Assembly: GCA_030710605.1 (NCBI GenBank)
Contig: CP092872.1
Coordinates: 11,591,691 to 11,655,690 of the forward strand
DNA from: Cordylochernes scorpioides
Taxonomy: Eukaryota; Arthropoda; Arachnida; Pseudoscorpiones; Chernetidae
Length of the DNA: 64,000 nt
Reading direction: 5' to 3'
Positions 1 to 64,000 of this stretch are shown piece after piece. Under the pieces are notes generated by a model. It was not told the origin of the DNA, made no database searches, and saw only the letters and a program-made list of their open reading frames with translations. Made by a program: the position numbers and the translations under genes. Each line of letters begins with the position of its first letter. Position 1 is the first letter of the stretch.

Positions 1-2400
1 TATCCGTATAAGCAGCTTTTCTCTCTCTCTATTTACCATTCTCTTCACAGAAGTCTGACTCCGTCAGTGGTGAAAGCAGCCAATCAGGACGTTGCTACAT
101 TAACCATTTGGTATTAACACACAATACAATAGACCAACGCTATTTTGATAACGACCTACGGCCTCATGTTTCACCTTTCTGTCTGTGATTCTTAGGGCGA
201 ATTTTCTAGCAGGATAGATATTCTCTAAGAATTTTCCTGGGAATTCTGCGTAATTTTGAGACTTTTTCACCGTCTTCATGTTCCAAAGATCTGTTTTCCA
301 TATTTTAGCGCAAATATTACTCATCAAATATTCTATATACAGTTACGAGCGTCAATTCTTCATCTCTTAATTCTTCATCTCTTAATCATTCACCTCTGTC
401 ACCGTTTGCTTTTTTTTTTTGGAATGGCGCCCTCCTATTGGTTGGCTACGATCACGCCACCTTTGCCCCCCCCCCCCCCCCCTACTCGCTATTTCGTCTT
501 TGTAACTATTGTGTTGGAGCGGGTCGCTCCCTAAATAAATGCATATATTAGATAATAACCAAATGGAATCCTCTCTTTCTTTTTCCCAGTAAGAGACGCC
601 TACGGAAGCCAACAGTACATAGACAGATAAAGCACATAGGCTATAGTTATTACCTAACATATGCAATTATTTAAGGCGCCAATTTATAATTGTAACAAAT
701 AGTATTTGAAACAAAACATTCAATCGGGTAAAACACAGGCGTTGCCCGGGTCATTCGGCTAGTTGAAATATATACATCAATATTTTCCGAAGAAGGATGA
801 AAAAGTTTCACAAACAAAGATGCGGCGGAGCTGGGTATAAAAACTCTGGAATGATGGTACGTTCAGAGACATAGGCGAGATAGGTAAACAAAGAGAGAAT
901 GATGATGATAAGTCTAGGGTGACGCCACTAGGCGGTCGTAGCATTCAGTTCCCAACACAAAGAAAGTTTTCCAATTGATGAAACAGCAACGCTAATATCT
1001 TATCTCTCTCAAAAATAGTAAAATTTCTAATAAAAGAAAAATGTTCTCATAGATGTCAAACTAAATCTAAAATGGCAGCCGTTTGTGAAGAAATGTTGCA
1101 TATCTTTTAAATGCATAACTTCCATATATATGTTTTAAGGCATGTATTAAAAATAATTTGAAATTTTCAACTATGGAAAAAACAGTAGTAAAAAAATAAA
1201 AAATAAAAAGGTCAGGTGTTGATATTAAAAATAAAAAAGGCATATCCTGAACAGGAGCACATATGCTTTTCAGAAGGCAGAGCGCCATCTGGTGGAACAG
1301 AAATTTATTTTCAACTATGAATTATAACTTGAGAAAATTCCGAAACTAAAAACTGCAATAATTCCGAAACCAAACTTCACACAATTCCGAAACCAAATTT
1401 CAACAAATCCAAAACTAAAATACAATAAAGTGATTCTATTATATTTTTATTTTAATGCATACTGTGAGAGAAAGAAGAAAAGAGAGAGAGATTATATTCA
1501 TTTATAATATTTTAGCACTATTTTTTATTTTAAAACGCGTTTATAATTTTCTTTATTTTTAAATTTAAAAATATATATTTTTAATAAACACGCATTTCGA
1601 GGTAAAAAAAAAAAGGAGGATTCATTTTTTTAAATGTCACTCACAGAAGTGGTAAACTAGAAATGATGGTCGGCAACACTGCATGTATTCAATAAATCAG
1701 AGCAGGGCGACCAAATCCCTTGTCGCCAGGAAATATTTCATCACAGAGCGCCATTAGCCGCGTGTTGACCTCGCTATTGATTGGATTACCCGCTCTTGGG
1801 GGATAACCCCTTCTTCTCAGAGCCCCCAACCTCGATTTATTTGTCGTCTGCGCACCTAGATAGCTGGTGGCGGTAAACCATCGTCTGCGCTTTTTTTTTA
1901 TTTTCCCGCCTTTTTTTTATATTATCTTCCTCTCACCACTGTGTGATGATGATAAATTTGTATAAGCCTATTTTTTCATATTAATTAATTGTTCACAGAC
2001 ACGGCTTACAAACTTTTCCACTTAATCAATTTTTATGTTTTTTTTTTTTAATACAAAATATGTTGACGTGTAATTAAAATTCTGCATATTTTTAGGGATT
2101 TAAATTTTAAACTTTTCTTTTCTCTGATAAAGATACATTTTCATCCGGAATTTCTATAGTATATGCTGAATATTTTGTTTCCAGAGTTTTTTTTTTTTCG
2201 CAATAATGAAACATTCGCAATTTAATTTTATGCTTAGAGATTCTTTCAGCAGCAATCATTATTGGTAAATTTTCAAGATTTTTAACCCTTTTTAACACAT
2301 TTTTAAATATCTACGATATGTATTGTTGTTTTCAAAGTACTTCTAATCCTCGTGTTTGATAACTATGAAGTTATTTAAACAATTTTTGACGGATTCTTAA
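1..2400. other. AT-rich intergenic or intronic DNA, no gene found
   Basis: Short frames only. It contains a C-run (466-482), a Helitron-like end (720-775), one foldback arm (1,235-1,295) and a moderately GC-rich stretch (1,690-1,900). No plexin Sema or PSI1 exon was recognised here or up to 11,140. Confidence 0.6.
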
Positions 2401-2689
2401 AAAAAAATTATACTGCCTTTACTGCAATGATCAAATAATGGGAGGGCCTGCTTCATCAGTGATAAGCCCTCCCAGCAGTTTTGCCAGTTTAAATTTCAGT
2501 AAGGACAATAGAAAATTGTTTATTTAAAAAATAAGCATACGTGTCTAAAATAGTTTCAATTTTTCAATACGAAGTTATTATAGCATTGAGATTTCCAAAT
2601 GTTTAAGTGTTTTAACTCAAGATAATTCCGATGGTCTAGTGCTATGTTTACCCTCGTGTAAGTACAAAAGGAATCTTCAAAACCGATAT

Positions 2690-2910
2690 CTCCAGCAACC
2701 CAAGATAGTGGACATTGCTGCTGCTGTGATAGAGATGCATGGAGACATCTGAAACTCTTCATTGGACACGACAACAACAACAGAAAATTGACATAGACCC
2801 AGAGCAGCAGCTTTACATACCCAAGATAGTGGACATTGCGACTGCTGTGATAGAGATGCATGGAGACATCTGAGGCTCATCATTTGACACGACAACAACA
2901 ACAAAGGAAT
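2690..2910 (+). mobile_element. 3' ends of a second non-LTR element, two copies
   Basis: Two copies of GAGATGCATGGAGACATCTG…GACACGACAACAACAACA, each ending in an ACA-type tail. Others: 12,630-12,730 (minus) and 60,020-60,165. 5'-truncated. Confidence 0.65.
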
Positions 2911-4077
2911 CTTCAAGAACACAGTGCTATCGAAGTTAAGCATCTAGGACGTAATCCTGCATTTAACAAATTTATTTCCAACCTCACTAGTGATTGAAAA
3001 TCACCAAAACAAGTTTCCTGTACTTTGTGAAGGCAGAGTTGAAATACGTTCAACATGTGTAGCCATTTTCTGTCACAAAGCTCTAATCATCATGATTATG
3101 ATGGTGATACTGTTTAGTAGTCACCAGTTAAAAGTATTGAACACCATGTAGCTATTTATTTATGACGTTAATGGTAGAATCTACAACTTTGCATTGTTTA
3201 AAAATAACCCACACAATTTTTCTTGCTTTCTTTGTTAGTTAGCGAGGACAAGAATTGACACGCGAGTCATTTATATTGTGTGCTACTAATTCTACTTCAT
3301 TGAGGAAAATATTTTCATCGATAATTCGCATATAACATATTGTCGCGGAGATAAATAAAGCAAGGGCAAGTTTGGGAATAATTAATTTATTATAAGGGGT
3401 ATTTATAGGGAGAGAGTGTACAACTTACCCCAAGTTAAAGACAATCCTAATGTCAACCACCGTCCCGTTTTCCTTATTTACAGATCATTTTCCGAGAACC
3501 CCTCACACCTGTGGTCCCCCCCGGGGTCCAGAGATGATTGACAGGTGTCCCATCTGGATGGAGCTTCTTGACAATATTTTACAAATATATTTTGCTTTGA
3601 AAATAGAGCAATCCATATTGAAATCATTGGATAATAAAAAGACATATATTGGATTTAATAAAAGATTTATTTGCCAATATTTCGGTAGGCTGAACGCCCA
3701 ACCTTTATCAAGGCATTACATTTTTGTATAAACAATATATTTTGAAAAATTTACTTATTTACAATCCTCTATCATGGGTGTATGAAGTTGCTGTTCTGGG
3801 TCCATGTCAATTTTCTGCAAGGCCATTTTAGAACTGTCCTACTGGACATGAGAATATGTGGGTAGATATTAATTCTACACTACGTTAGGTGCTGTTTCCA
3901 CTATTGATATATGAGCACTGAAATCTCAATTTCACGATATCTCTTTGAGAGAAGTGACTTTAAAATATCTTCTAATCCACAGTGCTATCTGACCTAATTC
4001 ATCACGTGGCTGCCTCTTACACAAACCCATAAACTAGAAAGCGAAAAACAAAGTTAAAAACTTTGCACCTGGCTTAC

Positions 4078-4119
4078 ACCACGCTGATGAGGACCAACAG
4101 CCCGAAACGCGTACGTGGT
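4078..4119 (+). ncRNA. type I hammerhead ribozyme, near-intact
   Basis: Same design as 53,932-53,973: ACCACG, CTGATGA (4,084-4,090), GGAC-CAACA-GCCC with one stem II mismatch, GAA, ACGCGT, GTA triplet, CGTGGT. The flanking sequence belongs to the same repeat family. Confidence 0.75.
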
Positions 4120-4383
4120 TAGCTTTTCTTGATTAATCAAGAATGGGTATTTGGCCAATTCTAGAATAATTAGAAATCAACGAGAATAGTTGATATTTTA
4201 TTCCGATAGATGGCGCAAACCATCAGCAACTTTCAGTTGCACGATAAGTAGATGCCTTTTTCATAAAGTTGAAAACAATTTGAGAGAAATGATTCCATTC
4301 AGGAGAAAGAGGTTCTTACAAGCTTCAGATCTTGGAGCCCTTCTACAGGAGTAACACCCTTATATATATAACACCTTTATATT

Positions 4384-4735
4384 TAATCTTCCCCCTCTAG
4401 AAAAGGAACTCCGCCTTTGCCGGTCCCAAGCCCGGATGAAAAAGGAGGAGGGGGAGCAGTAACAAGCTCACTAAAAAACCTGGGTTCAACTGGCCCGGCA
4501 GATAGTACCCTGTAAGGGCTCCTAATCCAGGGATACAGGATGAGCAGCGTTTGTAGTCCATGTTAGGAGCGGCTGCACATGGCGTCTGTTCCTCATGTCA
4601 GAGGCGGCCATTTCTTTTGGAGCTAAGTCGGCCTGCCACTGAGTAGTGCTCCCAGTCTTAATGACAAAGGCAGACGCATTCTACTTCACCCAGTCATGAA
4701 GATAAGAAAGAAGAAGAAGAAAAGGACTTTAAAGC
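4384..4735 (+). mobile_element. 3' end of a non-LTR retrotransposon
   Basis: GCCTTTGCCGGTCCCAAGCC and downstream GGAGGAGGGGG are a widespread invertebrate and fish LINE 3' UTR motif; the copy ends in a GAAGAAGAAGAA tail. The last ~85 bases recur at 8,357-8,442. 5'-truncated, no coding part left. Confidence 0.65.
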
Positions 4736-4739
4736 CCGA

Positions 4740-7700
4740 AAGCTCCAGTTAATTAAATGATATTTTTTGCAAGACACCGCTTACCCTAAATGGAATTTTT
4801 ATCTCAAAACTGATATTTTACAATAAATTGTTATTTTTTGTAAATTTTAAAACTACATACGTACTTTAAACCTATTTTAATTACAAAAAGAGATTTTTTT
4901 CTGTTCATCCCTAAAAAGCAATTGATATGAGATACTGCCGAACACATTGGTAGCCTTTGTTTTTCATAAGAAGTTATAGTTGACCACAGGACAAGGAAAT
5001 CTTTTTAATTACTAAAGTGTGGTTGATCATGATAGGTTTAGCTATATAGAAATACGTTCTGTTAATACAATCATTTCTGAATACTTTAAACACTACCTTT
5101 TTCATTCTCTGCTTTTAAGCGTTCAGAAAACTTAATCTCACATAACCATTTTTTCCAAAAGAATATATGCAAATATACTTGTAACTTGCTTTGTATTTAT
5201 TTATGTTTTTTTATTTTATTATTACAGAAGCACGAAGTCTATCAGACTATTGTTCTATATTAGAATTATTTACATATATATCTTTAATTATTTACACGAT
5301 GAATTAGTAGTGATTTATAAATCTGTGTACAAATTGCTCTAAACTTGCCAAAATTATTTATGCAAAATAGTTAATTATTCTTTGATTTTTTCTTCATAAT
5401 TAGACAGTCGGCAACACTCTATTTTCTTATCTTTCTCAAATTTTGCAGAAGTTATTTTTTTTGTTTATATATTATGGTTAATCTTGTTGTAGTTAAATAT
5501 TAAAACACAAAGTATTGTGTCTATCCCTTATTTCTAAATAGAAAACGTTACAATACTCAAACAATAATTTTCCAAAGAATACCATAATTGTTGGATTATG
5601 ATCAATTCAAGTTGTAAACTCATCAACCCACTTGTTAAAAGTTTATTATCCTGATATTTCGACGGATCAACTGTCGTTCTTTTTCAAAGATGGAAAGACA
5701 ATCATTTTCAATACATTTCGAAAAACAACGCTCTCTAATAGACAAGTGGATAAATAAAGGAAACATTGGCATCTTTCGATCGCGCAACAAAAAGTTTCTG
5801 ATGGCTCGGAATATATATAAACTGATCGTTGATTAGTTGATATTTATTCCGATAGATGGCGCAAGCTATCAGCAAATTTTAGTAGCGAGATCAGGAAACG
5901 CCTTTTTCTTAACATAAAAAAAGTGTTGATGAGTTTACAACTCTAATTTATCCAAAGAGTGTTTATATATAGATGTTAATATTAAATCTCTCTCAAGTAT
6001 TTGTGAAAAAGATTATTATTTCGAAAGCTTAAAAGCATAGAATAAAATAATTAGGGTTTCAAACATTCTTTGTATAAATTCAAGTTGTAAATTATTTGTG
6101 AAAAGTTCATTATTTCCCGAAAGCTTAAAAACATAGAATAAAAGAATGAAGATTTTTAAAAAAGTATTTGGAAGTATTTGTTTGGTATTCGCTAAAAGAA
6201 ATATTACTATCTGTGTAGCTTGACGACAGGACATAAACCCTGGCGACACAATACGACACCAAATAAACCAATCACAGCAGGCAACTTTATTTCCAAAGAG
6301 GATTGTTGGCTTTATTGCTCAAATAAATGTCTTTATTGGGACTCGCGCATCTTCCTGTTGTACAGTACCTGAACGATCTCTACTTCAGATGCATTGAGCC
6401 TCGCTTCCTTTGATTCGTTCCACCACCATATTTGATTGAATTTTTATAAAAATAGCTAACCGCGCAAAGTTGCATATTGTTTTTAATCATCCATGTTCTA
6501 AGTTATTTGCATAATTTTGAGAAATATCGTAAACTCATGGATAAAAACTTAAGGAAGTTTTATATTTTGTTGTCGACATTTTTTCTGTTTTCTTTTTAAG
6601 GAGTCAGAGACAAAATTGTTCACACTTGGTTATCTCGCGTGTCTTTAATAAAGGTCACTGTAAAAACTTTTAGAGTTATTGTCTAAATCCCGATATACAT
6701 GATAAATTGTACAACTTCCTTAAGTTTTGTCCATGAATGTATCTCTCAGAGTTATTTGCTGAATCCCGATATACATGATCAAATGTACAACTTCCATAAG
6801 TTTTGTCCATGAGTATATCTCTCAGAGTTATTTGCTGAATCCCGATATACATGATAAAATGTACAACTTCCTTAAGTTTTTGGCTATGAATGTATATCGC
6901 GCAATCGCCAAATTCTAAAAATTTGAGAGATCTGTTTAGAATTTTTGAACATTTAAAAAATCTGCAGATAAATTTTCTAATAGAGTTATTGTTTATAAAA
7001 GTATTGTAGTAACTTGGCTCGGTATCGAAGAACTGTCCCAGAGATACGTCAAATTTGATAAGTTGTTTATTGTCCTGATGATTTTGTTTATTGAATAATA
7101 TATATTCTCTATAACTTACTGTATTTTATATATATATATATTTTTTAAAAAGATGCATATATTGGATTTCTAGTTATTTTAATGTTCCAATATTTCGAGG
7201 GGCAACTCGCCTCTCTTTATCGAGGATGTTTGTGTTTTTCACTAGAACATGCGCGCGCGCGTACACCACTCTCGTTCTACAAGGCCAATGAAAGAATTGT
7301 ATCTTTGATTTAACTATTGTATTCAGTTTATATACAGCTAATAAATATATTTAATATTATAGATTATTATTTTATCTATGAAAGATAGAGAGGTTTATAT
7401 ACAACACAGTGTAATTGTAAATAATTGTTTATATACATATTAATTCTAAATTTTTATATATATGTTATATAAAAATATTATTTTATTTAAAAGTATATTT
7501 AATAGAAACAAATACTCTGTTAAATCGACCGTCAGAGGTCGCGCTTACCTTATAAAAACTTGTTGTTGTTGTTTCCCGATGGCCGGCTCAAACCTTTTGT
7601 ACATTATGTAAATAATTTTTTGTTTTCCTTGTTCTTCTCGCCTTAAGCCAGGCATTACTTTTATCAAATTATGTTTTTATATATTCCACATAAGAACAAT

Positions 7701-8350
7701 TAAAGCTATTTCTAATCTTCATCATTTTTATTATTATACTTTCAAGATTTTAACCAGGACTGCATTACCAATACCATTTAGTACTAAAAAGAACCAGCAA
7801 ATAATTCCATAGCATAATCCTCAAGATAATCAAAATACAACAGAAAATCTCTTTTTTTTTTAATAACATATATATATATATATTGCCTGTGTTATTGATT
7901 TATTGTTATTGTTTTAATTTAATTATGTCGCGATGGTTGTTGTTTGTTGTTGTTGTAGCCTCAAATAATAGTTTAAGGTTTGTTGTGATATTGTTATGGT
8001 AGTGTATGGTTTTACCATTGTTTGATGCTAGATTGTTATCATTGTGATTTGTTGGCATTGTTTAATGTTGTTTTTTTTTATATCATCAATTTATTGGAAT
8101 TTTTTACTAATCATTTATTTTCATTTCGGTTATAGTTTTTAAGTTTTGTTTTTTGGTTATTATTGTTTACTTTTGGTTTGTTATTTCTGTTTACAGTTAG
8201 AGTTTGTTGACATCATTGTTGTTTATCTGATAATGTTTGTTGTTGTTTTTGTTTTATTGTGTTTGTTGTTGTCATCGTTATTTTTGTCTGAAATTGTTTT
8301 TTGTTGTTTTTTTCATATTTTTTTGCATATCTGATATTGTTTACTATTGT
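4740..8350. other. AT-rich stretch, repeats only
   Basis: Holds copies of the families listed elsewhere (5,207-5,350; 5,830-5,915; 6,530-6,895; 7,150-7,225), TA-rich runs and a T/G-rich run from 7,900. No gene seen. Confidence 0.6.
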
Positions 8351-8439
8351 TTTTCGGTCTGCCACTGAGTAGTGCTCCCAGTCTTAATGACAAAGGCAGA
8401 CGCATTCTACTTCATCCAGTATGGAGATGAGAAAGAAGA

Positions 8440-8605
8440 AGACTATTGTTTTTGTCATCATTGCCTTTTGACTGATTTTGTTTACTGTTGTTTTTGTCAT
8501 CATTGCCTTTTGACTGATATTGTTTACTGTTGTTTTTGTCATCATTGCCTTTTGACTGATATTGTTTACTGTTGTTTATAGCATCTTTGTCTTTTAGGTG
8601 ATATT
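8440..8605 (+). repeat. 42-bp tandem repeat, about four units
   Basis: TGTTGTTTTTGTCATCATTG-containing units within a larger T/G-rich stretch (7,900-8,650). Confidence 0.85.
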
Positions 8606-8757
8606 GTTTGTAATTGTCTTTGTCATTCTTGCCGTTTTTGAATGATATTGTAAACTTTCAGTTGCACAATCAGGAGATGCATTTTTTCTTAATTTATCTA
8701 CCTGATCCAAGAACAATTTCATTTTTGTACTATTTCTCACACATACATATTCATATA

Positions 8758-8934
8758 CAGTTAAACCTGTCTATAGCGCCCTCTCTAAATAGGGCCTTCC
8801 TCTCTATAGCGCCTGATTTTAAATACATAGTACGATGCGATTTACATTAAAAGTGACCTGTCTATAGCACCCCCTCTCTATAGCACCCTATTTTGGTGAG
8901 TCCCAAGAGGGGGCGTTATAGACAGGTTTAACTG
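8758..8934. mobile_element. MITE with 24-bp inverted repeats, TA target
   Basis: CAGTTAAACCTGTCTATAGC at the left and its complement at the right, flanked by TA on both sides. 177 bp, no coding. TA-target Tc1/mariner/pogo-type by its ends. Confidence 0.85.
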
Positions 8935-9639
8935 TATATTATTGTTATATTTTATTATATAATTTTAAAGGAGAAAAGATTTTAATTTACATATATAAGA
9001 AATATGCATATTATATAAACAACTAATAAGTAGTTTATGCTTAAAATATTGAATCTTTGGAAAGTTTTGTCAATGAGTACATTTCACCTTCAAGCTTTTA
9101 TAAAATAAAATTACCACAAAGGGTGGCTCAAAAGGAAAAACTAAATTAAAGGTCTTCAGTATTAATAAAAATAATATTTACAAATACATGGGTTGGTGAT
9201 GTTTCTATCCACATTAAAATCCATTTATTTCAATGGGTCCATATACAGAGAATAATATCTCGAGAGGTTTCCACCACAGCTATTGGTTTACAAGACACAA
9301 TATGGCTAATGGTTTCTATTGGATTCCCAATACCATTCGGCAGGATAATGGTGCAGGGAACTACTTTCTTATGGTGATTAGTGTACGCCTGGGAGATTAC
9401 TCCGCTCCCAGGATATTACTGCGCGGATATGGATGTTAAGAAAGACTTTTTTTATTCTTAGAATGTCATGTTACGATCCATGTGATATTAAAAATAGAAT
9501 AATCCATAGTTTGCTTAAATACCATTTCTAAGATTCCACCTTCAGTGTAGCATATATAAGCAGAATGATCCAATACAGTCAACCATCAGTTCATTAAATG
9601 CATTTCTTTAATGAAAATGCGAGTATATTTTGTTTTCGA

Positions 9640-9872
9640 TCGCAAAGACGCGGGTTCAAATCCCGCTTTGGCCTTTTTAACAACAAAAAGTCGGTGGACG
9701 AGTGGGTAACACCCTCGATTCCCGACAGTCACGAACCGGGTTTGAATCCCGCGTTAACATTTTGTTTAATATGTGAATAACCTTCATATATTATTCACTG
9801 TTTCAATTATCATGAACTAGGTTGTTCTTGTTGAGTGGTACCTAATAAAGTGATTTTTTGAACCGATCCAAT
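9640..9872 (+). mobile_element. tRNA-derived SINE, family 1 (with extra tRNA-like 3' half)
   Basis: GTCGGTGGACGAGTGGGTAA head, GGGTTTGAATCCCGCG B box and GTGGTACCTAATAAAGTGAT tail. Just upstream, 9,650-9,675 is a second B-box hairpin (GCGGGTTCAAATCCCGC), so two tRNA-like pieces are joined. Confidence 0.78.
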
Positions 9873-9894
9873 ACAGTATTAGAGCTCTAAAGAA

Positions 9895-9960
9895 GCGGTC
9901 TGATAGATTAAATTGGCGAAACCACTATGAGGATTCACCATTGATGAGCCAACACCTCTC
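9895..9960 (+). ncRNA. permuted hammerhead-like motif, decayed
   Basis: GCGGT-C, TTGGC-GAA and GCCAA are kept, but the core reads TTGATGA and the stem III partner ACCAC. It follows directly after a SINE tail. Confidence 0.35.
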
Positions 9961-11140
9961 AATATATTTTTCCATCGTAGTAAGGACAGTAGAAGTTTGA
10001 TTTATTTGTGAAAAGAAACATTCGCGTCTTAATGTCTATATTCTTTATATATTGATGGCGTGTTGTTACTTTGTACTAATATATCTGTTATGTAAATTAT
10101 CTGTGTAATAAGAGGTGGTGAGATCAGCTACATTCAGAGAAGAATTTCTTTCAAAAAATATAATTTAATTAATTCGAACTTTCGCTACCAAAAATATGAT
10201 CACAATTTTATGGGGTATCTATCCAGAGAACTCCCACACTGTTTACAAAACCATTCAATATCAGGTCGTGGAACTCAATCAGAGTTTGCAAAAATAACTG
10301 TGTTACCTATTCTATGTGAAATTTAAATTATTTTCCCATTCCAAAACCAGTTTTAGTTTTTATTTAAAAAAAAAAGCGAACATGTCGTTTATATGGAATA
10401 AAATAGTACCAATATGATATTGCACTGGGATAAGGTTCATAAATTAAAAAAGAAAAAATACATCTCCTTATCGAGCAACTGAAAGTTGCTGATGGCTTGC
10501 GCCATCTATCGGAAAAAATATCAACTATTCGTTGATTTTTAATTATTCCAGAATTGGTTAAATACTCATTCGTGGTTAGCTTTTCTTGTTTAATCAAGAA
10601 TGGATCTTTAGCCAATTCTGGAATAATAAAAAAAAAAGTTCGGAGGAGATTAATAGAATCGCCGAATGTCGTGGTCCATTTGGATGAGGAAAGTGAAGAC
10701 TAGAACGTGGCTGATTCCACACTCGTCTTTACAGTGATACGCTAACCATGACATATGCACGAAGGAACGTGTGGCCATTGGACATGCGTCGGACCAGGAG
10801 GCTGTTGTTGGGTGCTGCGCTGCCTGGAGTACAGGAGCTCCATCTATGATTCCTTTCTTACTGTGGTGAATCTGTATAAGTCCGGTGGTCTTAAAAAAGC
10901 TTTGTGAGTGTGTGTGTGTGAATAATTAAAAAAATCAATGAATAGTTGATATTTATTCCTATAGTTGGCGCAAGCCATCAGCAACTTTCAGTTGTACGAT
11001 AAGGAGACATATCTTTTTTTATGTCGTCTATAGTTCGTTAATATATTTTAAAAACAACAAGTTGGTAAGACGTGTCCTCTGATGTATACATATAATGGTT
11101 TTGGGTCAGAATCCTCAGTAAGTGACCGATACTGTGGCAG

Positions 11141-11300
11141 GTGGAACTGACCATTGAGAACCTGCCTCCTCTAGCCCAAGGACACCACTACCAGTGTATC
11201 TTCGGTCTCTCCGACCCCGTGCCTGCCCGGGTGACTCCACGTGGACTGTCGTGTCCCAGTCCACCGCTGAACTCTCGTCCCACAGTACCCTACACTCAGG
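11141..11300 (+). CDS. plexin exon 1 in window (IPT1, partial)
   Basis: This exon encodes part of the first IPT/TIG domain of a plexin, the cell-surface semaphorin receptor used in axon guidance. The reading frame gives ELTIENLPPLAQGHHYQCIF followed by a GLSCPSPPLNSRP stretch, which matches the plexin segment just after PSI1. It is preceded by a TGGCAG acceptor and followed by a GGGTAAGT donor. It starts in phase 0 and ends in phase 1, matching exon 2 at 25,741. The upstream Sema and PSI1 exons were not found in 1-11,140. The A-type assignment is an inference from domain order and similarity to plexin A; the diagnostic cytoplasmic half is outside the window. Confidence 0.9.
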
Positions 11301-11588
11301 GTAAGTCTAACGCACACCCTGTATATAGATGTCTCAATTCAATAATTCCTTGTGTCAATATTGAGTAAAATTAATCAGGCCTACATGGAAAAGTGTCTTT
11401 TCAAAACATATTGCCATGTGGAGAATTAGGGAAGACCAACTTCGGGATGTGACAACAATTTATTTCAGGCAAGAACAAACTACGAGTTAAAATTTTACAC
11501 AAATAAATTTACTGGCAATGCGTTTCTTTCTAAATATCATCAAATATTATCTCTACAGACCTTACTGCAATGATACGAGTTATTGAAT

Positions 11589-11654
11589 GAGAGGGCTTGG
11601 CTCATCAGTAGTGAACCCTCTCAGCGGTTTCGCCAAATTAATCTCTAGAACGCT
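11589..11654 (-). ncRNA. permuted hammerhead-like motif, subfamily B, one stem III mismatch
   Basis: CTGATGA at 11,602-11,608 and GAA at 11,629-11,631 are intact. The stem III strand reads GCGTT instead of GCGGT, giving one mismatch and a UUC cleavage triplet. The repeat is interrupted just downstream (in plus coordinates) by a SINE with a 15-bp target duplication. Confidence 0.5.
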
Positions 11655-11676
11655 CTACTATTGTATTGGACTGGTT

Positions 11677-11846
11677 CAAATTCACATAAATAGGTACCGC
11701 TCAGCAAGAGCAACCTAGTTCATGATAATTGAACAATGAATAATATGTGAAGGTTATTCACATATTAAACAATTTTTAACGCGGGATTCAATCCCGGTTC
11801 ATGACTGTCGGGAACCGAGGGTGTTACCCACTCGTCCACCGACTTG
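11677..11846 (-). mobile_element. tRNA-derived SINE, family 1, with 15-bp target duplication
   Basis: Flanked by TGTATTGGAC(T/C)GGTT at 11,662-11,676 and 11,847-11,861. Head GTCGGTGGACGAGTGGGTAA, B-box-like GATTGAATCCCGCG and tail GAGCGGTACCTA. It interrupts a subfamily B ribozyme repeat. Confidence 0.88.
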
Positions 11847-12142
11847 TGTATTGGACCGGTTTTGTTATATACCCTGCATTTTCTATGGAAGGCAGCTTAG
11901 GGGTGTTTAAGGAACTATGGACATAAGCTTATAGGTCTGTAGAGGTACATACATATAATTTCAAGGTATTGCATCGAGCAAAGCTCTTCGGCAAAATATG
12001 TTTTCATAACCAATATATATTAGTAAATTAAACTTTATTGCCATCTATCGTTAAAATTTTACACAAATAAATTTACTGGCAATGCGTTTCTTTCTAAATA
12101 TCATCAAATATTATCTCTACAGACCTTACTGCAATGATATGA

Positions 12143-12208
12143 GCGGTCTAGAGATTAATTTGGCGAAACCGCTGAGAGGGTTCACTACTGATGAGCCAAG
12201 CCCTCTCA
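12143..12208 (+). ncRNA. permuted hammerhead-like motif, subfamily B, intact
   Basis: GCGGT-C (stem III strand, NUH site GTC at 12,146-12,148), TAG (stem I), TTGGC-GAA-ACCGC (stem II, GAA at 12,165-12,167, stem III), then CTA-CTGATGA-GCCAA (stem I, core at 12,188-12,194, stem II), all closed by GAGAGGG / CCCTCTC. All hammerhead core positions are present, including the G10.1-C11.1 and A15.1-U16.1 pairs. The strand order differs from known hammerhead types. Cleavage is inferred, not shown. Confidence 0.55.
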
Positions 12209-12449
12209 TTCAATAACTCATATCATTGCAGTAAGGTCTGTAGAGATAATATTTGATGATATTTAAAAGAAACGCATTGCCAGTAAATTTATTTGTGTAA
12301 AATTTTAACGATAGATCGCAATAAAATTTAATAAAAAACTACGAGTGGTAAACAAAAGATAAGCAAAAGAGGGAAGTGTACAGAGTATAGCAAAATATAA
12401 ACATAAAAAAATAATACTTTGCTAATACAATAATAAATACTTTGTTACA

Positions 12450-12572
12450 ATATTTATTTTCTAGGTTTCGGGCACAGACGCGCTGCTACAGGGGAAAACA
12501 TGGTATAATCTTGTACCAAGTTTTATCCTGTAGAAGGGCGTCCGTGCCCGAAAGCTAGAAAATAAATATTTT
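12450..12572. repeat. foldback hairpin
   Basis: AATATTTATTTTCTAGGTTT… and its complement, with the internal arms CGGGCACAGACGC / GCGTCCGTGCCCG. Spacer around GTATAATCTTGTACCA. Confidence 0.8.
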
Positions 12573-13314
12573 TTGAAAAGGAACTTTTCCCTGGATTAAC
12601 TTTACTCAATATAGATTTCTATTATATGATCTATGTTGTTGTTGTGTCCAATGAAGAGCCTCAGATGGCTTCATGAATCTCTATCACAGCAGTCGCAATC
12701 TCCACTATCTTGCTCCTCATTGGAAAATGGGTGACGTTGCCGTGTTTGTCACTTCGGACTAGAATTTGGTCAAATATTCCAAGGGTCCAGGGAGGACTGG
12801 TGTGGTTGGACACCCCCCCCCCCCCCCCCCCCGTATATATATGATCTAGATCTATATATGTAGTACTAGCCGAATGACCCGGGCAACGCCCTAGTTTTAC
12901 CCGATTAAATGTTTTTATTCAAATACTATTCGTTGCAATTATAAATTGGTGCTGTGGATGTCACTCATGTGAAACGTCCCGCTCCAAACTTTGTGTCTGA
13001 GAAGCGATATTTTTATAGAGAGATGATCTGGCTTTGTGTCTTCTGCTCGAATGAATGTTTTTCTGTTAGAATTTTGTTCCTGCATACTAAAATGAACTGG
13101 CTTCACCCGTGGTCTCTGCTTTTTGAAAATTTTCCTGATATAATTTTGTATCTGATAATTAAACATGATACAGCAATATTGTCATTATCATTTTTAGACT
13201 AAAAACAACTATTTTTGCCCAGTGTTTATCATTCGTAAATTTTAATCTTTCAAAATCCCAAGCATTCTTTTTTAGAGATATCCGTGCGTTATCATAATAC
13301 TACTCTGATAAAAA

Positions 13315-13502
13315 AAAAAAAGTTAAAGGGTCGGAAATTTCAGAGCATAGAAGAGATCGAAGTGGAATCGAAGAAGGACATGAAGGCGATCCCGAAAACA
13401 GACTACCAGAGGTGTTTTGCTGGCTGGAAAAAAAGGTGGCTGAAGTGCATCGCTGCCAACGGGGACTACTTTGAAGGGGACAATTTAATTTTGGTAGAAT
13501 AA
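13315..13502 (+). pseudogene. C-terminal fragment of a mariner-family transposase
   Basis: The frame ends with LKGRKFQSIEEIEVESKKD, then RCFAGWKKRWLKCIAANGDY and FEGDN, the typical C-terminus of mariner-type (DD34D) transposases. The N-terminal and catalytic parts are missing upstream, where an A-run replaces them. Just downstream (about 13,533-13,562) GTGTCGAAACTTTTTGATCT looks like the matching terminal repeat. It is unrelated to the DD37D element at 49 kb. Confidence 0.75.
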
Positions 13503-13933
13503 TAAAGTTTTTTTTTTAACTTATGAGCAAAGTGTCGAAACTTTTTGATCTGAGTAGTATATCATTTTCTATTTTCTATCAGCGTGTTTTCGGCGATATT
13601 ATGTGATGTCTAAAATTTCTGAATAACGAATATTCATTTCCTTCTGTGTAAAAAGTGAAATTCCAGTTGTACAGACAAGTAATTAATGCTCTGAAAGGCA
13701 GTCGGCGAGGCAAACCTAAAGAAAACCGCAGTTTATGAAGAGTATAGCCGCTTTTTAAGTGGACAAAGTTCAATCCAAAATGATCCAAAAGTCGGAAAAC
13801 CTATAGAGAAGGGAAGAATAAACATCAACCAAATTGCTTAAGGATTGCCAGAAGTAATAAATTGTCATACCAGAATCATCGACGTTAACGGCATCTTTCT
13901 CTATGATTAGTTCATTCCATTATTCACGACAAT

Positions 13934-14254
13934 ATGCAATTGGAAAATAAGTTTTGTAAGTTTTGGGTTCCCTCAACCACCACCATATCCAATACGGCTG
14001 TTGCTGTTTTGAATATTTCGGAAAAGAATAAAATCCCTAAATTTCTTTCCAAAGGTCCTATACTCACTGGATTCTTTCCCCAAAACTACGTATTCCCATA
14101 CAGTAAAGTAAAATGTGTCATAATGAACAGCGATTTCGAGTCACAAGAAATCATAATAGAAAAATCTCTTAAGATCCTCAAAGACTTGAAAGAAGATGAC
14201 AATAAAAATGCAACGAAAATTGGGAAGAGCGTTGGCATATTTTTAGATGCTTAA
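13934..14254 (+). CDS. unrecognised 106-residue open frame
   Basis: Starts MQLENKFCKFWVPS and ends KIGKSVGIFLDA. It is mixed hydrophilic with no low complexity, no signal peptide and no motif that I recognise. It lies in a plexin intron between a mariner fragment and MITEs, with no splice or promoter evidence. It may be a remnant of a transposon protein or a chance frame. Confidence 0.2.
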   Translation: MQLENKFCKFWVPSTTTISNTAVAVLNISEKNKIPKFLSKGPILTGFFPQNYVFPYSKVKCVIMNSDFESQEIIIEKSLKILKDLKEDDNKNATKIGKSVGIFLDA

Positions 14255-14486
14255 GTGGATTAAACCGAAGGTTATTAATTACAAATTTTATTTATTTAAT
14301 TCTTATATAAATTTTGATTGAAAAATATTGTGAATTTGATTAAAGTACCTTGCATAGAAACAAAATTATAAATTTAATTGTTGTAGCTATCTAGCAAATT
14401 CCATTGTTGATAACGATGGTAAATTCTGATGAACCAAGCCTTCTCAATTTTACCTCTTCAGTTCGCCTATGTGTAGAAATGTGTCC

Positions 14487-14684
14487 TATAAGGTTGTTCC
14501 AAAAGTTCGTGAAGAATAAATTTTGTTTTTCTTATTACTTGGCGAATAATATTATTACGGCGAATACATAATATAATACAATTACTTTATATATAATACA
14601 AATACATTATACATAACGACGAATAATATTGGTATTTCAATTATTTTGCAAGTTTTTACGAACTTTTGGGATAACCTTGTATAA
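14487..14684. mobile_element. mariner-type MITE
   Basis: Ends read AAGGTTGTTCCAAAAGTTCG and the complement of AAGGTTATCCCAAAAGTTCG, with a TA at both flanks. About 198 bp, AT-rich interior. Confidence 0.75.
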
Positions 14685-14707
14685 GATAAAGAGACAGAAG
14701 AACGGAA

Positions 14708-14935
14708 AAATATATCCAGGGTAGCCTAGTGGACATGACATCTGCCCGGTAAGCGGAATACTGTGGGTTCGTTTTCCATCCCTGGATACTTTTATTTTTC
14801 CGTTTATCATTACTCTTCACAATTCATATTTCATCCCTAAGGATAGAAATAATCGTTATTTCTCCTTGAAATAAAATTTCGATTTTTCATTCAAAAGAAA
14901 CACATGCGGGATAATTGTCGTTCTACAGACAGACT
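14708..14935 (+). mobile_element. tRNA-derived SINE, family 2
   Basis: A tRNA-like head (CCAGGGTAGCCTAGTGGACA, an A box, then TGTGGGTTCG, a B box, and closing CCATCCCTGG) is followed by an AT-rich body ending CACATGCGGGATAATTGTCG. Pol III promoter boxes are visible. Confidence 0.8.
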
Positions 14936-15639
14936 CTGTAAACAATAAGATATCCCACGAGAGAGTAAAAAAAGTAAACAACAAGAAATATGACTTCAGT
15001 GACAGAAGTCTACACCAGATGGACTGGAGTGAATTGATGGCATCCAGGCGCTATGGAAGACAAATGGTCCACTGTGATTTTTCAGAGAATCCATGTAGTT
15101 GCAGCGATCTAAATTAATTGGGACAGAAGCTGTGACCGCCCTCTGACAGATGATGCTATACGTTGATTGCGTTAACCGCCTTAAACCATCCTTTTATCTT
15201 CACATTTGCTAAAAAGGATTTTTCTGTCACTCGCTATTGGTCCTTCTGATGAGTTCCTTTTTTTTCCAAACTTCTCATTTTTGTAATCTTTTCTTGTTTT
15301 TTTATTCTTCGCTCTTCAATTGGTTTGAACTTTCTTTTTTTAACCTCTTATCTTCCTTGTGTGTACTTTTCGCATTCCTTCTCTGAACAAATTAAAGTTG
15401 TTTTATTTTGGTAATAGGATTTTTGCGAAGATTAAAAAATTTTGTTTTAGGTCTTTATCTAATATTTCAAAATTAAAATCTATTGTATTTAGTTTTTCTG
15501 TGTTTTTGTTTGTTTTGGGATTAAATGAATTGGTTTTTGTATTATATGAGCGTTTTTTTTTTTATTTATTCTGGGCTGAAATTTTCTTTCCCTGGCTGTT
15601 CGCAATATTCCCTTTTGTTAACATTTGTTATTGAGAATA

Positions 15640-17070
15640 AAACATTTCTCCTATATTTTATATTGGTTCCTTATTGTCCCATTGTGTTTCTTTATTGTAA
15701 CATTGCTTCTTTATTGTTATATTGGTTCCATCTTTGTTTCATTTATTGTTAATGACAACATATTTCCCATATAACTGCCATTGTTTTCTTATTGTCACAT
15801 TGTTCCCTTATTGTCACAATATTTCTTTATTGTTACATTTTTTTCCTTATTGTTACATTGTTTACACATTGTTACATTGTTTCCTCATTGTTCCATTGTT
15901 TCCTCACTGTCCGATAGTTTGTGTGATACTCCTACCGAGGGGCTGATAAGCCCTGGATGCATTATTTATTTTATTAAATTATTTTTCCATTGTTTTATTA
16001 TTGTTATCTTGTTTTCTAATTGTTTCATTGTTTTCTTATTGTTTAATTGTTTTCTAATTGTTTAATTGTTCCCTTATTGCCATATTGTTTTCTTATTGCT
16101 ACATTATTTCCTTATTGTCTAACGTTTCCTTATTGTCTAACGTTTCCTTATTGTTCAATTCTTTCTATATTGTCCTAATCCGTCCTTATTGTCCCGTTGT
16201 TATATTATTATCCCATCGTTCCCTTACTGTCCCATTGTTTTCTTACTGTCCCATTGTTTTCTTACTGTCCCATTGTTTTCTTATTGTCGAAATCTTTCTA
16301 TATTGTCCCATTGTTTCCTTATTGTCCCATTGTCCCTTATTTCCCCATTGTTTCCTTATTGTCTCATTTTTCCTTATTGTCGAAATCTTTCTATATTGTC
16401 CCATTGTTTCATTTTTGTCTAAATATTTCTATATTGTTCCATTGTTTCATTTTTGTCGAAATATTTCTATATTGTCCCATTGTTTCCTCACTGTCCCATT
16501 GTCCCTTATTGCCCCGTTGTTTCCTTATTGTCCCATTGTTTCCTTATTGTCTAAATCTTTCTATATTGTCTCATTGTTTCATTTTTGTCGAAATATTTCT
16601 ATATTGTCCCATTGTTTCCTTACTGTCCCATTGTCCCTTATTGCCCCGTTGTTTCCTTATTGTCCCATTGTTTCCTTATTGTCTAAATCTTTCTATATTG
16701 TCTCATTGTTTCATTTTTGTCGAAATATTTCTATATTGTCCCATTGTTTCCTTACTGTCCCATTGTCCCTTATTGCCCCGTTGTTTCCTTATTGTCCCAT
16801 TGTTTCCTTATTGTCGAAATCTTTCAATATTGTCCAATTGTTTCCTCATTGTCCCTTATTGCCACGTTGTTTCCTTATTGTCCCATTGTTTCCTTATTGT
16901 CGAAATCTTTCTATATTGTCCCATTCTCCCTTATTGCCCCGTTGTTTCCTTTTTGTGCCATTGTTTCCTTATTGTCCCATTGTTTCTTTATTGTCATAAT
17001 CTTTCCTTATTGCCTCATTGTTTCCTTATTGTCCCATTGTTTCCTTATTGTCCCGTTGTTGATTGTTGAT
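15640..17070 (+). repeat. TTGTCCCATTGTTTCCTTA-type simple repeat array
   Basis: About 1.4 kb of short (~19-bp) pyrimidine-rich units with higher-order blocks containing TCGAAATCTTTCTATATTGT. It is open in all three plus frames because stop codons are absent from the unit, giving spurious Cys/Leu/Pro-rich proteins up to 313 residues. Confidence 0.92.
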
Positions 17071-18084
17071 TTTATTAAATTGAGAAATATTTGTTTCAAT
17101 GTTCCCTAATTTATGCAAAAGATCAACCAGACAAATGAGTCCAAACATCTATAAACGGTGCTCTTGCACCCTTGTAGGTTTAAAGTCAAGTTGTTTCTAC
17201 AGGTGTAGACATGTGGTGTAGTGGAAGCATCCTCTAACTACACCACGGTTACCGTGATCTGTGCAATGTGGACTTGGGATAAGAAAAAAACAATGATGAA
17301 CATTTTTTTGACGGGACGATATTGTCAAGTAGTTCTACAACCCCGGTCACAGGAAGCTCCATGGGACACCTGACAATCATCACTGAACTCCGGGGGGACC
17401 ACAGGTGTGAGGGGTTCTCGGAATCTTATCTGCAAATAAGAAAAACGAGACGTCTCGGTGGCTGACCACTCTCATTATTATTTTTACCTTGGGATAAGTT
17501 GTTATATTATCTGACTCTCTCTCCCTATAAATACCTCTTGTATATAATTTTATTGGAGAACTAAAAGGTAAATTTCCTTTATAATGAATTAATTATCCCC
17601 AAATTTCCCCTTGCTTTATTTATCTCCGCGACAATATTGATCCATAAAAAAGAAAGGTTACCTCTCCCGTCAAAATAGGCTCCATTTATCAACCATCTCT
17701 GAAAAATAGAGGACTCGGGTCAGTGACACAACACCAGCTTTGGTCAATTCCGTGATTACCTGGATACCATGGTTTCGGACTAATGGCCCTCAACTACTGT
17801 GTAGAGACTGTCGATAGATGGCACGTAGTTTTAGCGTCTATTTTGACTATAGAGGTGACTTTTCTTTTTATGGATAAAAATACTTGTTAATAGCTAAATG
17901 ATTCTAATAATTCTCAGAGGAGATATGCAAATAAGACTTGCTCCGGTCCCAGAGGACAGGCCATTACCCAAATAGGGCTGATATTAATCAATCCTATAAC
18001 AAGTAATTTCAGTAATAGCGTTCCTGGAATAAATAAATTTGGAAAATAAAAGTCTCCTACGTACTTTGAATGATTAACCGGAGC

Positions 18085-19140
18085 CTAGCTCTTTTCCGCG
18101 ATGTTGTGCATGTAATGTCTGTTTACTTGTATGTATTTGCTTTAATCGCTTTTTTGATCATTACTTGTTTATCTTGTAGCTCTTCGTCGCGGTGTTGTGC
18201 TTGTAATGTCTGTTTTCTTGTCCATCTTTGCTCAATTTACTTTTTTGATTACTACATATCCCTTTTGTTGCGCTTCATCGCGGTATTGTGCTTGTAATGT
18301 CTGTTTTATCGTATATATTTTCTTAATTCACTTCTTTGATTATTACTTGTCCATCTTATAGCTCTTTGTCACAAATTTATGCTTGTAATGTCTGTTTGCT
18401 TGTACATATTTGCTGAATTCTCCTCTTTGATCATTACTTGTCCATATTGTAGCTCTTCGTCGCGGTGTTGTGCTTGTAATATCTGCTTTCTTGTATATAT
18501 TTGCTTAATTCACTGATTTGATCATTACTTGTCCATATTGTAGCTCTTCGTCGCAAAGATGTGATTGTAATGTCTGTTTTCTTGTCTACATTTGCTGCAT
18601 TCAGTTCTTTGATCACTGTATGTCCATCATATAGCTCTCTGCTGCGAATTTGTGCTTATAATGTCTGTTTTCTTGTACATATTTGGTGAATTCGCTTATT
18701 TGATGACTACATGTAAATATTGTTGATCTTCTTTGCGGTATTGTGTTTGTAATGTCTGTTTTCTTGTCCATATTGTCTGCATTCACTTCTTTGATAACTG
18801 CATGTCCATTTTATATCTCTTTGCCGCGAAGATGTATTGGAAAGGTCTGTTTTCTTGTCCATTTTTACCGCATTTATTTCTTTGATTAGTGCTTGTCCTT
18901 CTTGCTGCGCTTCGTCGCAGTATTGTACTTGTAATGTAAGTTTTCTTGGCCATATTTGCTACATTCAGTTCTGTTCATCTTGTAGCTCTTCGTCGAGGTA
19001 TTGTACTTGTAATGTCTGTTTTCTTGTCCATATTTACTGCATTCATTCTTTGATTACTGCATTTCCATTTTGTATCTCTTTTCTGCGAAGTTGTTTTTGT
19101 GATGTAAGTTTTCTTGACCATATTTGCTACATTCAGTTAT
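18085..19140 (+). repeat. ~92-bp minisatellite
   Basis: About eleven diverged units with landmark GTGCTTGTAATGTCTGTTTT and TAGCTCTTCGTCGCGG. No coding potential. Confidence 0.88.
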
Positions 19141-19884
19141 TGATCAAATAACTTATGTACTCATGACCTTAAATATATATTTCTTGATTTTTTTAGAAAG
19201 CCTTTTGGATAAACTTTTTTAAGTCGTTGAAGTACAGCCTGCACGTAAACTGACGAGGGCCAAATACTTTAAATTTGTACGTAATACTTAACTAGTCAAA
19301 AAAGGGCGTATATTTTCGCCTAATGTGTTCTTTAATTTAAAAATGATAAATTGATATTTATTCCGATAGATGGCGCAATATATCAATCTATTGCTCAATC
19401 AGGTATGGCCTTTTCTTTATTTATATACCTGAGTACCGTACAATTTAATGTTTACCTCAGCAGTTTAGACAATATTGGAAAGCTCCAGGCCAGTTTATTA
19501 CTCCGCCGTTCAAACTTGTAATTCCACAGATTCTCTTCAAGATGAAGGCGTACAGAAAGTTTCCCCGTCACTTCCTGCCGCATCTAAAACTTCCGTTACT
19601 TTTTCAACGCCCCAGGCTTTTTTATCTGGAGGAAAAGGTCTAGAAGACTTTTTTTGGTACAATCGCAGAAAAAGTTTTTTTGTTCCGTTTTTTTCTCCCT
19701 TATTGTTGCTTGGGAACCGTGCCAACAGGAATGTCATTTGTCAACAGGTGATTTGTCCTGGCAATTAATTCTTCCACAGCATCACCACAAAATTCACATT
19801 GTCGCCCCTCCTACAATCCACTTGTTAAAATTATAATAAATTATTTGTTCTATCATTGTATAGTTTCGTTTTTAAATTCGAAAC

Positions 19885-20135
19885 TATTTAAAAAACGTAA
19901 GATTCTTTTTGAAATTAAACAATTTCTACTGCCCTTACTGCAATGGAAAAATTAATGGGAGGGTCTGGTTCATCAGTGGTGAACCCTCCAAGCGGTTTCG
20001 CCAGTTTAATCTACCATACCGCTGTTATATTGCATTTTTGGAACTTCCTTTTATAGTGATACTGTTGATGGACTCTTGGAATGGGTATTTTAGAAGAAAT
20101 ATGGACATAAGCTCTGAGGACAGTAGAATTACATA
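19885..20135 (-). repeat. ribozyme repeat, subfamily A
   Basis: One unit with the diagnostic CTACTGCCCTTACTGCAATG segment, the ribozyme motif and the ATGGACATAAGCTCTGAGGA tail, which is related to the tail of subfamily B. Confidence 0.65.
19956..20023 (-). ncRNA. permuted hammerhead-like motif, subfamily A
   Basis: NUH is GTA (20,017-20,019), stem I TGGT/ACCA, GAA at 19,997-19,999, CTGATGA at 19,970-19,976. Stem II has one mismatch (ACCAG for GCCAG) and the closing stem one mismatch. Relative to subfamily B, stems I, II and the closing stem each carry a paired base change. Confidence 0.5.
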
Positions 20136-20265
20136 CATTTATAAATATATAAATTGTTTTGTTTTTAACTTATTCCTCAAAAAAAGCATATGAGAGTATT
20201 TAATAATTTATATATATGGTATTATTGATGGAAATTTTGCCGAGAGGAAATTGATCTGAATAGAC

Positions 20266-20362
20266 CAGGGTCGCCTCTCACGTCAAAATATACGTCTAAA
20301 ACCAGACGCCATCTATTGATCGTCGCCGCAACTAGACGTCTATTTTGACGGGAGAGGCGACC
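20266..20362. repeat. inverted-repeat MITE (GGTCGCCTCTC ends)
   Basis: GGGTCGCCTCTCACGTCAAA and its complement surround a CGCCATCTATTGATCGTC segment. Related, longer copies: 17,640-17,870 and 33,980-34,140. Confidence 0.75.
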
Positions 20363-22254
20363 CTTGTCTCTTTATATGTGATTATATATAAATACGAAAT
20401 AATATTATAAACAAAAGGTAATAGGACCAAATCGAAATAAATAAATAGTGTGTGACGTTTCAGCGTTGTTACCATCTTCAGACAGAGGTACTCATTCAGT
20501 ACTTTTGTCTAAAGATGGTAACAACGCTGTTACTACTTCTTCTATTTATTTGGATTTGGTCTTATTACCTTTTGTTTATAATCTATAATCCAAATTGTGC
20601 CTTATCGAAATAATATTGTGTATTTATCTATATCATTCAATTGATATATAATGATGGTTTACATCATCTCTCGGAATAAATGCCTTTTTTTTTATTTTGA
20701 CGCGCACAATATTAACATCATGATCAAATTTATTTTTACATTGCGAGATATATCGGTTTACATTAAGTTTATCGTGAAAATTGTGAAGTGGTAAAAAAAT
20801 AATATATACACTTATATATCAAGCATTATCCAGATTGTATATTAGTATATACACTCGTGGACTTAAGGAAGTAGAAAGTATTTGATGTCGCCGCTCGTCT
20901 ATTTTTTTTTTTTTTTTGAAGGCGACAGAGGCAATTTGGTTCACACTTGGTTATCTCGTGTGTCTTCAATAAAGGTCACTGTAATATCTTTCAGAGTTAT
21001 TGTCTAAATCCCGATATACATGCTAAAAGGTACAACTTCCTTAAGTTTTGTGGAGGTTTTATTTCCCCCGTAAAGTCTTATATATTCTCTCTTTATCAGT
21101 ATGATGGGAGAAAATTATTTTTAGAATTTTTATCTTTTTTTTTTTCTGTTGTAAGTTTTTCCCTATGGAATCTCCCAAAAAAAAATTTGTTTGATTCTGA
21201 AGCAAACAATTCCTAATTATTTATCAGCAGAGAGTTAAGTGCATTTAAAATGTATTGTTACATCGTACCCGGATGCTGTTCGTGTTCTTTGTCTAATCAG
21301 GATGCCACAAGGATACACAGTGAGTTCGAAGAGATGCAGCAAAAGTTAGCGCTTTATTATATGTGGCACTGAACAGAAGGAAAACAATAGTGGGACTTAC
21401 CTTCAACCTCCCCGTCAGAAGAATCTTTGGCGCTGTGGATGTCACTCTTGTGAAACGTTCCGCTCCACACTGTACATGTCCAGCTTGGACTACACCGTCT
21501 TGTAGACCGCTCCGATGTCAGTCTCTCCTGGCACCGTCTTGCAGGATCATCCTCACGTCCCGGAGACAACTCCCCTGGTCTTCTACTTGCCGCAGATGTC
21601 ACCAGACTCTGTCCTCACCCACAAAGAAATGCTGTTTTTGGCGCCTGCCTCCCTGACAACACATGGCCAACTCCCACATCTTCCCCCAACTTTACTCTGG
21701 AATCTTGTCATCGATTTTACAGTATCATCTATTCTGTCCCATCCTGTAATTCTAATATATGTCTAATGTAGTCCAGTTTTAGGGACCGCTGGTCAGTTTA
21801 TTGACGTTTCAGGCGTTACTGCAGATATTATGTCAGGAATTAGGAACCCGAGATACTTTACAAAACCGGTCGTTTATCTGGAATGGTCGTTAATGAGGCG
21901 TTCTGTATAACATTTGAGAGAACGTACTTACTATACTCTTTATATGGAGAATTAGCGCCCCATTTTTTAATAAGAAATTTGAACTATTTTTGACATGAAG
22001 GATTCTTTTTGAAATAAAATAATTTTCTACTGCACTTACTGCAATGATAGAATAATGGGAGGTTCCCCGCTGGGAGGGTTCATCATTTATGATCCAGGTT
22101 GTCCCATTATCTTACCAGTGCATTAAGGGCAGTAGAATTATTTTATTTCGAAAAGAAGTTTATATAGCGTCAAAAATAACTTTTTTGACATTTCACATAT
22201 ATATATCGTGATTTAAACAATGTGATATGTAAGTAATAAAGTATGACGTCTTTT

Positions 22255-22655
22255 CTAGTCGTCTCAAAGTGACACCAGCTTGCCACTGGACATCCGGGGG
22301 ATCCAGAGAGGGACAAAGAAGGGGCGTTGATCCGGATGTTGACAGTTAGTTAGGTTACAGTGGATATTTTCGGACAGGCCGCTCGGTCGAGCTCCGTGGT
22401 CATCTCACGGCGGCCCTCGTGGCCGCCGTTTTGGTTCCTCCCTGCCCCCGCGGCTTCATGCAGGACGCCGAGCTTTCCTCAGTTAATCCTCAACTTTCCC
22501 CTGGTCCTGGTGTCACGTGAGACGTACTAGGAGAGCGTCTTTTGATCCCAAACTTTGTCCTTACTGTCCCGTGCGGACTTCCCACTCTGCACGCCTTGCC
22601 ACTCAAACCCGACTGCTTCCAACTCACTTGTTGTCTTACCCGGGTTTACGACATA
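22255..22655. other. GC-rich 400-base island without open frame
   Basis: CpG-containing sequence (CACGGCGGCCCTCGTGGCCG forms a hairpin near 22,410) between ribozyme-repeat copies, all within a plexin intron. No coding frame or known repeat recognised. Confidence 0.4.
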
Positions 22656-22827
22656 AATATATGAAGTATTAAAAAAATTTATAAGCTGAAATTATTATCA
22701 TATATGCTTATAGGTATATGTAATTCTACTATCTTCAAAGCTTATATCCATAGTTTATTTAAAATACCTTTTAAAGAGGTCAACATCAGTATTGGTATAA
22801 AAGAAAAATAGCAAAATGCAATATTAC

Positions 22828-22898
22828 ATCGGTATGGTAGATTAAACTGGCAAAACAGCCAGGAGGGTTTACCACTGATGAGCCAGGCCCTCTCATTA
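22828..22898 (+). ncRNA. permuted hammerhead-like motif, subfamily A, decayed
   Basis: ACCA-CTGATGA-GCCAG and TGGT are kept, but GAA has become AAA and stem III is mismatched, so the core is broken. The ~290-base surrounding unit (22,690-22,990) is otherwise recognisable. Confidence 0.4.
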
Positions 22899-23264
22899 TT
22901 TATCATTGCAGTAAGGGTAGTATAAAATTGTTTAATTTTAAAAGAATTATAGGCGTTTTAAATAGTTCCAATTTTTTATACCAGATGGCGGGCTAATGCA
23001 TTCATACTTTTCTGTGTGTAAATTTTTCCATCGAATATTCTAAAAGGACTTAATAAAATAAATGCACATTTCTGGAGATAAAGAGCAAAGTTAGAGGGAA
23101 TATCCTACTGGGTCTGGAGGAATATTGGCGCAGAAGAAAGACTAACCAAAATAAATGGGAATGTAAATTTGTACCATTTATCAACCATCATGATAATTAT
23201 GATGTCAATTCTAGATAATACATCACTGAATCGGAGCTTCCGTTATCAAAAGGAATTAGACCCA

Positions 23265-23690
23265 ATTTAAGAAATCGTTTGTTCCAGATAGCAATATTTA
23301 TTTACATATTTCCAGATGGCATAGGCAGTATTTGCATAAAGACGGCTGTATAGTTGTGTAGTGTAGACCCAATTTAAGAAATCGTTTGTTCCAGATAGCA
23401 ATATTTATTTACATATTTCCAAATGGCATAGGCAGTATTTGCATAAAGACGGATGTATAGTTGTGTAGTGTAGACCCAATTTAATAAATCGTTTGTTCCA
23501 GATAGCAATATTTATTTACATATTTCCAGATGGCATAGGTAGTATTTGCATAAAGACGTATGTATAGTTGTGTAGTGTAGACCTAATTTATTAAATCGTT
23601 TGTTCCAGATAGCAATATTTATTTACATATTCCGTGGTAGCATAGATAGAATTTGCATAATAAATGGTGTAGAGTTGTGTAGTGAATCTA
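23265..23690 (+). repeat. ~118-bp tandem repeat, four units
   Basis: Units carry CGTTTGTTCCAGATAGCAAT and TTGTGTAGTGTAGACC. The last unit is diverged. Confidence 0.88.
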
Positions 23691-24050
23691 TATGCCGATT
23701 TGTTCTCTTTCTTTCTAAAGAAGAAAAATCCCGTACATATGTAAATATGAAAAATGGTACAAATGTGAAATTGTATTGGGATAAAAAAGGTGGATAAATT
23801 AATGTGAAGACATCTCCTTATCGTGCACTTGAAAGTTGCTGATGGCTTGCGCCATCTGTCGGAATAAATATCCACTATTCTGTTGATTATTCCAAAATTT
23901 GTCAAATACTCATTCTTTGTTAATAAAAAAAAGCATCCACGTTTTTCACATTGTTTCGCGTTCATACGCAATTCTAGCCTTAACTACCCATTTCATGAAT
24001 TTTCAGGAAGCCTGAATGACCAGTTTGTTGGTCGTTGAGGTACAGCTTGC

Positions 24051-24092
24051 ACCACGCTGACAAGGGCCAACAGCCCGAAACGCGTACGTGGT
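24051..24092 (+). ncRNA. type I hammerhead, core mutated
   Basis: Stems I, II and III are intact, but the core reads CTGACAA, losing G8. Probably inactive. Confidence 0.65.
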
Positions 24093-24349
24093 TATCTTTT
24101 CTTGATTAATCAAGAATGGGTAGTTGGAAATTCCGAAATATTTGATAAATCAAAAGAATAGTCGATATTTATTCCGACAGATGGCGCAAGCCATCAGCAA
24201 CTTTCAGTTGCATTATAAGGAGATGCCTTTTTCTTAATTTACATGTAAATATCTTTTCCTTTTTTTTTACACATAGTACAAATAATAATAAATATAAAAT
24301 AGATGTCATTGTTAATTTTTAAAAATTATTACACCCATATTTTACAAAA

Positions 24350-24560
24350 TTTATTTTGTCCATAATATAAATATATATATAAAATTCTCCCCATTGAATA
24401 TAACAAAATATTTTGAAAAACTTGATTCTGTTAACGTTATGTGGCGCTGAGTTTGTTGTTGACACACTTTAAAATGTTATAACACCTTGATAAAGGTTGG
24501 CGTTCAGCCAACTGAAATATAGGTAAAATAAATGATTTTTTGATCCAATATATGTTTTTA
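24350..24560. repeat. interspersed repeat with GGTTGGCGTTCAGCCAAC hairpin
   Basis: Contains ACACCTTGATAAAGGTTGGC, a short hairpin and AATGATTTTTTGATCCAATA. Related copies: 3,585-3,722, 7,150-7,225 and 57,805-58,065, the last interrupted by a ribozyme-family fragment. Confidence 0.6.
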
Positions 24561-25017
24561 AATTAAATGTGTAAATATGTATATTTTGCATATGTGACCA
24601 AAGAATGGTTATGTAAATAAAAATATATATTTATAAAGTGTGTGGACTGAAGTTAGATTGTATGGTCTAAATAAAAGCTTATCTTTTGAGATGTGCTGTA
24701 TGAGATTTTGAGGCAACCACTAAGAAATACTACAAGTTATAAATTCTTGTATGGTGAAAGGCTTATAAATTCTTTACATGGTAGAAATGATGTTATTGTG
24801 CTTACTGAGATTGTCTTTGGGTATTTATATTGGACATGTAACAGCTGATTTGTTTAATTTGTGATTGAATACTGCCTCGTTCGTGTTTAGTATGTAAAAT
24901 AGAAAATGATTCTGAAATATTAACTATCTTGTAAAATAGGCAAAGTATAAGAATATTTATAATTAATTCGGAGTAGTTTTTGTATAATCAAATAATAATT
25001 AAATTGTCATTGAAGTA

Positions 25018-25291
25018 CACCAATACCTCGCTTTGCGTCGTTTCGTTTTGCGTTTTTTTTTTTTTTTTTTCCGAAGTTGCGTCGCTGCTTAATTTTTACG
25101 GATTTTCACTGTGCGTCGTTAGATTTTCGAATTTGCGTTGTTTTGGATTCGAGTCTTTAATTTTGTTCTGAATTTTTTTCTCCTAAAATATGGCAACACC
25201 TTTGTTTTTGATTGCGCCTTCACATATTTTCACTTTGCGTCGTCTTTTTTTTTTTTAGAACGTAACCCCGACGCAAAGCGAGGTATGGGTG
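25018..25291. mobile_element. MITE with CTTTGCGTCG ends, TA target
   Basis: Left end CACCAATACCTCGCTTTGCG, right end is its near-perfect complement; TA duplicated at 25,016-25,017 and 25,292-25,293. GCGTCGT motifs and T-runs inside. No coding. Confidence 0.85.
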
Positions 25292-25740
25292 TAGTTTCAA
25301 TTTTAAAGTAACTGGTTTCTCTAAGCCAATACTTGATCCTTTTTTCTACCTCTCCTAAAAAAAAATTAGACACTAATTTTTATTCATTGGTAGGAATAGA
25401 TTAAAACGTAAACATGGATTTGTAGAATTTTTTAGAATTGCAGATATTTCGAAGTGTGCGATATCTCTTTTTTAATATCTACATCAACTGTTCTGAAGAA
25501 AGTGGCAATAAGATGTCGAAATGTCGGTAAATAACCAAAATACGATTAATCTATCTTTATTCAAATAAAAGACACTTCGGTCAGTAAGGAGACAATAAAA
25601 AAGATTTACTGGTCGAAGTGTATTTTATTTGAAGAACTATGAATGCATGCCAGACAACCTCTATCTTTAATCTATCTTTATTCACTTTTTGAAAAAAAAA
25701 ACTGCCAATGGTTTTGGCAAGGATATATCTATACTCGTAG

Positions 25741-25858
25741 ACAAGGAATGGTGTGACGTAGATCATCTGTCCATTGACCTTACCGTCCACGCTACAGAGA
25801 CTTCGGGAGATTTCCTCAAACGGCCCTTCATTTATTTCGACTGTAGGACGCACAAGAC
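25741..25858 (+). CDS. plexin exon 2 (IPT1 end to PSI2 start)
   Basis: The frame reads DHLSIDLTVHATETSGDF, then FIYFDC, which corresponds to the last strand of plexin IPT1 and the first cysteine of PSI2. The acceptor CTCGTAG at 25,734-25,740 gives a phase-1 start that completes a GAC codon with the last base of exon 1. The donor AC|GTGAGT ends the exon in phase 2, as needed by exon 3 at 33,058. The frame contains no stop. A 128-bp minisatellite begins about 10 bases after the donor. The exon is short and conserved enough to recognise only through its frame and phase fit, so the exact 5' boundary is slightly less certain than the 3' one. Confidence 0.85.
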
Positions 25859-25868
25859 GTGAGTACTC

Positions 25869-27492
25869 TGACACCTCTTGGCTTCCCCCTCACCTAAGTA
25901 ACATTTGTCACACAATTGTCAACACACACATGTCCTCAAATACCATATACACCCTGTATATAGAGGCAGAAAACACTACTATTATGAACTTGCCTTATTT
26001 ACAGGCTTCCCCCTCACCTGAGTAACATTTGTCACACATTTATTACACACCCATGTCCTCAAATACCATATACATCTTGTATATAGAGACAGAAAACCCT
26101 ACTATTATGTATGAACTTGCCTTATTTACAGGCTTCCCCCTCACCTAAGTAACATTTGTCACACAATTGTCAACACACGCATGTCCTCAAATACCATATA
26201 CACCTTGTATATAGAGACAGAAAACCCTACTATTATGTATGAACTTGCCTTATTTACAGGCTTCCCCCTCACCTAAGTAACATTTGTCACACAATTGTCA
26301 ACACACACATGTCCTCAAATACCATATACACCCTGTATATAGAGACAGAAAACCCTACTATTATGTATGAACTTGCCTTATTTACAGGCTTCCCCCTCAC
26401 CTAAGTAACATTTGTCACACAATTGTCAACACACACATGTCCTCAAATACCATATACACCCTGTATATAGAGACAGAAAACCCTACTATTATGTATGAAC
26501 TTGCCTTATTTACAGGCTTCCCCCTCGCCTAAGTAACATTTGTCACACATTTGTCAGCACACACATGTCCTCAAATACCATATACACCCTGTATATAGAG
26601 ACAGAAAACCCTACTATTATGTATGAACTTGCCTTATTTACAGGCTTCCCCCTCGCCTAAGTAACATTTGTCACACAATTGTCAACACACACATGTCCTC
26701 AAATACCATATACACCCTGTATATAGAGACAGAAAACCCTACTATTATGTATGAACTTGCCTTATTTACAGGCTTCCCCCTCACCTAAGTAACATTTGTC
26801 ACACATTTGTCAGCACACACATGTCCTCAAATACCATATACACCTTGTATATAGAGACAGAAAACCCTACTATTATGTATGAACTTGCCTTATTTACAGG
26901 CTTCCCCCTCACCTAAGTAACATTTGTCACACAATTGTCAACACACACATGTCCTCAAATACCATATACACCTTGTATATAGAGACAGAAAACCCTACTA
27001 TTATGTATGAACTTGCCTTATTTACAGGCTTCCCCCTCACCTAAGTAACATTTGTCACACAATTGTCAACACACACATGTCCTCAAATACCATATACACC
27101 TTGTATATAGAGACAGAAAACCCTACTATTATGTATGAACTTGCCTTATTTACAGGCTTCCCCCTCACCTAAGTAACATTTGTCACACAATTGTCAACAC
27201 ACACATGTCCTCAAATACCATATACACCCTGTATATAGAGACAGAAAACCCTACTATTATGTATGAACTTGCCTTATTTACAGGCTTCCCCCTCACCTAA
27301 GTAACATTTGTCACACAATTGTCAACACACACATGTCCTCAAATACCATATACACCTTGTATATAGAGACAGAAAACCCTACTATTATGTATGAACTTGC
27401 CTAATTTACAGGCTTCCCCCTCACCTAAGTAACATTTGTCACACAATTGTCAACACACACATGTCCTTTAATACCATATACACCTTGTATAT
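25869..27492 (+). repeat. 128-bp minisatellite, left part
   Basis: About 12.5 nearly identical direct units of 128 bp with GGCTTCCCCCTCACCTAAGT as landmark. It starts about 10 bases after the exon 2 donor. Each unit carries a TTATTTACAG that resembles a splice acceptor. The array is split by the Gypsy insertion and resumes at 32,707. Confidence 0.93.
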
Positions 27493-27837
27493 TGTTACAT
27501 CATGATTAATGGCGTATTTCTTATATTATTTTTAATATATTTGAAATTTAAATTATATATTTATTTATTTATTTTTATATAAAATATTCTATATTTATTT
27601 AAAACACAGATTATTTAGATTGTCATTATTTGTATTTAGGTACACGTGTGACTTCACTGCTCTCTTTGATGTGAGAAAATAAATAAAGGATTCTGGTGGC
27701 TACATAAAGTAGACTTATCTCATTATTCCCTTTTATAAATTTGTAGGATGGTTGAAACACGCTCTGGTAAGATGCAAGACCCAGCACAGGAGAGAATCAA
27801 GGCTGAAGAGTCTGCCAAGCCGCAACCTGGTGCAACA
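27493..27837 (+). repeat. 5' LTR of Gypsy element
   Basis: Begins TGTTACATCATG and ends GGTGCAACA, near-identical to 32,359-32,706. A TATA-like tract near 27,574 and an AATAAA near 27,680 lie inside it. Unusually the gag start codon (27,748) is 90 bases before the LTR end, so about the first 30 Gag residues are LTR-encoded. A TGG-beginning candidate primer-binding site follows two bases after the LTR; I could not match it to a particular tRNA. Confidence 0.93.
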
Positions 27838-28911
27838 ATTGGTAGAGATGCTAGTTCCGACCCAGTTGTCCTGAATCCCAACATCGACATCCCCAAGTAT
27901 GATGGAACAGAAGACCCTCGCCCATGGATTGAATCTCTTGAAGAAATTGGCTTCCTGTACCATTGGGCAGACTACATTATCTCCCGTTATGCTGCCATGA
28001 ATATGATTGATAGCGCCAAAACCTGGCTGAACCTACACAAAGTAAGTTTCACCAGCTGGGAAAATTTCAAGAGCCGCCTAGTTGAGGATTTTGCCTCAGA
28101 CGCCAACAAAGAAGAAATGAGGATGAGATTAAACAGGATACAACAGTGGAATGAACCTGCAATCAGGTTCGCAGAGGATATCCTTGTACTGTGCAACAAG
28201 GTCGACCCCCAAATGGAAGAAGAGACTAAAATAAACTGGGTTATTGGAGGGTTAAAGAAAGAATACTCTTTTGCCCTTCACCTAAACCCTCCTAAAAATA
28301 CCAATGAACTTCTAGAAATTTGTAAAAAGCTGGATTTGTTCGAAAAGAATTACCAAGAACGTGCAGAAAAATCAAAAGCTCTTTATAATGGACCACGCTC
28401 TCCTCGTCCCCATCATCAAGAGCAATGGAAGAATGCTACGTCGTTCAGAAGACCATATCAGAACACCTCCAAGCCCCAGCCCCCCGCTCCGAGGTACTAC
28501 CAGAACACCTCCAAGCCCCAGGCCCCCACTCCGAGGTATTACCAGAACAAGCCTCTGCCCCAGGTATCTGCCCCTAGACGATCTTACACTCCCAATCCTG
28601 AGCCAAAACCGGTCTACCCAAGTAAAACATACAATAAGAATCCAAATTCAAATAGGAATAGGACAGAAGACGGGAGACCAATATGTTTCAAGTGTAACAA
28701 GCCAGGACACGTAGCGCGGTATTGCAGAGTCAGGTTTGTAAGAATTGTGGAAGAGGACCCCATAGTTACACAAGACAAGGTCGAAGAAGAAATCCGAATG
28801 GATAATGGAACTCAGAAGTCGAGACCTCTGCTCTACTCTGACGTAAGTAATAGCCCGTACTCGAGTATCCCTACAAGGAATAGATATGCTGCATTAGAAG
28901 ATTTAAACTAA
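27748..28911 (+). CDS. gag: Gag polyprotein of Gypsy element
   Basis: A 387-residue structural protein that would form the intracellular particle and package the RNA. It starts MVETRSGKMQDP inside the LTR. An N-terminal retrotransposon-Gag capsid-like region (about residues 50-200, with W and charged helices) is followed by a Pro/Tyr/Gln-rich linker (about 220-300). A CCHC zinc knuckle lies at residues 313-326 (C-x2-C-x4-H-x4-C). The stop codon directly follows the heptamer TTTAAAC. The ATG at 27,748 is the first in frame and is conserved in the other copies at 62,566 and 44,981. Confidence 0.93.
   Translation: MVETRSGKMQDPAQERIKAEESAKPQPGATIGRDASSDPVVLNPNIDIPKYDGTEDPRPWIESLEEIGFLYHWADYIISRYAAMNMIDSAKTWLNLHKVSFTSWENFKSRLVEDFASDANKEEMRMRLNRIQQWNEPAIRFAEDILVLCNKVDPQMEEETKINWVIGGLKKEYSFALHLNPPKNTNELLEICKKLDLFEKNYQERAEKSKALYNGPRSPRPHHQEQWKNATSFRRPYQNTSKPQPPAPRYYQNTSKPQAPTPRYYQNKPLPQVSAPRRSYTPNPEPKPVYPSKTYNKNPNSNRNRTEDGRPICFKCNKPGHVARYCRVRFVRIVEEDPIVTQDKVEEEIRMDNGTQKSRPLLYSDVSNSPYSSIPTRNRYAALEDLN
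28902..28908 (+). promoter_or_regulatory. -1 ribosomal frameshift slip site (gag-pol)
   Basis: T TTA AAC in the Gag frame, immediately before the TAA stop. Pol is in the -1 frame and is open from this point. This is the X-XXY-YYZ class of slip site. The same heptamer, frame and stop position occur at 63,705-63,711 in the second, diverged copy. A downstream stimulatory RNA structure was not identified by eye. Confidence 0.75.
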
Positions 28912-31900
28912 ACATCGCGTCTGAGTCCGTCAATCAAAGCAAGTCGACCATAAATGGAATTAAAAAGTTAGACCCCAAATATAAAATTAACATTAACGTG
29001 GATAGAATCGGTATCTGCGAAGCTTTGATTGATACAGGCGCCGATCTTTCAGTGGTCGACCTTAGTACAGCTCTTAACACAGGTCTTGAAATAATAAATC
29101 CTGATAAAATGTGCTCCGGACCCGATGGCAAAGAATTAGATATCGTAGGAAATATTATTTTAAATATAAAATTTGATGACAAAACAATTACACATCAATT
29201 TGTGATAATGAGAACACATTTGCGAATATTTATACTTGGACGTGATTTTCTTAAGAAAATGAACGCAAAAATTGATTGTCAGCGTGAAATAATCAAATAT
29301 GACTTGACAGAAAATCGTGACGTAATCAAATATCAACAGAAGAAAATAAAAAGTGCAAAGGATGCCATTATACCAGAACTTTCTATTAAATTGATTAAGG
29401 CATTGGTAGAAACAGAGGATGGAGAATATATTATCGAAGAGAGCAGCAAAATGTTTCAAACAAATGGACTTCGTCTAGCAAGAAGCTTGATCAATGTTAT
29501 AAATAGGGAAACACACATCTGGATAACTAATCCGTATCCTCGACCGTTAAAAATAATGAAAAACCAAACATTGGCTTTTGGAAGTAGTCCAGCGAAAATA
29601 AATGTGAGTCGAGAAAGAGAGGTAGAAAAGAACGAAGAACCTAGATTCCAAATAAACGAAAATCTTTCACCAAAGGAACAGAAGGAGTTAAAACAAGTTT
29701 TAGAAAGGTATGGAGATCTTTTTTCATCGAGATTAGGGAGAACCAATTTGGCAAAACATCGGATAGACACAGAAGACGCGAAGCCAATTAAACACAAGCC
29801 TTACCGGGTAAGTGCTAAAGAACGAGATATTATAAAAGAGCAAATTGACGAGATGCTTACAGAAGGCATAATTAGGCCATCTTCTAGCCCCTGGTCTTTT
29901 CCAGTAATATTGGTCAAGAAGCGAGATGGTAAATACAGATTTTGTGTGGACTACAGAAAACTGAATAATGTCACAGTAAAAGATGTCTATCCGATCCCTA
30001 GAATAGACGAAGTTATGGATACTCTCCAAGGATCTACACACTTCTCAGCAATAGACCTCAGATCTGGATATTGGCAAGTTGAAGTCGAAGAAAGAGACAA
30101 AGAGAAAACAGCTTTCACTACAGCGCATGGATTATATGAATTCAACGTGATGCCTTTTGGACTTTGTAACGCGCCTGCTACCTTTGAGAGAAATATGGAG
30201 AATATGCTTGGAAATCTGAGATGGCAAATTTGTTTGTGTTATCTGGATGATGTTATCATATATAGCCCGGATTTTCCAACGCACCTCAAAAGACTTGAAG
30301 CTGTTTTTAGATGTTTTCGTGAATCTAATTTAAGGTTAAACGACAAAAAATGCCGATTTGCTTTTGAAGAATTGGAGATTCTCGGCTATATAACGAGCAA
30401 ACATGGTATAAAACCCGCGGAACATAACATCAAAGCTGTCAGAAATTTTCCTCGGCCCAAAAAGGTCAAAGAAGTACAATCCTTTTTGGGAATGTGTTCA
30501 TATTATAGAAAATTTATCAAAGACTTTTCAAAAATTGCTGACCCTTTGACCAACCTTATAAAAAAAAGTGTATCATTTACCTGGACAGAAAGACAAGAGG
30601 AAGCGTTTCAAACCCTAAAAACAGCACTATTAAGTCCACCAATTTTAGGTCACTTCAATCCAAATGCACCTACTTATGTTCATACTGATGCGTCCAACAT
30701 CGGCATAGGTGCAACACTTGTCCAAGACATTGGTGGTGAAGAGAAGGTGATCTCATATTTGAGTCGTACCCTAAGTAAAGCGGAGCAAAATTATTCAACC
30801 ACTGAAAAAGAATGTCTGGCCGTTGTCTGGTCAATGTCAAAATTACGACCCTACCTTTATGGAAGACACTTTAAAATAGTAACAGACCATCACGCCTTAT
30901 GCTGGCTCAAAAACTTGAAGGATCCAACAGGTCGATTGGCAAGATGGGCATTGAAAATTCAAGAATATGACTTCGATATAATACATAAATCGGGAAAGAA
31001 GCATCTGGACGCCGATGGCTTATCTAGGGGGCCCTTACCAGAAACTGATTGGGATGAGGATTTTGAAAGGCTATTTTTAAATCAAATAACAGACGAAGAG
31101 GATAAATTTATCGAAAGTGTTAAGAAAAACCTTAATGGAAGCAGGCGATCAATTGCGCAAAACTTTAAAGAAGAAGATGGATGCCTCTTTAAGAAAAACC
31201 CGAACCCTGAAGGCAGGGCGTGGTTGCTTGTGGTTCCAGAGAATAAAAAGAGAGAAATTATGAAAGAATATCACAATCATATGTCGAATGGCCATCTGGG
31301 CGTCGCCAGAACCATGTACCGAATAAAGAGTAAATACTTTTGGCCATCCATGCTAAAGGATGTCTCAGAATTCGTTAAAACGTGTCACCTTTGCCAAAGT
31401 AGGAAAGGCTCAAACCAATTACCTTCTGGACTACTACAGCCCATCCCCCCAGCCAACATTCCTTTCGAAAGAATTGGAATTGACTTTGTTGGTCCACTAC
31501 CATCTACGAAAAACAGGAAAAAATGGATAATCGTGCTGACGGACTACTACACTAGATATGCAGAAACAAGAGCAGTCTCGGAAGCAACAGTGAAAGAAGT
31601 TTCTAAATTTCTAGTAGAGGATATTTTTCTTCGGCACGGAGCCCCACAATATCTTATTAGTGACAGAGGCTCTCAATTTACCAGTAATTTAATGAAAGAG
31701 GTGATGAAAACGTGCAAGATTAAACATTGCTTCACAACGAGCTATCATCCCCAGACTAATGGATTGACAGAGCGGTTAAATAGAACATTGATCAATATGC
31801 TCAGTATGTATGTGAACACTGATCAGAAAAATTGGGACGAGATACTCCCATTCATCACTCACGCTTACAATACTACAATTCAGGAAACCACAGGATATTC

Positions 31901-32375
31901 TCCCTTTTTCCTGATGTTTGGAAGAGAACCCACGTCTCTTTTGGACGACAGGAATATCTCGGTGGACATTGACAAAGATGATTATGATGAATACATAAAA
32001 CATCACTTAGACAAAATGAACAGAACAAGAAAATTAGTTATTAACAACACAATAAAGACTCAAGAAAGAATGAAAAAGAACTATGACAAGAAACACATGG
32101 AAAGAAGCTACGAACCAGGAGAATTAGTAGCAGTTTGGACACCAATTAGGAAAATAGGAAAGTGTGAGAAACTACTGAGAAAATATTTTGGCCCATATAG
32201 AATATTAAAGAAGCTGTCTAACGTAAATTACTTAATTGAGCCAAAAGATAATCCTGGCCAAGACCCATTGATTGTCCATGTCTCAAGACTCAAACCCTAT
32301 TTTGAGAGAATTGATGAGGTAACTCACGAGGACGTGACGACCTCTGGAGAGGGGGAGGTGTTACATCATGATTAA
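28908..32375 (+). CDS. pol: Pol polyprotein of Gypsy element
   Basis: Expressed by -1 frameshift from gag, about 1,155 residues. In order: aspartic protease (DTGA, about residue 40), reverse transcriptase with the YLDD catalytic box near 445, RNase H with an HTDAS segment near 590, integrase with an HHCC zinc domain (about 787-834) and the D,D,E residues near 858, 918 and 953, and a GPY/F-like module (FGPYR) near 1,094. This PR-RT-RH-IN order defines Ty3/Gypsy. No stop or frameshift is visible, so the copy may be functional. The purine tract is coding, and the last five residues and the stop are inside the 3' LTR. Confidence 0.94.
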   Translation, partial: LNIASESVNQSKSTINGIKKLDPKYKININVDRIGICEALIDTGADLSVVDLSTALNTGLEIINPDKMCSGPDGKELDIVGNIILNIKFDDKTITHQFVIMRTHLRIFILGRDFLKKMNAKIDCQREIIKYDLTENRDVIKYQQKKIKSAKDAIIPELSIKLIKALVETEDGEYIIEESSKMFQTNGLRLARSLINVINRETHIWITNPYPRPLKIMKNQTLAFGSSPAKINVSREREVEKNEEPRFQINENLSPKEQKELKQVLERYGDLFSSRLGRTNLAKHRIDTEDAKPIKHKPYRVSAKERDIIKEQIDEMLTEGIIRPSSSPWSFPVILVKKRDGKYRFCVDYRKLNNVTVKDVYPIPRIDEVMDTLQGSTHFSAIDLRSGYWQVEVEERDKEKTAFTTAHGLYEFNVMPFGLCNAPATFERNMENMLGNLRWQICLCYLDDVIIYSPDFPTHLKRLEAVFRCFRESNLRLNDKKCRFAFEELEILGYITSKHGIKPAEHNIKAVRNFPRPKKVKEVQSFLGMCSYYRKFIKDFSKIADPLTNLIKKSVSFTWTERQEEAFQTLKTALLSPPILGHFNPNAPTYVHTDASNIGIGATLVQDIGGEEKVISYLSRTLSKAEQNYSTTEKECLAVVWSMSKLRPYLYGRHFKIVTDHHALCWLKNLKDPTGRLARWALKIQEYDFDIIHKSGKKHLDADGLSRGPLPETDWDEDFERLFLNQITDEEDKFIESVKKNLNGSRRSIAQNFKEEDGCLFKKNPNPEGRAWLLVVPENKKREIMKEYHNHMSNGHLGVARTMYRIKSKYFWPSMLKDVSEFVKTCHLCQSRKGSNQLPSGLLQPIPPANIPFERIGIDFVGPLPSTKNRKKWIIVLTDYYTRYAETRAVSEATVKEVSKFLVEDIFLRHGAPQYLISDRGSQFTSNLMKEVMKTCKIKHCFTTSYHPQTNGLTERLNRTLINMLSMYVNTDQKNWDEILPFITHAYNTTIQETTGYSPFFLMFGREPTSLLDDRNISVDIDKDDYDEYIKHHLDKMNRTRKLVINNTIKTQERMKKNYDKKHMERSYEPGELVAVWTPIRKIGKCEKLLRKYFGPYRILKKLSNVNYLIEPKDNPGQDPLIVHVSRLKPYFERIDEVTHEDVTTSGEGEVLHHD

Positions 32376-32706
32376 TGGCGTATTTCTAATATTATTTTTA
32401 ATATATTTGAAATTTAAATTATATATTTATTTATTTATTTTTATATAAAATATTCTATGATATTTATTTAAAACACAGATTATTTAGATTGTCATTATTT
32501 GTATTTAGGTACACGTGTGACTTCACTGCTCTCTTTGATGTGAGAAAATAAATAAAGGATTCTGGTGGCTACATAAAGTAGACTTATCTCATTATTCCCT
32601 TTTATAAATTTGTAGGATGGTTGAAACACGCTCTGGTAAGATGCAAGACCCAGCACAGGAGAGAATCAAGGCTGAAGAGTCTGCCAAGCCGCAACCTGGT
32701 GCAACA
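32359..32706 (+). repeat. 3' LTR of Gypsy element
   Basis: Near-identical to the 5' LTR. It contains the pol stop codon near its left end and an orphan copy of the gag start region near its right end, which is cut off by minisatellite sequence at 32,707. Confidence 0.93.
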
Positions 32707-33012
32707 ATATAGAGACAGAAAACCCTACTATTATGTATGAACTTGCCTAATTTACAGGCTTCCCCCTCACCTAAGTAACATTTGTCACACAATTGTCAAC
32801 ACACACATGTCCTTTAATACCATATACATCCTGTATATAGAGACAGAAAACCCTACTATTATGTATGAACTTGCCTTATTTACAGGCTTCCCCCTCACCT
32901 AAGTAACAATTGTCACACAATTGTCAACACACACGTGTCCTCAAATAGCATATACACCCTGTATATAGAGACAGAAAACCCTACTAATAAGTATGAACTT
33001 GCCTAATTTACA
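32707..33012 (+). repeat. 128-bp minisatellite, right part
   Basis: Continuation of the array after the Gypsy 3' LTR, about 2.4 units, ending about 45 bases before exon 3. Confidence 0.92.
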
Positions 33013-33057
33013 TACCCGCCTTCCAGCATATGCAAATAAACACGTGTTTTGTGACAG

Positions 33058-33166
33058 ATGTTCGCGATGTGTCACCAGCCAATGGGCGTGTAACTGGTGT
33101 CTACACGACAGCGTGTGCACACACTCACACTCCAACTGTACCTACACGGTCATCACAGGGGAGAAC
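33058..33166 (+). CDS. plexin exon 3 (PSI2 domain)
   Basis: This exon encodes the cysteine-rich PSI2 domain. The pattern CSRCVTSQWACNWCLHDSVC followed by a further cysteine has the PSI CxxC...CxWC...C spacing. The acceptor GTGACAG gives a phase-2 start that joins exon 2 into an HKTCSRC sequence; the donor AAC|GTAAGT ends in phase 0. An upstream acceptor at 33,021-33,026 also opens the frame but in the wrong phase for exon 2. The exon lies about 350 bases after the 3' LTR of the Gypsy insertion and just after the last minisatellite copy, so the retrotransposon sits in the intron before it. Confidence 0.9.
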
Positions 33167-33169
33167 GTA

Positions 33170-35140
33170 AGTCTACAGCCGTACAATGTTGTTGGTTGAT
33201 CTACACTCTCTGTAGGCGTCACTACAGTACAGTAATATCCCATCGGAGACCATAGAAACATGGGCTCTCCTCGAGTTGGTCTCTTATCAGATATCATGCA
33301 TGCCAAGTCATTAAATATAAAGCAATAACGCGCCATCTTTATATAGCGAAAGAAAACATTAAGACGTGAATGTTGCTTTCACACATAAAACAAACTTCTA
33401 CTATCCTTACTGCGATGAAAAATATTGGGAGGGTTTGGCTCATAAGTGGTGAACCCTCTCAGCGGTTTCGATAATTCAAACCCATTTCATTCAAACCTAA
33501 ACAGAATCTCTGATAAGGGACCACCTCCAGGAGAGACCCGGTGTAGCCATGTATTTTTAGCTCATTTTATTTATATAAATATGAACATTTTGTCGGCAAG
33601 AAATCTATATATATAAAAATCAATGTTTGTATGTTTGTTTGTTTGTATGTCCGGTATACAAATTCGCAGTAGTTCACTAATTCAAAACAAAATTTCCATA
33701 CATAGGTAAAAAATATGGGGAAGACGATAGGCTATTTTAAAAAATATATGAATCAATAATTAAAACTATATATTCAAATTATTCTACTTAGCTCACGAAC
33801 AGCGCCATCTATCAAAGATTAGATTAAATTATGCTGATGCAAACAAATAGTTAATGCTAATAACAAACAATTATAAAAAAAATGTATTATCTAAATATAT
33901 ATCACTCGGGTAGTTATGCACACGGGTCAATCCAAGGGCGAAGCCCGGGTCACCCGTATAGTTGATCTATAAAAATAAAGGTCGCCTCTCCCTTCAAAAC
34001 TAAGCGCCATCTATTGACCGTCTCTACAAACTAGCGGACAAATGTCGGTGACAAAGCCACAACACCAGCTTTGGGAAACTGAGAAACGTCCATCTAGAGA
34101 CCATGGTTTCGGACTAATGGCCCTCGTCAGTCTAGGGAGAACTTTATTCCATGAGATTTACAAGGGATCTAATGAAATCTTCACAATCTTCCAAAGAGGT
34201 GTTTAGCTAGTATAGAATGGCTATTTTTTATTTTATTCATTATTAATTCTAAAAATTGTAAAACGACATTTGAAATACCATCCCGCATGTGTTTCTTTAC
34301 AGCGAAAATTCAAAATTTATTTCAAGGAGAAATAATCGTTATTTATCCTTGAAATAAATTTTGAATTTTCGTTGAAAAGAAACACATGCGGGATAGTATT
34401 TCAAATGTCGTTTTACAATCACAAGCCGCATTATATTATATTGTATTATAAATTCTAAAAATGTTGACCATTTTTTTAAGATGCCATTGTCTTAATTTAA
34501 ATGAATATGTTTTTCTTCTAGAGAGAGAGAGAGTTAGTTCCTAAAAAAACAATAATATAAATATATTACATTTAACATTCACACAATAATATAGAATTAA
34601 CAAACTTTATATTAACTGTGAGATAATTTATTGTATATTTCACTCAAGAGCTAAAATATAAACACTTGATAATAAATATTTTAAATTTTCTCAATAAAAA
34701 ACTGCATTTAGTACCCTAGAAGCTGAAGGGAGGTTCACTATCTTAGCACTTCTAGGGATCCCAATTCCTCTAGTTTGACAGATCTAAGGACATCAGACTT
34801 TCGGATTGGTACAAACAACAGAGCTGTGGTTTAGACAACTCAGCCATTGTATGGTGGTCTTAGTCCGTCCAGGAGCCTAGACCATGGGCCGGCAAACTTT
34901 TGATTCGGCAGAGTCAAAAATTACAATTTACAAAATTTCTAAGTTTTTAAAGAGCCACAGAATATTTTCTTGCCAACAATAAATAGTACTCACATAAATA
35001 ATATTTACGTATGGAACTATATAAAGAGCTTCACATCCAAAGAGCCGCATGTGGCTGGCGAACGGCAGTTTACCTACCCCTGGTTTAGACCAACTGACCC
35101 GTTGTTGAAGCCTCCACGTATCCTAGGAAGCCTAATATAT
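33170..35140. other. intron, repeats only
   Basis: A truncated ribozyme-repeat copy (33,395-33,470), the Helitron-like repeat (33,600-33,960), a MITE (33,980-34,140) and the SINE palindrome (34,258-34,428). A unique-looking region at 34,690-35,110 has no supported gene. Confidence 0.6.
34258..34428. repeat. near-perfect palindrome of SINE-2 body
   Basis: TAAAACGACATTTGAAATAC… to its complement, about 85 bases per arm, centred near 34,343. The arms are the 3' body of the repeat at 14,820, 44,400, 45,650 and 50,270, without the tRNA-like head. Confidence 0.85.
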
Positions 35141-35147
35141 ATTATAG

Positions 35148-35215
35148 CGGTATGGTAGATTGCGCCTGCGAAACCACTGGGAGAGTTCACTACTGATGAG
35201 CCAGGCCCTCCCATT
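35148..35215 (+). ncRNA. permuted hammerhead-like motif, subfamily A, decayed
   Basis: CTGATGA and GAA are kept and the NUH is GTA, but stem III has a mismatch (ACCAC) and the stem II strand before GAA reads CCTGC. Stem I is partly changed. Probably inactive. Confidence 0.4.
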
Positions 35216-35373
35216 ATTTTATCATTATAGTAAGGGCAGTAGAAAATTGATTTATTTTGAAAATAATCAAACGTGTCAAAAATAGTTCGCATTTCTTATA
35301 ACAGATGGCGCGCTATGATTCTTTTTTAAATAAATCAATTTTATTCTGTTCTCTTACTGCAATGATAAAATAA

Positions 35374-35441
35374 TGGGAGTGCCTGGCTCATCAGTGGTAA
35401 ATCCTCCCAGCGGTTTCGCCAGTTTAATCTACCATACCGCT
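35374..35441 (-). ncRNA. permuted hammerhead-like motif, subfamily A
   Basis: NUH GTA at 35,435-35,437, GAA at 35,415-35,417, CTGATGA at 35,388-35,394, stems I (TGGT/ACCA), II (CTGGC/GCCAG) and III (GCGGT/ACCGC) intact; the closing stem has two changes. It forms a head-to-head pair with the copy at 35,148. Confidence 0.55.
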
Positions 35442-35573
35442 GTAATATTGCATTTCTCGGGTTTCCTTTTATACTGATACTGAAGTTAGACTCTTGGAAA
35501 GGGTATTTTGAATGATCTATTTGAGAAAGGCCTTAAGGAAAGTAGAAATACATATAATGATAAATATATAAAT

Positions 35574-36023
35574 ACACTCATGGAAAAAAGCATAAGGAAG
35601 TTTCTTATTCTGATGTCGCCAGGTGTCTGTTTTTTTTTTTTTACTGGAGACAGAGGCAATTTTGTTCACACTTAGTTATCTCGTGTATCTTCAATAAAAT
35701 TCACTGTGTTTCAAATATCTTTCAGAGTTATTGTGTCAATCCAGATATACATGCTAAAAGGTACAACTTCCTTAAGTTTTGTCCATGAGTGTATCTTTCA
35801 GAGTTATTGTCTCAATCCAGATATACATGCTAAAGGGTACAACTTCCTTAAGTTTTGTCCATGAGTGTATCTTTCAGAGTTATTGTGTAAATCCCGATAT
35901 ACATGCTAAAAGGTACAACTTCCTTAAGATTTGTCCATGAGTGTATCTTTCAGAGTTATTGTCTGAATCCCGATATACATGCCTAAAAGGTACAACTTTC
36001 TTAAGTTTTGTCCATGAGTGTAC
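35574..36023. repeat. MITE of the same family with about four 78-bp units
   Basis: Left end ACACTCATGGAAAAAAGCAT, right end TTTTGTCCATGAGTGTA. Shares the T-run, the CACACTTAGTTATCTCGTGT segment and the 78-bp end repeat with 37,225-38,271. Related copies: 6,530-6,895; 20,850-21,052; 52,331-52,545. Confidence 0.82.
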
Positions 36024-36029
36024 TTCACT

Positions 36030-37220
36030 AATAAGTATTCCGCCTTTTTTTAAAGGACGACAGTGGATCGCCGAAAAGTCAGGAGGAAAATAAACGTTTC
36101 TAAAAAGATTCGATAAAATCTTCAACTCTTGGTGAAATGTGTTATCTTTTCTGGCCCATCTTGTATGTATCTGATTAGGCTTAGGTTTCTCTAAAACCTG
36201 GTGCGTTAGAGATCTCCAAGATATTTAGTTTGTGTAAAAAAGAGCAAACTTGGCATATCTATCTTCTTAAAGAGAGGCTCTAGATAAAAAGAAGTTCTCT
36301 TTAGAGGCTGACATGTGGAAAACTGTGTTGAAATGTCAAAATACAATCTCCCATCTATCTCACGACCTGCCCATGTAAAGAAGCTAACAAAAGCCTCCAA
36401 TTAAAAAAAGAAAGAAATAACGCGGGCGCAGGTGGCTTCTGAAAAAAGCAATATTCAGATCTATGCTCAGCACGCACGTCGTCTGTTTCTTTGGAACGTG
36501 ATTGGCTGAGACGTGACGCTAGAGGGCTACGTGAGCTCGCCTTATCTAGGCCTCGTCATCCCCAGCTCTGATTAATGGAAGATCGCCTGCCACATTTTAA
36601 TCACCCCGGCAGACTCGAATAACACCAACTTATCGAAAACTTGATGATCCTTTCAAATAAATAATGTTGTTTGAGACCGCCGCTTCCACCATTAGACATG
36701 AAAAATGGCGCGCGCGCGCTAAAAAAATTTCGTCTGCTTGGATTAGGCTTAATGGTCAAAAAAAGGCTAATTATTTACTTAGGGTTGGTAAGAAAAAAAC
36801 AGAGTAGAATTTTTTTTTTCTTCTTGTGTTTATTATTTATTTTTCTATTTATTTTTTTTTCCTCTTAATAAATAAAGACGAGAGGCCCTATATATATATT
36901 ATTTAGGGTATTTTTTTTCTTATATAACGTTAATTAATTAGTCCAAATTATTTTAAAAGCTTTTTAATTTATTAAGCAAATAATTTGTTTAATACAAGAT
37001 AATTATGTTAGCCTATATTTCTTTGGAATTAATTCAAGATTATTATTATTATTATATATGTAGATCTCTGTGAGGGGGGGGGTATATGTAAATTATATAT
37101 GCATTTAATTTGATTTTCTATTATATCGTCAGCGTTTTTTTAAGTATAAATATATAGAATTTTCTCTGAAGAGAGTAGATAGTATGATGATTTCTTTCTA
37201 TATTATTTTATCTTTATAGT
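36030..37220. other. intron, no gene found
   Basis: A moderately GC-rich piece at 36,430-36,650 and AT-rich DNA with GCGCGC, T and G runs. No coding signal seen. Confidence 0.55.
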
Positions 37221-37224
37221 ATAA

Positions 37225-38271
37225 ACACTCTCTCACATAGAAAAAACTTAAGGAAGTAGAAAGTTTTTGATGATATCGCTGGATGTCTGTTTTTTAAGGA
37301 GACAGGCAATTTTGTTCACACTTGGTTATCTCGTGTGTATTCAATAAAGGTCATTGTAATATCTTTCATTGTTATTTCTGAATCCCGATATAGTACATGC
37401 TAAAAGGTACAACTTCCTTAAGTTTTGTCATGAGTGTATCTTTCAGAGTTATTGTCTGAATCTCGATATACATGCTGAAAGGTACAACCTCCTTAAGTTT
37501 TGTCCATGAGTGTATCTTTCAGAGTTATTGTCTGAATCCCGATATATATGCTAAAAGGTACAACTTCCTTAAGTTTTGTCCATGAGTGTATCTTTCAGAG
37601 TTATTGTCTGAATCCCGATATATATGCTAAAAGTTCAACTTCCTTAAGTTTTGTCCATGAGTGTATCTTTCAGAGTTATTGTCTGAATCCCGATATACAT
37701 GCTGAAAGGTACAACTTCCTTAAGTTTTGTCCATGAGTGTATCTTTCAGAGTTATTGTCTGAATCCGATATACATGCTGAAAGGTACAGATTCCTTAAGT
37801 TCTGTCCATGAGTGTATCTTTCAGAGTTATTGTCTGAATCCCGATATACATGCTGAAAGGTACAACTTCCTTAAGTTTTGTCCATGAGTGTATCTTTCAG
37901 AGTTATTGTCTGAATCCCGATATACATGCTGAAAGGTACAGATTCCTTAAGTTCTGTCCATGAGTGTATCTTTCAGAGTTATTGTCTGAATCCCGATATA
38001 CATGCTGAAAGGTACAACTTCCTTAAGTTTTGTCCATGAGTGTATCTTTCAGAGTTATTGTCTGAATCCCGATATACATGCTGAAAGGTACAGATTCCTT
38101 AAGTTCTGTCCATGAGTGTATCTTTCAGAGTTATTGTCTGAATCCCGATATACATGCTGAAAGGTACAACTTCCTTAAGTTTTGTCCATGAGTGTATCTT
38201 TCAGTGTTATTGTCTGAATCCCGATATACATGCTGAAAGGTACAGATTCCTTAAGTTCTGTCCATGAGTGT
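37225..38271. repeat. MITE with amplified end: 78-bp satellite
   Basis: Starts with a degraded ACACTC...AAAACTTAAGGAAG end and finishes with CCTTAAG...GTCCATGAGTGT, the inverted counterpart. Between them the last ~78 bp (ATCTTTCAGAGTTATTGTCT…) is repeated about a dozen times, each unit ending in the terminal-repeat sequence. Confidence 0.85.
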
Positions 38272-38488
38272 GATTTAATAACATGAGTTATGAGTATTTT
38301 GTGTGCGTTTATGCATGTGTTATGTGTGATTGTATTAAAAGCGTTTAAAAACTATAATTTTTTTTATCGAATAACACACACAATTATATTAAAACTTTAC
38401 ACAAATAAATTTACTGGCTATGCGTTTCTTTTAAATATCATCAAATACAGACTCTACAGACCTTACTGCAATGATATGAGTTATTGAA

Positions 38489-38556
38489 TGAGAGGGCTTG
38501 GCTCATCAGTAGTGAACCCTCTCAGCGGTTTCGCCAAATTAATCTCTAGACCGCTC
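38489..38556 (-). ncRNA. permuted hammerhead-like motif, subfamily B, intact
   Basis: Same structure as 12,143-12,208 on the minus strand: NUH (GTC) at 38,549-38,551, GAA at 38,530-38,532, CTGATGA at 38,503-38,509, with intact stems I, II, III and the closing stem. It sits in the first unit of a 377-bp direct repeat. Confidence 0.55.
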
Positions 38557-38865
38557 TACTATTGTATTGGACTGGTTTTGTTATATACCCTGCCTTTTCT
38601 ATGGAAGGCAGCTTAGGGGTGTTTAGTGAACTATGGACATAAGCTTATAGGTCTGTAGAGGTACATACATATAATTTCAAGTTATTGCATCGAGCAAAGC
38701 TCTTCCGCAAAATATGTTTTCATAACCAATATATATTAGTAAATTAAATTTATTGCCATCTATCGTTAAAACTTTACACAAATAAATTTACTGGCAATGC
38801 GTTTCTTTTAAATATCATCAAATATTATCTCTACAGACCTTACTGCAATGATATGAGTTATTGAA

Positions 38866-38932
38866 TGAGAGGGCTTGGCTCATCAGTAGTGAACCCTCTC
38901 AGCGGTTTCGCCAAATTAATCTCTAGACCGCT
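38866..38932 (-). ncRNA. permuted hammerhead-like motif, subfamily B, intact
   Basis: Second unit of the same direct repeat: NUH at 38,926-38,928, GAA at 38,907-38,909, CTGATGA at 38,880-38,886. The ribozyme region is identical to the first unit. Confidence 0.55.
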
Positions 38933-39077
38933 CTACTATTGTATTGGACTGGTTTTGTTATATTCCCTGCATTTTCTATGGAAGGCAGCTTAGGGGTGTT
39001 TAGTGAACTATGGACATAAGCTGCCTTCCATAGAAAATGCAGGGTATATAACAAAACCAGTCCAATACAATAGTAGA

Positions 39078-39143
39078 GCGGTCTAGAGATTAATTTGGCG
39101 AAACCGCTGAGAGGGTTCACTACTGATGAGCCAAGCCCTCTCA
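39078..39143 (+). ncRNA. permuted hammerhead-like motif, subfamily B, intact
   Basis: Inverted third copy in the 38.4-39.25 kb cluster: NUH at 39,081-39,083, GAA at 39,100-39,102, CTGATGA at 39,123-39,129, stems intact. Confidence 0.55.
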
Positions 39144-39539
39144 TTCAATAACTCATATCATTGCAGTAAGGTCTGTAGAGATAATATTTGATGATATTTA
39201 AAAGAAACGCATTGCCAGTAAATTTATTTGTGTAAAGTTTTAACGATAGATGGCAATAAATTTAATTTATTAACACACAATTATATGTTTAGATTATACC
39301 GCTCATACACAATAATATGGAACCGTTTATCTAGATAGAGGATAGTTGTTTGAAATTGTCGAGAGCGAAGACACACACATTTGTCAATGACGTAAAGTAA
39401 AAAGAAATAAATTCCAAATTTTGAATACTTCTCAATAAACATTTTAGTGAATATTTATTTTAGATCTTCCTTGACAAATACATCGTAAAGATAGATGCTG
39501 CCTGACCGCCAGCATTCATATTTCTTGAAAATAAAGATA

Positions 39540-39740
39540 TTTCAGCCAGTAAATCTTTTTATTACCTCGACGTTTCGACAAAAATCGTTTGTCCTCTCGT
39601 CAGGAGCAAACAAAAATTAAAACATTTAGCAAGGCGTTCAAAATAATAATAATAATAATTTTTGTTTGCTCTGACGAGAGTACAAAAGGTTTTTGTCGAA
39701 ACGTCGAGGTAATAAAAAGATTTACTGGCCGAAGTATCTT
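39540..39740. repeat. inverted repeat with GTCGAAACGTCGAGG arms
   Basis: Arms at about 39,540-39,612 and 39,655-39,735 around an AATAAT microsatellite. The arms hold CTGACGAGAG...GTCGAAACGTC, reminiscent of hammerheads of Penelope-like elements but with extra bases at the start of stem II. Confidence 0.7.
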
Positions 39741-39873
39741 TATTTTCAAGAAATATTGATAAATACAGTTTGATTGTTTTTGGCTCTTAAGAAACAATAT
39801 TTTTAATTTGATGAGATCTTCAACTTTTTAGGATGCCTAAACAGACTTTTTTGGTCGTTGAGGTAGAGCTTGT

Positions 39874-39915
39874 ACCACGCTCACGTAGGCCAACAGCCCG
39901 AAACGTGTACGTGGT
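39874..39915 (+). ncRNA. type I hammerhead, decayed
   Basis: ACCACG, GCCC-GAA and GTAC-GTGGT are recognisable, but the CTGATGA core has become CTCACGT and stem III is altered. Inactive. Confidence 0.5.
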
Positions 39916-40445
39916 TAGCTTTTCTTGATTAATCAAGAATGGGTATTTGGCCAATTCTGGAATAATTAAAAATCAACGAATAGTTGATACTTATCCCGAA
40001 AAATGACGCATGCCATCAGCAGAGAAGATACCTTTTTTCTTCATTTATGCACCTTATCCTAGTAAAATTTCACATTTTTACTATTTTTTCACATGTCTAT
40101 ATAGTTTATGAAAAAGGACATCTCCTTATCGTGCAACTTAAAGTTGCTGATGGCTTGCGCCATCTATCGGAATAAATATCAACTATTCTCGTTGATTTTT
40201 TTTAATTATTCCATAATTGGCCAAATACCCATTCTTGATTAATCAAGAAAATCTGTGTCGCGGTCTCACGCAATTCTGGCCTTAACTACCCGTTTCATGA
40301 TTTAGCTTTTCTTGATTAATCAAGAATGGGTATTTGGCCAATTCTGGAATAATTTTAAATCAACGAATAGTTGATATTTATTCCGATAGATGGCGCAAGC
40401 CATCAGCAAATTTCAGTTACACGATAAGGAGATTTTTTTCCTATG

Positions 40446-43400
40446 CCTATATGGGTTGTGTTTGATAGTGACCTAAGAGAGACGCTTATGTATCAAGCCG
40501 GACTAAGAACAGACAACTGTGGGTACAGAACTATCACAACAGTTAAGACAGCATTCACACCAGTTTTACAGAAACATGTCTATATAGGTTGTGTTGTGTG
40601 GTGACCTAGGATAAAGTCAGCTATGTATCAATCCGGATTAAGAACATGTCAATGTATGTACAGAACCAACACAACAGTTTACCACAGCATTCACCTCAGT
40701 TTTACAGAAACATGTCTATGGTTGTGTTGTGTGGTGAGCTAGGATAAAGTCAGCTATGTATCAAGCCGGACTAAGAACATGTCAATGTATGTACAGAACT
40801 AACACAACAGTTTACCACAGCCTTCACCTCAGTTTTACAGAAACATGTCTATGGTTGTGTTGTGTGGTGACCTAGGATAAAGTCAGCTATGTATCAAGCC
40901 GGACAAAGAGCATGTCACTGTGGGTATAGAACCAACACAACAGTTTACCACAGCATTCACCTCAGTTTTACAGAAACATGTCTATGGTTGTGTTGTGTGG
41001 TGACCTAGGATAAAGTCAGCTATGTATCAAGCCGGACTAAGAGCATGTCACTGTGGGTATAGAACCAACACAACAGTTTACCACAGCATTCACCTCAGTT
41101 TTACAGAAACATGTCTATATAGGTTGTGTTGGATGGTGAGCTAGGAGAGACACCTATGTATCGAGCCGGACTAAGAACAGACAACTGTGGGTACAGAACT
41201 ATCACAGCAGTTTACCACAGCATTCACCTCAGTTTTACAGAAACATGTCTATATAGGTTGTGTTGGATGGTGAGCTAGGAGAGACACCTATGTATCAAGC
41301 CGGACTAAGAACAGACAACTGTGGGTACAGAACTATCACAGCAGTTTACCACAGCATTCACCTCAGTTTTACAGAAACATGTCTATATAGGTTGTGTTGG
41401 ATGGTGAGCTAGGAGAAGACACCTATGTATCGAGCCGGACTAAGAACAGACAACTGTGGGTACAGAACTATCACAACAGTTTACCACAGCATTCACCTCA
41501 GTTTTACAGAAACATGTCTATATAGGTTGTGTTGGATGGTGAGCTAGGAGAGACACCTATGTATCGAGCCGGACTAAGAACAGACAACTGTGGGTACAGA
41601 ACTATCACAACAGTTTACCACAGCATTCACCTCAGTTTTACAGAAACATGTCTATATAGGTTGTGTTGGATGGTGAGCTAGGATAAGACAGCTATGTATC
41701 GAGCCGGACTAAGAACAGACAACTGTGGGTACAGAACTATCACAACAGTTTACCACAGCATTCACCTCAGTTTTACAGAAACATGTCTATATAGGTTGTG
41801 TTGGATGGTGAGCTAGGAGAGACACCTATGTATCAAGCCGGACTAAGAACAGACAACTGTGGGTACAGAACTATCACAGCAGTTTACCACAGCATTCACC
41901 TCAGTTTTACAGAAACATGTCTATATAGGTTGTGTTGGATGGTGAGCTAGGAGAGACACCAATGTATCAAGCCGGACTAAGAACAGACAACTGTGGGTAC
42001 AGAACTATCACAGCAGTTTACCACAGCATTCACCTCAGTTTTACAGAAACATGTCTATATAGGTTGTGTTGGATGGTGAGCTAGGAGAGACACCAATGTA
42101 TCGAGCCGGACTAAGAGCATGTCACTGTGGGTATAGAACCAACACAACAGTTTACCACAGCCTTCACCTCAGTTTTACAGAAACATGTCTATGGTTGTGT
42201 TGTGTGGTGACCTAGGATAAAGTCAGCTATGTATCAAGCCGGACTAAGAGCATGTCACTGTGGGTATAGAACCAACACAACAGTTTACCACAGAATTCAC
42301 CTCAGTTTTACAGAAACATGTCTATGGTTGTGTTGTGTGGTGACCTAGGATAAAGTCAGCTATGTATCAAGCCGGACTAAGAACATGTCACTGTGGGTAT
42401 AGAACCAACACAACAGTTTACCACAGCCTTCACTTCAGTTTTACAGAAACATGTCTATATAGGTTGTGTTGTGTGGTGACCTAGGATAAAGACACCTATG
42501 TATCAAGCCGGACTAAGAGCATGTCACTGTGTGTATAGAACCAGCACAACAGTTACTACAGCATTCACCTCAGTTTTACAGAAACATGTCTATGGTTGTG
42601 TTGTGTGGTGACCTAGGATAAAGTCAGCTATGTATCAAGCCGGACTAAGAGCATGTCACTGTGGGTATAGAACCAGCACAACAGTTTACCACAGTCTTCA
42701 CCTCAGTTTTACAGAAACATGTCTATGGTTGTGTTGTGTGGTGAGCTAGGATAAAGTCAGCTATGTATCAAGCCGGACTAAGAACATGTCACTGTGGGTA
42801 TAGAACCAACACAACAGTTTACCACAGCATTCACCTCAGTTTTACAGAAACATGTCTATGGTTGTGTTGTGTGGTGACCTAGGATAAAGTCAGCTATGTA
42901 TCAAGCCGGACTAAGAGCATGTCACTGTGTGTATAGAACCAGCACAACAGTTACTACAGCATTCACCTCAGTTTTACAGAAACATGTCTATGGTTGTGTT
43001 GTGTGGTGAGCTAGGATAAAGTCAGCTATGTATCAAGCCGGACTAAGAGCATGTCACTGTGTGTATAGAACCAACACAACAGTTTACCACAGCCTTCACC
43101 TCAGTTTTACAGAAACATGTCTATGGTTGTGTTGTGTGGTGACCTAGGATAAAGTCAGCTATGTATCAAGCCGGACTAAGAGCATGTCACTGTGGGTATA
43201 GAACCAACACAACAGTTTACCACAGCATTCACCTCAGTTTTACAGAAACATGTCTATGGTTGTGTTGTGTGGTGAGCTAGGATAAAGTCAGCTATGTATC
43301 AAGCCGGACTAAGAGCATGTCACTGTGGGTATAGAACCAGCACAACAGTTTACCACAGCATTCACCTCAGTTTTACAGAAACATGTCTATGGTTGTGTTG

Positions 43401-43863
43401 TGTGGTGAGCTAGGATAAAGTCAGCTATGTATCAAGCCGGACTAAGAACATGTCACTGTGGGTATAGAACCAACACAACAGTTTACCACAGCATTCACCT
43501 CAGTTTTACAGAAACATGTCTATGGTTGTGTTGTGTGGTGACCTAGGATAAAGTCAGCTATGTATCAAGCCGGACTAAGAGCATGTCACTGTGTGTATAG
43601 AACCAGCACAACAGTTACTACAGCATTCACCTCAGTTTTACAGAAACATGTCTATGGTTGTGTTGTGTGGTGACCTAGGATAAAGTCAGCTATGTATCAA
43701 GCCGGACTAAGAGCATGTCACTGTGTGTATAGAACCAACACAACAGTTTACCACAGCATTCACCTCAGTTTTACAGAAACATGTCTATGGTTGTGTTGTG
43801 TGGTGACCTAGGATAAAGTCAGCTATGTATCAAGCCGGACTAAGAACATGTCAATGTGTACAG
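40446..43863 (+). repeat. 133-137-bp minisatellite carrying exon 4 acceptor
   Basis: About 25 direct units with landmark CAGTTTTACAGAAACATGTC. Two variant classes alternate in blocks (with ATATAGG / GAGACACC versus GGTTGTGTTGTGTG / GTCAGC), which suggests block-wise expansion. The final partial unit supplies the acceptor and first bases of plexin exon 4. Confidence 0.95.
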
Positions 43864-43992
43864 AACCAACACAGCAGCCTGATCAAGGGACGCCAACACT
43901 GCCCCAGTATCCGAACAGAAGAACAAGTTTACCTGGCCGCAGGAGAGGACCGAGAGATCGCTCTGCATGTCAAGAACGTTCCCAACCAGCTG
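43864..43992 (+). CDS. plexin exon 4 (PSI2 end to IPT2 start)
   Basis: The frame encodes IKGRQHCPSIRTEEQVYLAA and then HVKNVPNQL, matching the plexin stretch from the last PSI2 cysteine into IPT2 (the KNLP-like turn). It begins in phase 0 after GTGTACAG and ends in phase 0 before GTAGGA, 43 codons. The first 14 bases of the exon and its acceptor belong to the last, partial unit of the 133-137-bp minisatellite that fills 40.4-43.86 kb. The repeat therefore carries 25 or so imperfect copies of this exon's 3' splice site. Confidence 0.85.
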
Positions 43993-44329
43993 GTAGGAGA
44001 ACAACGTCCCAATCACTCTACAACTCCGATAATCTATATTACTCTAACTATCAAAGTTGTTCGGGTAACATCAAACCTCCCATGAGAGACCTATCTGATG
44101 AACGACTGAATAATTCGACTTCATATAACCCAACCTCCATTAAGAAACCACCTCCAAGAGAGACTCAGAAGTATCACTTCTTTATTTTACAGCTATCTCT
44201 CATAGGTGGTTTTACTGGAATAGAAATTTTCAGAAATTTTGTTGCTGAATGACCCGAGTAAAATTGCTTATCTATACTCAATAGGAAGTGGCATACCGCT
44301 ATTAGATGATTGCCAAATAAAAGAGTGAC

Positions 44330-44540
44330 GACATCTCTCTCCCCGACTTCCATAAAAGTCCCGAGGACCTCAATTTAAAGGATAAATAACGACTATTCCT
44401 ATCCTTAAGGATGAAATATGAAAGGATAAATTGTGAAGAGTAATGATGAACAGAAAAATAAATGTATCCAGGGATGGGAATCGAACCCACAGTGTTCTAC
44501 TTACCGGGCAGATGCCATGTCCACTAAGCTACCCTGGACC
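44330..44540 (-). mobile_element. tRNA-derived SINE, family 2
   Basis: Minus-strand copy with the best preserved tRNA-like head (44,468-44,538), including both acceptor-stem strands and a canonical B box, GGGTTCGATTCCCA. It lies about 340 bases after plexin exon 4. Headless or partial copies: 45,640-45,855 and 50,245-50,435. Confidence 0.82.
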
Positions 44541-44719
44541 TCTATTTGTTGCCAGTATGCTAACTAAAGAGGTCGATCTTTGAAAATTTGATAGAATGGC
44601 AAGTGGTGCTATTCTAACCGCACTGTCTCCGTCTAGGATACCTGATGATTCTATTGGTTTCATACAATTAACGTATAACAAAGAATATGTTGATATTTAT
44701 ACTACATATATATATATAT

Positions 44720-45070
44720 TGTTGCATCATGGCTAATGAACCTATTTTAATTTTTAATATTATTTTTCATATATTTTAAATTCAAAATTATATTTCATAT
44801 TTATTTATTTTTTTAAACAGAAAATATGTATTTTAAACAGAATATATGTATTATAGAATCATCATTTGTATTTAGGTATACGTGTGACTTCACTGCTCTC
44901 TCTCTTTGATGGGAGAAATAAATAAATTATTCTGGAGGCTACTTAAAGTAGAGTTATCTCCACTTATATAAATTTGTAGGATGGTTGAAACACGCTCTGG
45001 TAAAATACAAGACCCAGCACAGAAGAGGACCAAGTTTGAAGAGTCTGCCAAGCCGCAACCTGGTGCAACA
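44720..45070 (+). repeat. solo LTR, diverged subfamily of the Gypsy element
   Basis: Starts TGTTGCATCATGG and ends GGTGCAACA, about 351 bp, with the same gag start region (ATG at 44,981) but many substitutions relative to the intact copy. No internal region follows; unrelated AT-rich DNA begins at 45,071. The flanks (TATAT / ATAAA) do not give a clean 4-bp duplication. Most likely an LTR-LTR recombination product. Confidence 0.85.
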
Positions 45071-45299
45071 ATAAATATTGTGGCATTTACTTTTATATAT
45101 GTAAATATTTCCTTCTTTATCTCTTTTTTTTTTGTTGTTTTATGTAAATCAGGCTGTTTTGCATACTTGTTATTGGTATTTATCTATTTATTTGATCATC
45201 TCGGCTGAGTGGATCGAGACTCTCTTACTAAGAATAAAACTCAATTTTAACATCGACTTCTTTTCTTTGATTTATTTTCTAAGCGACAAAATCCTTTTA

Positions 45300-45600
45300 T
45301 GTGATGCATTTGCGCGCCATCTGTTATTAGAAATTTCAACTATCTTTGACGCGTATCATTCTTTTTAAAATAAATCAATTTTCTACTGGCCTTACTGTAA
45401 TGATAAAAGTAATGGGAGAGCCTGTCTAATCAGTGGTGAACCCTCCCAGCGGTTATTCCAGTTTAATCCGCATGCGAAACCGCTGGGAGGGTTCACCACT
45501 GATTAGCCAGGCTCTCCCATTATTATATCATTGCAGTAAGGGCAGTAGTAAATTGATTTATTTTAAGAATAATCATACGTGTCAAAATATTTCATATTTC
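45300..45600. repeat. ribozyme repeat, subfamily A, decayed palindrome
   Basis: Two inverted copies meet at about 45,470. The core in the right half reads CTGATTA, so it is broken. Partial copies of the same family also occur at about 2,405-2,490, 22,015-22,150, 33,395-33,470 and 57,895-57,990. Confidence 0.6.
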
Positions 45601-45955
45601 TTATATATATATATTATAATACAATATAATATAATGCAGCTTATGATTGTAAAACGGCATTTGAAAATTACCCCGCATATTCGATTCACATCCCTGGACA
45701 CTTTTATTTTTCCCGTTCATCATTACTCTTCACAATTCATATTTTCATACTTATCCTAAGATTAGAAATAATCGTTATTTCTCCTTAAAATAAATTTTGA
45801 TTTTTCGTTCAAAAGAAACACATGCGGGATAATTTTCAAATGTCGTTTTATATATTTTTATTGTGGTAAATATATTGCGGAATGGTTTCTTGGATGTGTC
45901 AAGAGGTTTGTATATATCTCACTTGTAACACGGCCTCAGTAAGGATGTTGTGCAG

Positions 45956-46133
45956 GAACAGTTCGAGTGCCAGTTCGAGTTGAACGGCACCACACGCCGG
46001 GTACCAGCCAGTCTACAGAGCGGCCGCATCGTATGCGCCAAGACCAGTTTCCAGTATGACGCTCCTGTGGGGGAGGTGGCGGGATCTCTGGCCGTGGTCT
46101 GGAGCCGTCATACCATCATTGACACCACGCCGG
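45956..46133 (+). CDS. plexin exon 5 (IPT2)
   Basis: This exon encodes most of IPT2: FECQFELNGTTRRVPASLQS, then RIVCAKTSFQYDAPVGEVAG and a LAVVWSR strand, closely following the plexin IPT2 pattern in which two cysteines bracket the strands. The frame is open across 59 codons. I chose the GTGCAG acceptor before 45,956; an AAG acceptor 12 bases upstream (start 45,944) is in the same phase and would add four residues, so this may be an alternative-acceptor pair. The donor CCGG|GTCTGTG ends in phase 1, matching exon 6. A tandem array starts about 15 bases downstream. Confidence 0.87.
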
Positions 46134-46149
46134 GTCTGTGTCTCTCTTA

Positions 46150-46795
46150 GCACTCCTTTAACTACCTCATATCTCTCTCTCTCTCTCGCAATACTTTAAT
46201 ATTTTACATAACACCCCTTCAATATTTTAGATAGCCCTCCTTCAACTACCCCACATGGCATTCCTTTAACTACCTCGTATCTCTCTCTCTCGCACTCCTT
46301 TAATATTTTACATAACACCCCTTCAATATTTTAGATAGCACTCCTTCAACTACCCCACATGGCATTCCTTTAACTACCTCATATCTCTCTCTCTCGCAAT
46401 ACTTTAATATTTTACATAACACCCCTTCAATATTTTAGATAGCCCTCCTTCAACTACCCCACATGGCATTCCTTTAACTACCTCGTATCTCTCTCTCTCG
46501 CACTCCTTTAATATTTTACATAACACCCCTTCAATATTTTAGATAGCACTCCTTCAACTACCCCACATGGCATTCCTTTAACTACCTCATATCTCTCTCG
46601 CAATACTTTAATATTTTACATAACACCCCTTCAATATTTTAGATAGCCCTCCTTCAACTACCCCACATGGCATTCCTTTAACTACCTCATATCTCTCTCT
46701 CTCTCTCTCTCGCAATACTTTAATATTTTACATAACACCCCTTCAATATTTTAGATAGCACTCCTTCAACTACCCCACATGACACCCCTTCAACT
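46150..46795 (+). repeat. minisatellite after exon 5 donor
   Basis: About six units of roughly 110 bp with CTTCAACTACCCCACATGGC as landmark and an internal CT-dinucleotide run of variable length. It starts about 15 bases after the donor at 46,134. Confidence 0.9.
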
Positions 46796-47076
46796 ACTTA
46801 GGGGTAGTGAGATATGAAGGATTTCTATGTGCTACCTAATTCACACTGTGTTCACACTATCACAAAGAGCTATTCTAGTTAATGCTAGAAGAGTCGTCGA
46901 GAGCAAACGTCAGAATGTGTGTCGTAATCCAAGTTAGCGACGGCAGAAAGTTTTTAGATTAGAGGTGGCTAGTAAATCCATGGAACTGTCACGTCTCACG
47001 TGTACCCTCATTCCTGATATTGCTGGTATTGTGATGTGAAGGTGATTCCACCATAGACGTGTGAGTATGTGTGCAG

Positions 47077-47225
47077 TCCGGGTGTACAAGTGCCGCCATC
47101 TGGCCGTGGACTGCAGCGCCTGCCTCGCCCTGCCCAACCGCTACTCCTGCTCCTGGTGTGCCGGGAGGTGTGGGGCATGCCGGGAGCCGAGCACCGTGGC
47201 CTGTCCGCCCCCCTCCATAGACTGG
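47077..47225 (+). CDS. plexin exon 6 (PSI3 domain)
   Basis: The frame reads VYKCRHLAVDCSACLALPNR, then YSCSWCAGRCGACRE and ACPPPSIDW, the third PSI domain of plexins (YKC...C.LCL...F.C.WC...C...CP). The start is phase 1 after GTGCAG and joins exon 5 in frame. The donor TGG|GTGGGT ends in phase 0. A GC-rich coding composition contrasts with the AT-rich flanks. A 36-bp-type minisatellite begins within about 40 bases of the donor. The next segment expected in plexins (about 15-20 residues with a Cys-x-x-Pro motif leading to IPT3) is not in exon 7 and was not located. Confidence 0.9.
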
Positions 47226-47263
47226 GTGGGTGGTTACACGGGTAGACAATGCCTGGACTGGAC

Positions 47264-47985
47264 CTGGTAGATAACCGGGATGAATACCGTGGAATAACTG
47301 AACATCGTGGATAATATATGCACGATAACTGGGCTAAACACCGTTGAAGAACTAAGCACCATAACTGAACCGAAAACCGTGGAAGAACTAGGCGTGATAA
47401 CCTCACTAAACACAGTGGAAGAGAGAACAAAGCTCGATAACTAGACTCCGCCGAAGAACTAGGCACGGTAACTGGACTAAATACCGTGGAAGCACTAGGC
47501 ACGGTAACTGACTCCGCAGAACTAGGCACGGTAACTGGACTAAATACCGTGGAAGCACTAGGCACGGTAACTGACTCCGCAGAAGAACTAGGCACGGTAA
47601 CTGGACTAAATACCGTGGAAGAGAGAACAAGGCGCAATAACTGGACTGAATACCGTGGAATAACTGAACACCGTGGATAATATATGCACGATAACTGGAC
47701 TCGGAAGAAGAACTAAGCACCATAACTGAACTGAAAACCTTGGAAGAACTAGGCGTGATAAACTAACACACAGTGGAAGAGAGAACAAGGCTCGATAACT
47801 AGACTCCGTAGAAGAACTAGGCACGGTAACTGGACTAAATACAGCGGAAGAGATAAGCGCGATACTGCACTAAACATCGTGAAAGAACTAGGCACGATAA
47901 CTGCACTAAACATCGTGAAAAAACTAGGCACGATAACTGGACTCGGTAGAAGAACTAAGCACGATAACTGGACTGGAGAGGACAA
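47264..47985 (+). repeat. minisatellite after exon 6 donor
   Basis: Degenerate ~36-bp units with a GGCACGGTAACTGGACTAAA landmark, plus higher-order duplication. The open frames across it on both strands are artefacts of the repeat. Confidence 0.88.
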
Positions 47986-48464
47986 CTACCCCGCACAACT
48001 GTTGACCCCAAGTAATCCAGAGTTAGGCCTATCCCATGATAACTTGATCTTGGGTTTATTTATTGATGACGTCCTTGATGGATCGTCATCTCATTCAATT
48101 ATGCAAATTTAATAAATAGTTTGGTGTTCGAGTTTTAAAAGGAGTTAATTGATTAGCGTAAACTCAATTATTTTAAATTAATTAAAGTTTACGCTTCTAG
48201 ACGCAACATCCACTTGCTGCTCTCTCGACCGGGGGCCTTTGACAACTGGGGATTATCCCTTTTAGGAAGGGGAGCTCAATCCTTCACTTTTCCTTAACAA
48301 CTATTTATTGCATTTTAATTTGACAGTTGATCGTGGAGGTATTCAAACTGTGCCACTATGAGTGTTGAAGATGGTTGGTTTGTGTATCTGCGGTTTATTC
48401 TAAATATACTACCATATATTACCTCTTTGGTGATATCATAATTTTACCATATATACATATACTA

Positions 48465-48910
48465 GACGAATGACCCGTGCAACGCCCGGCACGCCACGTT
48501 TGAATACAAATAAATTCACGTTTAAAGTTATTAGGCCTCACATTTTTTTAAAGGCATTTTTAGAAATTGGCTTTTATTTTTTATACACTATTATTCAATT
48601 TTATATGCAAATATTTTAAATATATATATTTTTGGAACAAATTTATTAATAAAAGTAATCAAATGTAATTCTATCATAAACGGAGAGGGGCGCTGTTTGC
48701 GGGTGAAATTGGCGAGTTGATAAACAAATTTGTGAATGAAATTTAAACTAAATGTTATTTATAAAATATAATTAGCCTATAACCATTCCTAGGGTCACAA
48801 AAGGTGTGACATGTAAATTTTAGTGATTTTTACTCCAGTAGTTTTGGAGTTTATTGATAAACAGATAGACGGACACTTTTTTACTTTTATAATAATAGAG
48901 AGATATATAT
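48465..48910. repeat. Helitron-like non-autonomous repeat
   Basis: Starts TACTAGACGAATGACCCGTG and ends in ATAATAGAGAGATATATATA next to the mariner. The ends recur at 720-775, 12,865-12,955 and 33,600-33,960. The CTAG/GACCCGGGCAACGCCC-type end is common in invertebrate Helentron-like repeats; the assignment is an inference. Confidence 0.5.
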
Positions 48911-48911
48911 A

Positions 48912-50223
48912 CAGTCTAGCCATAAATTCTGTTACAAACGATTTTATAAATTAAATGATTAAGCACAAAAACTAATGGAATTTAAATACATATTTTATTA
49001 GGCAATAGAACATATAGATTTTAAATATATACAATCATTCAAAATGTCCTCCCTTATTTTTGACAGAGGATCTCAAACGTTCGGGCCACTGATCTATGGC
49101 GGCACGCACCTTTTCTAAGGGTATTTCTTTCATTGCTCTCACTAATGCTGATTTCAATTGATCCAAATTATGATATCTTTCAGAGCACACCTTCTCCTCT
49201 AAATATGCCCACAAACTGTAATTAGGGGGTTTAAATCAGGGTTCCAGAGGGCCATTCATTGGCCTTTAAGAACTCCGGAACATTCGTCTCCAACCATTGT
49301 TGAGTTGACTTAGCTTTGTGAGCATGAGCTGAATCTTGTTGAAATATCCAATGTTCTCCATTAAACATTTTTGTATTCAGAGGCTTTAATATTTGTTCCA
49401 AAATATATTCTTGATAGTTTTTAGCTGTAGTTTTTACCCCTATGGCACAGAAGTGGAGATCTGTTACACCTTGGTAGCTAACTCCCCACCAAACCATGAC
49501 AGAAGAAGGATGGTGACTTTTTTCAAGTCTCCTGACTTTCAAAGAAGCTTCTAGAGAGCTACGAGCATATATCCTATCATTCTGACGATTAATATTTTCT
49601 CTCGACAGTGAAAATTTTCTCGTCTGTGAAAAGGATTCTCTCATGCCACCGACCATCATGCCGTGCCAACAACATTTTTGATCTAACCCTTCTAATATCT
49701 CTAAGAGCAGGGGTTATCAAATGACCTGTGCGTCGTTTGAAAGCTCTCAGTCCAAGGTCTTCGTTGATTCCCCTGGAAATGGTTCTTGGAGCTAAATTCA
49801 TCTGCTTTGCTAAGATCTTTTGTTTGCGGCGTGGATTTCGACGAATTCTTTCGCAAATGGCTTTTATAGTTGCTTGCGTTCGTTGCACGTGCAGTCGACC
49901 AGATCTTTCAAGGTCATTAATAGTGCCAAACTTGTTGAACCTTTCAATGGTTCGATAAACAAATTGACGCGTAATAATCAAATTTTGTAAAAGTTTAAAA
50001 TGGATGAAGGACTTTGGCCTACCTTGTGTAAGGCTATTACAGCTATACGTTTTGCTTTAACACCCCAATCCATTATCAAAGAACAAATATATTCCGATTT
50101 TTTTTCTAAACACGTGTGCATGAGATATTCAAATAACAACTACCGTATTTTGAATACTTCACACGGTCAAATTAAAATTTTTATCACTGATTTGGTTTTG
50201 TAACAATATTTATGGCTAGACTA
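48912..50223 (-). mobile_element. Tc1/mariner DD37D element with inverted repeats
   Basis: Terminal inverted repeats of about 27 bp (AGTCTAGCCATAAAT... at 48,913 and its complement ending near 50,222) bracket a transposase gene on the minus strand. The TA target flank is visible on the right; the outermost bases of the left end are altered. It lies in the intron between plexin exons 6 and 7. Confidence 0.88.
49035..50073 (-). pseudogene. broken DD37D mariner transposase
   Basis: Reads from an ATG at 50,073 (MDWGVKAKRIAVIALHK) to a GGHFE end at 49,035, about 340 residues, the usual length. The N-terminal HTH region has a frameshift near 49,985. The catalytic domain is open through FTDEKIF (first Asp) and FQQDSAHAHKAK (second Asp). 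Two further frameshifts near 49,220-49,235 break the frame just before the third catalytic residue, which appears to be Asn instead of Asp. The spacing of 37 residues between the second and third catalytic positions places it in the DD37D (maT-like) group. It is non-functional as it stands. Confidence 0.88.
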
Positions 50224-50464
50224 AGTATAACCAAACAATAAATAATACAATATAATGCGGCTTATGATTGTAGAACGAAATTTGAAAATTATCCCGCATG
50301 TGTTTCTTTTTGAACGAAAAATCGAAATTTATTTTAAGGATAAATAACGATTATTTCTAACCTTAGGGATGAAGTATGAAAGGATGAATTGTGAAGAGTA
50401 ATGATAAACGGAAAAATAAAGTGTCCAGGGATGGCAATAATAAATCTTATAATAAAAAAGGTTA

Positions 50465-50645
50465 GTGACCTGCGGTATAAACTATCGGTTTCCGACAGCC
50501 ATGAACCGGGTTCGAATCCGGCATTGTATACTTTTTTCTATGAAGAACCTGTTTATATTTTCCATTGTAAATAACATAAGCTAGGGATTGCTCTTTTTGA
50601 GCGGTACCTAATAAAGTTATTTTGGAACAGAATCTTATACTGGAG
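50465..50645 (+). mobile_element. tRNA-derived SINE, family 1
   Basis: CCGGGTTCGAATCCGGC B-box hairpin, then a diverged body and the GAGCGGTACCTAATAAAGTT tail. Confidence 0.72.
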
Positions 50646-51375
50646 TTTTGAATACAAATGGCCTGTGAGAGGATAGATAAAGAAAGAACTAGATAGTTCA
50701 AAATATGGATATGTTAAGTCTTTAGAGACCTTGTTGTCTCTGTCACAATTTTCCTTCTTACAGAAAGATCGTTGAAACGGCATTTAAATTATTGGAGACT
50801 CAGGGGCTTGGTCCTCTTTCTGAGAAAAATATAAAAATTTGTTTCATTCGTCAGGATTAGATCCCTCTGGTGTTCTCCCCACGCCTTTGCTCTTTTGGAC
50901 TTCGGCCTTCCCTTGCCTACTCCCTGTTTATCCAAGGACTCTGGACTCCTGTAAACGCCCTTTGTCATATACTTCAGATATCTTTTTTTTTTTCTAAAAT
51001 CATGTTTTTTTTTCTGTTACTAGAAATTTCAGATAGAGACAATTAGCATAAGGTCAATACATGTGTTGTGATATGTTAAATAACATATAATAATGTTACG
51101 TATTATATTTATTATTGACTATGCAAATTGACTATGTCATTTGTCAATTGTTTTAACTTATGTAAACTATTTCCTTTTTATCTCTATCTTTCTATTTTGT
51201 ATAAAAGGAGATTACTGGATTAAATAAACATTCAGTTCAACTTGTAAAGCTATAATGAGTCTTATTCAGATAACACTTAGCCATTACAACAACATGCAAA
51301 AGTGTACAGTCTGTACTATTATTTTAAAATGATAAGTATATATACATACAACTATGTACAATGTGAATATGACGC

Positions 51376-51547
51376 CTCTACCACCACTACAGAGTTTGGT
51401 GGAGAATCACCAGCGGATCTCCAGCGACACCACGTATTTTCTTATCTACGAAGAAAACGTAGATCGCATGCTTCGCCTCTGAGGAGATGGTAATGGCGTG
51501 GTCCTCGCGACCAACTGGAAAGATCCAGAACTGCAGGTTCGATCTAC
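51376..51547. other. coding-like island, unidentified
   Basis: A roughly 170-base stretch of balanced base composition inside AT-rich DNA. On the plus strand, after a CCACTACAG acceptor-like site, one frame reads RISSDTTYFLIYEENVDRML, is stopped by TGA and continues in the same frame as GDGNGVVLATNWKDPELQ. On the minus strand a complete frame reads through the same bases. It does not match the missing plexin segment. It may be a decayed exon or a transposon fragment. Confidence 0.3.
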
Positions 51548-51663
51548 ATAGTCCGAAAGATTCATATATAGAGAGAAAGTGGTATCTCAATCAATAATTT
51601 GTCACTTTGTATATTGTCTCCCTACGTGACTGCAGTAGAAGTACCTACTAGGTGGATGTGTAG

Positions 51664-51797
51664 CTGGAGCCTACCAGCGGTCCCACCCAGGGAGGCACGC
51701 TACTCCATATCCGGGGCCGGGACATGGGCCAAGATGTGGAAGTCCGACTGGGAGGCAAGTCCTGCGTGCTGGCTGGACCGGCTAACAGCTCGGCGGG
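51664..51797 (+). CDS. plexin exon 7 (IPT3, first part)
   Basis: After the acceptor ATGTGTAG the frame reads LEPTSGPTQGGTLLHIRGRD and then MGQDVEVRLGGKSCVLAG, the characteristic start of an IPT/TIG domain (P.SGP..GGT.L.I.G). An in-frame TAG immediately upstream fixes the start. The exon ends in phase 2 at GCGG|GGTGAGT, joining exon 8. A weaker acceptor at 51,677 would remove the LEPTS segment, which is part of the domain consensus, so I prefer 51,664. Confidence 0.87.
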
Positions 51798-51829
51798 GTG
51801 AGTCCTTGAGTTAATCCTAGGATATGTAT

Positions 51830-52014
51830 GGAACTAACACTAAGTTGTACCATGATGCATCAATTGGATGGCCCATGGTGTCCCACTAAGTTGTCTTATG
51901 GTGTTTCATGTTGTACCATCATGCACCATAATGTTGTCCAATAGAGTCCCCCTAAGTTGATGCACCAATATGTTGTCCCATGGTGTCCCACTAAGTTGTC
52001 CCATGCTGGCCTAG
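51830..52014 (+). repeat. degenerate repeat filling the exon 7-8 intron
   Basis: Short repeats around TTGTCCCATGGTGTCCCACT occupy nearly the whole 217-base intron up to the acceptor. Confidence 0.75.
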
Positions 52015-52117
52015 GTTGTTCTGTGTCACACCGCCCCACTTCCCGCCCCAGTCTCTCCCCGTGGAAGTCACCAACAGGGCAGGCACAGCCAGTCTGGAAT
52101 ATGAGTACCAGTACAAG
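52015..52117 (+). CDS. plexin exon 8 (IPT3, second part)
   Basis: The frame LFCVTPPHFPPQSLPVEVTN then RAGTASLEYEYQYK completes the IPT3 domain (…C.TP.....PV.V....G…..Y.Y). The acceptor GGCCTAG gives a phase-2 start joining exon 7 through a glycine codon; the donor AAG|GTAGGT ends in phase 0. The preceding 217-base intron is almost entirely a degenerate repeat of a TTGTCCCATGGTGTCCCACT-like unit. Confidence 0.87.
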
Positions 52118-52724
52118 GTAGGTCAAACTTTTATCACATTTTCCACAAGATGGTAGTTAAAGGTGATTAATTGATGCTACTACTAATTATTAAAAAAAGT
52201 ACTATTATATTAATTTAGAGAGAAAACCCCCGAAATGCTATAACTATGAATTAAAAATTTAGGGACGGCCTGGCTTATCCCAATGGTAAACGTTTCCAGC
52301 AGTTTATCCAGACCCTAACAACTAATTTACACTCATGGATAAAACTTAAAGAAGTGGAAAATCTTTGATATCGTCTTTTTTTGTTGTTGATTTTTAATGG
52401 GGACAGGGCCAATTTTGTTCACACTTGGTTATCTCGTGTGTCTTCAATAAAGCTTACTGTGTATAAAATATCTTTCAGAGTTATGGCCTGAATCACGTTA
52501 TACATGTTAAAAGGTAAAACTTCCTCAAATTTTGTCCATGAATGTATATGTTGTTTTCTACATTGACGGAATGATACGCTAAATGATATTTTGCATTCTG
52601 ATAGGTTTTTTCTTCAGTTTGGAATCCTCACAAAATGATTCTCCCTGGATCATACCTGACGTGTGCTGCTTGTGATTGCTGTCATCCGCATTTCTGGTCC
52701 GTCCTAACATCCGGAATTTACCAG

Positions 52725-52861
52725 GAGGTGACTTTGAGAGAAGTCCAGCCCCGAGTTGGACCCCAGTCCGGTGGGACCCGGCTGGTCATCCTGGGGAACA
52801 ACCTGGACGTTGGGCGACACCTGAACATCTCATTGGACAACTTTCCCTGCCGTCTGGACAG
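52725..52861 (+). CDS. plexin exon 9 (IPT4, first part)
   Basis: The frame reads EVTLREVQPRVGPQSGGTRL, then VILGNNLDVGRHLNISLDNF and PCRLD, an IPT domain start. It starts in phase 0 after TTTACCAG and ends in phase 2 at GACAG|GTAGGT. The last ~30 coding bases plus the donor and about 35 intron bases are duplicated directly downstream (52,903-52,973), with a third, decayed copy at 53,377-53,450. The first copy is the one that keeps frame with the exon body. Confidence 0.88.
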
Positions 52862-52973
52862 GTAGGTGACTTCTTTCTGTCTTGTCTCTGTCAGTTTGTC
52901 TCGTTGGACAACTTTCCCTGCCATCTGGACAGGTAGGTGACTTCTTTCTGTCTTGTCTCTGTCAGTTTGTCTC
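52830..52973 (+). repeat. tandem duplication of exon 9 end and donor
   Basis: A ~71-bp unit (TTGGACAACTTTCCCTGCC… GACAGGTAGGTGACTTCTTT…) occurs twice in tandem. A third, decayed copy lies at about 53,377-53,450, after a SINE. The second copy has an upstream CTGTCAG, so it could in principle be spliced as a micro-exon. Confidence 0.85.
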
Positions 52974-52977
52974 GTCG

Positions 52978-53272
52978 GGGGTCGTTGGAAGGATGGTCTA
53001 AACCGTTGGTATTCGACCGCTACGACCCGGGTTCGATTCCTGCATTGAGCACTTTTTCTGTAAAAAAAAAAGCTCTAATGGCTCCCGATTCTTGCAAAAG
53101 TCCAACCCCACCAGCGAATGCAAGTAACCAAATGGGGCTCTGTAAAATTTGTAAGTGCATATCTTTCTTTCTTTTCTTTCAAAATGTTTGTTTATGTTTA
53201 AAGTGCAAGTGTCCCTAGGGGGACATAGCGCTCTAAGTCGAAATAAAGAAATAAAGTCGAACTGCTTTTCAC
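52978..53272 (+). mobile_element. tRNA-derived SINE, family 3
   Basis: Head GGTCGTTGGAAGGATGGTCT with A box, CCCGGGTTCGATTCCTGC B box, then an A-run, a long body and a tail CGAAATAAAGAAATAAAG. It separates the second and third copies of the exon 9 end duplication. Confidence 0.75.
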
Positions 53273-53512
53273 GTGTGTAGACATGCGGTACACTTACAGT
53301 AAAAGCAGTCACATACTTCTACCCACCATGATCATTATGGCCTGTATCACGTATATTAGGGATAAGCAAAAAAAAGTTTGTCTCGTTGGAGAACTTTCCA
53401 TGCCGTCTGGATAGTTAGGTGACTCCTGTTCTAACTTGTCTACAGAAAGAAAAGCCTTGTGCTGTGCATACCATGGCGCCGTCCACCAACAATGTGACGA
53501 TGATGTGTCCAG

Positions 53513-53689
53513 GGCCCAGACGTCGAAGGGCCGCGCCGTGTGCTACACCAGCCGTGTGTCCCACGCCCCCCACAACACCTCCCAGCTCCACGTCACCCTG
53601 GATGGCGCCAACCTCACCCTCCCTGTGGTGTTCCACTATAGTCCTGACCCCAGGGTGCTCCACGCTGCTCCTCTCACCAGCTTTGTCAG
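53513..53689 (+). CDS. plexin exon 10 (IPT4 end to IPT5 start)
   Basis: The frame reads AQTSKGRAVCYTSRVSHAPH, then LHVTLDGANLTLPVVFHYSP and DPRVLHAAPL, the second half of IPT4 (…C.T....…V..D.A.L….F.Y..DP.V). The acceptor GTGTCCAG at 53,505-53,512 gives a phase-2 start consistent with exon 9. A stronger-looking CTACAG at 53,447-53,452 opens a longer frame but in phase 1, which does not fit exon 9, so it was not used. The donor GTCAG|GTCGGG ends in phase 2, matching exon 11. Confidence 0.82.
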
Positions 53690-53789
53690 GTCGGGACCTC
53701 TTTGGAACGCCCTGTGATTATCCGAACTTACACAATATTATCCCTACGTACAATTATCATTACTTACATTTTTCTGAACTTACATTTAT

Positions 53790-54095
53790 CTACATCCCAG
53801 TACAATGTCACATTTGTACTATTTTTTCACATTGTGTCGCGGTCTCACGCAATTCTGGCCTTAATTACCCGTTTCATGATTTTTCAGGATGCCTGAATTA
53901 CCAGTTTGTTGGTCGTTGAGGTACAGCTTGCACCACGCTGATGAGGGCCAACAGCCCGAAACGCGTCCGTGGTTAGGTTTTATTGATTAATCAAGAATGG
54001 GTATCTGGCCAATTCTGGAATAATTAAAATTCAACGAGAATAGTTTATATTTATTCCGATAGATGGCGCAGTTGCACGATAAGGAGATGCTTTTT
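53790..54095 (+). repeat. type I hammerhead repeat family, long copy
   Basis: A ~300-bp non-coding repeat with the ribozyme in the middle and, downstream, a TTGATTAATCAAG palindrome and the motif ATTCCGATAGATGGCGCA. Other copies or part copies: 4,060-4,265; 5,830-5,915; 10,455-10,630 (minus); 10,925-11,020; 19,345-19,430; 23,805-23,915 (minus); 24,000-24,240; 39,830-40,045; 40,100-40,250 (minus); 40,300-40,440. No open frame. Confidence 0.7.
53932..53973 (+). ncRNA. type I hammerhead ribozyme, intact
   Basis: Stem I ACCACG/CGTGGT, core CTGATGA (53,938-53,944), stem II GGGC-CAACA-GCCC, GAA (53,958-53,960), a very short stem III in the palindrome ACGCGT, and a GTC cleavage triplet ending at 53,967. 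Every core nucleotide is canonical. The self-complementary stem III fits the dimeric cleavage known for type I hammerheads of Penelope-like elements and retrozymes. Confidence 0.8.
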
Positions 54096-54124
54096 TTTTC
54101 ACATTTATCTTTGAATTAAATAAA

Positions 54125-54330
54125 TTTAAAAATATTTTCAGAGATTCTTTATCCAGCTTTTGGGAGACAAGCTTTCGCGCGGTCGCGATTCATCAGACCA
54201 CTGGCTCCGCAAAGGCGTGCAACTCACATACATTATATGTATGTTGCACGAAGCCAGTGACCTGATGAAGCGCGACCGCGCGAAAGCTTGTCTCCTAAAA
54301 GTTGAATAAAGAATCTCTGCAAATATTTTT
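54125..54330. repeat. inverted-repeat element, GGAGACAAGCTTTCGCGCGG arms
   Basis: Arms of about 90 bases around an ATGTATGT-centred loop. It contains CTGATGA...GAAA, but stems compatible with a hammerhead do not form. Confidence 0.8.
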
Positions 54331-54561
54331 TAATTTATTTAATTTTTTTCAATTATAATTGTATTTGCATCTCTATTTCAATTCAATTTATCTAAACTTA
54401 CATTTATTCGTACCTATATTCATCCTAACTTTTACAATTATCTGAACTTACAATTATCCCCTCTAACTTACAATTATCTTAACTGAGTGTACAGATTTTG
54501 GAATTTCGTTTACTAATCCCTCAATAAAATTCGAGGGTTAACCCAGTACGGTGTGCTACAG

Positions 54562-54658
54562 CGGTGGACAGCCCGTCACCGTCTACGGGGAGAATCTCCA
54601 TTCTGTCGCCGAGCCCCGACTGTTGGTCTTCAGCTCCAACCATCCTCTTAATTCTTCG
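54562..54658 (+). CDS. plexin exon 11 (IPT5, first part)
   Basis: The frame reads GGQPVTVYGENLHSVAEPRL then LVFSSNHPLNSS, matching the plexin IPT segment G...I.V.G..L..V.EPR. It starts in phase 2 after TGCTACAG and ends in phase 0 at TTCG|GTATGA. The exon is short (97 bp), and both flanks are AT-rich. Confidence 0.85.
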
Positions 54659-54892
54659 GTATGATATCATTGAAGCTATCATAGCTGTACACATCTCTTC
54701 TAACCATCGCGAGTGTGAAAACTGATTCACATTGTGAACATTCGGAAAAGTAAAATCCTCAGCAATGTCTATAAACTAATAACCAAAATGGCTTCCGAAG
54801 ATGTGTTCCTTACTTTATTAGATATTTTCTTATCAAGATCCTTCGGGTATTTCAAACCCTTCTACAGGATTATATTGTAGCGTAGTAATGGA

Positions 54893-55045
54893 TTTTATTT
54901 TTTATTTTATTATTACAGAAGCACGAAGTCTAACAGACTATTGTCCTATATTAGAATTATTTACATATATATCTTTAATTGTTTACACGATGAATTAGTA
55001 GTGATTTATAAATCTGTGTACAATATGGTTTAAACTTGCCAAAGT
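54893..55045. repeat. interspersed repeat shared with 5,207-5,350
   Basis: CAGAAGCACGAAGTCTA… to CTGTGTACAA is nearly identical in the two places. No structure or coding recognised. Confidence 0.75.
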
Positions 55046-55329
55046 TTTCATAAGATTGAGTATATACAGAAAGATGGCATTATGTCAAAGTAAGAAAGTA
55101 CAATTTGGTTAGTCAGAGAGCAAGCCAACACTCTGGTGTTTCAACATCTAGACAGCATTCACATGTTGGATCATTTATAACTCTCAAGTCAAAGAGAAAA
55201 CTTAAAAAGGGTCCTTTGCCTGTGAAGAACAAAGTAGTTTATCTATCAGGAGCAATGAAGCTTGGACATCTCTCAGAAAAATATTCTTGAACGTAATGGA
55301 CGACTCGACAGATATTAATGATTGTGTCG

Positions 55330-55580
55330 ACCTGGAGCGTAGTTTAATGACTCGCTCCAACTCGCGAAGGGAAGGGTTCGAGCCTTTACTAGTCGATTTT
55401 TTTTTCCCGGACGAGTGGGTAACACCCTCGATTCACGATGAACCGGGATTGAATCCCGCGTTAACATTTTGTTTAATATGTGAATAACCTTCACATATTA
55501 TTCATTGTTGCAATTATCATAAACTAGATTGCTCTTTTTGAGCGGTACCTAATAAAGTGATTTTGGAACCGAACCGATAT
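55330..55580 (+). mobile_element. tRNA-derived SINE, family 1
   Basis: GGACGAGTGGGTAACACCCT, GGGATTGAATCCCGCG and GAGCGGTACCTAATAAAGTG are preserved; preceded by a T-run and another tRNA-like fragment (55,330-55,390). Confidence 0.75.
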
Positions 55581-55589
55581 TAATGATAA

Positions 55590-56550
55590 AGCTAAAGATT
55601 ATTTATTTATGACGTCAGCCTGACTCACACACACTAGGTGACTACAATTACACCCAATATATTGTAGCGTAGAAATAAAGCCTTGAAATATCCTAAGATG
55701 TAAAAGTATCTATTGATGACGTCACCGCGACGAGTCGACAATTATTAACAAGTCAGCAAAACTATCTACAGCTAGGGAATCTTAAGCAAGCAAGCAAGGA
55801 AATATTTTAAAGATGATTTTACAAATACAGAGTAATATAGATAAATAATTCTTCCTGATTTGAAATTAAACGAAAAAACATTACCCGAAAGCTTGCACCT
55901 ATGCATCAATAAAAGAAACTCGTCTTCCTTCACCATGTTTTTTCGCTTAATTAACAGAGTAATATATATTTTTATACTCTGTTGAATATTTCCATTGAAT
56001 AATATTAAATTAAACTATTTCTTCGCCACACAATATTATATACAGCTAGAGAATATTAAACAACCAAACTATGGAACCTATATGATGATTATTCAATAAT
56101 ACAGAGATATATTCTGTGCTGTGCGTATTTTCTCTCATTGATTAATTAAATGATAGAATAAGTTATTAAATTATTTCTTCGCAACACGCATCTTACACAT
56201 ACAATATAATACAAAAGTTTTTATCATATACTCCTGTAAAAGGGTTTGCATAAAACCTGATGTCTTGAGAAGAATAGGTAATAAAACAAGAATCTCATCC
56301 CCTTGGAAACAAATTTATTCATTTTGAAAATAGAGCAATCCATAGATAAGTATTTAATTAAAAACAATGGTTGCCTGTAAAGTCGGTTTTACGGGCGAAG
56401 ATTTTACGTGACAACGGTAGAATATTTATTGATATGAATATAATTAAATTGCACAATAGGAACAAGGAATTGAATGAAAATAAGAATTGCACAAATTTTA
56501 ACTATAGAAATATATTTTGTTTACTAAAACATTGTACATGTAAACTTAAA
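55590..56550. other. AT-rich intron, nothing recognised
   Basis: Several weak internal repeats (for example AGTAATATA...ATTGAATA motifs) but no frames, promoters or known elements. Confidence 0.55.
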
Positions 56551-56556
56551 TAATTC

Positions 56557-57090
56557 CTATTTGAGTGATTTTTGTTGAGGATAGGACGATGATAGGAGAA
56601 ATATGAAAGAAAGTGTTTCTGCTGTAATGTGTCTTGCGAAAGTCAAGTCGATAGTTGTTCCTTTTAACGTAGTTGACTTAGAAACGTTTGATACGCAATC
56701 AAGATTATACGTATTTTTCATGAAATTAAGAAACGAGTTGTCAGGCTTTACGTTTTTGTTAAAATCACCACACAGAAGAATCGGTATACTAGAATCAACT
56801 TGCACGAACGGTGGCACGTACTGGCTGTTGTGAATGTACGGACCGAGTCCTTGCCATAGTAACATTCCAATATCCTGCATACTAGCTCCTGGATGAATAT
56901 ATACAGCACCGAGTATAAACTTGAAGCTAGTATTAGCGGCGAAGCAAGTAACTTCAGTCATGCACATGTCAGCCTTGGTTTTAATGACACGAGTTACGTC
57001 TGTAATCGCAACTTGGAACACTTCCGCCGTAGATGTCGATGATAATTTACGATAGATCGCCACTCCACCAGCCGCGTTGGTATTTGAAAA
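56557..57090 (-). pseudogene. Helentron-type endonuclease (EEP) fragment
   Basis: The frame reads NAAGGVAIYRK, then a long conserved stretch with PILLCGDFNKNVKPDN and TLKGTTIDLTFAR, the GDFN and C-terminal motifs of the endonuclease/exonuclease/phosphatase fold. Proteins of this kind are carried by Helentron (Helitron2) and related elements of invertebrates. The catalytic SYHRPI motif is present at about 56,585-56,605 but in another frame, so a one-base indel near 56,610 disrupts the end. No RepHel region is seen nearby. The host element is inferred and could instead be another EEP-bearing transposon. Confidence 0.65.
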
Positions 57091-58570
57091 TCAAAACACT
57101 TATTCAGATCGAAGGTTCAAATTTTTGCTAAATAAATTTGAAATTAAATAAAATTTGTAATTGTAAATGATGAAGTTGAAAATTAAAACATTTACTTAAA
57201 TTAGATGTTAAAATTCTTGCTCAACACAGTTTAAATAAAGTTTTCTTATATCTGCCACTTTTTCTTAATATTTGTAATTTTAAAGAATCAATTCGAAAAT
57301 CAAAACATTTATTCAGATCGAAGGTTCAAATTTTTGCTAAATAAATTTGAAACTATTTAAAATTTGTAAAATAATAATTAATTAATTAATTAATTTTAAA
57401 CTAATAATTTACTTAACACTATCAACATTTATCAATAGTATGACATAACCTATAAACTCAGTTTCTCAACTTTTGTGTCAATCTAACAATTAATCAATCA
57501 ATCATAGTTTACGATAATGAAATATCAGTGTACAATTATTTACCTTTATTGTTGTAGTTGTTGTAAATGACGAATCTAAGCACTCCACATTTTCACTACA
57601 GACACAGCTGACGATACTTTAACCACACGTGTGAACTTGTATTATGACGCTTTCTTGTTTTTCCAACGCCAAGAACGTTCGAGAAAGACAAAGACAGAGA
57701 CAAGCATGCGCGCGCAGCACTCTCGTTCGGTGACTCATCGTAACGATACCGGGCGTTACACTTTTTCATAAGTGACTCCCAGCCGCAACCTAATTTAAGA
57801 CGTTGTCACGTCAAAAAGGCATATATTGGATCAAAATATAATTTATTTTACTAATATTTAAAATGCTATAACACCTTGATAAAGTTACGATGTACTAGAG
57901 CGCCATCTGTTATCAAATTATAAAACTATTTTAGAGGCGTAATATTCTTTTTAAAATAAAACAATTTCTACTGTCCTTACTGCGATGGAAATAAAGGTTG
58001 GCGTTCAGCCAACTAAAATATTGGTAAAATAAATGATAATTTGATCCAATATATGCCTTTTTAATTAAAGTTTTATTTATTGTTTTATTCCCTGAAAACA
58101 TTCTGCAGGATGTCCCAAATGCGTTCAAGAAGTAAATTTGGTCGAAAAAAAAACACGAGTTTATAATTAGACCTTATAGTTTTAGTGATTTATAAAGTAC
58201 AAAGTATGGGGTTATGTATGGAAAAACATATCACGTAAATGGCCTCTATGACTTTACTCTACGTACTCTTTTGTTAAAATTTTCTATATGATCGTTTTTG
58301 CATAAGTGTATTCGAATTTCTTTGATACAGAGTTCTTTTTCCTCCTTCAAGGCGTGGGTGGTCTTCTTTGCATTATCCTTAAGACTTAACAAAGAATAAA
58401 GTCCAACAGCGTTCATTTGCAGAATCTTGGCTGCATATTCTGATCACCAAACCAGGAAATAATACGACCAGGAAATGTTTCATGTAGGAATTGAATTGTT
58501 TCATGGGCTAACCTTGGAAGTCAATTTATCCGATATGTGATTTTCCATACATACCCCTATACTGTTTACT

Positions 58571-58808
58571 TTAAAAATAAAAAGGCATATCCTGACCAGG
58601 AGCACATGTGCTTTTCAGAAGGCAGAGCGCCATCTGGTGGAAGATAAATCAACTAAACATTGATTTAGCCTGTTCCCTGATATTTGGCCAACCCAGGGAA
58701 CAGGGAATCAGGGAACAGGCTAAATTAATGTTTTGTTGATTCTGTTCCACCAGATGGCGCTCTGCCTTCTGAAAAGCACATGTGCTCCTGGTCAAGATAT
58801 GCTTTTTT
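58571..58808. repeat. foldback element with long inverted arms
   Basis: Two ~100-base arms (GCATATCCTGACCAGGAGCA... and complement) with an inner pair around CAGGGAACAGGC. A single arm also occurs at 1,235-1,295. No coding. Confidence 0.85.
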
Positions 58809-59204
58809 AATTTTTAATATCAACACCTGATCCACTTATTTTTTTTATTTTTTTATATTGTTTTTTCACTGTATACTTTATGAATGAATTTGAAAAATTG
58901 CTAATGTTAACTATAAACTGTTGTTCTCTATATTAAAATTACTTCTTGCGTGAATTTTGAGATATCCTGTACATAAGCCGTTTTTAATACTCATCTTGAT
59001 GTTGAGATAGACTGTGGTATACTGGAGTTAGACCGATAGAAGAATCACATGAGGGCCAATATATCTGTAAAACTACCCCAGCAGTTCCAGCATATTCAAC
59101 GCATATAATGCCCACCCCCATAGAAACTGTCCTCATAACCCTCTACAGTTGAAAACTATTTGCATTAATTTTCTATTTGGATTTGAATTTATTTCTGTTA
59201 ATCT

Positions 59205-59510
59205 ATATTGTCGCGGAGATATATAAATAAAGCAAGGGCAAATTTGGGGATAATTAATTTATTATAAAGGATATTTACCTTTTAATTCTCCAATAAAATT
59301 ATTTACGAGGTATTTATAGGGAGAGAGAGTCAGATAATAATACAACTTATTTCAAGGTAAAGATAATAAAAATGAGCGTCGTCAGCCACCGTCCCGTTTT
59401 CCTTTTTTGCAGATAAGATTCCGAGAACCCCTCACACCTGTGGTTCCCCCCCGGGGTCCAGGGATGATTGACAGGTGTCCCATCTGGATGGAGCTTCTTG
59501 CCATAAATGT
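59205..59510. repeat. interspersed repeat, TTGTCGCGGAGAT family
   Basis: Shared with 3,340-3,545 and 17,335-17,640 (inverted). One end reads TGTCGCGGAGATA…AAGCAAGGGC, the other AGGTGTCCCATCTGGATGGA. No coding. It could be a solo LTR or a MITE; target duplications were not recognised. Confidence 0.6.
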
Positions 59511-59618
59511 ATGAATATTGCACGCGCCTTTGAGGAGTCAGTAGCCTGATAAAGCAGTACCGAGTGAAAATTAACTTTTAGAGAGCCCTTAGAGGAAGTC
59601 AGTTATGCAAATCTGCAG

Positions 59619-59822
59619 TGTGGTGTCCAGGAGTGCAGAGTGGAGGACAGTACCCGCATGGTGTGTCTCGCCCCCAGTGTCCCCGAACCTGGCTCCTATC
59701 AGCTCGGCTTTGTGCTGGACGGAGTACATGATGCCCTACCCCGGCCCCTGGTCTACCTGGCGGACCCTACCATCGACTCTTTCTCCCTGGCCCACTATAA
59801 GGGAGAGCCCCTGGTCATTGAG
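59619..59822 (+). CDS. plexin exon 12 (IPT5 end to IPT6 start)
   Basis: The frame reads CGVQECRVEDSTRMVCLAPS, then YQLGFVLDGVHDALPRPLVY and LADPTIDSFSLAHYKGEPLV. This is the end of IPT5 (the C...…D...M.C.AP pattern, then a GF.LDGV strand) and the first strand of the last IPT domain. It begins in phase 0 after AATCTGCAG and ends in phase 0 at GAG|GTCTGT, 68 codons. The 5-kb intron before it holds a SINE, an endonuclease fragment and several MITEs. Confidence 0.9.
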
Positions 59823-60169
59823 GTCTGTATGTCTCTGTGGAAATTGGCAAAGGTTTTGAGAAAACTCTCTCTCTCTCTCTAGCGCTTAATTATATTACCA
59901 AAACACATCTTTATCTATAAATGAAGGGCAATACATCCAGGTGGCACAAGAACCTACAGTACATGCAACAATTATCCTGGTGTGGAACTAACACCTACTC
60001 ACATATTCTCATGCTCAGAAATGGCTGCTGCCTTGCAGAAAATTGACATGGACCCAGAACAGCAGCTTTACGTACCCAAGATAATGGACATTGCTGCTGC
60101 TGTGATGGAGATGTATGGAGATATCTGAGGCTCTTCATTGGACACGACAACAACAACAACTTTATCATT

Positions 60170-60890
60170 TTACAAGGCTAACTTTCGAATGGTCACTTCA
60201 ACATAGTTATTTTCTTTAGAAATTCTTTCCTTTCCATAGTAATTCCTCGGTAATTTACTCATTATTTTCTTAAAAACTTATATGTTTCCGTAGTAATTCA
60301 TTGGTTACTTACCGATTGTTATTTTTCTGTAATTTTCATTGTTCCCGTGGTGATTCATTGATCACTTATTCATTGTTATTATCTCAGGAACTTATTCAGT
60401 TTCCATAGTTTTTCCTTGATAATTTACACTCATTATTTTCTAGAGAGCTTCTATTGTTTCCACATAGTAATTCCTTAATAAAATTTACTTATTATTTTCT
60501 CAAGAACTTCTATTGTTTCCGTAGTGGTTTATTATCATTGTTATTTTTTCTGGAAAAATATTCCATTGCTTACATAATAACTTATTGGTCGCTCACCCAT
60601 TTTTCATTTCTCTGGAACTTCTTTTGTTTATTCAATAACTTATTCTTAACTTTATGGTTTTCTGAAGAATTCGTTTAATTCCAGTGTCATCTTAGAAAGT
60701 ATTTTGGTAGCTTCTATTGTTTCTCTCTAATCTCTCTCTTTAACCTTTCCTAATTTTTCTTTATTGCTTCCTCATTTTTTTTTGTTTGTCTATCCCCTTT
60801 ATGTTTTGCTAAAATACCTTATAACCATCTTTCTATACGAATGTTCAAGTGTACCTCGTCCGTGTGGCGCTGCTCACCAAAGATTTGGGT
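60170..60890. other. T-rich degenerate repeat before exon 13
   Basis: Loose repetition of a ~55-60-base unit containing TTTCCGTAGTAATTCATTGG and TTATTTTCT up to 60,700, then a pyrimidine-rich tract leading to the exon 13 acceptor. Confidence 0.6.
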
Positions 60891-60897
60891 GCCGCAG

Positions 60898-61071
60898 GGA
60901 GAGAACCTGCCCCTGTCCGCCGAGCTGGAAGTCAACGTGACGGTGGGGTCCCGCCCCTGCAACCTCACGTCACTGACGGCCTCCCAGATGGTGTGCATCC
61001 CGCCCTCCGCCCCGCCTCCGGGCCTGGATGATCTGGGCCAACCCACTGGCAACGGGCTGCCCCTCGTCGTC
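60898..61071 (+). CDS. plexin exon 13 (IPT6)
   Basis: The frame reads GENLPLSAELEVNVTVGSRP, then CNLTSLTASQMVCIPPSAPP, the last extracellular IPT domain (G.NL......…V.VG..PC…L....L.C.PP). It begins in phase 0 after GGTGCCGCAG and ends in phase 0 at GTC|GTAAGT, 58 codons. The next exon, expected to hold the final strand and the membrane segment, was not found before the window ends. A 71-bp-type minisatellite starts about 10 bases after the donor. Confidence 0.88.
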
Positions 61072-61081
61072 GTAAGTCGGC

Positions 61082-62240
61082 CTCACCTGGGTGGAGTCAA
61101 ATTGAAGTCACGCCCCTAGTTAGTCTGTGGCACTGTGTAACTTATCCCCAGCTGATTGAAGCCACACCCCTACTTAGTCTGTAGCCAAGTATAACTTGTC
61201 AACAAGCCCGCCTGGGCGGGGTCAGATTTAAGCTCCGCCTCTTCTTAGCCTGTGAAGCCGTATAACTTGTCAACATGCCCGCCTGGGTGGGGTCAGATTG
61301 AAGCTCCGCCTCTTCTTAGCCTGTAAAGCCGTGTAACTTGTCAACATGCCTACCTAGGCGAGATCAGATTGAAGCTCCGCCTCTTCTTAGCCTGTGAAGC
61401 CGTGTAACTTGTCAACATGCCCATCTGGGCGGGGTCAGATTGAAGCTCCTTTTCTTCTTAGCCTGTGAAGCCGTATAACTTGTCAACATGCCTACCTAGG
61501 CGAGATCAGATTGAAGCTACGCCTCTTCTTAGCCTGTGAAGCCGTGTAACTTGTCAACATGCCTAACTAGGCGAGATCAGATTGAAGCTACGCCTCTTCT
61601 TAGCCTGTGAAGCCGTGTAACTTGTCAACATGCCTATCTGGGCGGGGTGAGATTGAAGCTACGCCTCTTCTTAGCCTGTGAAGCCGTGTAACTTGTCAAC
61701 ATGCCCATCTGGGCGGGGTCAGATTGAAGTTCCGCCTCTTCTTAGCCTGTGAAGCCGTATAACTTGTCAACATGCCTATCTGGGCGGGATCAGATTGAAG
61801 CTCCGCCTCTTCTTAGCCTGTGAAGCCATATAACTTGTCAACATGCCTATCTGGGCGGGGTGAGATTGAAGCTACGCCTCTTCTTAGCCTGTGAAGCCGT
61901 GTAACTTGTCAACATGCCTATCTGGGCGGGGTGAAATTGAAGCTACGCCTCTTCTTAGCCTGTGAAGCCGTATAACTTGTCAACATGCCTATCTGGACGA
62001 GATCAGATTGAAGCTCCGCTTCTTCTTAGCCTGTGAAGCCATGAAACTTGTCAACATGCCTACTTAGGCGGGATCAGTTTGAAGCTACACCTCTTCTTAG
62101 CCTGTAAAGCCGTGTAGCTTGTCAACATGCCTACCTAGGCGGGATCAGTTTGAAGCTACGCCTCTTCTTAGCCTGTGAAGCCATGTAACTTGTCAATATG
62201 CCCATTTGGGCGAGGTCAGATTGAAGCCACATTTCCAATC
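61082..62240 (+). repeat. 71-bp minisatellite after exon 13 donor
   Basis: About 16 units with landmark CCTCTTCTTAGCCTGTGAAG. The first, most diverged units begin about 10 bases after the donor at 61,072. Units become more homogeneous downstream. Confidence 0.93.
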
Positions 62241-62315
62241 AGCTAAATGTTATAACTTGCTACCTTTACCTGTGTGTAGTCAGATAACAGACATAACACT
62301 TATTACCCTCTATAT

Positions 62316-62655
62316 TGTTACATCATGATTAATGGCGTATTTCTTATATTAGTTTTAATATATTTGAAATTTAAATTATATATTTATTTATTTTTATATA
62401 AAATATTCTATGATATTTATTTAAAACAGATTATTAATTTATCATCATTTGTATTTAGGTACACTGTGACTTCACTGCTCTCTTTGATGTGAGAAAATAA
62501 AAAAAGGATTCTGGTGGCTACTTAAAGAAGACTTATCTCGTTATTCCCTTTTATAAATTTCTAGGATGGTTGAAACACGCTCTGGTAAGATGCAGGACCC
62601 AGCACAGGAGAGAATCCAGGCTGAGGAGTCTGCCAAGCCGCAACCTGGTGCAACA
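62316..62655 (+). repeat. 5' LTR of second Gypsy copy
   Basis: TGTTACATCATG to GGTGCAACA, about 340 bp, highly similar to the LTRs at 27,493 and 32,359 with small indels. It encodes the Gag N-terminus as in the first copy. Confidence 0.92.
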
Positions 62656-63714
62656 ATTGGTAGAGATGCTAGTTCCGACCCAGTTGTCCTGAATCCCAAC
62701 ATCGACATCCCCAAGTATGATGGAACGGAAGACCCTCGCCCATGGATTGAATCTCTTGAAGAAATTGGCTTCTTGTACCATTGGGCAGACTACATTATCT
62801 CTCGTTATGCCGCCATGAACATGACGGGAAGCGCTAAAACCTGGTTGAATTTACACAAAGCTAGTTTCACGAGCTGGGAAAATATTAAAATCCGCCTCAT
62901 TCAGGATTTTTCTTTGGACGCGAATAAAGAAGAACTCAGAATGAAGCTCAACAGAATGCAACACTGGAATGAACCAGCAATCAGGTTCGCGGAAGACATT
63001 CTAGTGTTGTGCAACAAGGTTGACCTCGCAATGGAAGAAGAAACAAAAATTGAACATGTTATTGGAGGACTGAAAAAAGAGTACTCATTCGCGCTCTACC
63101 TGAACCCTCCTAAAACGACCGATGACCTTCTTGTCGTGTGCAAGAAAATGGATTATTTTGAAAAGAAGTATCGGGAACGTGTGGAGAAATCCAGAAACCT
63201 ATATAACGGTCCACGCTATTCTAGACCCCAACAACAATCGAGGTACGTGCCGCCGACTGCCGCACGAAACTACCAGACCACTTCCAGGCCCCAAGCCCCT
63301 GTTTCCAATAATTACAAGAACGACTCCGCTCCTACCCCCAGACAGTATCGAAACAACTTTCCCCAGCCCTCTACCCCTAGACGTCCTTATAATCCTAACT
63401 TTGTGCCGAAACCAAACCTTCAGAGAAACACTTACAATAAAAGCCAAGAAGTGAGCAAAAATAGGACGGAAGATGGAAGACCAATCTGCTTTAAATGTAA
63501 CAAGCCAGGGCACGTGGCCCGTTATTGTAGGGTCAAGTTTATAAGAATCCTAGAAGAGGATCCAGCAGATACCCAAGAGAAGGTCGAAGAAAAATGCCAA
63601 ATGAATGAAACATCAGAGAAATCAGGACCTCGGCTTTATGCTGATGTATGTCATAGCACACAGACAAATATTCCTACCCGGAATAGATATTCCGTGTTGG
63701 AAGATTTAAACTAA
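62566..63714 (+). CDS. gag: Gag polyprotein, second Gypsy copy
   Basis: A 382-residue Gag homologous to the one at 27,748. The first ~90 residues are nearly identical, while the central and Pro/Gln-rich parts diverge by substitution and indel. The zinc knuckle (CFKCNKPGHVARYC) is fully conserved. The frame is intact and ends at the same TTTAAAC-TAA junction. The sharp contrast between a near-identical 5' part and a diverged 3' part suggests recombination or gene conversion in the 5' region. Confidence 0.92.
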   Translation: MVETRSGKMQDPAQERIQAEESAKPQPGATIGRDASSDPVVLNPNIDIPKYDGTEDPRPWIESLEEIGFLYHWADYIISRYAAMNMTGSAKTWLNLHKASFTSWENIKIRLIQDFSLDANKEELRMKLNRMQHWNEPAIRFAEDILVLCNKVDLAMEEETKIEHVIGGLKKEYSFALYLNPPKTTDDLLVVCKKMDYFEKKYRERVEKSRNLYNGPRYSRPQQQSRYVPPTAARNYQTTSRPQAPVSNNYKNDSAPTPRQYRNNFPQPSTPRRPYNPNFVPKPNLQRNTYNKSQEVSKNRTEDGRPICFKCNKPGHVARYCRVKFIRILEEDPADTQEKVEEKCQMNETSEKSGPRLYADVCHSTQTNIPTRNRYSVLEDLN

Positions 63715-64000
63715 GCGTCGCGCCTGAATCTGTCAATCAAAGCAAGTCGACCATAAACGGAATCAAGAAGTTGGACCCTAAATACAAATTAAAAATTAAT
63801 GTGGACAAGATAGGGACTTTTGAAGCTTTGGTTGATACAGGTGCTGACCTCTCAGTGGTCGACCTCAGAACGGCCCTCGATACAGGCCATGGTATAAGTA
63901 AACTCGCAAAAATTTGTGCAGGACCCGATGGAAAAAAATTGGACATGGTAGGAAGTATATTTTTAAATATAAAAATTGATGACGAAACATTATCACACAA
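63711..64000 (+). CDS. pol: Pol polyprotein start, second Gypsy copy (partial)
   Basis: The -1 frame is open from the slip site to the window end. It contains the protease active-site DTGAD followed by LSVVD, as in the first copy. The remainder (RT, RNase H, integrase) lies beyond the window. Confidence 0.88.

Follow-up and report, generated by a model that had tools for sequence, protein, structure and literature searches.

A hammerhead motif in the genome of the pseudoscorpion Cordylochernes scorpioides probably represents a type-SGC ribozyme, carried at the 5′ end of its transcript by a non-autonomous retroelement that a Penelope-like element (PLE) mobilises. Judged from sequence, we place the probability of this reading at about 0.72. 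The motif at positions 12143-12208 of the window (the whole 64-kb stretch of DNA analysed) was confirmed to be real and carries all hammerhead core nucleotides, its blocks following the order S (cleavage site), G (GAA), C (CUGANGA). This topology has been described before; what is new is its setting in a retroelement of an animal genome.

Strand order and core of the motif

Every string that the initial annotation had claimed for the motif was found in place (Table 1). In hammerhead numbering, we take block S of this copy to be GCGGU-C-UAG (U16.1, H17, stem I), block G to be UUGGC-GAA-ACCGC and block C to be CUA-CUGAUGA-GCCAA. Block C is enclosed by a fourth helix, UGAGAGGG/CCCUCUCA. By direct reading of the 12143 copy, GAGAGGG occupies 12174-12180 and CCCTCTC 12201-12207; the helix proposed from these strings is present around block C, but the supposed 'enclosing stem' corresponds to the type-SGC helix that joins stems I and II.

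Table 1. Hammerhead copies and associated features in the 64-kb window.
Feature	Position	Strand	Remarks
Intact type-SGC hammerhead, subfamily A	12143-12208	+	Descriptor match; predicted cut between 12148 and 12149
Block S	12143-12151	+	Stem III 5′ strand GCGGT 12143-12147; H17 = C 12148; stem I 5′ strand TAG 12149-12151
Linker between stems I and II	12152-12159	+	AGATTAAT
Block G	12160-12172	+	Stem II 3′ strand TTGGC 12160-12164; GAA 12165-12167; stem III 3′ strand ACCGC 12168-12172
Block C	12185-12199	+	Stem I 3′ strand CTA 12185-12187; CTGATGA 12188-12194; stem II 5′ strand GCCAA 12195-12199
Closing helix around block C	12173-12208	+	TGAGAGGG/CCCTCTCA, 12173-12180 with 12201-12208; corresponds to the type-SGC stem I-II joining helix
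Insertion with two A copies in inverted arms	11486-12332		Copies 11589-11653 (minus) and 12143-12208 (plus); flanking repeat AAACTACGAGT
A copy	11589-11653	−	One stem III base changed
Insertion, two arms head to head	38389-39273		Minus arm 634 nt long, exceeding one 378-bp unit, and a plus arm; flanking repeat ACACACAATTATAT (14 bp)
Intact A copy	38490-38554	−	Strict descriptor
Intact A copy	38867-38931	−	Strict descriptor; 377 bp from the 38490-38554 copy
TATATAA box	39045-39051	+	33 nt upstream of stem III of the 39078 copy
Intact A copy	39078-39143	+	Strict descriptor
Intact B copy	35375-35440	−	Strict descriptor; cut site GCGGTA, stem II CTGGC/GCCAG
C-type copy	9895-9960	+	Core changed
B copy	19957-20022	−	G10.1 changed to A
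Decayed B copy	22829-22894	+	
Decayed B copy	35147-35212	+	

A strict descriptor (S-G-C order, zero mismatch, 3/4/4 bp for stems I/II/III) matched five intact copies in the window, against 0 across 200 dinucleotide shuffles. As had been claimed, the core (CUGANGA, GAA, NUH, G10.1-C11.1, A15.1-U16.1) is complete in all five. A scan of the window for all six block orders returned the same five SGC copies and one type I site, with 0 in 100 shuffles. No Rfam 15 hammerhead model matched anywhere in the window at the gathering score, nor in 38300-39300 or 33000-36000 at E values up to 10; the microRNA-like Rfam matches in the window lay on inverted repeats and were discarded. Pseudoknot-free folding of subfamily A recovered stem III and the closing helix and missed the crossing stems. 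Loop-loop complementarity, compared with shuffles, was no better in A (19%) and weak in B (3.5%), and energy is no proof of the fold. The single pattern match among the viral_contigs (L001) fell in a phage-like gene region and was set aside as a chance match.

The initial annotation knew of no hammerhead of this topology, but the S-G-C order had already been described and assayed: Eckert et al. 2023 named it the type-SGC hammerhead and reported 583 predicted sequences (PMC10085705). In the account given there, five tested candidates cleaved at the predicted bond, a G mutation abolished cleavage and, for SGC-3, compensatory mutations rescued all four helices, among them an extra helix joining stems I and II. 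The motif described here shares with HRIMA-1 and its variants the S-G-C order, all core nucleotides, stems I-III and the helix that joins the far sides of stems I and II and nearly abuts stem III (PMC10085705). The stem I-II linker, typically 3 nt in HRIMA-1 according to the same report, is 8-9 nt here with a 3-bp stem I, and shrinks to approximately 5 nt if stem I is extended over a mismatch. The setting also differs. The published sequences came from metatranscriptomes and were linked to hairpin ribozymes, with none reported from genomes of known organisms in the cited sections and their role left open (PMC10085705), whereas the present copies lie in the genomic DNA of a named animal, within a retroelement. 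Among the titles and abstract openings of the open-licence PMC literature, no further paper on the SGC permutation was found besides PMC10085705.

It had also been suggested that the fold might form between neighbouring units or molecules. A hammerhead formed only in this way, without a pseudoknot, is in our estimation very improbable. Subfamily A is indeed tandem, and the classic order would arise if S1 and S3 of one unit combined with S2 of the following unit; however, the motif is kept in single copies and the closing helix suits an SGC monomer. Moreover, because single SGC units cleaved in the published in vitro assays (PMC10085705), no such inter-unit or intermolecular fold is needed.

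Outside the SGC copies, an intact classic type I (CGS) hammerhead was observed at 34088-34137 (−), reading CTAGA-CTGACGA-GGGC...GTCC-GAA-ACCATGGT-C-TCTAG. Its stem III is palindromic and very short, as in the minimal PLE hammerheads. The site was found in 0 of 100 shuffles and gave no Rfam match at E values up to 10.

Subfamilies and compensatory changes

The host assembly (2.62 Gb, 24 contigs) was searched with the pattern TGGCGAAACCGC-N15-CTGATGAGCCA, an exact G+C-block core, which counts cores rather than whole ribozymes; it occurred 56,702 times, against 0 for the reversed control. With a spacing of 12-14, the core occurred 819 times (control 0). From the collected loci, 136 of 157 motif placements were kept (248 before identical contexts were dropped), 87 of them distinct. 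Of these, 85 were aligned; the copy at 2440 of the window and L059:324 were omitted, their 5′ part not being homologous.

The copies sort into at least three subfamilies, A, B and C. As claimed earlier, A and B differ by compensatory changes in stem I, stem II and the closing helix, and C proved intermediate between them. Between the motif references of the three subfamilies there are eight differing sites plus one gap. Three complete compensations, at stem I pair 2 (A-U/G-C), stem II pair 1 (U-A/C-G) and closing-helix pair 2 (A-U/G-C), account for six of these sites, leaving H17 (C or A, both allowed) and one linker base. The chance of at least three compensations was 2.5e-6 to 6.5e-5 by simulation under four settings of 400,000 draws each, the lowest value corresponding to a single draw.

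Over the 85 copies, 93.9% of cells were paired, compared with 39-59% when the partners were slid, and two-sided changes numbered 86 cells against 34.8 in shuffles. The count of pairs with a two-sided change, by contrast, was not above shuffles, 247 of 500 reaching the same value in this alignment. Lineage-level change was confined to one pair in each of three helices (stem I, stem II and the joining helix); stem III had none, with 95.3% of its cells paired in the 85 copies, and stem I pair 3 was A-C in 7 of 25 distinct C copies. The covariation is a matter of few clean events rather than many: of the covariation expected across collected copies, the three lineage-level compensations stood, while the number of pairs changed on both sides did not exceed shuffles and stem III contributed nothing.

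Arms, arrays and target sites of the element

Subfamily A forms tandem arrays with a period of 372-378 bp and a unit GC content of 33.6%; in one locus (L062), 13 exact motif copies lay in an array that reached the locus edge. No regular tandem array was found among the 30 B loci examined, and regular arrays were not seen for the abundant subfamilies B and C. The 378-bp A unit has no ORF, carries the SGC block order only, with no type I hammerhead, and its 378-nt circular fold is ordinary (z −1.13).

In total, 22 A insertions were parsed, with 38 A arms entered by hand and overlapping loci merged. Two or more arms were present in 16 insertions; in every one of these the arms met head to head and their 3′ region pointed outward. 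For 13 of 15 arm pairs, one end lay at unit position 149-169 and the partner's at 175-200; L018 and L063b departed from this pattern. Thirteen arms exceeded one unit and ran through the cut site, and arm junctions often shared 1-6 bases. Ten of the 20 insertions examined had direct flanking repeats of 8-14 bp; in mismatched flanks, repeats of 8 bp or longer occurred in 3.2%.

The head-to-head inverted arms and the missing ORF would also fit a fold-back DNA transposon, or a MITE, with inverted repeats that look like a hammerhead only by coincidence. This explanation we regard as scarcely credible, given the 0 of 200 shuffles, the compensations at hammerhead pairs, the variable inner junctions, the multi-unit arms and the 30-40 bp tail; a plain MITE was set aside on account of the multi-unit arms and the 3′ tail.

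The arrangement suggests instead that the copies are probably a non-autonomous retroelement moved by a PLE. As described for the Poseidon PLE of Anolis (Frangieh et al. 2024), the element cuts and extends both target strands, and its reverse transcription starts internally at two sites, the interval between them appearing as an optional 30-40 bp tail of genomic copies (PMC11167929). The resemblance is close: common to Poseidon and the present element are this optional tail, two internal start sites (13 of 15 arm pairs here), extension of both target strands, AT-rich targets and a hammerhead within the element (PMC11167929). The Poseidon hammerhead is reported as type I, whereas here it is SGC in a 378-bp unit without an ORF; and while the cited sections report no RNA-seq reads ending at the Poseidon hammerhead cut (PMC11167929), genomic breakpoints fall on the cut here.

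A further likeness is to the animal non-LTR retrozymes, which are described as short and AT-rich, made of non-coding tandem units a few hundred bp long that contain a hammerhead, with target-site repeats exceeding 4 bp and very high copy numbers (PMC7229834). Those hammerheads are type I in the report, unlike the SGC order found here, and subfamilies B and C were not seen in regular arrays; the survey of Cervera and de la Pena 2020 covered type I and III architectures only (PMC7229834). A retrozyme life cycle, in which tandem transcripts are cleaved to 378-nt monomers and circularised, would make circular RNA the main intermediate and linear 5′ trimming a side product. We consider such a cycle possible, at rather less than even odds. 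The 372-378 bp period of the arrays, the 13 arms longer than one unit that cross the cut site, and the match to animal retrozymes in size, tandem order and low GC (PMC7229834) speak for it. However, arrays are also obtainable from tandem transcripts, the 30 B loci are not regular tandem arrays, the fold of the unit is ordinary and linear ends exist at +1 and −8. Alongside PLE-driven mobilisation of the linear RNA, a retrozyme-like circular phase may run in parallel.

Several other features were observed. The string ATAGATGGC, with 19 sites of the form A[TC]AGATGGC in the window, for example 4206 (+), 40386 (+), 34014 (−) and 39246 (+), is common to several families of repeats; the A element has it in its tail, and it is also present downstream of the type I hammerhead. 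It may be a common PLE 3′ signal. Gypsy-like LTR retrotransposon frames lie at 27748-32375 (+) and 62566-63714 (+), with close copies on many contigs of the genome, and long tandem arrays at 25880-27492 (period 128 bp), 40487-43877 (133 bp) and 61154-62227 (71 bp). Two overlapping frames at 49231-49981 (−) resemble a mariner/Tc1-type transposase. At another locus (L033), a frame beside a B copy resembles ribosomal protein L37A and is possibly a processed pseudogene.

Predicted RNA start and breakpoints at the predicted cut

A TATA box was located 33 nt upstream of stem III in 49 of 70 A copies and 27 of 37 B copies; for C the distance was 43-46 nt, in 17 of 23 copies. In shuffled upstream stretches, a TATA box anywhere was found in 7-10%. 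Its position in A and B predicts that the RNA begins approximately 8 nt ahead of the cut. Five A arms out of 38 started exactly at −8 (p 6e-8), including the arm with the 12143 copy, which starts at 12141, although the A-arm query itself starts at −8 and may favour copies beginning there. One B locus (L128) begins at the same offset.

In this first collection, 0 of 38 A arms started at the cut, the loci having been fetched with a query containing block S. Samples picked by the G+C core alone, with no selection for block S, changed the picture. The first such set comprised 100 copies, 46 with an upstream break. After exclusion of 15 loci as point changes or indels, curated breaks fell at −1/+1 in 10 of 28, and in 6 of 23 under a strict count that also omitted L108, L161, L155 and L114, which were ambiguous or complex, and L176, whose junction is that of L177. 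In the second set of 40 copies, 19 were broken and 8 of these were excluded (L190, L201, L219, L194, L210 and L195 as point changes, indels or beyond −28; L187 and L215 at +13), leaving breaks at −1/+1 in 3 of 11. Together, the strict first set and the second set placed 9 of 34 breaks at the predicted cut (binomial p 3.3e-5), with the curation and the interval −28 to +12 chosen post hoc, after inspection of the data.

A clear case was the junction of L088, where unit position 122 is joined to +1 with zero shared bases; clear breaks at the cut without shared bases were also seen in L089 (C) and L150 (A). Five B loci (L165, L181, L203, L207 and L211) showed CTACCA/TGGTAG junctions, most of them ambiguous by one base. 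One and the same bond was broken in subfamilies with differing bases, namely in A (L088, L150), C (L089) and B (the five loci above and L177). The L088 locus itself (G000:C1:3060600-3061500) is a tandem array of 122-bp period made of unit positions 1-122, its last unit extending to approximately 157. Either template jumping from a cut 5′ end or a duplication at a later time would account for this array.

The clustering of breakpoints at the predicted cut is read as a trace of cleavage in vivo. Stalling of the reverse transcriptase or an end-joining preference, acting on RNA that had not been cut, would be another source of the peak, and we judge it unlikely. It draws on the B junctions, with their CCATGG palindromes and short inverted stubs, on the 1-6 common bases of many arm junctions and on the ambiguity of L108 and L161. 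Against it, A, B and C break at one bond despite different site bases, the junctions of L088, L089 and L150 have zero common bases, and a stalled enzyme should leave its mark to the 3′ side of the structure. Stalling or end-joining could nevertheless explain part of the +1 peak. The hammerhead core proposed at the outset, in a non-circular, pseudoknotted strand order and with compensatory change between subfamilies, was supported, and the genomic breakpoints also point to its predicted cut.

Under the preferred reading of a PLE-mobilised element with a 5′ hammerhead, RNA polymerase II would begin transcription approximately 8 nt upstream of the cut, at a point 31 nt past the first T of the TATA box. 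The transcript would fold as an SGC pseudoknot and cut itself after GCGGUH, losing the first 8 nt and keeping a 5′-OH end. The reverse transcriptase of a putative PLE partner would then initiate within the 3′ region, using both strands of a staggered break, and copy cut RNA as far as +1, uncut RNA as far as −8, and circular or multimeric RNA straight through the site; this last mode would give rise to the 378-bp arrays seen in subfamily A. Finally, the two cDNAs would be joined head to head. We regard as evenly balanced the proposal that SGC hammerheads are functional components of an animal retroelement: lying 8 nt downstream of a TATA-driven start, they would remove the leading 8 nt of the RNA together with the cap, the PLE reverse transcriptase would copy the trimmed RNA, and the genome would serve as a fossil record of in vivo cuts by a ribozyme that is not circularly permuted.

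With a named animal and tens of thousands of DNA copies at hand, the role of the type-SGC hammerhead becomes testable. Tissue RNA can be probed for 5′-OH ends and circles, the subfamilies provide natural compensatory variants, and genomic breakpoints test cleavage in vivo without culture. If the reading is true, PLE-linked hammerheads, type I in the cited reports, would extend to the pseudoknotted order, which suggests that surveys limited to types I and III may have missed retrozymes.
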